Notes: generated by a model not told the origin, from the sequence alone. Positions 1 through 53,316 are shown, numbered from the stretch's first letter. The stretch is 53,316 nucleotides of DNA from Microcaldota archaeon (GCA_021792395.1 JAJYUR010000004.1:1-53316), one strand, 5' to 3'. A program made the numbers and translations.

Positions 1-88
1 TTTTATCCTATCGCTTTTTTCCTGCGCCAATAAAACACCTTTTAGATATTTTTGTTTATATTTTAATGTATTTAAAGGCGATGCAGGA

Positions 89-751
89 ATGGAATACCAA
101 AACAGGAGGCTATACGCATCGCATGTACTGAGGCTGCTTAAACGCAAATACAGGAATGCAATGCGCACAGGTTTAAACCATGAAAATCCATGGGAACTCC
201 TTGTAGCTACGGTGCTGTCTGCACAGGCGCAAGACAGGCAGGTTAATCTTGTAACGCCTGCATTGTTTACAAGATATAAGTCAATAGAACAGTTCGCATC
301 TGCAAACCCCAGCAGCCTTTATAGGTACACCAACAGCATAGGCTTGTATAAGACAAAATCTAGGAACATAGTTAATGCGGCAAGGATGCTTAGGGATGAA
401 TTCAAACTCCAAGTCCCGCACAGCATAGAGGGCTTGATTAAACTCCCAGGAGTTGGAAGAAAAACTGCAAATGTAGTGCTTTCCAATGCATACGGCATAA
501 ACGAAGGCATAGCAATAGATACGCATTGCATAACCGTGGCCAACAGGCTAGGACTTGCACGTTCAAAAAAACCTGAAGTTATAGAAAAAATTCTTATGGC
601 GCAATATCCAAAAAAGGAGTGGCAGAATGTATCGCATCTATTCATAGCATTGGGAAGAGACACATGCACAGCCAGAAAAAAAATCTGCGAAAGGTGTATC
701 CTGAAGAGGGTATGCCCGTCTAGTACATTGAAAGTAGGTAAAGGGGAATGA
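89..751 (+). CDS. nth: Endonuclease III (HhH-GPD DNA glycosylase/AP lyase)
   Basis: HhH motif LPGVGRKTANVVLSNAYG, catalytic-region D in IAIDTHCITVANRLGL, C-terminal 4Fe-4S cluster motif CTARKKICERCILKRVCP. Confidence 0.93.
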   Translation: MEYQNRRLYASHVLRLLKRKYRNAMRTGLNHENPWELLVATVLSAQAQDRQVNLVTPALFTRYKSIEQFASANPSSLYRYTNSIGLYKTKSRNIVNAARMLRDEFKLQVPHSIEGLIKLPGVGRKTANVVLSNAYGINEGIAIDTHCITVANRLGLARSKKPEVIEKILMAQYPKKEWQNVSHLFIALGRDTCTARKKICERCILKRVCPSSTLKVGKGE

Positions 752-755
752 GTTT

Positions 756-1421
756 ATGATAGCATGCTTATACAGCGGCGGAAAGGATTCTACACTGGCC
801 CTGCATAAGGCTTACATGATGGGAATCAAAGCCGAACTGCTTATAACAATGATATCGAAAAACGAATACAGCTACATGTTTCACAGGCCAAACGTCGAAT
901 TCAGCGGCATGCAGGCGAAAGCCCTAGGGATAAGGCACCTGCTCGTCATGACCGAAGGCGAGAAGGAAAAGGAGCTTGATGACATAGAAATTGCGCTTAA
1001 TGATAACAGCGTTACTAGATTGATAACAGGAGCAGTAGCAAGCACATACCAAAGGGATAGGATAAACAGGATATGTGAAAGGTTAGGCATAGAGCATATA
1101 TCACCTCTTTGGGGCATAGACCCAATGGAAGAATTGAATGAGCTTTCAAGTGATTACAACGCCATAATAACCCATGTTTCAGCCGAAGGACTCGATGAAA
1201 GTTTTCTGGGTTCCAGGATCGATGACATGATAATAGGCAGGCTTGTTAATTTGAATAAAAGATATGGAATAAACATGCTTTTCGAGGGAGGAGAAGCAGA
1301 ATCTTTCGTGCTTGACGCACCCCTATTCAAGGAGAAGATAATAATCGACGAAGCCAGGAGCGAATGGGATGGCAGCATAGGCAATTACATAATAGAAAAA
1401 GCACACCTTGAAATGAAGTAG
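756..1421 (+). CDS. Diphthine--ammonia ligase family (Dph6 / DUF71 PP-loop ATPase)
   Basis: PP-loop SGGKDSTLALHKA at the N-terminus; EGGEAESFVLDAPLF near the C-terminus typical of the family. Confidence 0.85.
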   Translation: MIACLYSGGKDSTLALHKAYMMGIKAELLITMISKNEYSYMFHRPNVEFSGMQAKALGIRHLLVMTEGEKEKELDDIEIALNDNSVTRLITGAVASTYQRDRINRICERLGIEHISPLWGIDPMEELNELSSDYNAIITHVSAEGLDESFLGSRIDDMIIGRLVNLNKRYGINMLFEGGEAESFVLDAPLFKEKIIIDEARSEWDGSIGNYIIEKAHLEMK

Positions 1422-1484
1422 CCTGCTCAACGCCCTTTTTAAAGCAGTATTTATTTTTATATAAGCTAGTATAATTGTGGTAAT

Positions 1485-2714
1485 ATGGCATTTCTTTCGG
1501 AAAGGAGCAGGTTCGTTTATAATGCCCTTTTGGAGGAGGACGGCATAGCAGATAGGATGATGAATAAAGGCGTGAGGGTCGTAAAGCTGAACAGGGGGGA
1601 TCCTGCAGTATACTTCAAGACGCCGAAATACGTAATAGATGCCTATGTAAAAGCCCTAAGGGAATCGAAGACTTATTATTCCAAAGCGCAGGGATCTGCA
1701 GAGCTGGTCCATGCAGTGCAGAAGAGATACAGAAGCATGTACCATGTAGATTTCCCAGACGATGGGATAATAGCCACGGCTGGACTGTCTGAGGCGCTGC
1801 TTTTCATAAACAGCGCGCTCATAAACAAAGGCGATGGCGCGATCATATTCAAGCCCTACTACAATCAATATATGACCCAGCTTAAGCTCGAGGGTGGCAT
1901 ACCCATAATGGCAGATTATGAGGAATCTAGAAATTGGGCTATGAATCCTGACGTGATAAAGGGAAAACTTGCAAAACTCAAACTAGATAGGCGGTTGAAT
2001 AGGATCAAGTATATGCTTATAACGAACCCTAACAACCCTACAGGGACAGTATTGGGCAGGGGCGTGCTTGAAGAGGTAGTAGGCATAGCAAACGATTATG
2101 GCGTGATGCTCATAAGCGACGAAATATACGATGAGATAGTTTATAATGGGGCTAGGTTCACAAGCCTTGCAAAACTCGCAAAAGGCATGCCGCACGTTAT
2201 ACTCAACGGTATGTCGAAGGACTACGATTCGACTGGATTTAGGATAGGCTTTGCAATAATCCCCGAAAACGATAAAAATTCGGATGCGCTTAAATCCAAG
2301 CTGGTCGATTACGCCAGGGTAAGGCTTTCACTAAACACCCCTGCCATGTATGCCGCGGCAGAAGCGATAGGCAATATGAAGGAGCATAAAAAGGCTATAG
2401 TGCATATGACCGCAGAAATAGAAAAAAGGGTCAACCATTCGATGAAGATACTAAAAAGCAATAACTTTGTAAAAACAGTAGTGCCAAATGGTGCGTTTTA
2501 CATTTTGCCGAGGATAGACTTGAAGGCGCTCCGCATGAAAGACGACCGTGAATTTGCGCAGAAACTCCTGCTTGAAGAAGGCATACAAGTGACGCGAGGA
2601 TCCGGATTTGGAGCAGAATCGCATTTCAGGATAGTTTCGCTGGCACCGAAAGGAATATTAGATTATTCGATTAATAAGATAAATAATTTTTGCATAAGAC
2701 ATGCAAAAAGATAA
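1485..2714 (+). CDS. Class I/II PLP-dependent aminotransferase
   Basis: TNPNNPTGTVL, SDEIYDEIVY, NGMSKDYDSTGFRIGF (PLP Lys region), RIVSLAP. Confidence 0.9.
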   Translation: MAFLSERSRFVYNALLEEDGIADRMMNKGVRVVKLNRGDPAVYFKTPKYVIDAYVKALRESKTYYSKAQGSAELVHAVQKRYRSMYHVDFPDDGIIATAGLSEALLFINSALINKGDGAIIFKPYYNQYMTQLKLEGGIPIMADYEESRNWAMNPDVIKGKLAKLKLDRRLNRIKYMLITNPNNPTGTVLGRGVLEEVVGIANDYGVMLISDEIYDEIVYNGARFTSLAKLAKGMPHVILNGMSKDYDSTGFRIGFAIIPENDKNSDALKSKLVDYARVRLSLNTPAMYAAAEAIGNMKEHKKAIVHMTAEIEKRVNHSMKILKSNNFVKTVVPNGAFYILPRIDLKALRMKDDREFAQKLLLEEGIQVTRGSGFGAESHFRIVSLAPKGILDYSINKINNFCIRHAKR

Positions 2715-2721
2715 TCTTTAT

Positions 2722-2809
2722 GGGCCCGTCGTCCAACGGCTAAGATGCCAAGCTTATTGCGCATACGCTTTACACGCTGGAGATCGGAGTTCGACCCTCC
2801 GCGGGCCCA
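2722..2809 (+). tRNA. tRNA-Val (anticodon UAC) with 16-nt BHB intron (2751-2766) at position 29/30
   Basis: Acceptor GGGCCCG/CGGGCCC, T-arm CGGAG-TTCGACC-CTCCG; removing AGCTTATTGCGCATAC gives anticodon arm CCAGC-TTTACAC-GCTGG. BHB: AUGC-CA^A ... GCAU-AC^G (AUGC/GCAU 4-bp helix). Confidence 0.88.
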
Positions 2810-2823
2810 TATGTTAAGGTTGT

Positions 2824-3855
2824 ATGATGCAAATAGGTAAGAAGGCGAAAACCAATGCAATTAGGTACTTGCTCGTTGCATTATACTTCCTTTTAACGGT
2901 CTTCTTTTTTCTTGAATTCGTTCTTCTGAACAACAGTCCCATGATACTCTATTCATTCCTTATCTTCATTGCAATAGGCATCATAGCTGGATTTTATGAG
3001 AGTGTTTCAAAAAGCATGGTCATCGCGGCGCTGGCTTTCATAATCTTGGGCTCGCTCCTTTATTTCGCGTTTGCAGGGTTCTCGACCATAGGAATAAACG
3101 TGGCAATAATAGGCTATTATTTCCTGATAAGCGCAGTTATAGGCATATTCATTTCAGTGATGATTGAAAATAATGACAATCCTAAAATCAGGAAAAAGGT
3201 TACCGGCTTCGTCAAAAAAAGAAGTGAAAAAATAGCATATGCTGGAATAATAATCGCCTTGGTATTGCTTTTAGGCCCGTTTTGGCCTCAAAGCGCTGCG
3301 GTGGCGCGCAGCCAATACATCAATGTATCGTTGCCATATTATTACAACGTAAGCGCGCAAAGCTATTCTAATTATTCGGTCGCCATGTCCCCTACGCCAT
3401 ATTATATGTCAAATCCAGTATGCATCTCCGGCTCCAACGTAACATTGAGCATATCATTTACATCATCTGACACAATAGATGTGTTCTTTTTCAGCAATGG
3501 AACTTTCCTATCGGAGGTGGAGAACTCTACTTTTGGGAATAGGCCATTTACCACGTATCTTGATGCCTTTTCGGGCCACAACAATGGCAAGGCCATTGGA
3601 TCGAAATCCGGTAGCATTACAGGCCACATGATGAATGGCTGCGGATACATAGTACTGCTTTCTAATTACACAGTCAGCGCTAAATTCCATGTGAGGGCAG
3701 ACTTCATTCAGCAAGACATCGCGTATGAAATAAAATCAGTACCTGCACCGAATGCCATAAGGGTAATAAATAGCACAGGAAATATATTGCAAAGCATAGG
3801 TTTTCTTGGGTTAAACTATCGCAACCTGACTAATTTGACGAACAACGCAAGCTAG
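2824..3855 (+). CDS. Multi-pass membrane protein with extracellular C-terminal domain
   Basis: Several hydrophobic helices in the first ~150 aa followed by an N-x-S/T-rich region; start may be the second ATG (2827). Confidence 0.6.
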   Translation: MMQIGKKAKTNAIRYLLVALYFLLTVFFFLEFVLLNNSPMILYSFLIFIAIGIIAGFYESVSKSMVIAALAFIILGSLLYFAFAGFSTIGINVAIIGYYFLISAVIGIFISVMIENNDNPKIRKKVTGFVKKRSEKIAYAGIIIALVLLLGPFWPQSAAVARSQYINVSLPYYYNVSAQSYSNYSVAMSPTPYYMSNPVCISGSNVTLSISFTSSDTIDVFFFSNGTFLSEVENSTFGNRPFTTYLDAFSGHNNGKAIGSKSGSITGHMMNGCGYIVLLSNYTVSAKFHVRADFIQQDIAYEIKSVPAPNAIRVINSTGNILQSIGFLGLNYRNLTNLTNNAS

Positions 3856-3896
3856 CAATAATATCTAACGCCAATCCCAATTAGTGCTGAAGGTGC

Positions 3897-4871
3897 TCAT
3901 TGATCTAATTTAAGAACTTCTTTTTCATACCAGTCTATGTCGGACAGGTTCATGAGTTTCCTGTAATCGCTGTAGAACTGGCGCATCAGCCCTATGAATG
4001 CATTTTCATTTGCCAAAGATCCGAGATAGCGGTTTTCCCATGTTTTATCTGCATGCTTATAATTATGTGTCTGTGAAAAACAGTACGTCATCGAAATTTC
4101 TCCGCACTCGTGTTCTTTCCTCATAACCATTACGTCGCTGTATAACTTCAGGCTTTTGTCGTTTAGAAGCACTGCAAGGGAAGGGGACGCCACCATTACA
4201 TAACTGCCATCAAGTATGAATTCATTGCCAGCTATCCGCTTCAGCGTTTCGTTGCCTTTCACGATGCCGCTTCCAGTGTATCCGCCAACGTAGCTAAGCC
4301 CGTATTTCCCGTATGAATCGATTCCTTTGAAAGGGACTGCAACCACATTTGAGAGGTATATGAAATATTTGCCATATTCGCTTATGCGATCTATCTTTTC
4401 CGCAAGGTGCAACCTTTCAAGTTTTACATTCATTTCAAGCGGATTTATATTCAATCTTTCCATTTCAGCAGCAAGATAGCTTGGCATGGCAGACTGCTTC
4501 GCAATTTTTGACGCGTTGGAGAGTTGGCTCTCGTCTATATCGAAGATGTCGATTGTACGCAACATATTTTTTTCCTGGAGGGCGCCAATGATCAGCATGT
4601 TTTGCGTAAATCCTCCGCATACCCCGATATATGAATTTATGCCTTCTATGCTGCGCAGTCCAGATATGACACCCTTGCTATAGCGCTCATTGGATTCGCC
4701 ATAAGCAATATTCTTGCATGCATGATCTGGCTCAAAATTTAAGTAGCTGCAGGCGATCGCCGGGTTTGCTTTGATGTGCGCTCCTTTCCGCTTGTGCATC
4801 TTTTCCAATGTATCTACCGGTTCTGCAATGCACACGTAGAAATATTTATAAGTTTGCGATTGGGGCGGCAA
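3897..4871 (-). CDS. Uncharacterised protein, possible Rossmann/SAM-methyltransferase-like fold
   Basis: 324-aa ORF; VCGGFTQNMLIIGAL / TIDIFDIDESQLS / KYFIYLSNVVAV order resembles class I methyltransferase motifs. Confidence 0.6.
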   Translation of the reverse strand: MPPQSQTYKYFYVCIAEPVDTLEKMHKRKGAHIKANPAIACSYLNFEPDHACKNIAYGESNERYSKGVISGLRSIEGINSYIGVCGGFTQNMLIIGALQEKNMLRTIDIFDIDESQLSNASKIAKQSAMPSYLAAEMERLNINPLEMNVKLERLHLAEKIDRISEYGKYFIYLSNVVAVPFKGIDSYGKYGLSYVGGYTGSGIVKGNETLKRIAGNEFILDGSYVMVASPSLAVLLNDKSLKLYSDVMVMRKEHECGEISMTYCFSQTHNYKHADKTWENRYLGSLANENAFIGLMRQFYSDYRKLMNLSDIDWYEKEVLKLDQ

Positions 4872-4886
4872 TTTTGAAGACCGGAA

Positions 4887-5192
4887 TCATTTTACGTATT
4901 CAGATATCAGAGGTATGCTTATCTCTCTGCCCATATACGCTTCAAACCCTATATACACGCCATATAACCATACCAGCAACGCTATTGCACTTCCGAATAA
5001 TGGAATTGCCATGATTGAAAAGAAGGACACGACAATTATTGATATGATGCCAAGAAGTATCGCTTGAAGCGAATGTTTCCTGAGTTTCTTATCATCTTTT
5101 CCGAATGCAAATAATATTATAATTCCAGAAAGCCATTCCAGAAGGTATGCAAATATATACAGTACCCGAACATCATCTTTTTTGCCCGCCAT
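4887..5192 (-). CDS. Small membrane protein (DUF4870/Tic20-like)
   Basis: MAGKKDDVRVLYIFAYLLEWLSGIIILFAFGKDDKKLRKHSLQAILLGI...; hydrophobic helices with a conserved-looking R-x-HS-x-QA; ORF-track extension to 5291 judged spurious. Confidence 0.6.
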   Translation of the reverse strand: MAGKKDDVRVLYIFAYLLEWLSGIIILFAFGKDDKKLRKHSLQAILLGIISIIVVSFFSIMAIPLFGSAIALLVWLYGVYIGFEAYMGREISIPLISEYVK

Positions 5193-5282
5193 TTTATCAA
5201 AAATAATTAGGCATTTATGCTTAAATACTATGCACACTATTTTTATTGGTAACTTAAAAAGCAGTAGATCGATGGTGGAATT

Positions 5283-6578
5283 ATAACGCAAAGTTCACAA
5301 AACGGCCATAAATGGATATATGCCACATTTCCTGGAAGCATAGCATACGGTCCGGTATCGACAATTGTTATCCTGTACATACTCAGCATAGGAGGCAACG
5401 TGATAGATGCGTCATTTGCAATAACGTTCGGAAGTGCGATTGCGATACCTGCAGCATACTTCTGGGGACGCGTGGTTGATAAGTTCAACAACAAGAAAAG
5501 CATGATAATACTCTCTTATGCGGGGCTTGCATTCTTCCTTGCAATGATGTTCTTTACGGGGAACATACTTTTTGTCATACTGCTCTACGGTGCGCTGTCA
5601 TTTGTGATAGGTGCAAATGCTACTCCGCTCAACATGCTGGTCATGGAGAATTCTCCTGAAGACCAGTGGTCTGCGATTTTCTCCAAGTTTCAGTTTATAG
5701 TAAGCCTTGGAGGAGGTATGGGATTCGCCCTTTCAACCGCTTTGCTGGGATTTGTCTCAATAAGATTTCTGCCTCTAATGTTTGGACTTGTTGCAATACC
5801 CTCGATAGTAATGAGTATGATATTGATATACGAGCCAAGGCGTACACTTCCTAGAAGGTTGATGCTTTCCAATATACACTCGTTTATAACAAGGATAATA
5901 ATGCAGCCTGTGCTCCTTGTCTCCGCACCCAAGATATCGGTTTTCAAGATAATATTCAATATAGGCACCAAGATGCACAAGCCGAAATCCTACCTCGGCG
6001 CCCTTTATCTGGCAATATTTGCCTTCTTCATCAGCAGCGGGCTCTTTAATACTGCCTATCCCGTAGGGCTTAAGGAGATAGGGCTTTCAGAGTTCACAAT
6101 ATTCCTGATAATAACGATAGGTATATTCATACAGGTTTTCACGTTTGCTTACTTCGGCAACTACGTTGCGAAAAGAATAAAGACGCGCATGCTGCCCAAT
6201 GCCATACTCCTGCGTGGAGGATCGTACATAGCAATTGCATTCATATTCCTCACGTTCACCAAATTTTCAGGATTTGTAATGCTAAATATCGTGCTGTATG
6301 CAATAGGGGCTGGACTTGCATACTCATTGTATTATACTGCATCCAATACGCTGGTTTTCAAAGCTATAGGGACAGAGCATAGAGCCAGCAAGCTTGGGAT
6401 ATATACCTCTTTGATTAGTGTATCTTTTCTAGTTGGCTCATTGCTGGCAGGATACATATCCTATTACTTAGGATATTCTGCCAGCTTTGTAGTTGCGGGA
6501 TTGCTGTTGGTAGCGAGTGCTTTCATTTTTGAGAGTGCCAGCTCGAAACTTGATGTGAATGTAATTGATAAACAGTAG
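5283..6578 (+). CDS. MFS transporter; probable AUA start upstream of the track's GTG (5400)
   Basis: ~12 hydrophobic segments, GRVVDKFNNKK loop; in-frame upstream sequence ITQSSQNGHKWIYATFPGSIAYGPVSTIVILYILSIGG encodes the missing TM1; GGTG at 5274-5277 lies 5 nt before ATA 5283. Confidence 0.75.
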   Translation: MTQSSQNGHKWIYATFPGSIAYGPVSTIVILYILSIGGNVIDASFAITFGSAIAIPAAYFWGRVVDKFNNKKSMIILSYAGLAFFLAMMFFTGNILFVILLYGALSFVIGANATPLNMLVMENSPEDQWSAIFSKFQFIVSLGGGMGFALSTALLGFVSIRFLPLMFGLVAIPSIVMSMILIYEPRRTLPRRLMLSNIHSFITRIIMQPVLLVSAPKISVFKIIFNIGTKMHKPKSYLGALYLAIFAFFISSGLFNTAYPVGLKEIGLSEFTIFLIITIGIFIQVFTFAYFGNYVAKRIKTRMLPNAILLRGGSYIAIAFIFLTFTKFSGFVMLNIVLYAIGAGLAYSLYYTASNTLVFKAIGTEHRASKLGIYTSLISVSFLVGSLLAGYISYYLGYSASFVVAGLLLVASAFIFESASSKLDVNVIDKQ

Positions 6579-6621
6579 AAGCAGATGCGCAGGCGCAATT
6601 CGCCTGCACTTAACTGCTGAG

Positions 6622-7242
6622 TTACGCTGAATTTCTTCCGACAAGCTTCATGCCTATGCCAGTGCCCATTTTTCTCCCGTATCCCAATTCTATCATGAGC
6701 ATGCCTACAGGCTCTATGTATCTTGCTTTCTCAAGCATGCCAACATCGACAGGTTCCATACCTATGCCTCTTGCAAGCTCCATGACTTTTGCCTTCGCCC
6801 CCTCATCATCCCCTGCAATGAAGGTAGTGAGCTTTTCGGCTCCTAACTGGCCCGTCTTCATGTTTTCTGCAAATATAGTATTAAAGGCCTTGACGACTTT
6901 TGCACCCTTTGCATGCTTTGATATTTCTTCAGCTGCAGATTCGTTGAAACCTTTAGCCCATCTCATGTGCTCGTCCATAGGATTCGAAACGTCAATCAGG
7001 ATTTTGTCCTTTTCATTGTTCTTCATTTCATGTATGGCTTCCTTCGCCGAATGATACGGAACTGCAAGTATTATCAGCTCTGCGCCCTTCGATGCCTCTT
7101 CTATCGTTGCAACATTTGCGCCGTTGAGTTTCGCTTTAGTCTCTTCAGGTTTCCTCGATCCATATACCACTTCATTGCACTTTGACAGAGCTTCACCAAG
7201 GCTTCTGCCTACATTCCCTGTCCCTATTATTGCTATTTTCAT
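6622..7242 (-). CDS. NADPH-dependent F420 reductase / NAD(P)-binding oxidoreductase family
   Basis: N-terminal GxGxxG: MKIAIIGTGNVGRSLGEAL, YGSRKPEE, VKAFNTIFAENM. Confidence 0.8.
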   Translation of the reverse strand: MKIAIIGTGNVGRSLGEALSKCNEVVYGSRKPEETKAKLNGANVATIEEASKGAELIILAVPYHSAKEAIHEMKNNEKDKILIDVSNPMDEHMRWAKGFNESAAEEISKHAKGAKVVKAFNTIFAENMKTGQLGAEKLTTFIAGDDEGAKAKVMELARGIGMEPVDVGMLEKARYIEPVGMLMIELGYGRKMGTGIGMKLVGRNSA

Positions 7243-7396
7243 ATTACCACATATATCATTAGAAGTAAAATATTAAATTTATTAGTAAAATAAAGGCCCC
7301 ACATACATCACATATATGTCTTTAAGGTATGGATATGCAAGGCACAATATGGCAGGCAATATGGATTTCTTTGATTTAAATGCCCAATCTGGTGGC

Positions 7397-8074
7397 TCAT
7401 GTCCTTAGCATCTTTTCTAAATCAGCGTGCATCGAACTTACATATCTAGGGTTTTCGTTGGCCAAGGCATCATGTGAAAGACGCCAAAACTTTTCAGGAT
7501 TGGTGAAATGGTGCAAGAGGATCGGCTTTATCATGTTTGCATACTTGTCATTGTACTCCCCATCAGGTTCTGAAAGCCATAATGAGTAAAGCATTGCAAG
7601 TTGATGGATGTATGAAGGCACAAGCACTTTAGAATTGTCTATAGTTATCAGCTTTGAATAAAACAAAAGCTCATTCGTGCTCACGCCTAGAAATGAATGG
7701 TTGTCAATTATTGCATTTTCACCGATTATTCCCTTAAGTGATTCGTTTACTACACTGTATTGCTCATGCTTTAGGCCTATTTCTATGGTTATTGAATTTA
7801 TACTGTCATATAACTTTATGAACCTGCTTCTTACCTCTTCTACATGGAAACCCATCTGGTTGGCCTTTTGGGTGTCTACCTTTATCATCTTGCCGTTAGG
7901 TATCATGCACGATAATGTGTCTGTTTTCACTTCAGGGTTGCAGCAGAAGCTGCTTGCTGCATCTGCATATGAGAGCATTATTGGATTTCCAAAAACATAT
8001 TTAGCGCGCTTATATGAATTTGCAAACGCCTTCGCAGAATAAGGTATTTCCTGATTTTCAAGTTGCTTCTCCAT
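7397..8074 (-). CDS. Hypothetical protein
   Basis: Long ORF, likely start MEKQLENQ; no recognised motif. Confidence 0.5.
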   Translation of the reverse strand: MEKQLENQEIPYSAKAFANSYKRAKYVFGNPIMLSYADAASSFCCNPEVKTDTLSCMIPNGKMIKVDTQKANQMGFHVEEVRSRFIKLYDSINSITIEIGLKHEQYSVVNESLKGIIGENAIIDNHSFLGVSTNELLFYSKLITIDNSKVLVPSYIHQLAMLYSLWLSEPDGEYNDKYANMIKPILLHHFTNPEKFWRLSHDALANENPRYVSSMHADLEKMLRT

Positions 8075-8196
8075 AGAGATCAAATTTTTATCAAGATGGA
8101 GATATTTATTAATTGTGTTTATTTTGGCACTTAGCCACTAGATGCAGCAATAAAAGGAATTTTAGTTATTTAGTGGGCAAGATTAAGTGTGGTCCA

Positions 8197-8601
8197 ATGA
8201 AAGAATTTGTATATCATGAAGTGGTAAAGGTTTATGATACAGATTATCAAGGCATTGCACATTATGCCTCATATTACAGGTTTTTTACAGATTCGATTGA
8301 TGCCTTCAACGCAAAGTTGCTTGGCAAGGACTCAAAGGAATTAGTTGAGGGTAACAAGTGGTTCGTCGTTGCGGAATCAGAGGCAAAATACCGAAAGCCG
8401 CTTAAGATAGGGGATAATATAATGATATCCGTAAGTGCTAAAGCGTTATCTCGAAAAGCGATAGAATATGCACTCTTGATAAAGCGGAATCCTGGAGACG
8501 AAACCACTACAGAGGGGCGTCTGGTGCTCGTATGCATAGACAGGAATACATTCAGGCCTGCAGACATGCATGAGGGGATGTTCAATCTGCTTGATTCCTA
8601 G
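8197..8601 (+). CDS. Acyl-CoA thioesterase, 4HBT hotdog-fold family
   Basis: VKVYDTDYQGIAHYASYYRFFTDSIDAF matches the 4HBT active-site region; start at ATG 8197 preferred over the track start at 8113. Confidence 0.8.
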   Translation: MKEFVYHEVVKVYDTDYQGIAHYASYYRFFTDSIDAFNAKLLGKDSKELVEGNKWFVVAESEAKYRKPLKIGDNIMISVSAKALSRKAIEYALLIKRNPGDETTTEGRLVLVCIDRNTFRPADMHEGMFNLLDS

Positions 8602-8734
8602 GCTTCTAGTATATTGAAAAAACTTTTCAGTAAGCTAAATCTTTCGATGTTTTTATAAGTAAAAACCGAACAAAAACCTAACGGTCCCAAATCCTTAATA
8701 TACCTTAAACTCGAACATATGATTAGGTGTAGCA

Positions 8735-9442
8735 ATGGGTAAAACCCTTGAAACTAAAAATAGGATATTGAAACTGCTTAAAGAGAAAAAGATGACGGTT
8801 ACAGAGATAAGCGAGGCGTTGGGACTCGCAAAGTCGACAGTAAGCCAACACATATCAGAACTGACTGACATCGGCAGGGTAGAACAGGATGATAATAGCC
8901 ATTTCAAAAAGATAAAATATTACAAGACTGCAGAAAGACGCGTTAATGATGAAGAAGAAGGCAAGGCAAACGGATATGTAATAGGAATCTCGGTAATAGC
9001 AGTCATTGGGATAATGCTTTTTGCTATAGCATATCTTAGCTTTAGGAATGTGCCAATAAACCAGACTACTACAATATCAGGGAATAATACAGGTGCCGGA
9101 GTATTCTCATGCCCTATCTTATTAATATTTAGGAACCCGAACAGCACTGAGGTTTATAACATAATTGAAGGGATAGCAGATGGCGACCCCTGTTATATGA
9201 CCTACATTGCTGCCAATGAGTCCAGATTCACTGCAAACATGGGAAGCTTAGGCTACACTGCACATAATGGGACATTATATGTACCGTCAATGAATTTGAT
9301 ATACCGCATATCGAGCAAACAGATAGGCAATCTAGAAAGCAACGTAGATAATGGCTATTGCTATGACGAGGAAGCGCTCGGATTTTTCAACGTGAGCTTT
9401 ACTGCGCCGAAGGTCAGGTGCAAGGCGGCGATATTCAGCTGA
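8735..9442 (+). CDS. ArsR/MarR-type winged-helix protein with a TM anchor and extracellular domain
   Basis: KMTVTEISEALGLAKSTVSQHISELTDIGRV HTH; hydrophobic segment VIGISVIAVIGIMLFAIAYL; GGTG-N5-ATG start. Confidence 0.75.
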   Translation: MGKTLETKNRILKLLKEKKMTVTEISEALGLAKSTVSQHISELTDIGRVEQDDNSHFKKIKYYKTAERRVNDEEEGKANGYVIGISVIAVIGIMLFAIAYLSFRNVPINQTTTISGNNTGAGVFSCPILLIFRNPNSTEVYNIIEGIADGDPCYMTYIAANESRFTANMGSLGYTAHNGTLYVPSMNLIYRISSKQIGNLESNVDNGYCYDEEALGFFNVSFTAPKVRCKAAIFS

Positions 9443-9483
9443 CTTTATTCATTAATATAAGCGTTTGCAGCTAAATACAATCA

Positions 9484-10242
9484 ATGAAGATAATATCGTG
9501 GAATGTCAACGGCGTAAGGGCGGCAGTGAAGAAAGGGCTTGTTGGATTCATCGAGAAAGAATCCCCTGACATGCTTGCACTGCAAGAGGTCAAGTCATCT
9601 GAAAGCATACAGCACATTGAACTCCAGAAGCTCAGATACATACAGTACATAAACCCGGCAGTGAAGAAAGGATATAGCGGCACCATGATTTTGACAAGGG
9701 AAAAACCGCTGTCAGTATTAAACGGCATAGGCATGAAGGAATTCGACAATGAAGGCAGGGTCCAGACTCTTGAATTTAAGAACTTCTATTTTATAAACAC
9801 CTATTTTCCAAATTCGCAGAGGGATTTGAAAAGGCTTAATTATAAACTTGATTTCGACACTGCATTCATGAGCTATGCAGATAAGTTGAAGAGGCAAAAG
9901 CCGCTTGTCGTATGCGGGGACATGAATGTAGCACATGAGGACATAGATATAGCAAGACCCAAAGAGAATTCGAATAACGCCGGATTTACAAAAGCAGAAA
10001 GGGACTGGATGACTTCGTTCTTGTCTCATGGATTCATAGACACCTACAGATATTTTCATAAGAATGATGTTAAATATTCCTGGTGGTCTTATAGATTCAA
10101 TGCAAGGAAAAAGAATATAGGATGGAGGATAGATTATTTTATAGTAACGACAGATATCGTCAACAAAGTTTTAGGCTCTGATATAATGTCAGACGTTGAT
10201 GGGTCCGATCATGCGCCAATAGTGTTGAATCTTAAGCTATGA
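9484..10242 (+). CDS. xth: Exodeoxyribonuclease III / AP endonuclease (EEP family)
   Basis: MKIISWNVNGVRAAVKKG, LALQEVKS, VCGDMNVAHEDIDIARPKEN, RIDYFIVT, SDHAPIVLNL. Confidence 0.93.
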   Translation: MKIISWNVNGVRAAVKKGLVGFIEKESPDMLALQEVKSSESIQHIELQKLRYIQYINPAVKKGYSGTMILTREKPLSVLNGIGMKEFDNEGRVQTLEFKNFYFINTYFPNSQRDLKRLNYKLDFDTAFMSYADKLKRQKPLVVCGDMNVAHEDIDIARPKENSNNAGFTKAERDWMTSFLSHGFIDTYRYFHKNDVKYSWWSYRFNARKKNIGWRIDYFIVTTDIVNKVLGSDIMSDVDGSDHAPIVLNLKL

Positions 10243-10250
10243 TTATATAT

Positions 10251-11423
10251 TCACATCACTACAAGCGGTATCTCCATTTCACCCTTTGACATCCCGCCAT
10301 GATGACCGAATATCTTTTTCTCGTAGTCCTTCTTGTCTGGGTATTTGTAGTAAAGGAAGCTGTTGCCCTTTGCTATAGCTATGTGCGTTCCGAAGCGGTA
10401 TCGCAACCAGTTGCTTACCTGAGATTTTCCAAACAGCCCTGACCTTATTGCTTCGTCTGAATCAGCAAGATATGCGCTCTTCCCATAGCTTCTTTGGAAT
10501 TCGTCTTCGAAGAGCTTGCCTTTTCCATCAACCACGTTGAAGAACATTGATCTGTGGGTTCCCCAAGGATATGTAGTAAGGTTTTCCATCACTTTGCTCT
10601 GCGGTGATATCTTTCTTAAATCTTTTTCGTTGAATGATCCCTGGCCATGATCCGATGTGATTACAATCTCCCATCCTTTCTGCTTAAGCGCAGGAATCAG
10701 TTTTTCCGCCAAGCGCTCAAGTGCATACTTAGTAATCTCCAAACCGTCATATGTGCTTTTTGTATATACGTGCTGTGCATGATCCACGTAATCGATGTAT
10801 GAATATATAGTTTCTTTAGAATTCGGCTTTATCGCCTTCAATACTTGTATTATCATATCGTCCATCGATATATATTTGTCGTAGTTTATTTTATGTAATG
10901 CATTCAGATTCCTCCCTTTGTTCAATATGTTTTCATGTTGCAGGTAAAGGAACCCTTTGTGTCGGGACATTTTTATTAAGGTGTGCATCTCTGGAAATAT
11001 GGGATATTTGTCTGTTTTTCCCAAAGCCTCGTCCAAGCTCGGGCCCCAGGGTACATTAAATACGTCCAGCATGTTTCCATATTCCTTCATAGGTATTGGG
11101 CTTCCGACAATGCCATGCTCGGCTATTGTCAATCCGCTGTCTATGCTCGTCATTACTGATGGAGTAAAGGAAGGAAACATCGTCTTTATTTTTTCTATTT
11201 TTGCATCTGAAAAGACCTTTGATAACACCTGGCTTTTATCCATGGCCATGTTAAGGAGGTCATACCCTAGGCCGTCTATGACAAGGAAGAAACGCTTCGC
11301 TTTGTGTTTGCCTATCAGGCTTCCCCCGCCTTCTGCGACTTCCTTTGCAACTTCGAGATTGCTCCTTGACACTTCAGGAAGTGAAAAACCTTCTTTCTCC
11401 AGATCAGATCTCAGGCTTGACAT
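10251..11423 (-). CDS. Alkaline phosphatase superfamily / type I phosphodiesterase-nucleotide pyrophosphatase
   Basis: FLVIDGLGYDLL, PSFTPSVMTSIDSGL, EIVITSDHGQGSF, FGHHGGMSKGEMEIPLVV; preferred start ATG 11423 (GTG-N5-ATG). Confidence 0.8.
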   Translation of the reverse strand: MSSLRSDLEKEGFSLPEVSRSNLEVAKEVAEGGGSLIGKHKAKRFFLVIDGLGYDLLNMAMDKSQVLSKVFSDAKIEKIKTMFPSFTPSVMTSIDSGLTIAEHGIVGSPIPMKEYGNMLDVFNVPWGPSLDEALGKTDKYPIFPEMHTLIKMSRHKGFLYLQHENILNKGRNLNALHKINYDKYISMDDMIIQVLKAIKPNSKETIYSYIDYVDHAQHVYTKSTYDGLEITKYALERLAEKLIPALKQKGWEIVITSDHGQGSFNEKDLRKISPQSKVMENLTTYPWGTHRSMFFNVVDGKGKLFEDEFQRSYGKSAYLADSDEAIRSGLFGKSQVSNWLRYRFGTHIAIAKGNSFLYYKYPDKKDYEKKIFGHHGGMSKGEMEIPLVVM

Positions 11424-11635
11424 ATAAACACGCGCTATGATAAATGGATGTGCATAACTAAAAACTTTTTCGTGCACAGAAAGCCTGTATGGCTAAGAAT
11501 AAACGTGCCAAAAGAACGGTAATAAGGCCAGCAGGCGCAGATAGGCTTTTGAATGGGCATCTAATGGACTAGCCCATTGCGGCAGTGTATATTTATAGAT
11601 TATAATAACCAGTAGTTAAGGATGTCGGTGTTCAA

Positions 11636-12751
11636 TTGCCACAAAATGCCATTGCATTCGTTAAGAAAAACCTGCTTTTCTTTGTTTTATTGGCTGCATA
11701 TCTGGCTTTTGTAGCATACAATCGGGATTTTCTAAACCCTGCGCTTGTCGAATGGAAAACAGTAACAATAATCGCTTCACTTATAATAATAAATACAGGA
11801 ATGCTGGCTTCAGGAGGCATAGATATAATTGCAAAAGTTATCTTAGGCAGAATAAAAGATTTCAGGAAATTGGCTATCTTTTCCATATTGTTCACTGTAC
11901 TGCTATCCATGTTTATAACTAATGATGCGTCGCTTATAGTCCTTATACCGCTGACCATGAGCATAGGCAAGATATCTGGAGAGGACATAAAGAATATAAT
12001 AGTACTGCAGGCGATAGGTGCGAATGTAGGATCGATGCTGACGCCTTTCGGAAACCCGCAGAACATAATAATTTTCAGAGAATACGGGCTTTCCCTGTCC
12101 ATGTTCGTACTTAAGATGCTCCCCGTATTTTTGATTTCCGTAGTGATGCTGTTGATTTTCGTATTTTTATTGAATAAAAAAGGGAAGATTGCAGGCAGTG
12201 GAGCAGCAGTAGGGTACAGCAGAACACTTTTTAGCGCATCGCTGCTGATTTTCGCGGTTACAATAACCGGATTCCTTTACGACTCTGGTGTGTCATTCTT
12301 TTTTGTCATGGCCGTCCTGGGCATTGCAGTAATGCTCGTCTTCAGGCCAAAATCCTATTCCAAAACAGCAGTATTGCTAAGAATTGATTTCCTGCTCATA
12401 CTCACCTTTGTACTTATATTCCTTGTGATAAACTCTGCAAGGACGTTCATAGGTGTAATTTCGTCGAGCAATCCCCTAGCAATGTTTGTATATTCGCTTA
12501 TTATATCGCAGTTCATAAGCAATGTGCCGGCAACTGTGCTGCTTCAGAAAAATGCAATGTTCCTCCCACTTTCATGGGGCGTCAATGTAGGAGGCAATGG
12601 CACTGTGATAGCATCACTAGCTAACCTGATAGCATTGAGAGGAGGCAATGGCATAAAAGCCCTCAGGTTCATGAAGATATCATTAATTTATATGGCTGCA
12701 GTTGCGTTGATCTCTATGTTGCTCCTCTATATCATATTTAACGTCGTATGA
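11636..12751 (+). CDS. ArsB/NhaD-type anion permease
   Basis: TNDASLIVLIPLTMSIGK and GANVGSMLTPFGNPQNIII typical of the ion transporter superfamily; TTG start after GGTG-N5. Confidence 0.78.
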   Translation: MPQNAIAFVKKNLLFFVLLAAYLAFVAYNRDFLNPALVEWKTVTIIASLIIINTGMLASGGIDIIAKVILGRIKDFRKLAIFSILFTVLLSMFITNDASLIVLIPLTMSIGKISGEDIKNIIVLQAIGANVGSMLTPFGNPQNIIIFREYGLSLSMFVLKMLPVFLISVVMLLIFVFLLNKKGKIAGSGAAVGYSRTLFSASLLIFAVTITGFLYDSGVSFFFVMAVLGIAVMLVFRPKSYSKTAVLLRIDFLLILTFVLIFLVINSARTFIGVISSSNPLAMFVYSLIISQFISNVPATVLLQKNAMFLPLSWGVNVGGNGTVIASLANLIALRGGNGIKALRFMKISLIYMAAVALISMLLLYIIFNVV

Positions 12752-12856
12752 TACAGTTAGCCGTGGAGAATACCCAAGGCCTGCTGCAGCAGAACCGAGG
12801 CAAAGCTAGGCCTTTGCAATAAACAACTGCAAAAAGATGCGGATAATAGGAAGAAG

Positions 12857-12970
12857 CTACAGCTCTCCTACTCTCCTCTTCTGCGCTCTCTTAAGGCGTT
12901 TTCGCCTCTTCTTGAGCCATTTCCAGCGCATTCTTCCTTTTTTCTTCCACTTTCTAGGTATGCTTCCCAA
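12857..12970 (-). CDS. rpl41e: Ribosomal protein eL41 (37 aa), TTG start; absent from the ORF track
   Basis: Reverse-strand translation (TTG start read as M)[36 protein letters not shown]; Arg/Lys/Trp composition typical of eL41; GGTG-N5-TTG. Confidence 0.75.
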
Positions 12971-13065
12971 AATTACACCTTAATTAAGCATTATAAGCTC
13001 TAGTATCTGAATAAGAAAATATTTATACTATATAAATAAATACCTATACATAAAGTGGTTGTATT

Positions 13066-14100
13066 ATGCACAAAGGATTTTTAGTATGGGTAATAATGAT
13101 TATAGTGATAGCAATACTGGGATACCTGATTACCGGGTATAATTTTATATTGCATCAGCTGCCTGCTTCTACGACTATATCTCCTATTACCACTACCGTG
13201 ACCAGCACTGTGTCTACTACTACGGTAATATATTCTGCAAGCTGCAATAACTTCTCCATATTGTCTGCTATGTTCAACAAAACGTACACTGGGACATGCA
13301 CATGGGGAGGGGGTGCATTAGGCGTATGGCTTGCAAACGGCAACAGCAGCTATACTAATTTCACAATTATAGGCGCGAATAACGTCACATACCTTAACCA
13401 GAGCGTAAACTATGGCTGCATAGCATTATTTAGCAACTTTTCCATGCCTGCACAGACCTATAGGATAACAATGCATAGAAGTTTTGCTGGAGGGTCCTGC
13501 AACAATGGATATTCGATAATAAACTTGAATACTACGCTTGTGCCTCCGAAGAATGCAGTATACAAAAATATATACAATGGTAAATTCTCAAGCGGCACTT
13601 ATATAGGCTGGAACCTTACTGGCAAAGGCTTTGGTAACAAACCGATAAATGCCAGCTATGCAGATACGCACAACTGCACTGCTGGAGGGCAGTGGGCAGG
13701 ATACAACGGCACGTATTTTGCTTCCACATACAACTGCGGGTCCTCGAATGCTGCTGGAAACCTGACTTCAAGCCCGTTCTATGCATCTGAACATTTCATT
13801 GATTTTCAAACCATAAGCCCCGAAAACAATTTAATTTATGTAGAGATTCTTGAAAACGGGATACCTAGGATAATAGCGCATTACAATACGTTCAACGAAA
13901 GCGCGTTCGGCGCCAACGGGTCATACACATTCAGAAATGTGACTATACCTATAGGGACTTTGATTGGTAAAAACTTGACGTTGCGCGTGGTGGCTGATAC
14001 TTCTACTAGCGGCGAATTCGTAGCAGTAGGCAATTTTAGGCTCTCAGGCCTGCCATTGCAGAGCAATGGTGTAGCCGCAAACATATCGATACTGAATTGA
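13066..14100 (+). CDS. Secreted/membrane-anchored surface protein
   Basis: N-terminal hydrophobic helix, Thr/Ser linker, many N-x-S/T sequons. Confidence 0.6.
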   Translation: MHKGFLVWVIMIIVIAILGYLITGYNFILHQLPASTTISPITTTVTSTVSTTTVIYSASCNNFSILSAMFNKTYTGTCTWGGGALGVWLANGNSSYTNFTIIGANNVTYLNQSVNYGCIALFSNFSMPAQTYRITMHRSFAGGSCNNGYSIINLNTTLVPPKNAVYKNIYNGKFSSGTYIGWNLTGKGFGNKPINASYADTHNCTAGGQWAGYNGTYFASTYNCGSSNAAGNLTSSPFYASEHFIDFQTISPENNLIYVEILENGIPRIIAHYNTFNESAFGANGSYTFRNVTIPIGTLIGKNLTLRVVADTSTSGEFVAVGNFRLSGLPLQSNGVAANISILN

Positions 14101-14209
14101 TTTTGCAGGCTTATGGTAATGCTATAGCGCAGATGTTTGCACTAAGGCATTTACATTGCCAGCATTAGATGATGAATAAACGAAAACATGCACAGGAAAA
14201 CTTTCCTGC

Positions 14210-15661
14210 CTATTTCGTAATCTTCTCCAGTATCGGGTATGTTTCGTATAGGTTTTCTTGTAGCAACTGCTGGTATACCATGTATATTATGCCGACAGTA
14301 AGAAGTATACCCATGCCTGTGCCTATGGCCCCGGTAAGCGTGGCTATGGCTGCAAGGAACCCTACGAACAGGCTGCCCAATACAGTAACATTTGGTATGT
14401 ATTTGTTGAGCACGTTCTCTATAATCCTTGGGTCCCTCCTGAAGCCAGGTATCTGCCACCCAGTTGTGCCGAGCTGCTCTGCAAGATGCTTGGGGCTCTG
14501 CCCGGTCATCTCTATCCAGAACTTCCCGAATATCACGCAAAGCACAAGCAGCACGCCTATATAAACTAAGACGTGTATCCACTCAGGGATTAATAGCATC
14601 CCGCCCCACGGCAGGAAAAGCTCACTTGTATGGGTCAGCAGATAGCTGAAATATGCGCCATATCCGCCTATCCCATATGGCGCGGCGTACGGCAATGGAA
14701 ATGTAGGGGATATAAGGTATGCCAAACCGCCGCTCAATTGTAATGAGCCCCCTACGGGCTGATAAAAGGCGATGAACTTCGCAAGGCCGGCGAATGTGCC
14801 GTGGACCCCTGCAAGGAATCTAAACCATACAGTAAGGCTGAGTTCTAGTGACGATGCAAGTATGACGGGGAGCACGCTGACGTATAAGAATGGAATTGGA
14901 AGCCTTCCACCAATGCCCCGCAATTGCTCGAAGCTGAGGGGAAGCTCCACCTTCATTTCATATGCATATATGCTTACTAGGAATATTATTACTGCGAAGA
15001 AGAGCGGACCAAACGCCATCAGAGCATTTGCCGGGGCAGCTGCGCCTCCAGCCTGTATTGCAGCTATCGCTTCGGGTATCAGTATGCTGAATGTTCCAGC
15101 TACTATTGCGTAAGAAACACCAGCAGCTATGAATATGTTTATACCTGATGTTATCCCGTATTTTGTCATTATTTCGTCGAGGAATATTATTATTATGGCG
15201 CCGATTGCCATCTGCAGCACGACATATCCTATGACCGACGATGATGCTACTGGCACATATCCACTTATGACGAATATCAGTGATTCTATTACGGCTATGG
15301 ACATGGCGAAGAGCTTCTGCATGGCCTGCCATCGCGATTTGTTAGTTATGTCATTGAGGTCTATCTTTATTATGCCCGAACCTGATACGAGCTGCAAGAT
15401 TATGCTAGACAATACTATCGGACCTATGCCGACGGTGATGAGACTGCCGACCTTTGCTGCGAATATTATGCTTATGAGCTGCAGCAACGGCTGAGTAACG
15501 GCGGTAGGATTAACGCCTATTGCATATATGTTGTAAAGCAAGAAGTATACCACAAGTATGCCTGCCGTCCAGTACATCTTCTCCCTTAACGAGAGGGGCT
15601 TAGCTGGGCCCTTTATTGAAGGTATGTATGGGGCTATCTTATCCATGAATTCCAGAGGCAT
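14210..15661 (-). CDS. secY: Preprotein translocase subunit SecY
   Basis: ~10 TM segments; N-terminal KMYWTAGILVVYFLLYNIYAIG; IVLSSIILQLVSGSGIIKIDLND; GQSPKHLAEQLGTTGWQIPGFRRDPRIIENVLNKYIP typical of archaeal SecY. Confidence 0.92.
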   Translation of the reverse strand: MPLEFMDKIAPYIPSIKGPAKPLSLREKMYWTAGILVVYFLLYNIYAIGVNPTAVTQPLLQLISIIFAAKVGSLITVGIGPIVLSSIILQLVSGSGIIKIDLNDITNKSRWQAMQKLFAMSIAVIESLIFVISGYVPVASSSVIGYVVLQMAIGAIIIIFLDEIMTKYGITSGINIFIAAGVSYAIVAGTFSILIPEAIAAIQAGGAAAPANALMAFGPLFFAVIIFLVSIYAYEMKVELPLSFEQLRGIGGRLPIPFLYVSVLPVILASSLELSLTVWFRFLAGVHGTFAGLAKFIAFYQPVGGSLQLSGGLAYLISPTFPLPYAAPYGIGGYGAYFSYLLTHTSELFLPWGGMLLIPEWIHVLVYIGVLLVLCVIFGKFWIEMTGQSPKHLAEQLGTTGWQIPGFRRDPRIIENVLNKYIPNVTVLGSLFVGFLAAIATLTGAIGTGMGILLTVGIIYMVYQQLLQENLYETYPILEKITK

Positions 15662-15679
15662 AGGATCAACTTGAATTTG

Positions 15680-16870
15680 TCACTTATTCTTTTTATTTAT
15701 TCTTATGCTGTATAAATCATTTTCGCTCTTGAGCTTGGCATCCCGAGCCATGTTTTTTCCAAGTACCCCGCTTAGAAAGGCTACCGCAAGTTCCACGAAT
15801 TCACTGCGGGACTGTGATGAATCGAACATCAATTCAGCGTCCAGCGCATTGGCGCTCTTAATATTTAACTTGCCAAGGTTTAATAGGTTTATGTTTTGCT
15901 GTGCCAATGCAGCCAAATCGCCAACCTTTAGCTTCTTGGATTTCCTTGCATTGGACATCTGCAATATGGTTTTTCCGAAGTAGCCCAGCAAATCCTTCAT
16001 ATTATCCAGGTATTCCCTCTCCATTATGACCTGGTATATCAGATTAAGGTAGCTCTTTGAAAACTTGCCAGATTTTGCCTGGGGGTTGCCATCTGAGATG
16101 TATTTAGCTAAAGCGTTTATGTGGCGCAGGTGGCCCTTATCCACACCTTCGGCGGATTTTGAATTGGATGTTGAGAACCTGCAATAGCTAGCGCCTGAAT
16201 GCCTGCATTCCTCTTCGCTGACAGGGACATAATGCCCGATGGCGGCAGTAAGAAATCCAGATATTACACCGGATTCAAAGACGTGCATATTGCCACCCAA
16301 ATCCGGACCTGTGCCGTAAAGCTTTATGACCACCTTGTCTGGAAAAATGTCATAGCTTGATGCTATATATCCGGCTTTCTCGAAGAATTCTGATAGGTCC
16401 TTTATGGAATCCTGGTACCACGCATAACGTTTCTGCAGTTTGTTGATCCGGTATAGGAACATGCCATTGGATATGCCGGCCATATATGAAAGTTTCCTCA
16501 TGCTTTTCGTAAAGCTTGACAGTATCTGCGCAAGAAGTACGCTTTCGCCGCTTGCAGACACCGCATCGCGGTTTCCAAGTATGTCCAGGATAAGAGCCTC
16601 ATTTATTGATTTTGGAATGACGGCATGCATATCTTGATTCGAATGCACGTGTTTGGTTGTTTTTTCACCATTGGGCCTTTCTGGGCGTAAAGCCTTATGC
16701 AAGCGTATGCCTGCGTAGATTTTGGCATTTTTGGTACGTTTATTATTCATAGCCTTTTTGGCTTTGGGATGCGCCTTCCCATGCAGAGTTTTATTTTTTG
16801 GATTGCCAATTTTGGTTTTGCCGCTTGCATGCCTGCGCCAGACATGACCATACCCCTTGCCAGATGGCAT
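15680..16870 (-). CDS. V4R-like domain protein with a strongly basic N-terminal tail
   Basis: VFESGVISGFLTAAIGHYVPVSEEECRHSGASYCRFSTS resembles the V4R C-terminal cysteine motif; N-term MPSGKGYGHVWRRHASGKTKIGNPKNKTLHGKAHPKAKK; GGTG-N5-ATG. Confidence 0.6.
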   Translation of the reverse strand: MPSGKGYGHVWRRHASGKTKIGNPKNKTLHGKAHPKAKKAMNNKRTKNAKIYAGIRLHKALRPERPNGEKTTKHVHSNQDMHAVIPKSINEALILDILGNRDAVSASGESVLLAQILSSFTKSMRKLSYMAGISNGMFLYRINKLQKRYAWYQDSIKDLSEFFEKAGYIASSYDIFPDKVVIKLYGTGPDLGGNMHVFESGVISGFLTAAIGHYVPVSEEECRHSGASYCRFSTSNSKSAEGVDKGHLRHINALAKYISDGNPQAKSGKFSKSYLNLIYQVIMEREYLDNMKDLLGYFGKTILQMSNARKSKKLKVGDLAALAQQNINLLNLGKLNIKSANALDAELMFDSSQSRSEFVELAVAFLSGVLGKNMARDAKLKSENDLYSIRINKKNK

Positions 16871-17293
16871 TATTACACCAAATATATTATATGCTGCAAG
16901 TCTAAAAAAGTTGACATGCTTTTATTTTATCTTCTGCTTCTGACGCCTGGGAAGATACTTGCCTTAAAAATCAGTTATGAAATTCTGCTTCTTTCCTAGC
17001 CTCTTCGTATTCATCAAGCCATTCCATATGCCATGAATACGGGCTGTCCTTTATGACTATGAATTCCCTGTCGTTATTTGGATCGCTGGCTAGTTTCTGT
17101 TCCCTCTTTGTCCTCTTGTAGTGCATTATCATTTTGGATATTGCATTCATTTTACCACCTTCAACACTTCATTTTCCGTATTTATGTAATAATGTAACCG
17201 TTTAAACCTCATTTTTGAACATTTAATATGATATGATAAAATTTAAATACCTTCCAATGTGCGTCTTTGTGCGATGGGCATATGCATTATGGG

Positions 17294-17803
17294 CTATACG
17301 CCGGTTTTAGGTATTTTTCCGGACTGATAAAAAATCAGCATTATATTTATCGCTATAAAAACCCCCAGAAGGGTGAAATTATATCTCGATATGAATGATA
17401 TCACGTTGCCTACAGCTATGAAATTAAGGCCCAACGGATACAATATGGATCCAAGTATCGGCGTTTCGCATCCGCAGCTTGCCACCAGCCCGCCTACAGA
17501 GGGCATAGCTACGCTTATTGCGCTGCTAGGTATGGCTGATTTGGAAAGGGATTTGCGCCTTCTCCTGCTTTGCATAATTCCGAAGACGCTTAGGCTCAAT
17601 AGAATTGCAGACGTTGCTATCAGCATGTCTACCAGATACATAGGTACGGTAGTTATGAATATTCCATAACTGCTCAGCCTTATCAGATAATTGTAAAAAA
17701 GGTAGTATGCAATGAATGCTGCGATCGCTATTGCTATATACAACGGCTTTGTAAATACCTTTTTCAGTGCCTTGGCGCGGCTGGAAAGAAAACCTTTTTT
17801 CAT
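17294..17803 (-). CDS. Small membrane protein with Cys-Gly-Cys motif, coupled to the upstream DUF929 gene
   Basis: Hydrophobic helices; ASCGCETPILGSIL; start overlaps the upstream stop (TAATG), GGAGG SD inside the upstream gene. Confidence 0.6.
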   Translation of the reverse strand: MKKGFLSSRAKALKKVFTKPLYIAIAIAAFIAYYLFYNYLIRLSSYGIFITTVPMYLVDMLIATSAILLSLSVFGIMQSRRRRKSLSKSAIPSSAISVAMPSVGGLVASCGCETPILGSILYPLGLNFIAVGNVISFISRYNFTLLGVFIAINIMLIFYQSGKIPKTGV

Positions 17804-18912
17804 TAATATCCTCCTTTCACCTCAAGCTGCTGTATTGCAGGCAGAGTACATACAGGCGCGGAATTGCTGATGGACGAACACGCCATCGCTATGTATATGT
17901 CTGCAGCTGCATATTCAGTCCATGCGAATTGATCGCTTGGCTTTGAAAGGGCATTAAACACATCCTTATGGGTCATGTACGTAAGCGTAAGGTTTTGCGT
18001 TGTTGGAGTGGAATTGCCGAAATCCACCGCGTCCGCCCCGGGCACGTTGTATTTGCCCCATATGGTATATGGGGTGCCCTGGAAATTATTCAGCTTTACT
18101 ATAAATTCAAATGCGTCTTTGTAGGGTACATTGCCGGTAGCGTTTATCCTTTGCTGTATAAGTGCAGGAGAATTGAGCTGGAAGCCGCCGGTTATTGGCA
18201 TTGCGTCGTCTATAGATATGAAATTAAGGTATTTGCTGTTATAAAAGTTGCCGAGGTCCTCCGCGGAAACGTTGTAGTGCGAAGGGGACCAATATAGGGT
18301 AGGCAGGTCGTGGTCGCCGAAAGAGCTATATCCTTCAAACAGATTGGAGAAATTTCCAAACCTTCCTAGCGCAAGCGCCATGGCCCACCTGTTCTCTCCG
18401 CAGAATACACATGTTATGGACCCCAAGTATATTACGGTCGGCTTGCCATTGAGTATGAATGGGTTCACCTTTGCAGGCGTTACGCCTACTTCGTTGCTTA
18501 TGCTGCCGTTGAGCAGCATGAGGCCTGCAGTCTCAAAATAAGAGTTAGGAGCGTTGTTTATCACCGAAAGATACGATGAATTGAGGGGCTTGTTTATGTT
18601 CGTAAGCCTTTGCCCAAATGAAGCATTTGCAGTTATGATTGGAAATCCGGGCAATGATGTATTGGGCACTATCATGCTGCCAGTTATGTTATAGCTTTTT
18701 ATCAAAAGCAGCGAAGTTCCGCTAGCTGAGCCAGTAGATGTGGGTTGCGATGCTAGGAGCGCAATGTTACTTTGCAGGGAATCAATTTTGGCGTTCAAAG
18801 AATTCATATCGGCAAATGCCACTACCAGCAATACTATTATAATTGCAAGCAATGCAACGTTTATTCCCACATATGGAATCTTTTGCTTTCTGGCATTTTT
18901 TTTATGCTGCAT
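17803..18912 (-). CDS. DUF929-family protein, membrane-anchored thioredoxin-like with CxxC
   Basis: KPTVIYLGSITCVFCGENRWAMALALGRFGNFSN; N-terminal TM helix. Confidence 0.75.
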   Translation of the reverse strand: MQHKKNARKQKIPYVGINVALLAIIIVLLVVAFADMNSLNAKIDSLQSNIALLASQPTSTGSASGTSLLLIKSYNITGSMIVPNTSLPGFPIITANASFGQRLTNINKPLNSSYLSVINNAPNSYFETAGLMLLNGSISNEVGVTPAKVNPFILNGKPTVIYLGSITCVFCGENRWAMALALGRFGNFSNLFEGYSSFGDHDLPTLYWSPSHYNVSAEDLGNFYNSKYLNFISIDDAMPITGGFQLNSPALIQQRINATGNVPYKDAFEFIVKLNNFQGTPYTIWGKYNVPGADAVDFGNSTPTTQNLTLTYMTHKDVFNALSKPSDQFAWTEYAAADIYIAMACSSISNSAPVCTLPAIQQLEVKGGY

Positions 18913-19015
18913 GAGATTACCTTGTATAACTCTTTGTGTTATATATAATTATATTTTACCTAACATTACATTTATTACAGGTTATGCACCTGTTGCATAC
19001 TGCTTTGGTAATCAT

Positions 19016-19825
19016 ATGGCGGTAATCGCAAAACAGATGACTTCTGGGGACGAATCAAAATATAAAACGCTGGTAGAGTTGGCAGATGCACATTGCCACC
19101 TATATGCCTTTGATGGCAGCGCGACAGCAGACGCGATTGCTAAGGGAGTAGCGACCATGATAAGCAATGGGGTCGATACCAAATCAAACCTTAAGACGCT
19201 TGAGATATCTGACGGCAGGCATGTATTCCCTGCATTGGGCATACACCCTGATTATGCAGAAAACATAAGCGACGATGAGATAGAATATAATATACGCCTG
19301 ATAAGGGAGAATAAGAATATTGTTAAATCCATAGGCGAAATAGGCCTTGATTTTGCACATGCACATGGGGTTAATAGCATAGAAAAGCAGATGGCACTGT
19401 TTGAAACATTCATAGACCTTTCAAATGAACTTAACCTGCCAATAAGCGTACATTCTAGGAATGCGATGCCGCAGGTACTGCACATACTTAATGAAAAGGG
19501 TGCAAATGCGGTGCATCTGCATTTCTTTGAGGGCAGTGCAGATGATGCAATTGAAGCAGCGCGGCGTGGCTATATGATGTCTATACCTCCCTTAAAATCA
19601 GGGTCCAGGATATCGGCAATAAAAGCCGTGCCAATAGGGAACCTGATGGCTGAAACGGATTCGCCAACTGCAAATTCGACGCCTTCTGATGTCGATAAGG
19701 CGGTGAATATTATAGCAGACGCCAAAGGGATTAGGTATGAGGATGCAGCGCGCGCATTAACTGAAAATACAAAAAGGTTCTTTAATATTAGCACCGCTAA
19801 GTTTATGCGCAATGCGGGCCCGTAG
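19016..19825 (+). CDS. TatD-family metal-dependent hydrolase/DNase
   Basis: ADAHCHLYAF, ALGIHPDYAE, SIGEIGLDFAH, LPISVHSRNA, LMAETDSP; start at ATG 19016, track extension to 18740 rejected. Confidence 0.88.
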   Translation: MAVIAKQMTSGDESKYKTLVELADAHCHLYAFDGSATADAIAKGVATMISNGVDTKSNLKTLEISDGRHVFPALGIHPDYAENISDDEIEYNIRLIRENKNIVKSIGEIGLDFAHAHGVNSIEKQMALFETFIDLSNELNLPISVHSRNAMPQVLHILNEKGANAVHLHFFEGSADDAIEAARRGYMMSIPPLKSGSRISAIKAVPIGNLMAETDSPTANSTPSDVDKAVNIIADAKGIRYEDAARALTENTKRFFNISTAKFMRNAGP

Positions 19826-19926
19826 CTCAGCTTGGACAGAGCAACAGCCTTCTAAGCTGATGGTCGCGGGTTCAAAATAGGGTATTACACGTTTATAGCT
19901 TTGTGAAAATCCCGCCGGGCCCGCCA
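19816..19926 (+). tRNA. tRNA-Arg (anticodon UCU) with 33-nt BHB intron (19877-19909) in the T-loop (59/60); encoded CCA
   Basis: Acceptor GGGCCCG/CGGGCCC, discriminator G plus CCA; anticodon loop CTTCTAA; T-arm GCGGG-TTCAAA[intron]T-CCCGC; BHB UUCA-AA^A ... UGAA-AA^U. Confidence 0.9.
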
Positions 19927-19946
19927 TTTATGTTTAAGGTGAATAG

Positions 19947-20507
19947 ATGACCAACAATATTAGGATACTGGCATTTGCAGGGAGTCTGAGGAAGGATTCA
20001 TACAACAAAGCCCTGATAAAAGCAGCTGCAGGATTGTCTAGAGAAGGAGTTACGATAGAGATATTTGATATAGAGGGCATACCGCTGTATAATCAGGATC
20101 TTGAAAAAGATGCGCCGGCTAAGGTAAAGGCGTTCAAAGAGAGTATCAGATCAGCAGATGCGCTTCTCATAGCGATACCTGAATATAACAGGTCGCTTCC
20201 GGGTGTTTTGAAGAATGCGATAGACTGGGCTTCAAGGCCGTACGGCGACAACTCGTTCGATGACAAACCAGTAGCTACATTCGGCGCAACAGGAGGAAGC
20301 ATAGGCACTGCAGTTGCACAATACCATTTCAGGGAGATAGCCTCATTCCTAAACATGCATCCGCTAGAGAAACCGCAAATGTTCGTGACAGATGCACATA
20401 AGAAGATAGAGAATGGCACAGTCGTTGATGAAGAAACAAAGAAACGCATTGCGGAAATGGTAGACGCACTTGTAAAATGGACCAAAAGGATTAATAGCAG
20501 TGAATGA
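19947..20507 (+). CDS. NADPH-dependent FMN reductase family
   Basis: AFAGSLRKDSYNKALIKAA; IPEYNRSLPGVLKNAIDWASRPYG; TFGATGGSIGTAVAQYHFR. Confidence 0.88.
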   Translation: MTNNIRILAFAGSLRKDSYNKALIKAAAGLSREGVTIEIFDIEGIPLYNQDLEKDAPAKVKAFKESIRSADALLIAIPEYNRSLPGVLKNAIDWASRPYGDNSFDDKPVATFGATGGSIGTAVAQYHFREIASFLNMHPLEKPQMFVTDAHKKIENGTVVDEETKKRIAEMVDALVKWTKRINSSE

Positions 20508-20580
20508 TGGAGGATTGAAACTGCAACGTATGGCGCACGCTTGGTGCTTCAATGCTTTGCGCTGCAAGTGAATTATAAAA

Positions 20581-21024
20581 TCATGGTTCAGGCACTGCAG
20601 GGTCGGCGGCCTGATTTGGCTGTGCCCTTCCGCCCCGCCTCTTTTGTTTTTCAGTTCGCGCATTTGCAAATTCGGTTTCCAGGTCTTCTTCGGCATCGCT
20701 ATCCATCCACGCCTTTATGTATGCAGCTATATTTCTAAATGGGCGGGAATACCTATCTGTGAGCTCGTACGCATTAGCTTCATGCTTTATCAGACCTATC
20801 TGCACGGCATAATCAAGATATCGCTTTGCAGTTGCAATCGGTATCCCTTCAGGTATGTCTTTGAGCCTCAGTTTGCTGTTTTTCTTTACCGCTAAAATAA
20901 GTTTGCTGAACCTGTATGCTTCAGTTTCATTCTCGAAGAATATCTTTGCAATCTCCTTTATTTTTGGCGACCTTATCTTATCCTTCAAAGGGGCGTCTTC
21001 AAATTCCCAGTATTTTATTGCCAT
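20581..21024 (-). CDS. Winged-helix-like DNA-binding protein
   Basis: LRLKDIPEGIPIATAKRYLDYAVQIGLIKHEANAYELTDRYSRPF HTH-like; charged, disordered C-terminus. Confidence 0.55.
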   Translation of the reverse strand: MAIKYWEFEDAPLKDKIRSPKIKEIAKIFFENETEAYRFSKLILAVKKNSKLRLKDIPEGIPIATAKRYLDYAVQIGLIKHEANAYELTDRYSRPFRNIAAYIKAWMDSDAEEDLETEFANARTEKQKRRGGRAQPNQAADPAVPEP

Positions 21025-21056
21025 ATGAACCACAAATGCTAACTATTCATCTTTAT

Positions 21057-22160
21057 TCATTTTATTTTTATAAATGTGATGGAATCCCCGTCCTTAAGCA
21101 CATGCTCTATGCCAACCCTTTGATTGGCGAACTTTACGCTTCTGCCGTTTACATATGCACATTTTAGTTCGCTTGATATCTCCGTATGCAGCCTTTTTGC
21201 CAGATTGCCCACAGTGATGCCCGATCTTGTTGTTATGGGCTGTCCGATCTTGTCCAGCCTTGGCTTTAAGTAAACGCGCATTATGCTTAGATTACCGTAT
21301 ATTTTTGCTTTAAGTGACTCTATATTGTCCATATTAAGCGCGCTTATTGGGATTGCCTCCATCCCGTATTTAGACGATATTTGGTCTGCAATCTTCTGAA
21401 AATCTGGAGCCATGTCTATCTTGTTAAGCACCATTATCGCATTCAAATAAAGCGATTTGTTCGATATAAATGATATGAATTCGTCTTCTTCGACAGGATC
21501 CCATATCCTCACATTTGCATTGAATATCCCAAACCCGTTAAGGACAACCTTTATATCGTCATATGACATCCTTGACTTGTTTACTTCTAGCAGTATGCCA
21601 TGCCCGTCCCGATTCTGCCTTAACTGGATGTTTGGCTTTTTCTTATTTATGTATATGTTCAATGAAAAGAGTTCGTCCAGTATGGTGTTTATCTGGCTTA
21701 GATTTGTGATGTCTATCACGAATACGACAAGGTCGGATACGCGCATCTGCGCTATGACGCTTGAGCCGCCGCCCAAACCTTTATGCGCACCTGCAATCAG
21801 TCCTGGCATATCCAATATCTGGATGTGCGCATCGCGATATATCATAATGCCTGGAATTATATCTGTCGTCGTAAATGCATATTGCGCGGTCTTAGAATTT
21901 GCATTGGTAAGCGCATTGAGTATCGAAGATTTGCCAGCGCTTGGGAATCCAAGCAGCGTTACTGTAGCATCTCCGGTCTTTTTTACGAAAAATCCGCTCC
22001 CATGGACCCTTTTGCTTGCGTTTATGACCTCTTTTTTGACCGTTGCAACCTTGGACCTAAGCTTTGCAAGATGTTTGTTTGTTGCTTTGTTGTCCTTGGT
22101 TTTGGAAAGCTCCGCTTCCAATTCTTTAAGCCTTCCTTCAAGATATTCCTTGTTCGCCAT
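21057..22160 (-). CDS. Obg/DRG-family GTP-binding protein with C-terminal TGS domain
   Basis: G1 GFPSAGKSS, G3 DMPGLIAGAHKGLGGG, NKID, C-terminal TGS-like VGNLAKRLHTEISSELKCAYVNGRSVKFANQRVGIEHVLKDGDSITFI. Confidence 0.9.
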   Translation of the reverse strand: MANKEYLEGRLKELEAELSKTKDNKATNKHLAKLRSKVATVKKEVINASKRVHGSGFFVKKTGDATVTLLGFPSAGKSSILNALTNANSKTAQYAFTTTDIIPGIMIYRDAHIQILDMPGLIAGAHKGLGGGSSVIAQMRVSDLVVFVIDITNLSQINTILDELFSLNIYINKKKPNIQLRQNRDGHGILLEVNKSRMSYDDIKVVLNGFGIFNANVRIWDPVEEDEFISFISNKSLYLNAIMVLNKIDMAPDFQKIADQISSKYGMEAIPISALNMDNIESLKAKIYGNLSIMRVYLKPRLDKIGQPITTRSGITVGNLAKRLHTEISSELKCAYVNGRSVKFANQRVGIEHVLKDGDSITFIKIK

Positions 22161-22300
22161 TTGATCCCAGTGACACATATATCTGTGTATATGCTTTGGT
22201 ACTTTAGTAAAGTTATATAGATGCAGGTGTAATGCATAACGTATTTATATTTATATACTTTCGCTGTTAACATACAAAAATGTTGCTGAAAAGTGAGCAA

Positions 22301-22393
22301 ATGGCAGCCAAGAAAAAAGTAAAAAAGAGCACGAAGAAAAGCGCATCAAAGAGCGCTAAGAAGGGCTCTAAGAAAAAGGCAAAGAAGAGATAG
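22301..22393 (+). CDS. 30-aa Lys/Ser/Ala-rich basic protein, possibly nucleic-acid-binding; absent from the ORF track
   Basis: MAAKKKVKKSTKKSASKSAKKGSKKKAKKR*; GTGAG just upstream of ATG; T-rich tract follows the stop. Confidence 0.6.
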   Translation: MAAKKKVKKSTKKSASKSAKKGSKKKAKKR

Positions 22394-22411
22394 ATTGGGT
22401 ATTAACCCATT

Positions 22412-22450
22412 GATTTGTTTTTTTATTTTTGTGTTCTTTTTGTTTTGTTT
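22412..22450 (+). terminator. T-rich archaeal transcription terminator
   Basis: gatttgtttttttatttttgtgttctttttgttttgttt directly after the small basic ORF. Confidence 0.5.
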
Positions 22451-22474
22451 GATGATGGCTTATTATTTACCATC

Positions 22475-23770
22475 TTAGCTGAACTTCGAGAAAAATCGTT
22501 TCATATTCCTATCGTTTTTTAGCAGATTGAATGATTTCTTCATCTTATTGAAATCTGAAAGCAATTCATGCACATCCTTCTCCGTAGTGCCGCTGCCCAT
22601 TGCGATTCTTTTTATCCTCTTGGCGTCGTGTATAAGCCTTTCATTAGACCGCTCCTGCGGAGTCATTGAAGCTATTATGACCTTGTATTTTTGCAATTTT
22701 CCTTCACTTTTTTCAAGCATGTCTTTAGGCACATCAGGAGCGCCCATCATGCCGAAAACATTTTTTAGTGGTCCGACCTTGTTCAAGGTTTTCAACTGTG
22801 CGTAAAAGCTTTCGAAATTGAACTTGTCTATGTCTACTTCTTCCTGTTTTATGTCCGATTCGGCTATTGCGTTCTGCACATGCTCAACAAGTTTTGATAT
22901 GTTAGGTATGCCGAGCAGCTCCTCTATGAACCTGTCAGAATCGTACGGCTCCAAATCCTTCAATTTTTCTCCGGTGCCTATAAACAGAACCCTGGAGTTT
23001 GCAGCATTGGTAGCACTCAGTGCTCCGCCGCCTTTCCCAGAACCATCCAGCTTTGTTATTATGACACCAGTAAGCTTTATTGCGGAATCAAATTCTCGCG
23101 CCTGCCTTCCGGCAACCTGCCCTATGTCGGCGCTTATAACCAGGATTTTATCATCAGGATTGAACGCTTTATTTACTGCTTTCAACTCGTTTATGAGCTG
23201 TGAATCGAGAGCATTTCTTCCGCTAGTATCGCATATGATGACCTTCCTGTCTTTTAGCTCTTGAATCCCTTTTTCAGCTATCTTTGCCGCATCGCTCTCG
23301 CCTTTTATGCCAAAAAACCCCACGTTAGCCTGCTTTGCAAGCGTCTCTAACTGCTCGTATGCGGCAGGGCGGACTACATCGCAGCATATAACGCCTGCGC
23401 TGAACCCTCTATCTTGATAGTATTTGGCCAGCTTTGCGGCAGTGGTCGTCTTGCCTGAACCATATAATCCAGCTAGAAGTATCTTTTGCCTGCCCATTTT
23501 TGGAGCGTAGGTGGAACCCATTAGGCTTACAAGCTCATCATAGACTATGTTTGTTATGTATTCCCTTGGATCCAAGCCTGCAGGCGGGCGGCTCTTGAGC
23601 GCCTTATCCTCTATGGCCTTTGTGAGCTTGAAGACCAGGCTTACTTCTACGTCTGAAGACAGAAGCGTCTTCTGGAGCTCCTTGTTGAACTCCTTTATAG
23701 TCTTAGCATCTATTATAGTTGCCCTTGACAGCTTCGCAAGCGCTTGTCTAAGGCCTTCACCCAAATCCAT
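22475..23770 (-). CDS. srp54: Signal recognition particle GTPase SRP54
   Basis: GLYGSGKTTTAAKLAKYYQ, CCDVVRPAAYEQL, DTSGRNALD, TKLDGSGKGGGALS; Met-rich M-domain with GSGT; start could be 23782. Confidence 0.93.
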   Translation of the reverse strand: MDLGEGLRQALAKLSRATIIDAKTIKEFNKELQKTLLSSDVEVSLVFKLTKAIEDKALKSRPPAGLDPREYITNIVYDELVSLMGSTYAPKMGRQKILLAGLYGSGKTTTAAKLAKYYQDRGFSAGVICCDVVRPAAYEQLETLAKQANVGFFGIKGESDAAKIAEKGIQELKDRKVIICDTSGRNALDSQLINELKAVNKAFNPDDKILVISADIGQVAGRQAREFDSAIKLTGVIITKLDGSGKGGGALSATNAANSRVLFIGTGEKLKDLEPYDSDRFIEELLGIPNISKLVEHVQNAIAESDIKQEEVDIDKFNFESFYAQLKTLNKVGPLKNVFGMMGAPDVPKDMLEKSEGKLQKYKVIIASMTPQERSNERLIHDAKRIKRIAMGSGTTEKDVHELLSDFNKMKKSFNLLKNDRNMKRFFSKFS

Positions 23771-23946
23771 GAAAACCAGCATAAAGCTATCTACTTTTTA
23801 TTATTTATTTGTTTTGAATCATGTTTATAAGAGCATAGTGCTTATCGCGCCGCTTAAGTTATGCTGTTTGGAACCTTACATTGCCATATAACAGCATAAA
23901 TAGCATATCATTTTAATCTTTTAAGAGATTTATTTATGGTGTTGCA

Positions 23947-25089
23947 TTGAAACTAGTAATCGCACAGGCAAACCTTACCCTAAAAGGCGGCGCAGAGCGA
24001 GTCATACTCAAGATTGCACAGCATTATGGCGCTACAGTATATACTGCAGAGTATAAGGAGAATAACACATTCGACGAGTTCAAGGGCATTGACATAAAGA
24101 CCATAGGACACGGCATGTTTGGACGGATGATGCCGTATGGAAGGCTTGCACAGGGCCTGGATTATGGTATGGGCTTCTACAATTTCAAGGTCGAAGAGGA
24201 CTACGATGTGATAAATGCACACATATCCCCGAGCAACTGGATAAGGAAGCACAATGATAGGGTATTGTGGTACTGCCATACGCCTTTAAGGGAGGTATAT
24301 GACCTTTACGGTTACAGGATGTCGTTAAGGAACCCTATAAAGAAGCCAGTATACGCAGCGGGAGCCAAGATTGTCAGGCGCATAGATAGAAATGTGACTA
24401 AGGACATAGAGTTTATATTTGCCAACAGCAGGAACACCAAGGGCAGGATATCAAAATACCTTAATAGGGATGATGCCAGGGTGCTTCCTGGAGGGGTGGA
24501 CTATGATAAATATAGGAACAGGGGCGATAAAAAGTATTTCTTTTATCCGTCAAGAATATCGCCCAATAAAAGGCAGGACTATGCTATAGAGGCGTTCAGG
24601 ATATTCAGGAAGAACAAGAAATTCAGCGATTACAAACTCATCATATTGGGCGACATTTCCAAGGATAGATTTTATTATGAATATTACCTTAGGGTGATGA
24701 AGCTTGCTGCAGAAACGGGAAATGTGATAGTAGCTAAGAGTGTAAGCGAGGCGGAGCTAATAGATTTCTATTCTAAATCCACCGCTGTGCTTTATACGCC
24801 GTCCAACGAGGACTACGGGCTGGTGCCTTTGGAAGCTATGGCAAGCGGAAAGCCGATAATAGCAGTAAATGAGGGTGGACCAACGGAGACCATAATCGAC
24901 GGAGAAACAGGGTTCCTTGCAAACAGCAAGGAGGAGATGGCCAGTAAAATGGCGTTAGTGGCAGGCAATGCGGACATGGCTGAGAGGATGGGCAGGAACG
25001 GCATTGAGAGGGTCAAAAAACATTATTCGTGGGAAAGATTTTTTAAGCTGTTCGAAGCCGGGCTTAAAAAAGTAAGGGATTCTGAATAA
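23947..25089 (+). CDS. Group 1 (GT4) glycosyltransferase, TTG start
   Basis: VLPGGVDYDKY, PSRISPNKRQDYAIEAF, YTPSNEDYGLVPLEAMASGKPIIAVNEGGPTETI; GGTG-N5-TTG. Confidence 0.88.
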   Translation: MKLVIAQANLTLKGGAERVILKIAQHYGATVYTAEYKENNTFDEFKGIDIKTIGHGMFGRMMPYGRLAQGLDYGMGFYNFKVEEDYDVINAHISPSNWIRKHNDRVLWYCHTPLREVYDLYGYRMSLRNPIKKPVYAAGAKIVRRIDRNVTKDIEFIFANSRNTKGRISKYLNRDDARVLPGGVDYDKYRNRGDKKYFFYPSRISPNKRQDYAIEAFRIFRKNKKFSDYKLIILGDISKDRFYYEYYLRVMKLAAETGNVIVAKSVSEAELIDFYSKSTAVLYTPSNEDYGLVPLEAMASGKPIIAVNEGGPTETIIDGETGFLANSKEEMASKMALVAGNADMAERMGRNGIERVKKHYSWERFFKLFEAGLKKVRDSE

Positions 25090-25093
25090 TCCC

Positions 25094-25489
25094 TCATTTG
25101 ACCTGCTTTGACGGCCTCTGCGGCTTGCTTTCATTGCCAGGTACATTTAGCGATATCACGTACTTTGACATTATCCCGGCTGCGTATGTCAGTACCTTCC
25201 TTATATTTACTTCAGTGTTAGCTCCAGTACATATCATCTTTCCGTTCTTGAATAGTATTATAACGGCCTTAGGCTCGGCGATCCTGAATATTGCCCCGGG
25301 AAACTGCTCTGGCTCATAGTCTACCGCTTTCACTTCCTTTGAAAGCGCATATAAGTCTATTACAGCATGAAGGTCGGCGCTTACAACTATATTCTGTATT
25401 TTTATCTTTGGGAACTCGATATTGCCCGTAGAATTAGGCTGCTGTGTGTTTTTTTCTATTTTTGTGTTGCCATTTTTCTTTGAAGCCGT
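25094..25489 (-). CDS. TATA-box-binding-protein-like protein with a single TBP repeat; probable ACG start
   Basis: KIQNIVVSADLHAVIDLYALSKEVKAVDYEPEQFPGAIFRIAEPKAVIILFKNGKMICTGANTEVNIRKVLTYAA matches one TBP repeat; stop follows with no second repeat; GGTG(25495-25498)-N5-ACG(25487-25489). Confidence 0.8.
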   Translation of the reverse strand, partial: TASKKNGNTKIEKNTQQPNSTGNIEFPKIKIQNIVVSADLHAVIDLYALSKEVKAVDYEPEQFPGAIFRIAEPKAVIILFKNGKMICTGANTEVNIRKVLTYAAGIMSKYVISLNVPGNESKPQRPSKQVK

Positions 25490-25560
25490 ATAACCACCAT
25501 GTATAGATAAGTTTAAAAACAAAAATATAAATATATAGTATTTATAGGTGCCTTTTTCAT

Positions 25561-26673
25561 ATGGCTAGAAATGTTGCAATAATTGGAGCTGGAGTCATAG
25601 GTTTAACGCTGGCCATTGCGCTCGCGAAGAAGGGTATATATGTTACGGTATACGATGGCAAAAAGCGCGTATCGGACGGGGCTGAGAGGGCATCCGGCAT
25701 ACTCTCCAAGAACGGGCTTGAAAGGCTCCAAATAAATTACAAAAGCTCTATCGTAAACAGCCTGTATGGCGCACGGCTGCATGCCAATAAGGCTGAATTG
25801 AACGTGAAGTCAAAATCCGTGCAGGCGTATGTTCTGGATCGCGGCATGTTTGTTGAGGCGCTTTACAAAGACGCGTTGTCGTTTGGCGTAGATGTTGTAC
25901 TTGGGCAAAGGCTGTATGAAAAGGATATAAAAGGCATTGCCAGTGATCCGGATTCCATAGTGGTGGGTGCGGACGGGGCAGTTTCAAGCGTCGCTAAGGC
26001 ATTCGGATTCCCTAAGATAAATGAGTATGTATTGACGTATAAAGCTGAGTACAGCAAGGCTAAAATTGAGGATAAGCACGTAGTGGACCTGTTTTTTTCA
26101 AACAGCATTTCTAACAGGTTCTTCGGATGGATGGCGCCGTATTCTGACTCTAAACTTGAGATAGGGGTAGGCACCAGCGATAGCTCTAAAAGCAACAGCA
26201 GGAGCGCATTTGAAAAATTGGTGAAGAACAATCTGATAAAGCAAACAATAGACGGCGCAGTACAGGATGGGATGCATGCGAGCCTGATCCCGTTGGCTGC
26301 AAGAAAGAAAACCGTAAGCGGCAATGTATTGCTAGTGGGCGATGCGGCAGGGCAGATAAAAGCAACCACCGGAGGAGGAATAATATTCGGTGCCTCATGC
26401 GCTAAGACTGCTTCTGAAATAATAATACGCAACATAAACAGCAATGTTCCGCTATCGGCATACGAGAGCGAATGGAGGAAGAGATACGGACTTGACCTTA
26501 GACTCCACTCAATTTTGCACAGATATTATTCTGGAAGCGGAGCGCTCGGGCTTGAACTGCTCATGAAGACCGCAAAGCTTTTAGGGGCAGAGAATTTCTT
26601 CAGCAAATATGGAGATATGGACAGCCCGAAGATTATGATAAAAAGATTCTTCCTGAGGGGACTGTCTGATTAA
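25561..26673 (+). CDS. FAD-dependent oxidoreductase, geranylgeranyl reductase-like
   Basis: N-terminal VAIIGAGVIGLTLAIALAKKGIYVTVYD; VGADGAVSSVAKAFG; GNVLLVGDAAGQIKATTGGGI. Confidence 0.82.
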   Translation: MARNVAIIGAGVIGLTLAIALAKKGIYVTVYDGKKRVSDGAERASGILSKNGLERLQINYKSSIVNSLYGARLHANKAELNVKSKSVQAYVLDRGMFVEALYKDALSFGVDVVLGQRLYEKDIKGIASDPDSIVVGADGAVSSVAKAFGFPKINEYVLTYKAEYSKAKIEDKHVVDLFFSNSISNRFFGWMAPYSDSKLEIGVGTSDSSKSNSRSAFEKLVKNNLIKQTIDGAVQDGMHASLIPLAARKKTVSGNVLLVGDAAGQIKATTGGGIIFGASCAKTASEIIIRNINSNVPLSAYESEWRKRYGLDLRLHSILHRYYSGSGALGLELLMKTAKLLGAENFFSKYGDMDSPKIMIKRFFLRGLSD

Positions 26674-27218
26674 GTAGCATATGCAGATTTTAGATGCTTT
26701 ATCATATCGTCTACGATTTCATTGCACTTCTTCTTATTGTACTCCACTGCAGGAATATCGGTATAGATATCCATATATGCGGTTTGAAGTTGATTATAGC
26801 TGCCTTCAACAGGATATTGAAATAACTGCATTGAGTTTTTCTTAAGAGAATAGAACTGCGCCGGCATATCGTTGTGGTATAATGGCAGTATTCGAGCTAT
26901 GCGGTATGAACCATAAAGATCCAGCGTGCTTTCCCTTATGTACTCCAACGGACCGTCTTCTGTCTTCCGCAATTCTTCAAGCGTGCACACCATAGCCTTT
27001 GACAGTTCTGATTTGGCTGCTTCGTTCTTCAGCTTTGAAGAGCCCCTCAAGGACATTAGCCTTTTAAGAACCGAGTTGTATTCGATCAGTTTGTCTTCTG
27101 CAGCAAAGACGCGCTTGAGCAGCTCCTTTATTTCCTTATTTGAAGTTGTATACCTTTTGATTTCCTGGTTATTGACCTGTTCTTTTGCGTTCTTATCAAG
27201 CTCTATATGGCTTTGCAT
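26670..27218 (-). CDS. Hypothetical, largely helical protein
   Basis: 182-aa ORF with a charged helical N-terminal half; no recognised family. Confidence 0.5.
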   Translation of the reverse strand: MQSHIELDKNAKEQVNNQEIKRYTTSNKEIKELLKRVFAAEDKLIEYNSVLKRLMSLRGSSKLKNEAAKSELSKAMVCTLEELRKTEDGPLEYIRESTLDLYGSYRIARILPLYHNDMPAQFYSLKKNSMQLFQYPVEGSYNQLQTAYMDIYTDIPAVEYNKKKCNEIVDDMIKHLKSAYAT

Positions 27219-27263
27219 TTACTCGCCAATATAATTCCGGTTTTATAATATTAATATGTTTTG

Positions 27264-28667
27264 TTATATGCCAAGCAGTGCAGATGCGGCCTTTGCAGCT
27301 ATGCTTATTATGGGCTGCGGATACATGCCGAATATTATTATCACGAACAGCGCTATGGATATGACTGCAATTATCGCTTTAGGCGCCACTATCCTTTCTT
27401 CCTTCTTTGGCTGATACATTGCGATGATGACTTTGCCATAATAATAGATCGACAGGAAGCTGTTGAGTATGGCTATGAATGCTAGAGCCAACAGATCAGA
27501 TTTTATTGCGCTTGTGAAGAGCAGGAATTTGCCGTCAAAGCCCATCAGGGGCGGCACACCTGCCATAGAGAGCAATAGAAGCGATAGCGCAATTGACAGA
27601 TACCTGTTTCTTGAGCTCATCCCGCGGTATTCGTCTATGGTTTTTATGCCCTGATTTTCCAAGAACATTATTACGGCGAATGCACCTATGATCATGAAGG
27701 AGTGCGTTATCATCTGGAATATGCTAGCTTCCAAACCATATTGCGATGCCGCTGCAAACCCTACGAGTATGTAGCCAGCCTGCGATATAGATGAATATGC
27801 TAAAAGTCGCTTGACACTTTTTTGCACCATTGCGGCAAGGTTGCCGAAGAACATGGTAAATATGGACAGGACCATGAAAATGGTTACGTATGTACTGCTG
27901 TATACTGCAAACATGGCAAAAGATATTTCCATCATTGCCACCAATGCGACCTTCTTGTTTATGCCTGAAAGCATAGCAGACATATTTGCCGGGGCGCCCT
28001 CGTACACGTCAGGAACCCACAGGTTGAACGGAAATAGTGCGGCCTCTATAGATAGACCGCCTATGAAAAGCACCAACGCCAGGAGGGCGAGATAGCTGCC
28101 TTCTATCGGCCCCGATGCACTGCCTATCTGCACCAATGACAACTGGGCATCATAGGGGAATGCAAGCGCCATCCCGAATACCAATATAGATATTGCAATG
28201 CCCGACATTATTAGGAGCTTAACCGATGATTCTATGAACTTCTTGCCGTTTATCGCTATCATGAATACGGTTGGTATCGATGCAAGTTCTAGCGACAGCA
28301 AAAGCCCTATCAGTGATGACGCCATGGGGACCATGACTATGCCCAAAGCGGCAAACCCGAACAACATGAAGAAAGAATCGAAACTGCCAGGTGCATCGTA
28401 TGAAAGAGCCATCACCAATAGCAGCAATATTGAGAATACGCCTACGAACAGCATTGAAAATGGGTATATCCTGAATATATTTAGCAGATAGAAGCTTGAC
28501 CCCGAGGCAAATAGGTATGACGCTGTCAGTGTTATGGCCGCAAGTATGACCGCCCCTAAAACGAATGACACCTTTTTACGCCTGTGGAATGGTGCGGCCA
28601 TTGCTGCAAGAGCCAGCAACGCAAGCAACGCGAACAGCGCATATCCAAAATATTCTATTGACGCCAT
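27264..28667 (-). CDS. nuoN: NADH:quinone oxidoreductase subunit N-like
   Basis: Multi-pass; LAAMVQKSVKRLLAYSSISQAGYILVG; NLWVPDVYEGAP. Confidence 0.85.
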   Translation of the reverse strand: MASIEYFGYALFALLALLALAAMAAPFHRRKKVSFVLGAVILAAITLTASYLFASGSSFYLLNIFRIYPFSMLFVGVFSILLLLVMALSYDAPGSFDSFFMLFGFAALGIVMVPMASSLIGLLLSLELASIPTVFMIAINGKKFIESSVKLLIMSGIAISILVFGMALAFPYDAQLSLVQIGSASGPIEGSYLALLALVLFIGGLSIEAALFPFNLWVPDVYEGAPANMSAMLSGINKKVALVAMMEISFAMFAVYSSTYVTIFMVLSIFTMFFGNLAAMVQKSVKRLLAYSSISQAGYILVGFAAASQYGLEASIFQMITHSFMIIGAFAVIMFLENQGIKTIDEYRGMSSRNRYLSIALSLLLLSMAGVPPLMGFDGKFLLFTSAIKSDLLALAFIAILNSFLSIYYYGKVIIAMYQPKKEERIVAPKAIIAVISIALFVIIIFGMYPQPIISIAAKAASALLGI

Positions 28668-28675
28668 CTGAATAC

Positions 28676-30085
28676 CTAAATCTTCACCATATTGAGAAAT
28701 ATGAATGGGAATACGCCAAAGAACAATACAGCTGCGATTGCTATTGCCATTGCAGCTTTCTGTGATTTGCCTATGATTCCCACCTCACTGAGTTTTTCCT
28801 TTGTTGACATTATAGACCTGCTTGCTGCCAGATACATGTATGCACCAAGAAGTATTATGCCTGCCAGCGGCACGATGCCATATAATCCGAATGCGCTCAC
28901 AGTGCCTATAAATATCATCAGCTCTGCGATGAATCCTGCAGTCAATGGCATGCCGGTGGAACCGAATATTGCAAGCATGAATGAATAGGAAGCAGACTTT
29001 GCCGATGATACCGCCCCCTTGAGTATGCTTATGCTCCTGGTGCCGTATGCAAACTCAAGCGAACCTATCGCTATGAACATCAATGCAATTGTGAATCCGT
29101 GTGCAAGCATCATGTATACTGACCCGTATTCGCCTAGATAATTCAATGAGGCTATGCCTGCCAGTATTATGCCGCTTTCGATCATGCTCGTATACCCTGC
29201 CATTTTCTTCAGGTCGTTCTGCCTCATCGCTGCGAAAGCAGAGTAGAATACGGATACTACAGCTATAGCGTATACGTATGTTTTAAGCGTTTCCGCTACG
29301 GGAAGCAAATAGAATAATACGAGCATCCCATATGCGCCGAATTTTGAGAGCACCCCTGCAATCACCACGGAACCAGACGTGGGGGCATCAGAATACGCGT
29401 TTGGCATCCAAGAATGGAATGGAAATACCGGCATCTTTATGGCGAATGCGATGAACATGAGCATGAATATTGATTCCTGTATGTCGATAGGTATTTCGTA
29501 AGAATGCGCAGTTATATAGCTTATGTTGAATGACCCTACTGGCGTATAAAAGTATATCAGCATTATCGCAAAGAGCAACAGCGCGCTGGCGAATATGGAG
29601 TATATCAAAAAGTTCTTCGACGCCACATCCCGAGATGCGCTTCCGAACGACCTTATGATGAAGAATACGGATATTACTCCGACATCCCAGAAGATATAAA
29701 ACAGGAATAGGTTGGCAGATGCGAACAGGCCTATCGCAGAGAGCAGGAAAAGCAACAGCAGTGAATTTATAGAACGCGTGTTTGCACCCCTGATGCCCTG
29801 CCATACGATCGCGGCAAGCGTTACTATCAATGACATGGTTATGAGCATGATTGATATTGGAGTGAGCGTGAAGTGCAACGATATGCCCAGGGAGCTTATG
29901 TACGGCAGGCTTTCTGATACTGCAAGGCTGCCTGACGTGAATGCACTTATCGAATACGACATGTATATGAGTACCAGCAGCACTGCAGCTATTGATATAT
30001 GCTGCGAATACTTCCTTCCGAAAATAATATTGGCAGCTATTGCTATCGCAATCGTAATGAGCGATATAAACAATATTTGAATCAT
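28676..30085 (-). CDS. nuoM: NADH:quinone oxidoreductase subunit M-like
   Basis: KMPVFPFHSWMPNAYSDAPTSGSVVIAGVLSKFGAYG; NDLKKMAGYTSMIESG; SFMLAIFGSTGMPLTAGF. Confidence 0.88.
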   Translation of the reverse strand: MIQILFISLITIAIAIAANIIFGRKYSQHISIAAVLLVLIYMSYSISAFTSGSLAVSESLPYISSLGISLHFTLTPISIMLITMSLIVTLAAIVWQGIRGANTRSINSLLLLFLLSAIGLFASANLFLFYIFWDVGVISVFFIIRSFGSASRDVASKNFLIYSIFASALLLFAIMLIYFYTPVGSFNISYITAHSYEIPIDIQESIFMLMFIAFAIKMPVFPFHSWMPNAYSDAPTSGSVVIAGVLSKFGAYGMLVLFYLLPVAETLKTYVYAIAVVSVFYSAFAAMRQNDLKKMAGYTSMIESGIILAGIASLNYLGEYGSVYMMLAHGFTIALMFIAIGSLEFAYGTRSISILKGAVSSAKSASYSFMLAIFGSTGMPLTAGFIAELMIFIGTVSAFGLYGIVPLAGIILLGAYMYLAASRSIMSTKEKLSEVGIIGKSQKAAMAIAIAAVLFFGVFPFIFLNMVKI

Positions 30086-30089
30086 ATTT

Positions 30090-31880
30090 TCACACTGCGA
30101 TTATTATTACCAATAATATTATGCCTGCAGCGAACGCAACAGCATATGCGTTAATCTGCCCGTTCACTATCCTCCTTAGCCTTTCTGCTATAAATACAAG
30201 GCCGTCACCCCCCATCACTATGAACCAGTAAAGCGCGTAATCGAATGAATTCACTATTCCGCCGATTTCATAGAATGCCGCAGCAATTATTGAATATACC
30301 CAATTTACTGCAATGCTGTTGTATAATAGGGTATGCAGTGCCCTGTGCGATGACATGCCTTTCAGGTTCATCTTGACATATATGTAATAGGTTACGGATA
30401 TGCCAAGCAGCACAGCAATCGTTTCTGTCAATCCCGAAACAAGCGAAATGTGCAATGGCATGTAGGTATTAGCGAACACGCCAGCGTATGGCAATCCCGG
30501 AAGGTATGCATATGCGAATCCCCCTATAGCAACAAGCAATGCGAGCACTGCGATAGCATACAGCATGGTCTTAGGTATGTTCTTGTATTTGGCAGTCAGC
30601 TCTGCATCAATGCCTTTGGTGAGAGGATCGCGCATGGGTATGAAAAGCCACCTGAATATGTAGATGCTGCTTGCAAATTCTATCACTGTCAACAATATGT
30701 ACACGTAAATGTTGCTGGCTACCGAATCTATTGCAACTTTTCCGAAGAACCCGCTCAATGGAAATATGCCTGCAATCGATCCTACTCCGAAGAGCGTAGA
30801 AATAAAAAGAAGCCTGTTTTTTGTAGAGCCTTTTATCAGGTATATGTTCTCCGCGTTGTCGTTAGCCTTCATTATGGATCCTGCGCTCATGAAAAGCAGG
30901 GCCTTATAGAACGTCTGTACTATGAAGAAAAGCATTGCGGCCAAAAGCGCGTGAAGCCCAAGTGCGACGAGCATTATCCCTAAGTCTTCCATAGTGGAAT
31001 ATGCAAGTATCCTCTTTATGTGGCGCTCTGCTATTGCATTTGTCGCACCTATGAATGCCGTAGCTATGCCGAATGCCAGTATAACGTAGAGCAGGTGCGC
31101 TTCGTAGAAAAGGGGCAGGAGCAGCGCAACAAGAAAAACTCCTGCTTTTACCATGGTTGATGAATGCAGGAATGCAGATACAGGGGTAGGGCCCTCCATT
31201 GCGTCGGCAAGCCATTCGTGAAAAGGGAATTGCGCAGATTTGGTGAACACAGCTGCCAATATCAGCAGCAGGGGAATCTGCATTGCATTGATATACGGGC
31301 TCGCCATTATTGAATAGAAATTGAATGTATGAAAGGCGTTCCATATGAGCACCATTGCGGACAGCATGGCCATATCTCCTATCAGTATGGTCGTTATCGA
31401 CTTCCTAGCGGCATAAGGCACCCTTTCCTTGTGGTACCAGAACCCGATAAGCAGGTAGCTTGTTATGCCAAGCAGTTCCCATGCTATGAACATGGTTATG
31501 AAGTTGGCGGATATCGCAAAGAGCATCATCGATGCGGCGAAGATGCTGATTTCGAAGAAAAATCTTGGGCGTTCGCTGGGCACGTCCATGTATCCTATTG
31601 AATAAAGCATTATGAGAGGTGTAACAAGGGCTACCAGCATGAGCAGTATTGCGTTGAGGGTGTATATCGACATTGATATATGCACGACCAGCCCGCTTAT
31701 TGCAAACCATGTAATCGAATAGGCTTTGCCGAAGGAATATAACACTTCATACGCGGCAAGGATCAGCGATGCAATGCTGAACGCAAAGGCAGTCCATCCC
31801 GCGATATGCGAGCGGCCGCGCATGAAAAGGGATATGAATCCGCCAAATAACAGCGGGGCAATCACAAATAATGGTAACAT
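30090..31880 (-). CDS. nuoL: NADH:quinone oxidoreductase subunit L-like
   Basis: AQFPFHEWLADAMEGPTPVSAFLHSSTMVKAGVFLV; IKRILAYSTMEDLGIMLVALG; start at 31880 (MLPLFVIAPLLFGG); track extension to 32192 rejected. Confidence 0.9.
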   Translation of the reverse strand: MLPLFVIAPLLFGGFISLFMRGRSHIAGWTAFAFSIASLILAAYEVLYSFGKAYSITWFAISGLVVHISMSIYTLNAILLMLVALVTPLIMLYSIGYMDVPSERPRFFFEISIFAASMMLFAISANFITMFIAWELLGITSYLLIGFWYHKERVPYAARKSITTILIGDMAMLSAMVLIWNAFHTFNFYSIMASPYINAMQIPLLLILAAVFTKSAQFPFHEWLADAMEGPTPVSAFLHSSTMVKAGVFLVALLLPLFYEAHLLYVILAFGIATAFIGATNAIAERHIKRILAYSTMEDLGIMLVALGLHALLAAMLFFIVQTFYKALLFMSAGSIMKANDNAENIYLIKGSTKNRLLFISTLFGVGSIAGIFPLSGFFGKVAIDSVASNIYVYILLTVIEFASSIYIFRWLFIPMRDPLTKGIDAELTAKYKNIPKTMLYAIAVLALLVAIGGFAYAYLPGLPYAGVFANTYMPLHISLVSGLTETIAVLLGISVTYYIYVKMNLKGMSSHRALHTLLYNSIAVNWVYSIIAAAFYEIGGIVNSFDYALYWFIVMGGDGLVFIAERLRRIVNGQINAYAVAFAAGIILLVIIIAV

Positions 31881-31885
31881 GCTTA

Positions 31886-32182
31886 TCAATCCTTCAATTC
31901 CGAAAGCTTGGTTATATCTAAGCTGAATTCGCTCTTCGCCATATACCTGTAGAACGATATGAGCATTATCACCTCGGATGCAGCAATGGCCCATATGGTA
32001 AACAGGAGCGGGATTATGGCACTGCCCGAATAGTACGTGAAGAACGCAATTGCCACAAGCGATGCGCCCACAAGTATTATTTCTATTGACATGAGCATTA
32101 TGACAAGGTGCCTGCTTGATGCTATGCCAGCTATGCCTATCGACAGGAGGGCAATGCCAAAGGTTATGAAGTACTCTATCAT
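31886..32182 (-). CDS. nuoK: NADH:quinone oxidoreductase subunit K
   Basis: IASSRHLVIMLMSIEIILVGASLVAIAFF typical NuoK motif. Confidence 0.85.
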   Translation of the reverse strand: MIEYFITFGIALLSIGIAGIASSRHLVIMLMSIEIILVGASLVAIAFFTYYSGSAIIPLLFTIWAIAASEVIMLISFYRYMAKSEFSLDITKLSELKD

Positions 32183-32646
32183 GGTCTTCCAATCCTCTTG
32201 AATAATATTATGGAGCCGAATGCAGCTGCGAAAAGCATTATAGCTATTATGTAAAATAGCGGCAGATATGCAGATATGGAATTTGATATGCCGCTCCCTG
32301 TAACCGTACCCGAAGATCCCTGAGAAAATTGCAACACATGCATAGGATACGCGATTACGACAAACATTATGATGGATACAGCTGCAAGTTTTGCGATGTT
32401 GGTGTGGGGGAATTTTGAATAGCTCGTAGATGCGACACCAATCACGAAATATGTTGTAATGCCGCCTATCAGTATGAAAAGCTGTATTATTGCAAAAAGG
32501 GGCTGACCCAGAATCAGGAACATGAGCGAGTTTAATAGGAATATGCCTGCCAGCATTATGCCGATATGCAGAAGGTCCTTCAGCGCGAATATCGTAGCTA
32601 TCAAAACCAACTCCAATGCGGCTATCGCCAAAAATTCAACGAACAT
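32179..32646 (-). CDS. nuoJ: NADH:quinone oxidoreductase subunit J
   Basis: Position between I and K; LLHIGIMLAGIFLLNSLMFLILGQPLFAIIQLFILIGGITTYFVIG; GGTG-N5-ATG. Confidence 0.8.
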   Translation of the reverse strand: MFVEFLAIAALELVLIATIFALKDLLHIGIMLAGIFLLNSLMFLILGQPLFAIIQLFILIGGITTYFVIGVASTSYSKFPHTNIAKLAAVSIIMFVVIAYPMHVLQFSQGSSGTVTGSGISNSISAYLPLFYIIAIMLFAAAFGSIILFKRIGRP

Positions 32647-32658
32647 AATTGCACCAGT

Positions 32659-33021
32659 TCATCCTAGGTCTTCAGGCCTCTTTATATACTCCCTTCTGTC
32701 GTATGCTTCGAAGTTGTAATCCTTTGTCAATATGAGGCATTTTGGAGGGCATACCTCTTCGCACAGGGCACAGAAGAGGCACCTCTCCAGATTGACTAGC
32801 GGCATCTTCTTCGTGCCTTTCTCTGTTTCTATGTCGACCATGTCTATGGTCTGGTTTGGGCATATCCTTGCGCAGGCGGCGCAGCTTATGCACGTCTTTA
32901 TGTCAAGCTTGTGTATGCCCCTGTAATTGTCTGTGAGCTCCTCTCTCTGCTCTGGAAATTCCAGCGTAGCTGGTTTTTGCATAAGGCCCTGCCCTACCCT
33001 CATGATGCTTTTTCCTATCAT
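32659..33021 (-). CDS. nuoI: NADH:quinone oxidoreductase subunit I (2x 4Fe-4S ferredoxin)
   Basis: CISCAACARICPNQTIDMV and CLFCALCEEVCPPKCLILT. Confidence 0.9.
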   Translation of the reverse strand: MIGKSIMRVGQGLMQKPATLEFPEQREELTDNYRGIHKLDIKTCISCAACARICPNQTIDMVDIETEKGTKKMPLVNLERCLFCALCEEVCPPKCLILTKDYNFEAYDRREYIKRPEDLG

Positions 33022-34071
33022 TTATACACCAACCACGATAAATATTACATATGCAAGGAATAAATTGATTACAGAAAGCGGCAGCAGGTAAGTCCATCCT
33101 ATCTTAAGCAGCCTGTCTATCCTCATCCTCACAGTAGTTGCCCTTATTATGACTATGAATACAGTAAGTATTACCACCTTGAGCATCAGCCATACGAATG
33201 GAGGCAGTATGGGGCCGTTCCAGCCCCCCAGAAACAATATGGATATCAGCAGCGTGCCCACAAACATCCTAGTATAATCTAAAAAGAGCGCAAGCCCATA
33301 GTATGGTGCGCTTACATCAGTCAGCCATCCTGATATCAATTCATTATCAGCTTCGCGCAGGTCAAATGGAGGCCTCTCCAGCTCCGCAAGCATCACTATG
33401 AAGAATATTACGAACCCTATCGGCATCAGCAATGCATACCATATGTGCGATTGAGAACTGACTATGTTTGAAAGACTAAATCCGTGTGAGGCGAGCGCCA
33501 CTGCAGCTATGACTACCATCAAAGGCACCTCATAGCTTATCAGCATGACCACAGACCTCTGGGCGCTTATCGAGCCGAACTTGTTACCGCTTGTCCAACC
33601 TGCAAGGAAGAGTAGAAGCGGCATGAATGACAGTATTAGAAACACAGCTATAAGCCCGAATGCAGTATTTATGCCGACAAACGAAGCATTCATTGGTATG
33701 AATGCGAGCGCCAATACGAAGAGGGCATACACCACTGGAAGAACCATTGCAAATAAGGGCATGTCTGCCTCATCAGGAACGATGTTCTCTTTTGAAAGAA
33801 GCTTAACCACGTCTGCCATATTTTGAAGTATCCCGTATTTGCCAACGTATGTGGGCCCGTGCCTTGATTGCATCCTTGCCATTATCTTCCTCTCGGCCCA
33901 TCCAAACAGGTATACGAAAAGCGTAACCAGTATGAATAGCAGTATTGCGAATATCACCAGTGCGATTATAATGGATAACCCGAATGCAATGGAATGGGGA
34001 AGCACCCTGGATAGATATGCGTCAATGATGCTGAAATACTGGCTTATTGAAGGCGAATCTATCTGAAACAT
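33022..34071 (-). CDS. nuoH: NADH:quinone oxidoreductase subunit H
   Basis: AERKIMARMQSRHGPTYVGKYGILQNMADVVKLLSKE; ELERPPFDLREADNELISGW. Confidence 0.93.
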   Translation of the reverse strand: MFQIDSPSISQYFSIIDAYLSRVLPHSIAFGLSIIIALVIFAILLFILVTLFVYLFGWAERKIMARMQSRHGPTYVGKYGILQNMADVVKLLSKENIVPDEADMPLFAMVLPVVYALFVLALAFIPMNASFVGINTAFGLIAVFLILSFMPLLLFLAGWTSGNKFGSISAQRSVVMLISYEVPLMVVIAAVALASHGFSLSNIVSSQSHIWYALLMPIGFVIFFIVMLAELERPPFDLREADNELISGWLTDVSAPYYGLALFLDYTRMFVGTLLISILFLGGWNGPILPPFVWLMLKVVILTVFIVIIRATTVRMRIDRLLKIGWTYLLPLSVINLFLAYVIFIVVGV

Positions 34072-34149
34072 CCAACCACATATTTCTCTCAGGTACGTTT
34101 ATAACTTATTTTATTTATATTTATATAGTAAATGTAAAAAGGTGTTGCA

Positions 34150-34413
34150 ATAATAAGCGAGACTGCAAAAGCGATAATAGATGATGGAAGTATACGCATA
34201 AAGGTAAAGCGCGCCGGGATGCTGCAGTACGTGGTTTTCAAGGTGAAGCGCATACCCATAGGAGGCAGCGCATTCGCGGAGCTCTTTTTAGACAGGATAA
34301 TTGACATGAGCGAACTGCAAAGGCTGGCGAATCAGCTCAAGCTCCCAGTAGAGGCAGAAAACGGAAGGGCTTTCCCCGAAGGCATGGGCGCCAAGGATTT
34401 CATCGGGTTTTGA
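34150..34413 (+). CDS. Small hypothetical protein (~87 aa), probable AUA start
   Basis: In-frame IISETAKAIIDDGSIRIKVKRAG precedes the track ATG 34219; GGTG (34141-34144)-N5-ATA (34150); in-frame TAA just upstream. Confidence 0.55.
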   Translation: MISETAKAIIDDGSIRIKVKRAGMLQYVVFKVKRIPIGGSAFAELFLDRIIDMSELQRLANQLKLPVEAENGRAFPEGMGAKDFIGF

Positions 34414-34433
34414 GCACCTTTTATCCGATAGCG

Positions 34434-36161
34434 TCATCCGAAGAATGCGTTTGTAGCGTTAAATGTGCCGTTGACTAGCCTAGTTACATTTTCGTATGTA
34501 TAATTCATCTGCATGTCATATGCAGTAGTGATGCTTGCAATTGGCACGGGTATATTATGACATGCTACCGTATCATTGGCACTTGATCCGCCAGATATTG
34601 TCTGGTTTATTGTCTGATTGGCTTCTTCGCCAGATATGAAGCATGATAACGTGTTTATGTGAATTGCATGTGGCAGCCTATTGAGTATCTGCAGAGACGC
34701 ATAATCATTAGATGTATTGAATGCGAGCGCCTTGCACCCTATCGAAGAATTGCTTATGCTGCACGAATTCTTGAACGCAGGTTGCCATATTGCACTGCGT
34801 TGACTTAGGTTCAGCGCTTGTATCAGCTTGGCGGCATTGTAATGCGCATCCAATGCATTCGAAGAATTGACAAAGGAGTATAATATTGCAGTGTAGTTTG
34901 TGCCTATCTCCTCAGATTTTATGAATGAGTAATTTGCAAGGGACTGTGCTGCTCCACTTATTGGAGACAGGTATGTAGAGCATACACTAGTGCCTGTTTT
35001 GTTGTTCGAATATATAAGGCCTAAACAGCTGAATGTAGAATTATTTATATTGCTAAGATTAAGCGGATGCGCATTCTTTTTAAGATAAGCTGCGAAGGTG
35101 CCGAAACTGTTTTGGAACACGTTCATCGAGTACATGCTGTTGGATGCAACACCGAAGACGTATCCAGCAGGGGTTGAATTAGTATATGTGAAATTCCTAA
35201 GATGTGCTTCGAATATGGGATTGGATTTTGATGCGTTGATTATTACGTTTGCCTCAAACGGAGAATATGCTTTAGATATAACGTTTATACACGTACTGTT
35301 ATTGGAATTGTTGTAGTAAGCCATCACCTTTGTCCATCCTCCATTGGTAAGCGTGCATATGCTCGTTTCGTTGCTTGCCCTTGCGTAAGTAGCCGTATTT
35401 CCGTTGGCAGTAAAATTGTATTCAGGTATGTTGAACGTGGACAGCAGAAGCGCTATCTTATCGCTCGTTAATGTTCCCTGTATCCATGCCCCGTATGCTA
35501 TGCTACCGTTGGAGTATCTTGCATATGCGCCATTCTCTACATTTATCAGCGGCAAGACGTCCGTAAATATCTTTGAAATTATGTCTTGCGATGGGCCGAA
35601 TATCATCTTAAATTTGCTAGTGTTGTAGGATTCATATCCCAGCGATGAAAATGCCGCACCTTTTGGGAAAAGAGAAAATTCTGTTGTGTTTAATATCCAG
35701 TTATCAGGTATAAATGCATATAGATCTGGCGTTTGTGGGGATTTGACATTTATGTTTACTGCAGATGATGCATCTGCCCTGTTTGCTATATTTAAGACAT
35801 TTGCAGGATCAAGAACTGCAGAGAATTGGTATATGCCGTTTGCATCATATGTATAATTTTCGTTTATCGATACGTTTGAATTTGCAGGTATCGATACTTT
35901 GTAGAAACCAAGTTCGGTGCCATTTAGGTAAAATCCTAAAGGTATGGCCTTGGTGTAAAAATTGTCTTTGTTATACACAGTTATAAGAAAATGTGACGTC
36001 TGATATGGGTATAAGGCATTGGATGCGCTATAATTCAGGGCAGCTATATGTACTGCCATATTATACGAAGATGATGGCTTTAGCATTAGCGCAGATATAA
36101 AAACTATTAATGCGACCGCTATCGCAAGCATGCCGTAAAATACAATATTCTTGGACACCAT
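34434..36161 (-). CDS. Membrane-anchored extracellular protein, Asn/Ser/Thr-rich
   Basis: N-terminal TM helix, many N-x-S/T sequons, 575 aa. Confidence 0.6.
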   Translation of the reverse strand: MVSKNIVFYGMLAIAVALIVFISALMLKPSSSYNMAVHIAALNYSASNALYPYQTSHFLITVYNKDNFYTKAIPLGFYLNGTELGFYKVSIPANSNVSINENYTYDANGIYQFSAVLDPANVLNIANRADASSAVNINVKSPQTPDLYAFIPDNWILNTTEFSLFPKGAAFSSLGYESYNTSKFKMIFGPSQDIISKIFTDVLPLINVENGAYARYSNGSIAYGAWIQGTLTSDKIALLLSTFNIPEYNFTANGNTATYARASNETSICTLTNGGWTKVMAYYNNSNNSTCINVISKAYSPFEANVIINASKSNPIFEAHLRNFTYTNSTPAGYVFGVASNSMYSMNVFQNSFGTFAAYLKKNAHPLNLSNINNSTFSCLGLIYSNNKTGTSVCSTYLSPISGAAQSLANYSFIKSEEIGTNYTAILYSFVNSSNALDAHYNAAKLIQALNLSQRSAIWQPAFKNSCSISNSSIGCKALAFNTSNDYASLQILNRLPHAIHINTLSCFISGEEANQTINQTISGGSSANDTVACHNIPVPIASITTAYDMQMNYTYENVTRLVNGTFNATNAFFG

Positions 36162-36165
36162 TGCA

Positions 36166-36624
36166 TTACCTTTTGCTCAATTCTTTTATGACAGTTGATA
36201 CCTTGCCTTTTATTGGATATATCCCAGATTCAAAATAGTTCTCCACCCACGCATCGATGTCATATTTATCTGACCCATCAGGAATGATGAAGCGGTATCT
36301 GCCTTTTGAATGCGCAAGCACGCCTGCATTGCCTAGCTGCAGGAGATGATACCTCAATGTCTTTTCGTTTATCGGACCCCATGCCCCGCCTATGTACCCT
36401 GACAATTCTTCTACAGTGGGATCCTCGTTTTTCGTGAATTGGAAGTATAGCATCGCATCCAGCACAGATATTGCACTGAGCCTTGATTCTCCTGGATTTA
36501 TTACGCCTAGGCTGAGTGCGAGCCACCTGACCATCGAGCGCCTGGTCTCCACGACCTCTTTCGTTAGCCTTAGCTCCCTTAGTGTTATCTCTCGTTCTAT
36601 AAGCTTTGCTTCATTGACTTCCAT
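36166..36624 (-). CDS. Winged-helix transcription regulator-like protein
   Basis: SVLDAMLYFQFTKNEDPTVEELSGYIGGAWGPINEKTLRYHLLQLGNAGVLAHSKGRYRF. Confidence 0.6.
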   Translation of the reverse strand: MEVNEAKLIEREITLRELRLTKEVVETRRSMVRWLALSLGVINPGESRLSAISVLDAMLYFQFTKNEDPTVEELSGYIGGAWGPINEKTLRYHLLQLGNAGVLAHSKGRYRFIIPDGSDKYDIDAWVENYFESGIYPIKGKVSTVIKELSKR

Positions 36625-36644
36625 ATAGGCACACAGTTGATGAT

Positions 36645-36992
36645 TTACAAGATGTATTTAGAAATTAAAGTTTGTGACATCCTCTCCCAACTGAAGGTTG
36701 AGAGCTTCCTTCTGAAGAAATGCCTGTAAGCATCGGATGCCCTTTTTGAGACATTCTGAAGGACCTGAGAATGCAATTCTGCAAACTCTGGCTTTTCCTT
36801 TTTTATCTGCATAATCCATACATTCATTCTGTATTCAGTGAGGGTTTTGCCTGTTTCTTTGTAATACGTTTTTGATTTCTCTATGAGGAGGTTGTAGATT
36901 TCCTTTGCAAGGAACATCTGCCTGTTAAGTGTTTCCTTCTGCACCTTTGAAGGATATGCACGATATTTATATGCAGTTTTCATGGCGACCAT
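36645..36992 (-). pseudogene. tnpB: Truncated TnpB (OrfB) N-terminus, IS200/IS605-type remnant
   Basis: MKTAYKYRAYPSKVQKETLNRQMFLAKEIYNLLIEKSKTYYKETGKTLTEYRMNVWI: OrfB N-terminal HTH region; RuvC and zinc-finger portions missing. Confidence 0.75.
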
Positions 36993-37065
36993 ATTTATTG
37001 CACCGTTAAAGTTTATATACTTTGCAGTTCGCTTTCACCTCATACCTCAAGGATGGAGGGTTTCC
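36675..37065 (-). mobile_element. Internally deleted IS200/IS605-type element: tnpB 5' fragment joined to right-end hairpin
   Basis: Reverse-strand CTCTCAAC-CTTCA-GTTGGGAG hairpin followed by AGGATGTC; left-side hairpin CCTC-CATCCTT-GAGG near 37048-37062. Confidence 0.55.
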
Positions 37066-37113
37066 TGCTCACATTTATAAATTACTATCTGCCTATAACT
37101 AAGAGTGAATTAC

Positions 37114-37485
37114 ATGTCCGATTTAAGCGTTAGCGCAAAGTTCATCCCGGAAAAGCTCAAGGCGTATGCAAAGAATGATGTCACAATGGTTATAAGCCTA
37201 AACAATGCAAGCAAGACCAACCATTATTGGTGTGAATGCGATGTTAATGTAAAATCTCCCCTTTCCTTGGCGCACGACAGGGAGTTGGACACGGGAAGGA
37301 CAAGGATGGGCATCGCTCATCCAGAAAGCAAGATAGAGAAGCATATCAAGGTATATACTAGGCCAAATAATTTTCCAGACGATTATACAATAAAAATAAC
37401 GGCGTACGTGTATGACCAGGACGGGGCCATTTCCGAAAGAATCGAATTGCCAGTAAAGATAGAATGCGCAGATGAGCCAAAATGA
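37114..37485 (+). CDS. Conserved-looking beta-rich (Ig-like) small protein
   Basis: Beta-strand-like alternation KFIPEKLKAYAKNDVTMVISLNNAS..., start MSDLSV. Confidence 0.5.
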   Translation: MSDLSVSAKFIPEKLKAYAKNDVTMVISLNNASKTNHYWCECDVNVKSPLSLAHDRELDTGRTRMGIAHPESKIEKHIKVYTRPNNFPDDYTIKITAYVYDQDGAISERIELPVKIECADEPK

Positions 37486-37494
37486 CGCATCCGT

Positions 37495-37773
37495 TCAATG
37501 TTCTATGCTGAAATCCCTAAATGCCCCGTAATCGCCATCCTTGACATTGGACCTTTCTATTTTGTAGACCTGTGGGCCGTTTTCAACGCTTATGTCTATA
37601 GCCCTTATCAATTGGAGTATCTGCTCTTCCGTACCCTCTGCCAGTATCAATACGCTGCCATCAGGCATATTCCTTACGCTTCCTTTAATTCCCAAGGATA
37701 CTGCGTTCTTCATGACTAGATATCTGTAACCGACGCCTTGGACAAACCCATGCACTACAAGCATGACTTTCAT
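37495..37773 (-). CDS. acyP: Acylphosphatase
   Basis: VHGFVQGVGYRYLVMKNAVSLGIKGSVRNMPDGSVLILAEGTEEQI. Confidence 0.9.
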   Translation of the reverse strand: MKVMLVVHGFVQGVGYRYLVMKNAVSLGIKGSVRNMPDGSVLILAEGTEEQILQLIRAIDISVENGPQVYKIERSNVKDGDYGAFRDFSIEH

Positions 37774-37786
37774 TATTCCAACTCGA

Positions 37787-38380
37787 TTATTTGGCAGGTA
37801 AACCTGCAGAGGGGTTCGCCTTGCTTCTGGCATTGCGCCTAACGCCGTACTTTCTGCGCATGAAATCTTGCCCTTCCTTGTTGCCAGACTTTTTGAAGTC
37901 CTCAGCAGTCTCCGCCTCTTCGTAGTCGAAGATGACCCACGTATTGTTGTCCAGCGTTTTGCTGCAGAAATCCGGCAGTATGATTGAGCGGGGTTTGCGG
38001 AGCATGGTTGCGGTCGCTACGTTAGGCGTTGATTTCCTTACCTCGGATAATACCGCATTAAGCGTCTTCCCAGTATCGGCAATGTCGTCGGCGATGAGTA
38101 TATACTTACCGTTGGGCCATGACTTAGGCACTGCTTCCATTCCTTCCAGATGTACCGCGTCCATCATCTTGTTTACTTCTGAATAATGACTTGCTCTTAT
38201 GCCATATAATCTGCTGACGCCAAAATAGTCGCTCAGCAGGCGCCCGAACACCATGCCACCGCGCTCTATGTATATTATAGCTTCAGGGGTGCCATACTTT
38301 TGCGCGAACGACAGTGCTATCGTCTTGCTCATGCTTTGCATCTCTTCGAAGCTTATCCTTACGTATCTCGATTTTTCCGT
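37787..38380 (-). CDS. Phosphoribosyltransferase (Gpt/purine-PRT-like), probable ACG start upstream of the first ATG (38341)
   Basis: PRPP loop YILIADDIADTGKTL; IERGGMVFGRLLSDYFGVSRLYG; upstream in-frame TEKSRYVRISFEEMQSMSK aligns with the paralogous PRT domain of the neighbouring ECF gene. Confidence 0.8.
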   Translation of the reverse strand, partial: TEKSRYVRISFEEMQSMSKTIALSFAQKYGTPEAIIYIERGGMVFGRLLSDYFGVSRLYGIRASHYSEVNKMMDAVHLEGMEAVPKSWPNGKYILIADDIADTGKTLNAVLSEVRKSTPNVATATMLRKPRSIILPDFCSKTLDNNTWVIFDYEEAETAEDFKKSGNKEGQDFMRRKYGVRRNARSKANPSAGLPAK

Positions 38381-38385
38381 TTACA

Positions 38386-40683
38386 TCACCTGAAATTTTC
38401 TTTTATGAATTTCATGCCAGCATGGTTATTGTCATGCTGAAAACCCCTGTATGCTTCCTCCTTTTCATAATCAAATATTATCCAGCTATCCTTACCTGCC
38501 ATGGCGCCATAGAAATCCGGCCTGAAGGATGAGCCTTCCTTGCATAGCAGCGCAACGGTCACGAGCTTTCTAGAAATAGGCGATAGCCTGCTCGATACTG
38601 CAGCCATCGTCTTTCCGGTATCTATTATATCGTCCACCAGCAGTACATATCCGTTGTTTTCAGGTATCTCCCTTGGACTGCTGACATAGACACCTTTTGA
38701 GGGAAGCCCATATTCATTATAATAGCTGGCCTTTATCCCATACACTTTGCTGACACCCAGATAGTCGCTCAGCAGGCGCCCGAACACCATGCCTCCTCTT
38801 TGCACATACACTATTGCGCCTGGAACTCCGTGCTTGGATCTTATGGCAGATGCTATGCTTTTTGCATGCATTCGCATTGCGCCAAAATCCATGCGCTTGT
38901 ATTTTGTCTTCAAACCACTAAAGCTGAAAAAATCGTTCAAATCAGACGCGGTAAGCAGTATATTGTTCAGCATGCCTATCCTTTTGAGCTCTTTTGAAAG
39001 TTTTACAGACTGTGGAGCAACGAGCGACGCCTTGGATAGCAATGCATCATTCTCAAATAGGTTTACAGTGCTGCCGTCGTATATTATATGGCCTGCATTC
39101 ATGACTATGGACCGCTTGCAGTATTCTGCTACAAGGCGCATATCGTGCGTTATTACAAATATGGTCTTTCCGGCATCGTTCATGCCTTTGAGAAGCTCCA
39201 TTATTTCCTTTGCCATAGTATAGTCTTGACCAGTAGTTGGCTCGTCGACTATCAGTATTTCGGGTTCCATTGCAAGTACGCTTGCAACTGCAAGCCTTCG
39301 CTTTTGGCCCTTGCCCAGAAAGAGAGGATCTTCCGATGCCTTGCTCTCGAGGCCGACGTTTTTCAGCACCTTATTCACCCTTATATTTATTTCTTCGGCA
39401 GGCATGGCCATGTTCTTCAGACCATACGAGACCTCAGAATATACGCTACGGTTGAATATTTGATGGTCTGGATTTTGGAATATATAGCCCACTTTGAACG
39501 GCATCAGAGCCCTGTTCTTGGCGGCATGCAAATCCATGCCCATTACGCTTACATCTCCTTTGAACGAACCTTCTATGCCGCTTATCACTTTAGACAGCGT
39601 ACTTTTACCTGAGCCGTTCTGGCCCACCAAGGCTACGAATTCGCCTTTCGCTATCTTGAATGATATGGAATCCAGCGCATGCGTTCCATCCCCATAGCTG
39701 AAGTCCAAGTCCTTTACAGATATAAGCTCTTTTGACGGCTCCTCGATAGCTTCAATCGCAGGTTGGATTGCCCTTTCGTCTTTTATTTTAAGCAGCCTCG
39801 CATGCGCCACGAACGATTCTATAGTCAGGTATGTCCTGGTTCCCTTGCCCATCTTGACGTCAGTCAATTCCGGCGCGTATATATTGTGTTTTTCGACAAG
39901 TTGCTTGTCGGAATATATATTTTCCGGGGTGCCTACCGCGACTATGCAGCCTTTATCCATTACCGCAATCCTGTCGGCAAATCTCTGCATTATTTCAGGG
40001 TTGTGCTCCACAAGTATGACTGTAAGCTTGTGTTCTTCCTTTATGCGCTCTATTGCGTCTATAACTTCCATCTTCCCGGCGGGATCTAAATCGGATGTAG
40101 GCTCGTCAAGTATCAGTACCTTCGGCCGCATGGCTATGAAGCTGGCTATTATAAGCCGCTGCTTCTGACCGCCTGAAAGCTCTGCAGGGTGTATGCGCTC
40201 TGAATCTGCATACAGGTCGTACATGCCCACCCTGCGAAGAGCCTCTTTTATCCTTGCATCTATTTCACCCGGAGGCAGCCCCATGAACTGAAGACCTAGG
40301 GAAAGCTCCTGCTTTACGCTCATCGTAAGAAACTGGCTTTCTGGATCCTGCATCACTATGCCGACGGTTGGGGCCATGGTCCCTCTGCCTATTATTATGT
40401 TCTTGCCGCTTTTCCTAACTACTGCGCTTACGGTATCGCTGAATACCTTTATGCTTCCGTCCATGAATTGTTTTGCGTCTTCATAAGACAAATGCATCTG
40501 ATGTGGTATCAACCCCGATATCGCAAAACAGAGGGTGGTCTTCCCCGATCCGCTTGGGCCGGTTATGCCGAAGAACTCATTCTCCTTTATTTGCAGGCTT
40601 ATCCCCTTCAGCGCAAATTCGTTTACACTGCCGGTAAATGTGGGATATCTCCAGTAGAATTTATTGACATTTATTGCGTCCAT
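38386..40683 (-). CDS. ECF transporter double ATPase (EcfA-EcfA') fused to a C-terminal phosphoribosyltransferase domain
   Basis: ATPase 1 GPSGSGKTTL / LSGGQKQRL / VLILDEPTSDLD; ATPase 2 GQNGSGKSTL / LGKGQKRRL / ILIVDEPTTGQD; PRT VQRGGMVFGRLLSDYLGVSKVYGIKAS and VLLVDDIIDTGKTMAAV. Confidence 0.9.
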   Translation of the reverse strand: MDAINVNKFYWRYPTFTGSVNEFALKGISLQIKENEFFGITGPSGSGKTTLCFAISGLIPHQMHLSYEDAKQFMDGSIKVFSDTVSAVVRKSGKNIIIGRGTMAPTVGIVMQDPESQFLTMSVKQELSLGLQFMGLPPGEIDARIKEALRRVGMYDLYADSERIHPAELSGGQKQRLIIASFIAMRPKVLILDEPTSDLDPAGKMEVIDAIERIKEEHKLTVILVEHNPEIMQRFADRIAVMDKGCIVAVGTPENIYSDKQLVEKHNIYAPELTDVKMGKGTRTYLTIESFVAHARLLKIKDERAIQPAIEAIEEPSKELISVKDLDFSYGDGTHALDSISFKIAKGEFVALVGQNGSGKSTLSKVISGIEGSFKGDVSVMGMDLHAAKNRALMPFKVGYIFQNPDHQIFNRSVYSEVSYGLKNMAMPAEEINIRVNKVLKNVGLESKASEDPLFLGKGQKRRLAVASVLAMEPEILIVDEPTTGQDYTMAKEIMELLKGMNDAGKTIFVITHDMRLVAEYCKRSIVMNAGHIIYDGSTVNLFENDALLSKASLVAPQSVKLSKELKRIGMLNNILLTASDLNDFFSFSGLKTKYKRMDFGAMRMHAKSIASAIRSKHGVPGAIVYVQRGGMVFGRLLSDYLGVSKVYGIKASYYNEYGLPSKGVYVSSPREIPENNGYVLLVDDIIDTGKTMAAVSSRLSPISRKLVTVALLCKEGSSFRPDFYGAMAGKDSWIIFDYEKEEAYRGFQHDNNHAGMKFIKENFR

Positions 40684-40687
40684 GATA

Positions 40688-41593
40688 TCAGCGCATTATC
40701 CCCAACATCAGTGTAAGATTGAACAGGTATGCTGAAAAAAGCACCGTGATCGACAATGCAATCATCGAAAAATCGTAGCGCGAAAAACCGCTTCCATTCC
40801 TGAATTCGGATATGCCTTTGCTCTTGCTGAAGCCTCTTGCTTCTAGCGCAGAACCCATGTCTACGGAACGCTTCAGCATGACTGCAGTTAAAGGTATTGA
40901 AAGCGATGCAAAGTTCCTTGCGTTCTTAACGATGTTCTTTCCCGAGCTTATGCTCGAACCCCGTGCGAATTGCGCATGGCGTATAGATTCAAAATCGCCC
41001 TGCATTATATGAAATGCGCGAAGGATGAACGATGAAAAGAAGACTGCTTTGAACGGAAGCTTGAGCTTGCTGAGTGCGCTTATGACATCGGAATCCCTTG
41101 TAGTCATCAGCACAAGGAGGGTAAGAAACGCCAGAGCAGCATATCCAAATACTTTTGTTACACCTATTTCCAACGAAAGCGTAGTTATGGTCAGAGGGAT
41201 ACTTAACGCCCTTAGGTTCACCAGCACCACGCTGCCAACCTGGTTGAATACTAGCCACCACAGAAGCATCACGAAAAGCGCAACTATTAATATGGCCAGG
41301 TAGCTTTTGACAAGATAGCGTATGACCCTTGCATCAGCCATGAAAAGCAGTACGGCCATGAGCATTATTCCTGAGAATATTATATCTGGAGTGCGCTCTG
41401 TTATTAGATGTATCACGGCCAGTGAGACCAGAATCAACACTATGAATTTTGTAAGTGCGTTGATGCGTGCAAATACTGAATTTGCCTTTGCATAGAATAG
41501 TATGGTGCGTATGTACTTCTTCTCGCCTTTGCGGTTTATTCTGGATTCTGCCTTAGGCTCGGCATGCGTTACTTTGCCATGTTTGCGCACCAT
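40688..41593 (-). CDS. ECF transporter T component (EcfT)
   Basis: Multi-pass protein with paired Ala-Arg-Gly motifs HAQFARGSS and [12 protein letters not shown]. Confidence 0.85.
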
Positions 41594-41612
41594 TACTTAT
41601 CACTGCAATTTA

Positions 41613-42278
41613 TTATGATATCCAGCCTTTTGTAAGAAGGCCGTATCTCTCCACTATCGGAGTCAGGTACTTACTCATGAAAGGCATCATCAGAAGGACT
41701 ATTGCATCCCCGGTTATCCATAAACCGGCACCCAGCCAATAGGCATGCACCGGGACGAAGCCCAGTACCGTAAGTATCCATACTCCCCACAGGCCACCGA
41801 TAATGTTGGTTATTCCCATGACCCACAATGCAAACCATGCTGCTGATTTCGGTTTTGACAGTATGTCCCTGCCAAATGGATCTACGTTCCGTTTTATCAG
41901 GTATCCCCTGTATAATAGGAATATCAGTATGGCAGGTATGAAATCCCCTACGCTAAAGCCCAATGCAGGCAGTATAGGCAAGCCAGTAAGCAGTCCTGCA
42001 CCAACTACGCTCCCAAGGAACGCGCCAAGGACGCCCCACATGCCCCACCATAACGTGAAAAGCACGAAGAATGGATATGCCCAGTATAGGAATCCTATCC
42101 CTGGGCCCACTACTGGCGTAGCTATAGTGCCGAGCCACGATAGCAGTATTACAACAGCTATCTGCACAGCGTATAAAGCGTATTGAGTGGAAGTTATATT
42201 CTTGTTCGGATTCCAGCGCAATCCGTACATCAAAGAAATAGGTCTAGTCTTGGCCTTTTCGGCTTTTTTGGCAGCCAT
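41613..42278 (-). CDS. Putative ECF transporter substrate-binding S component
   Basis: About six hydrophobic helices, adjacent to EcfT/EcfA; start MAAKKAEK after GGTG. Confidence 0.7.
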   Translation of the reverse strand: MAAKKAEKAKTRPISLMYGLRWNPNKNITSTQYALYAVQIAVVILLSWLGTIATPVVGPGIGFLYWAYPFFVLFTLWWGMWGVLGAFLGSVVGAGLLTGLPILPALGFSVGDFIPAILIFLLYRGYLIKRNVDPFGRDILSKPKSAAWFALWVMGITNIIGGLWGVWILTVLGFVPVHAYWLGAGLWITGDAIVLLMMPFMSKYLTPIVERYGLLTKGWIS

Positions 42279-42377
42279 TTGCACCCCCAGTAATAATTCT
42301 AGGGCAATCTTTAAATCGTTTTCCACTGGCGGTAAAGCTTTTATTGTTTGCCATCGATTTATATGTTTAGTGATGAG

Positions 42378-43880
42378 ATGAATAAAGCAGGAACATATTT
42401 GATAGGAATAATAGTAGTGCTTGCAATAATATATGTAGCCATATCAATAACGCATCCGCCGGTGCCGACTACAACTCCTACTACGGTGACCAATGTGTCA
42501 TTCGTGCCTTCAGGCACCTTGGCAGTTCAGCTTACGGATCCTCCGCAGGTCCCAAACGGCACCCAGTCCCTAGTTATAGGATATTCTGGATTGGCGCTGC
42601 ATGAAGCAGGGCAATCCAATTCTACAGGATTCGTTGACCTAAACGCAAGCGGAAGTGTCAACCTTATGAACTTGACGAATTTCACGCAGACCATCGCTGT
42701 TGCACACGTCAAATTAAACCAGTCTTTTGACATGGTAAGATTCAATATAACATCTGCAAAAATCGACATCAACGGGACAGTTTACAATGTGAGCGTGCCG
42801 AACAACAGGCTCCAGATAAAGATATCTGGATTGAACGGAACTTCTGGCGGGGCATTAGTTGACCTGTCACCTACAGTATTGCAGATATACGCAGCCAACC
42901 AGACGATATTCTTAATGGTTCCTGCAGCTAGGGCAATAACGATAAACAACAGATCCATAAACAGCACAAGCGTGCACATTGGATTCAAGGCAAGGGTAAA
43001 TGCAGTTGCAAAAGCAAAACTCGAACAGGTAAGGCCTAACATAACGATTACAGGCGCATCGCTCACTTCGTCGGGCAACAGCACGTATCTGGCGGTTATA
43101 GTGAAGAACAATGCAAATTCTTCTGTAACGCTCAAGCAGGTGATGCTGCTCGGATACATGCGCTCCGTAATAAGCGCAAATGCTTCGTTGAACCTGCCAG
43201 ACCAGCAGTCAAGCAATTTTAGTTCAGGTAAGTTCAGCAGTAATGCATCTTCTACTTCGAGCATTTCTTCCACATCCACCGCACCTTCAACTTCGACTAC
43301 ATATCCATACACCAATACTGGAGTCCCAAATTACATGAAGAAGCTAGGATTAAGGAATTCAAGTTTTAATGTAAGTGCAATTGGCGCGTTCACGAATGCG
43401 TTCAACTCCTCAGACATAAGCGAAGCTGAAAACATATTGGGGACGATTGCAAACAGCCCTATGGCCAAAGTGCTTGAAAACGAATTCAGGAACAGGATAA
43501 ATGCATCGGTCATAGAAGACATGCATAACATAAACGTGTCAAACGTGAGTGTGGAAGCTGCGATAGGAGAGGCAAACAGATTTTCGCATGACTATCATAA
43601 CGCCCTGAACTTCATAGTGACAAGCAATGGCACATTGTCGCTACCGTTTACACAAGCCGAAGCTGAAGGCCCGAACGGATATGTATTAGGCGCAGGTAGC
43701 AGTGTAACGTTGATATTCAACGGGACTGTGGCTTTTGGACATGACGCTTTAGCGAATGCACACGTAAATGCAAACCAGGGCGTTGGGCCGTTAATAAAAC
43801 TGCTAGCCAATCAGACCTATACAGTTAGGGTAATAGGCGAGGAAGGAGCATATGCGAACATGAATGTAACTGCAAGCTGA
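42378..43880 (+). CDS. DUF4382-type secreted protein
   Basis: GTLAVQLTDPPQVPNGTQSLVIGYSGLALHEAG; N-terminal TM; Ser/Thr linker SSTSSISSTSTAPSTSTT. Confidence 0.65.
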   Translation: MNKAGTYLIGIIVVLAIIYVAISITHPPVPTTTPTTVTNVSFVPSGTLAVQLTDPPQVPNGTQSLVIGYSGLALHEAGQSNSTGFVDLNASGSVNLMNLTNFTQTIAVAHVKLNQSFDMVRFNITSAKIDINGTVYNVSVPNNRLQIKISGLNGTSGGALVDLSPTVLQIYAANQTIFLMVPAARAITINNRSINSTSVHIGFKARVNAVAKAKLEQVRPNITITGASLTSSGNSTYLAVIVKNNANSSVTLKQVMLLGYMRSVISANASLNLPDQQSSNFSSGKFSSNASSTSSISSTSTAPSTSTTYPYTNTGVPNYMKKLGLRNSSFNVSAIGAFTNAFNSSDISEAENILGTIANSPMAKVLENEFRNRINASVIEDMHNINVSNVSVEAAIGEANRFSHDYHNALNFIVTSNGTLSLPFTQAEAEGPNGYVLGAGSSVTLIFNGTVAFGHDALANAHVNANQGVGPLIKLLANQTYTVRVIGEEGAYANMNVTAS

Positions 43881-43884
43881 TTGC

Positions 43885-43915
43885 TTCTTCTTTTTTTCTT
43901 TTTCTTTTTTCCATC
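43885..43915 (+). terminator. Pyrimidine-rich terminator tract
   Basis: cttcttctttttttctttttcttttttcc just after the stop at 43880. Confidence 0.5.
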
Positions 43916-43921
43916 TTCACT

Positions 43922-44293
43922 TTAGAATACGCCAAATGCCTCTTCCTGCAAAGCTGCAGTAAGATTCTGCTTTTGTTTGTTTTTCATGCGTTTCTCCCTT
44001 ACGCTGAAAATCATATAGCTTCCATAATCTGAAAGTGATTTCTTGTCCGATTGCTTTGGTGCATATGCATCAAGCGCTGAATATGCATACAGAGCGGCCT
44101 TTACATGGTCGCATTCTGGAGTAGGCGTATTAAACTTTATCTCAAAATCGTTCTTGAGCGCATTTACGCAATTGCCTGTGAATGCCTTTTCCTCCGAATC
44201 TAGCGTACGGATTTTTGATTCTTCCCATGACTGACTTCCTTTCCTCAAAAGAGGCTTTACTGCCATGGCCTTATATTCTTCTAAACCTTTCAT
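43922..44293 (-). CDS. Hypothetical protein
   Basis: 123-aa ORF, helical; no recognised motif. Confidence 0.5.
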   Translation of the reverse strand: MKGLEEYKAMAVKPLLRKGSQSWEESKIRTLDSEEKAFTGNCVNALKNDFEIKFNTPTPECDHVKAALYAYSALDAYAPKQSDKKSLSDYGSYMIFSVREKRMKNKQKQNLTAALQEEAFGVF

Positions 44294-44414
44294 TTTAAAT
44301 CATCTGAACTGGGGTTCAACTTATAGCGCAGTATGAGATATTTATATATTGCGGTTAGCCAGGCTTTGCGCTTTTAAACCATAGACAGAAGTTGAAAGTA
44401 AAGGGTTATTATTA

Positions 44415-44450
44415 AAAACAAAGAAGAAGAAAAAGAAGAAATCAAATACT
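44415..44450 (-). terminator. Pyrimidine-rich terminator tract downstream of the 44455-44790 gene
   Basis: Reverse strand gatttcttctttttcttcttctttgtttttaataat. Confidence 0.5.
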
Positions 44451-44454
44451 GGGC

Positions 44455-44790
44455 TTAATCTTTATAGGTCAAGCCAAGTATTCCGCCTATCAGTCCAAGC
44501 AAAAATCCTATTATTAATCCTCCGCCGCCCAAAAGGCTCACTATGGATATAATCAATCCTATGATGGACCATGTCTTTATCTTTGACTTGTCGGTAGTAT
44601 TTACCATTACTGCGGATACGATCATTATTATGCCAGTAATGATGCCGACAATGCCTGTCAACGCCCCCAATCCGGATGAAAATATCAATGTTGCCAAAGC
44701 ACCTATGGCAGACATTACCAATCCTTCCAGAAGGACGAATATGCCTCCTATCAAAAGCAGCACGAATGCCGCAGTTGGTTTATTAGCCAT
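44455..44790 (-). CDS. Small Gly-rich membrane protein (about 3-4 TM)
   Basis: Hydrophobic Gly/Ile-rich sequence; GTG-N5-ATG start. Confidence 0.6.
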   Translation of the reverse strand: MANKPTAAFVLLLIGGIFVLLEGLVMSAIGALATLIFSSGLGALTGIVGIITGIIMIVSAVMVNTTDKSKIKTWSIIGLIISIVSLLGGGGLIIGFLLGLIGGILGLTYKD

Positions 44791-44863
44791 TTTATCACAT
44801 TTTAATATAGCTTTTTTAGTTTAAATAGTTTTCGCTTTCCTGTTTTTGGACTGTTGGCTAGTC

Positions 44864-44893
44864 AGGCATCCTCTCCCATCTGAAAGATAGTAA
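44864..44893 (-). repeat. Solo IS200/IS605-type right-end-like hairpin
   Basis: Reverse strand CTATC-TTTCA-GATGGGAGAGGATGCC, closely matching the tnpB remnant end GTTGGGAGAGGATGTC. Confidence 0.5.
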
Positions 44894-45023
44894 AACTAAA
44901 TTTTAGAAGATCTTTGGATGCTTATAATTTGAATAAAGGCTTTGGCTTATATGAATATCTCCGATTAGCAAATGCATAATGAAATATATCATTGCCTTAC
45001 GGCATTATCCCAAGGAGGCTAGG

Positions 45024-45602
45024 CTAAAATAATGCCACTGCAAAAAGCAACACCACAATAAGGATTATTATTAATGGTATTACAGCTGCGACGATGTAAA
45101 CACCTAATGCTGCTTTTTTTGATATTCCGTGGATGGCAGACAATGCATATATCGCCACTACTAAGCCCCATATGCCGAATACTATATCGACTATTATGCT
45201 AATAAATTGTATTATAGGAAATTTTATATAGGATATTAGTGCAATGAGCCAGTAAAACATTAACGCAGGTATGGTACCGTAAACCACAGCCGCGAGTGTA
45301 CCTTCAAATCCTGCCTTGAACTTCTTGAATAGGTATCCAAATAGATGCAGGTATGCCGCACCCAGTATAATGCTTAAAGGTATTATTGCAAGGATTTCTA
45401 TTAATGCGCCTACTGCGGTTATTACACCGAATAACAGCCCAGTTATAGCACTTACAGCTATGCCGCTAACTATGACTGCTGCCAATAATGGTATAATCGC
45501 ATATCTATAGTAGAAGCCATAGCTCTGACCTATATCCATCTTATTGCTGGCCTTGCTAGGATGCACCATAATTTCAATTGCCTGCTTGAATTCTTTTATC
45601 AT
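45024..45602 (-). CDS. Yip1-domain-like membrane protein
   Basis: Five-helix hydrophobic pattern; LLFGVITAVGALIEILAIIPLSIILGAAYLHLFGYLFKKFKAGFEGTLAAVVYGTIPALMFYW. Confidence 0.6.
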   Translation of the reverse strand: MIKEFKQAIEIMVHPSKASNKMDIGQSYGFYYRYAIIPLLAAVIVSGIAVSAITGLLFGVITAVGALIEILAIIPLSIILGAAYLHLFGYLFKKFKAGFEGTLAAVVYGTIPALMFYWLIALISYIKFPIIQFISIIVDIVFGIWGLVVAIYALSAIHGISKKAALGVYIVAAVIPLIIILIVVLLFAVALF

Positions 45603-45655
45603 AACACCACTTTTCTAAAACATAACGTTTATCAAATACATTTTTATATAAGTTA

Positions 45656-46312
45656 TTATGCTTTTGCAAATTTTTTTGCTGAAAACGTAGCTTCATAAAC
45701 TTCTGCAATGCCCCTAATTACTATATAGATCACAAGCGCGGCTACAAGCACATACCCTACCCACAACGGATATGAATATATGTAGACCAGCATCAGATAT
45801 GAAAAGGTAATAAACTTCAGCGTATTTATTCCGAATCTGCTGATGTTAGATGCATAGATCGCCTTTGCGAATTTTGACTTCATTCTTGATGATGTGCCTT
45901 TCGCCGCAAGAAGTGCATCTGCAAACGAATGCCTTATTACGATTATGAAAATTACAAAAAGAGGCAATATGTGCAGGAATGTGAAAAGTATCCACATTAC
46001 GTATTCGGTCACCCTGTCTCCTGCAACATCGATCCTTGCGCCCGATGGTGCAATTTTGGAAACATTGTGTTTGTATTCAGACATGCGTTTCCTTATCTTT
46101 GCATTGCCTAAAGCGCCTTTTACATATTCTATGAATTGCACCTTTCCCTTGCTGACTTCGCGCACCGCAAAGAATCCATCCAGTGCATCTGAGACTATTG
46201 CAATGGCGAAAAGTAGTATAAGCAGAAATGCATTGACCTTTAGAAGCACCAGATAGGCTATCACTATTATGGCTGCCGTACGCAATACAGTTACTGCATC
46301 TGCACTCCTCAT
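45656..46312 (-). CDS. CDP-alcohol phosphatidyltransferase-like membrane enzyme with a split active-site motif
   Basis: SDALDGFFAVR ... SGARIDVAGDRVTEY matches DxxDG and GxxxDxxxD halves separated by ~40 aa. Confidence 0.6.
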   Translation of the reverse strand: MRSADAVTVLRTAAIIVIAYLVLLKVNAFLLILLFAIAIVSDALDGFFAVREVSKGKVQFIEYVKGALGNAKIRKRMSEYKHNVSKIAPSGARIDVAGDRVTEYVMWILFTFLHILPLFVIFIIVIRHSFADALLAAKGTSSRMKSKFAKAIYASNISRFGINTLKFITFSYLMLVYIYSYPLWVGYVLVAALVIYIVIRGIAEVYEATFSAKKFAKA

Positions 46313-46336
46313 TTAAACACGCTACCGTACATAATA

Positions 46337-47008
46337 TCAGGAATAAGGTGTTGCCGAACCGCCTGGGAAAACAGGCGATATGCCATGTATACCTTGCGAA
46401 ATGGGAAGAAAAGATGCAAACCCTATCGCAAATATTAGAAATACAAACATCAATAATACCAGTTCAGATGCCACCAGTACGCCGAATGACTGTAGCCTGC
46501 TTATCTTCTGCTGCGATGATATTGCTATTACGAGCACTATGAATTCCCAGACAGCGATTATAGGCAATACGATTATTGAAAGCTTAGGCACAAAAAGAAG
46601 CCAATACAGGAAAAGCAATGGGAATACGCCGAACATCGTTCCTGTAAAAGTCTTTTCGTACTTGAACCTGAATGCCTTAAGGAAGTACTTACCGAACATT
46701 TGGTATATGAATGCGTTTACGAATATGCCGAGTGGCACAATCACCCATAGTGTTATTATTGTGCTGATTATGACTGCTATTTTCGGTCCCGCAAGTATGG
46801 AAAGAATTCCGAATAGAGGTACATTAAGATGGGCAGCAGAAGGAACCACATACGCAGCTAGCAACCCTACTAAAAATGATAGCAATATAGGTATTACGCT
46901 TAACTTATAGTAAAGTGCCATTGCGCTTCCTATGCTAAAATTCTTTGATGAATATTTGTCCGGTGAAAATATGGACTTGTAGTAATCAAGGATTTTTATG
47001 GATGCCAA
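46337..47008 (-). CDS. Yip1-domain-like membrane protein, TTG start
   Basis: Same architecture as the 45024-45602 protein: GIFVNAFIYQMFGKYFLKAFRFKYEKTFTGTMFGVFPLLFLYW. Confidence 0.6.
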   Translation of the reverse strand: MASIKILDYYKSIFSPDKYSSKNFSIGSAMALYYKLSVIPILLSFLVGLLAAYVVPSAAHLNVPLFGILSILAGPKIAVIISTIITLWVIVPLGIFVNAFIYQMFGKYFLKAFRFKYEKTFTGTMFGVFPLLFLYWLLFVPKLSIIVLPIIAVWEFIVLVIAISSQQKISRLQSFGVLVASELVLLMFVFLIFAIGFASFLPISQGIHGISPVFPGGSATPYS

Positions 47009-47048
47009 TTAATCACGTTTTAGCTTTGTAAATGAATTATATAAACTT

Positions 47049-50000
47049 TTAGTTTCTTCTGGCTCTGGCACCAACTTGTTTCTTGCCATTTATTATGTAA
47101 TCGGACATTTCCTTATATGAGAGTTTAGATCCGAACGCCTTTGATAATGCAAGGCCTAGCCTTCCGTTGAGAACCAATGGGAGATTCATGTCTGCTGCGT
47201 ACCTTCTCAGTTTATAATCTGTGCTTTTCATATTCCCGTCAGTAAATATTGCGCCTATCCTTTTCCTGTTTATTGCATCTATTGCCGCATGTATTGTGAG
47301 CTGTTCGGTTGTACCTTTTATTGGATGTATCCCAAGGGTATACGTGTTTATACCTAGTTTTTCAAGCAGGAGTGCAGAGCGCTCTAGCTGTTCCGTGTTA
47401 GATTTGCCATAGACTAAAACGCCATTCGAAGGGATTTTGTTGGGCTGTACGCCAAGCCAGCTCTTGAGAAGTGCATCTTCTATAGTATAGCCGTATGCAG
47501 CACTTTCCCCGGTGCTCCTCATGTCTGGACCAAGGACAGGATAGCTGCCCCTCAGCTGCGACCATGCAAACTGCGGACTCTTTACAGCGTATGCCATATG
47601 CTTTGGCTCGAAGAACCCGCTCTTTTTGTATTTCGAAAATATCCCGTCTACTGCATGCTCTATCAGGTTTATGCCTACGGATTTGCTGCTGAACGGCATT
47701 GATCTGCTGGCCCTAAGGTTTAGCTCTATCACGTATGGCATCCCGTTCGCTACTGCGAATTGTATATTGAACGGGCCTTTTATAGACAGCTCGTTTGCAA
47801 ACCTTAGAGCGTATTCCGACATCGTGCCATATGGCATAGATGCATCGTTGAATGGGGTGAGTATCGTTGCATCTCCGCTGTGCACTCCAGTCTCTTCTAT
47901 GTGCTGCATCGTTATGCCCATCACATTGGAGCCGTCGCTGGCGCAGTCCATCTCTGCCTCTACGCCTTTTATGAACTTTGATATGACAGCAGGATGGGAT
48001 TTCGAGAGCAGGGCTCCGCCTCGTATATAATCCTGCAGCTCTTCTAAATTGTTTGCTATGAACATCGATGTGCCGCCCAATACATAGCTTGGGCGCACCA
48101 TTAAGGGAAAACCAACTTCGTTTGCAAATTTGCTTACTTCTGACATCGTCTTTGCAGCTATCCATTCAGGCTGCCAGATACCAAGGCGCTCGGCCAGCAT
48201 GGAGAATTTTTCCCGATCTTCAGCTATATCAACGCTTGCACCCTTTGTGCCTAGCAGTTTTATCCCTTTAGATTCCAGAGTTTTTGATAAGCTGTTTCCT
48301 ATCTGCCCGCCTGCAAAAGTCGCGACCGCTGAGAATTTCCCCATCTTGTATAATTTTGATACTGTTTCCTCATTCAATTCTTCGAAATACAATTCCTTGA
48401 AATTGTCCCAGTCTGTTGATACGGTTTCAGGATTGTAGTTTATCATTGCCACCCTGTCAAAGTATTTTTTCGCAGATGATGCAATGGCCATAGCGCTCCA
48501 ATCAAATTCTACAGATACGCCAATCCTGAATACCCCTGCACCCATCACGAGCAATCCATCAGGGATACTTGATTTAGGTTTTATGTCGTTATATGTGCCA
48601 TCATATGTCGTATACAGGTAGTTTGCACTTGCAGGAAATTCTCCAGCAAGCGTATCTATCTGTTTTATTGCTGGAGATGGGGTGCTGCAGCCCAATTCTG
48701 AGTCAAGGAAGCCAAGCCGTTTCATATTGTGCATTTCTTGCGGCGAAAGTTTTTTGCGCCTCAAGCTTTGCTCTGTTGCGCGCTCAACCAGTTCCTCCAG
48801 CTTAGATATGTAAAATATGTCTACGCCAGAATGCATGGAAACCTCTTTTACTTGCATGCCCTCCTTTATGGCTTTCATTGCATAAAAGAACCAATATGGC
48901 TTATGCGCTTTCAATGCACTTATTATTTCACCGCGCTGCATCTTGCTTTCGTATATCTCGTTTTTTATGCCCGATGCATCGATATCCAGCATCCTTACTG
49001 CTTTTTGAAACGCCTCAGTGAAATTCCTCCCTATGGCCATTACTTCCCCTATGCTTTTCATTTCGGTGCCTAGGGTGTTGCTAACGCCTTCAAATTTCTT
49101 CAGGTCCCATCTTGGCATCTTCACTATTATGTAGTCCATGCTAGGCTCGAAGAATGATGTCGTCGCCTTTGATATTAAGTTTTTGACTTCATAAAGCGTA
49201 TAGCCCAGCGCAAGCTTTGCGCTTACGTATGCAAGCGGATATCCGGTTGCCTTGCTCGCGAGCGCGCTCGATCTTGACATCCTTGGATTTGTTTCTATCA
49301 CATAAAACCTATAGCTTCTTGGATCTAGGGCGAACTGGACGTTGCACTCGCCCACAAGGTTTATAGATTCGGCGACTCTTATCGCCATCGTACGCATGTC
49401 CTGGAATTCATGATTGTCGAGTGTTTGCGATGGTGAAACGGCAACCGATTCGCCTGTGTGCACGCCCATCGGATCAAGATTCTCGATGCATGCAGTTACA
49501 GCTGCGTTGCCGTATGCGTCCCTCATGACCTCATATTCTATCTCCTTCCAGCCCTTCAGGTATTTCTCCACGAGCACCTCATTTATCGAGCTGTTGGCGA
49601 ACGCCCTCTTGAGCTCCGCTTCCAGTTCGGTGCTGTTCTTGGCAACGGCTGATCCCCTTCCCCCGAGATTGAAGCTGACGCGCATCATTACAGGATAGCC
49701 GATCTTCTTTGCTGCAGCCAATGCCTCTTTCGCGGTTTTTGCAGATGCGCTGGGCGGCACCGGAATTTTTATCTTGACCATAAGCCTCCTGAATTCCTCG
49801 CGCGAGAGAGCGCTTTTTATGCCTTTTACCTGAGTGCCCAATACTTTTATGCCGTACTTCTCAAGCACTCCTGATTCGTATAGGTCTATGCCGCAGCTTA
49901 GGGCGGTCTGCCCTCCGAAACCCATCAGTATAGCATCAGGCTTTTCAGAAGCTATGACTTTTTCAGCCATTTCCGCATTGACCGGGAGCATGTATATTCT

Positions 50001-50186
50001 ATCGGCAGAGGCATAGCTCGTCTGGGATGTGGCGATGTTTGGGTTTATCAAAACGCTCTTTATGCCTTCTTCTCTGAGGACCTTCAGCGCTTGGCTTCCG
50101 CTGTAATCGAATTCCGCAGCTTCGGCTATCTTTATCGGGCCCGAACCGAGCACCAATACCTTTCTTGGTTTCCTACCGCCTTGCAT
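47049..50186 (-). CDS. carB: Carbamoyl-phosphate synthase large subunit
   Basis: KVLVLGSGPIKIAEAAEFDYSGSQALKVLREEG; two ATP-grasp halves; IETNPRMSRSSALASKATGYPLAYVSAKLALGYTL. Confidence 0.95.
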   Translation of the reverse strand: MQGGRKPRKVLVLGSGPIKIAEAAEFDYSGSQALKVLREEGIKSVLINPNIATSQTSYASADRIYMLPVNAEMAEKVIASEKPDAILMGFGGQTALSCGIDLYESGVLEKYGIKVLGTQVKGIKSALSREEFRRLMVKIKIPVPPSASAKTAKEALAAAKKIGYPVMMRVSFNLGGRGSAVAKNSTELEAELKRAFANSSINEVLVEKYLKGWKEIEYEVMRDAYGNAAVTACIENLDPMGVHTGESVAVSPSQTLDNHEFQDMRTMAIRVAESINLVGECNVQFALDPRSYRFYVIETNPRMSRSSALASKATGYPLAYVSAKLALGYTLYEVKNLISKATTSFFEPSMDYIIVKMPRWDLKKFEGVSNTLGTEMKSIGEVMAIGRNFTEAFQKAVRMLDIDASGIKNEIYESKMQRGEIISALKAHKPYWFFYAMKAIKEGMQVKEVSMHSGVDIFYISKLEELVERATEQSLRRKKLSPQEMHNMKRLGFLDSELGCSTPSPAIKQIDTLAGEFPASANYLYTTYDGTYNDIKPKSSIPDGLLVMGAGVFRIGVSVEFDWSAMAIASSAKKYFDRVAMINYNPETVSTDWDNFKELYFEELNEETVSKLYKMGKFSAVATFAGGQIGNSLSKTLESKGIKLLGTKGASVDIAEDREKFSMLAERLGIWQPEWIAAKTMSEVSKFANEVGFPLMVRPSYVLGGTSMFIANNLEELQDYIRGGALLSKSHPAVISKFIKGVEAEMDCASDGSNVMGITMQHIEETGVHSGDATILTPFNDASMPYGTMSEYALRFANELSIKGPFNIQFAVANGMPYVIELNLRASRSMPFSSKSVGINLIEHAVDGIFSKYKKSGFFEPKHMAYAVKSPQFAWSQLRGSYPVLGPDMRSTGESAAYGYTIEDALLKSWLGVQPNKIPSNGVLVYGKSNTEQLERSALLLEKLGINTYTLGIHPIKGTTEQLTIHAAIDAINRKRIGAIFTDGNMKSTDYKLRRYAADMNLPLVLNGRLGLALSKAFGSKLSYKEMSDYIINGKKQVGARARRN

Positions 50187-51276
50187 GTTTGCTCACCTTC
50201 TTGAAGAACATGTCGAATATAAATGAGGTGTCGTGCGTCCCTGGTTTTGCTTCAGGATGGAATTGCACAGTCATCACGTTGCCATTGCTGTTAACCATGC
50301 CCTCAAGAATGCCGTCGTCTGGAGATATAAACCAGGGCTTAAAGCCTTTTGGTATTCCGTTTAAGTATGCGGCGTATCCGTGGTTGTGCGTAGTTATGTA
50401 TGCCCTCTTTGACACGAGGTCTATTACTGGCTTGTTTATAGCTCTATGGCCGAATTTCATCTTCTGCATGGAACCTCCATTTGCCAATATCGCAACCTGA
50501 TGCCCAAGGCATATCCCAAGCATTGGAATGCCGGTCCCTGACAGCTCCGCAAAAGTTGATATGGTCTTTGTTATGACATTCGGATTCCCTGGGCCGTTTG
50601 AATAGATTACGCAGCTGGGCTTGCAAGAAAGCACATCGTCGATTTTCGAATCGTATGGCAGCCTGCATATTGAATAACCCCTTGAGAATATCTCGGAAAG
50701 GAGGCCGTGCTTCAGCCCCAGGTCTATTACTGCAGCGGTTTTGCCATTCCCTTTCTTATTTTTATAGAACATAGGCTTTGGCGTGGACACCATCTTTACA
50801 ATATCTTTTTTCTCGTAGTCCTCGAACCTCTGCTTTGCAGTGGTTTTGCCTTGCAGTATAGACCCATTTACTGTTCCTTTGTCTCTTATCGAAAGCGTAA
50901 GCGCTCTGGTATCGATGCCGTAGATTCCAGGAATGCCATTTTCCTTTAGCCATCCGTCAAGGCTGAGCCTTTTGTTCCATTTGGGCGCATCGTTGAGATC
51001 GCTTATGACAAGTCCGGCAACCGTTATCTTTTCTGACTCAAAATTCTGCAGTATGCCATGCGAGGATATTTCCTTCGGCACGCCGTAGTTGCCGATCATA
51101 GGGTTCGTAAGCACGAGTATCTGACCATAGTATGAAGGATCAGTAAGGCTTTCCGGATAACCATTCATTGACGTTGAGAATACGAGTTCGCCTCTTGCAA
51201 CTTTCGGACTGCCAAAACCTTTACCTTCTAACAAGATTCCGTCTTTAGTGTAAAGGTAGGCTCTTTTTTCCATCAC
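50173..51276 (-). CDS. carA: Carbamoyl-phosphate synthase small subunit (glutaminase)
   Basis: GELVFSTSMNGYPESLTDPSYYGQILVLTNPMIGNYGV; GICLGHQVAILA; VMTVQFHPEAKPGTHDT; overlaps carB start by 14 nt. Confidence 0.95.
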   Translation of the reverse strand: MMEKRAYLYTKDGILLEGKGFGSPKVARGELVFSTSMNGYPESLTDPSYYGQILVLTNPMIGNYGVPKEISSHGILQNFESEKITVAGLVISDLNDAPKWNKRLSLDGWLKENGIPGIYGIDTRALTLSIRDKGTVNGSILQGKTTAKQRFEDYEKKDIVKMVSTPKPMFYKNKKGNGKTAAVIDLGLKHGLLSEIFSRGYSICRLPYDSKIDDVLSCKPSCVIYSNGPGNPNVITKTISTFAELSGTGIPMLGICLGHQVAILANGGSMQKMKFGHRAINKPVIDLVSKRAYITTHNHGYAAYLNGIPKGFKPWFISPDDGILEGMVNSNGNVMTVQFHPEAKPGTHDTSFIFDMFFKKVSKHARR

Positions 51277-51344
51277 ATCCTCTAAAGGCTAGGCGATTAG
51301 TTTGAAACATATTAATAAAGAAATAATAAATAGCTTTGTATGGC

Positions 51345-53141
51345 TCAGGGCTTTCGCCCTGAAATCATTTCCAATGCTTCGCCGAACTTGCTCATAGGAA
51401 ATACCTTCACATATGGGCTCCCGTATCCTGAATATCTATCAATATAAGAATTGTTGACAAATACCAATACCTTAAAATACTCGGCAGCTCTTTTATCGAG
51501 CATGATTTTTGTGGACATTGCAGATTTCCGTCCTGTTTCATATTCAACGGCTATCTTTTTACCATCCATTTCGATGATTATGTCCGGGCCTGTGCTGTCA
51601 TCTATGATCATGGACGCTATTCCGTTGCGCATGAATTCCTCCTTCATTATTGCGACATTTACCTGATGCTCGATGCTTATCGAGTTGTTGTGCGCCATTA
51701 TCCATAGTTCTTTGACACCGTTGCGGTCCGCTATATATCTTTCAATGGCGTTATTTTGGGAATCAATGAGGTTTGACGCATCAATCCCTTTTGGAAGAAC
51801 CTTTTTTAGATCCGCAAGCCTTATCGGCATTTTAGCCCTTTTGATTAATGCGCTAATCTGATCAATGTTATTCCGCCTTTCTGCCAATTTGAATTCGCTT
51901 GCAGACTTTCCGACGCAGACATATGTATTTTTCATGGTCCTGCTAGTTAATATGAATTCATTTATGCCTAGAGAATCTATCATTGACTTGATCGCACTGG
52001 ATTTTTCAGGGTTGCTCCCAGATAGTATATTCGCGACATAATTTATCTCAGTAGGCTCCCTCGAGTACATAGTTATGAACGTCGCCGCATTGGCTATCAC
52101 CTGCTTTGGAAGATTGGCGGCCATGTGCGTGGCTATTACCACACCAATTCCATATTTTCTTCCCTCTTCGAATATCTTGCGAATCAGCGACGACTCGCCG
52201 CCATATCCATCCAGGACAAACTGCGCTTCGTCGATTATTATGTATAAGCCTATACCCCTTTCTTTCTCCCTTTTATGCATGGCGCGATATATGCGCTTGA
52301 GAAGCTCATTGATATATATGGTCTGCGCGTCTCTGTTCACCAGGCTGGAAAGTGAAAACGAGTTTACGCCATTGAGGATACTTTCGAAGCTTATACTGCC
52401 CCCATATGACGCGAATTCCGCCAAAGGCCTCAGCCTTGAATACAGATGCTTCAACGCGTTGCGTTCCGATGATGATTTTGAATTGTTTATGAATATCATC
52501 AGCTCATTCAAAAGATCCTTCATATTTGGGTATGTGTTGCTGCTGGAGTTTTTTGAGTCTATCCCTTTATTGCGGTATGTATATCTTATGCAGCTGTGAA
52601 GCAGCCTTGACTGAACTATGCCTAAACGGTAAACTTGTGAGAACATGTTGGTCAGTTCTGATATCCGCTCTTCTATATTGTCACCGCCAAGCTCGAATAT
52701 GTTGAGCCAATGATAAAAAGCATCGAACGTCTTCCCGCCGAATGAACTGATTATGCTACCGTGTTCGTTATGTGCGTCGAAGACCAGGACAGGCATGCCC
52801 ACTTCATGCATTCCGGAAATCAGGGATTTTATAAGCGTGCTTTTGCCGTTGCCCGACATGCCTACGATTATCACGTGGGGATTCGGTTCGTCAGAAGGGC
52901 ATATCCTGATATGCCGCTTTGCCTTTTCCCATTTATATCCATGGATAGATTGCACTGAATGCATGTTGTACTGATACCTTATGCTAATCGCATCGGTAAG
53001 TACATATTTTGAGTTTCCTAATTCGAAAATCAGCCTTTTTTCTTTGTTTTCACCATCCTGTTTTGTGTGCGTATGCATGTACGCGCATGTCCTTTTGAAA
53101 TAATCGTAAATCTGGTTAAAAATATTTGATATATTAAACAT
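51345..53141 (-). CDS. HerA/DUF87-like ATPase with a C-terminal PD-(D/E)XK-like domain
   Basis: Walker A GMSGNGKSTLIKSL; Walker B GLYIIIDEAQFVLDG; C-terminal GPDIIIEMDGKKIAVEYETGRKS; GGTG-N5-ATG start. Confidence 0.75.
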   Translation of the reverse strand: MFNISNIFNQIYDYFKRTCAYMHTHTKQDGENKEKRLIFELGNSKYVLTDAISIRYQYNMHSVQSIHGYKWEKAKRHIRICPSDEPNPHVIIVGMSGNGKSTLIKSLISGMHEVGMPVLVFDAHNEHGSIISSFGGKTFDAFYHWLNIFELGGDNIEERISELTNMFSQVYRLGIVQSRLLHSCIRYTYRNKGIDSKNSSSNTYPNMKDLLNELMIFINNSKSSSERNALKHLYSRLRPLAEFASYGGSISFESILNGVNSFSLSSLVNRDAQTIYINELLKRIYRAMHKREKERGIGLYIIIDEAQFVLDGYGGESSLIRKIFEEGRKYGIGVVIATHMAANLPKQVIANAATFITMYSREPTEINYVANILSGSNPEKSSAIKSMIDSLGINEFILTSRTMKNTYVCVGKSASEFKLAERRNNIDQISALIKRAKMPIRLADLKKVLPKGIDASNLIDSQNNAIERYIADRNGVKELWIMAHNNSISIEHQVNVAIMKEEFMRNGIASMIIDDSTGPDIIIEMDGKKIAVEYETGRKSAMSTKIMLDKRAAEYFKVLVFVNNSYIDRYSGYGSPYVKVFPMSKFGEALEMISGRKP

Positions 53142-53186
53142 CTAGACACCTTTTATAAATTATTGTGCAATATAGTAGAATGCCAT

Positions 53187-53312
53187 GCCAGGGTGGCAGA
53201 AACCGGTATTGCGCCGGTCTTGAGATTTTAAGTCATCAAGAGCTGATCAGTGATGCATAACAAGGCAACCGGTGCCCGTAAGGGCTTTAGGGTTCAAATC
53301 CCTACCCTGGCG
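53187..53312 (+). tRNA. tRNA-Ser (anticodon UGA) with 42-nt BHB intron (53225-53266) at canonical 37/38
   Basis: Acceptor GCCAGGG/CCCTGGC, discriminator G, long variable arm GCCC-GTAA-GGGC, T-arm TAGGG-TTCAAAT-CCCTA; anticodon loop CTTGAG[intron]A; BHB CUUG-AG^A ... CAAG-GC^A. Confidence 0.9.
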
Positions 53313-53316
53313 AATT

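Follow-up and report, generated by a model that had tools for sequence, protein, structure and literature searches.

The locus lies on the minus strand of a 53,316-nucleotide stretch of DNA from a Microcaldota archaeon (hereafter the window), where an S-type membrane gene, a gene for EcfT, a gene for a 765-residue protein and a gene for a 184-residue phosphoribosyltransferase (PRT) follow one another in succession. The first gene of the operon (41613..42326, 237 aa) encodes a putative S component, assigned by its predicted fold and its conservation; Pfam gives no family match for it. The second (40688..41593, 301 aa) encodes the transmembrane coupling subunit EcfT of the CbiQ family, scoring 71 bits against PF02361 (cut-off 25), and inspection of its sequence revealed two Ala-Arg-Gly motifs (ARG within QFARGSS and LEARGF). 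It is the single EcfT match across the whole genome. An AlphaFold model of the S component, built with 20 sequences, reached a pLDDT of 82, and its nine top PDB matches in Foldseek are all S components; BioY, FolT and ThiT head the list and RibU comes further down, the best E-value being only 3e-3 at a probability of 1.00. The S component is also the best conserved part of the operon, with 70-76% identity between Micrarchaeota and Thermotogota. A preliminary description of this DNA had placed EcfT and a putative S component upstream of the 765-residue protein, and both the family match and the predicted fold agree with it. We considered whether the ECF module might be shared among several S components and rejected the idea, as the genome shows neither a second EcfT nor a full-length S paralogue. 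A 134-residue membrane ORF at 4887-5291 gives a weak, 15-bit match to the S component, and none of ten further multi-helix proteins falls in an S-component Pfam family, five of them having no family at all.

The 765-residue protein is encoded by an ORF (38386..40683, minus strand) that is free of stops and frameshifts. As the preliminary description had it, two complete ECF-type ATPase domains are followed by a PRT domain: Pfam finds ABC_tran twice (E 6e-54), the NCBIfam ECF ATPase models TIGR04520/04521 match above cut-off, and Walker A, Q-loop, Walker B and H-loop are present in both ATPase domains. The first domain (39784..40683, about residues 1-300) has a canonical LSGGQ signature, and the second (38929..39732, about residues 318-585) carries the degenerate LGKGQ that had been noticed before. 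Every relative has a signature of the form L[GS][KR]G[QE] at this place, including the forms that lack a PRT, so the degeneracy is an old asymmetry of the transporter rather than a mark of the fusion, and the fusion is ruled out as its cause. A fold search with a model of the whole fusion protein returned, among the matches listed, ABC ATPases only, and so bears on the ATPase part but not on the PRT.

The PRT domain occupies about residues 592-765 (38386..38910) and is identified by a Pribosyltran (PF00156) match over residues 604-728 (46.7 bits, cut-off 26.3) and by profile matches. In an alignment of PRTs, the Asp, Gly and Thr of its PRPP loop VLLVDDIIDTGKT (38608..38646), which includes the catalytic Asp, are invariant or almost so, and the pyrophosphate-binding loop RGGM (38788..38799) is invariant. 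The base-binding stretch (38482..38541) contains Lys 715 and Trp 734 (alignment columns K131 and W150), which align with KPWS and WIIFPW of GpT-2 and which we take, from established XGPRT structures, to be the positions that hold the 6-oxopurine in XGPRT. The catalytic Asp, the RGG loop, the Lys and the Trp are kept in all the fused and free PRTs compared. When the PRT profile was searched against the PDB, GpT-2 of S. solfataricus was listed first (E 1e-27), followed by the P. horikoshii purine PRT, GpT-1 and then HGPRTs and XGPRTs; the top matches are purine PRTs without exception. The domain scores 44.5 bits against PRK09177 (XPRT), below the equivalog cut-off of 138, and it stays below the cut-offs of the named NCBIfam XPRT and HPRT equivalogs, which places it in the superfamily only. 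By sequence the fused PRT belongs with the archaeal 6-oxopurine PRTs.

Directly downstream lies the second, free PRT (37787..38341, 184 aa), recognised by its PRT domain match and of the same family as the fused one. Its presence had been described correctly, together with a core nearly identical to that of the fused domain; the likeness is confined to the RGGMVFGRLLSD stretch, and overall the two are 41% identical. The reading frame of the free PRT is open up to 38380, where there is no standard start. In two of the three genomes of the window's genus, the start codon of the free gene is a GTG overlapping the fusion's stop codon, and in the window an in-frame TAA comes after the equivalent GTG, which forces a start further down for the free PRT. 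A second PRT takes another form in the fusion proteins of the Micrarchaeum genus and of two Thermoplasmata-type genomes (L065 and L095), which are about 100 residues longer. This extension, where analysed, is a truncated second PRT that lacks the RGG motif and the PRPP loop and significantly resembles the first half of PRTs (hhalign 97%, E 1e-10), while the window's genus encodes its second PRT separately, directly downstream of the fusion.

Since the window's genome is fragmented (44 contigs, 88.7% complete), an assembly or annotation artefact might be invoked for the fusion. However, among 196 genomes searched within the phylum, full-length copies turned up in one further genome of the window's genus (92% identity) and in five from a second genus in its family (50-52%), and a scan for the S component across 84,980 species genomes, run with two short peptide patterns, revealed 20 loci only, all in Micrarchaeota, Thermoplasmata-type archaea and Thermotogota-type bacteria. 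Individual reading of these loci and a few more gave 14 genomes with the S-T-A-A-PRT operon: three in the window's genus, five in the Micrarchaeum genus, among them the complete Ca. Micrarchaeum A_DKE, and six Thermoplasmata-type archaea. The same architecture in 13 genomes besides that of the window, among them the complete chromosome NZ_CP060530 and a 1.96-Mb contig of genome G346, refutes an assembly join, and we give the artefact practically no weight.

Three bacteria carry the transporter without a PRT: Athalassotoga saccharophila (complete genome), a MAG named 'Thermotoga sp.' and a related MAG. Compared with the window they show 74-76% identity in S, 60-61% in T and 61-63% in the A-A protein, which stops after the second ATPase. 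In the A-A tree this trio is sister to the window's genus (support 100/100) and nests among the PRT-bearing forms, so the PRT was either lost in the Thermotogota-type trio or acquired repeatedly. In the PRT tree the fused PRTs stand apart, and the AU test leaves a single clade unrejected (p 0.154), compatible with one fusion event or several. That the Thermotogota relatives manage without a PRT, and that the AU test fits either history, would suit a chance joining of importer and PRT that was retained after loss of the free enzyme and has no kinetic role. We think this quite improbable, as the fusion persists across lineages, including Thermoplasmata-type carriers that possess other PF00156 genes as well (six matches each), and in the window's genus sits beside a free PRT.

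The three PRT-less operons also point to the substrate. Directly upstream of every one of them is a purine riboswitch (RF00167; 84.6, 81.3 and 78.9 bits against a cut-off of 37) that ends about 60 nt before the start codon of S. The junction reads CTGACTACA, with the core GACTAC and a C at position 74; C74 marks the guanine class of purine riboswitch and U74 the adenine class (PMC11477304). The PRT-less leader folds well beyond chance (z -5.4) and contains a stem with a U-tract behind it, the arrangement of a transcription-termination switch. A search for purine riboswitches in the window and at the other archaeal loci found none. Because the riboswitch is evidence apart from the PRT, it argues independently that the transporter handles a purine. 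Of the purine or pyrimidine base proposed earlier, the purine half thus stands, narrowed by the guanine-class riboswitch and the 6-oxopurine PRT family to a 6-oxopurine; the cargo would most likely be guanine, with hypoxanthine or xanthine possible.

Another cargo for the S component, namely a 7-deazapurine such as preQ0, a nucleoside or a vitamin, with the PRT attached for some other reason, has precedent in that known ECF S components are vitamin binders, and the fold search does not distinguish substrates. The queuosine precursor carriers QueT/QrtT, moreover, take guanine-like substrates (PMC11130926). Nevertheless, the riboswitch belongs to the purine/guanine family and to neither the preQ1 nor a vitamin class, a vitamin would be no substrate for a 6-oxopurine PRT, and the distant homologues of S (41-44% identity) adjoin purine nucleoside salvage genes, with nucleobase permease, purine nucleoside phosphorylase and 5'-deoxyadenosine deaminase-like genes as neighbours. 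We therefore hold a different cargo to be very unlikely. An S component for an unrelated vitamin, which would have told against the original proposal, is itself made unlikely by guanine-class riboswitches before the same operon in three bacteria.

The purine pathways of the carriers bear on what the PRT might do. No AIRS-family (PurM/PurL), PurA, GuaA or real IMPDH gene was found in the window's genome or in the Micrarchaeota carriers tested, including the complete A_DKE, and a published survey describes the purine pathway of Micrarchaeales as no more than partial (PMC12892359). PF00156 matches three genes in the window's genome (the fused PRT, the free PRT and a PRPP synthetase) and only three in A_DKE (an APRT, a PRPP synthetase and the fusion). 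As A_DKE has no other candidate 6-oxopurine PRT, PRT salvage of guanine to GMP could there proceed only through the fused domain; judged from its gene content, A_DKE can convert adenine to AMP by APRT and guanine to GMP only by the fused PRT. Uptake of nucleosides or nucleotides would be an alternative source of GMP in A_DKE. No free APRT was found in the window's genus, and the window's genome seems to lack APRT; one relative has an APRT domain behind an apparent methyltransferase domain. The three Thermotogota carriers lack PurC, which is present in 69 of 100 other Thermotogota genomes (hypergeometric p 0.034, ignoring kinship and based on three related genomes). Athalassotoga has PurA and GuaA, and searches of its genome gave neither an AIRS nor a genuine IMPDH match, so that it would benefit from oxopurine salvage. 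In the three Thermoplasmata carriers tested, AIRS-family, PurA and IMPDH genes are present, and the tether is thus not limited to auxotrophs.

The chief rival to an import-and-trap system makes the PRT a regulatory sensor of PRPP or purine nucleotide that gates the ATPases and matches uptake to demand, with a purine base still as the substrate. The PRT sits at the ATPase C-terminus, the site of regulatory domains in other ABC importers (as in the ATPases MetN and ModC), PRT-fold proteins can act as PRPP sensors, B. subtilis PurR being one, and one lineage keeps a truncated second PRT without a PRPP loop. A mere sensor accords poorly, however, with the conservation of the catalytic Asp, RGG loop, Lys and Trp across the fused and free PRTs compared, and with A_DKE, where the fused PRT is the only candidate 6-oxopurine PRT and no other GMP-forming enzyme among those tested was found. 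We consider the sensor unlikely.

We favour, at a probability of roughly 0.73, a dedicated 6-oxopurine ECF transporter whose fused ATPase pair carries a purine PRT as a third domain. The nucleobase import-and-trap interpretation with which the locus was first described gains support from the recurrence of the fusion in 14 genomes and from the purine riboswitches on the PRT-less version. In ECF transporters the substrate is taken up by a toppling S component, driven by ATPases on EcfT. Here S would bind the base outside, topple and release it inside, and the two ATPase domains would drive the toppling through EcfT. ECF ATPases are exposed to the cytosol, which places a PRT fused C-terminally to the second of them near the exit side; there it would combine the base with PRPP to give GMP (or IMP or XMP), which is unable to leave the cell, and this conversion would maintain the inward gradient. 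The exact base, the activity of the PRT and the gain from tethering, by local capture, are what we infer. PRTs of this kind act as dimers or tetramers and one A-A chain implies one PRT per transporter; the partner could be supplied in one lineage by the degenerate second PRT and in the other by the free PRT downstream. A direct hand-over of the base from transporter to PRT without release would be a further guess, and vectorial phosphoribosylation, in which the toppling S passes the base straight to the tethered PRT and the base appears inside as a nucleotide, is a tentative extension that we rate as possible but doubtful. If true, PRPP chemistry would help to pull uptake, and the ECF class would include a group translocation system powered by ATP and PRPP.

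The fusion occurs in host-dependent Micrarchaeota and in some acid-loving Thermoplasmata archaea, and to the former, in which the tested purine-synthesis genes are missing, it would offer a concrete possible route to guanine nucleotides. The Athalassotoga transporter provides a natural PRT-less control. The preliminary description knew of no EcfA-EcfA-PRT fusion, and our literature search, which covered only a minority of subscription journals, likewise found no such fusion and no nucleobase or purine ECF transporter. A purine base would be a new class of substrate for the ECF family of vitamin importers, and both this and an importer motor covalently joined to the enzyme that uses its cargo look new.

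Among known systems, the Group I ECF transporters (CbiMNQO, BioMNY) likewise encode S, T and two ECF ATPase domains together, and the present operon resembles them in its CbiQ-type T, its S-component fold and the one EcfT in the genome; it differs in having both ATPases and a PRT in a single chain and a purine base, not a vitamin or metal, as the predicted cargo. QueT/QrtT (PMC11130926) are also ECF transporters of a guanine-like base, but their cargo is 7-deazaguanine, they have no attached enzyme, and the riboswitch here is of the guanine class, not preQ1. GpT-1 and GpT-2 of Sulfolobus solfataricus (PDB 4trb, 4z1o), among the nearest solved relatives of the fused PRT, share its PRPP loop and base-binding Lys and Trp, yet they are free soluble enzymes. 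Systems of the xpt-pbuX type in Firmicutes similarly combine a guanine-class riboswitch with a transporter and a PRT as a functional unit, although there a secondary permease and a separate PRT have no covalent link. Finally, group translocation of purines, with uptake coupled to phosphoribosylation, was proposed in the 1970s for E. coli membrane vesicles; that old question becomes testable on one defined complex. We know of no transporter-PRT fusion in the E. coli case, whereas here transporter and PRT are joined in one polypeptide.

The EcfA-EcfA-PRT fusion of the Micrarchaeum genus (L057:9453-12014) and some of its relatives end in a retained, truncated second phosphoribosyltransferase (PRT), about residues 750-853 of the L057 protein, which carries neither the RGG pyrophosphate-binding loop nor the PRPP loop with its catalytic Asp. 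The free PRT just downstream of the fusion has an overlapping GTG start in the sister genomes, and in the window an in-frame TAA comes after that overlapping GTG (38342-38386).

In the Micrarchaeum genus, a thymidine kinase gene (L057:12011-12562) and the fusion gene are convergent. In one genome of Thermoplasmata type, the gene immediately 3′ of the fusion encodes CTP synthase (L095:10996-12645).

Elsewhere in the window, a short ORF at 36645-36992 resembles, by eye, the N-terminal portion of a TnpB of the IS605 type. Two tRNA matches from Rfam have unusual lengths, 59 nt at 19816-19874 and 126 nt at 53187-53312, and may be tRNAs that contain introns or have atypical arms. ARAGORN called neither of them, and instead called a tRNA at 2721-2810.

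Distant S-component homologues (41-44%) stand alone in three Micrarchaeota loci (L068, L069 and L070, around 8000-8700 in each), and no EcfT was found in these Micrarchaeota. Their neighbours include genes for an NCS1 nucleobase permease, PNP, a 5′-deoxyadenosine deaminase-like protein, HutI and an RpiB-like protein.

In a genome of the window's own genus, a 467-aa protein (L099:3161-4564) has an APRT domain at its C-terminus, preceded by what looks like a methyltransferase domain. PRTs of the same family as that of the fusion are joined C-terminally to a different domain in other Micrarchaeota (L037:1680-6025 and L038:1469-5802), nucleotidyltransferase-like in L038, and in both loci a partial PRT copy follows the fused one. 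The operon there also encodes an AA_permease_2-type transporter and a metallophosphoesterase, and is perhaps a second permease-PRT unit.
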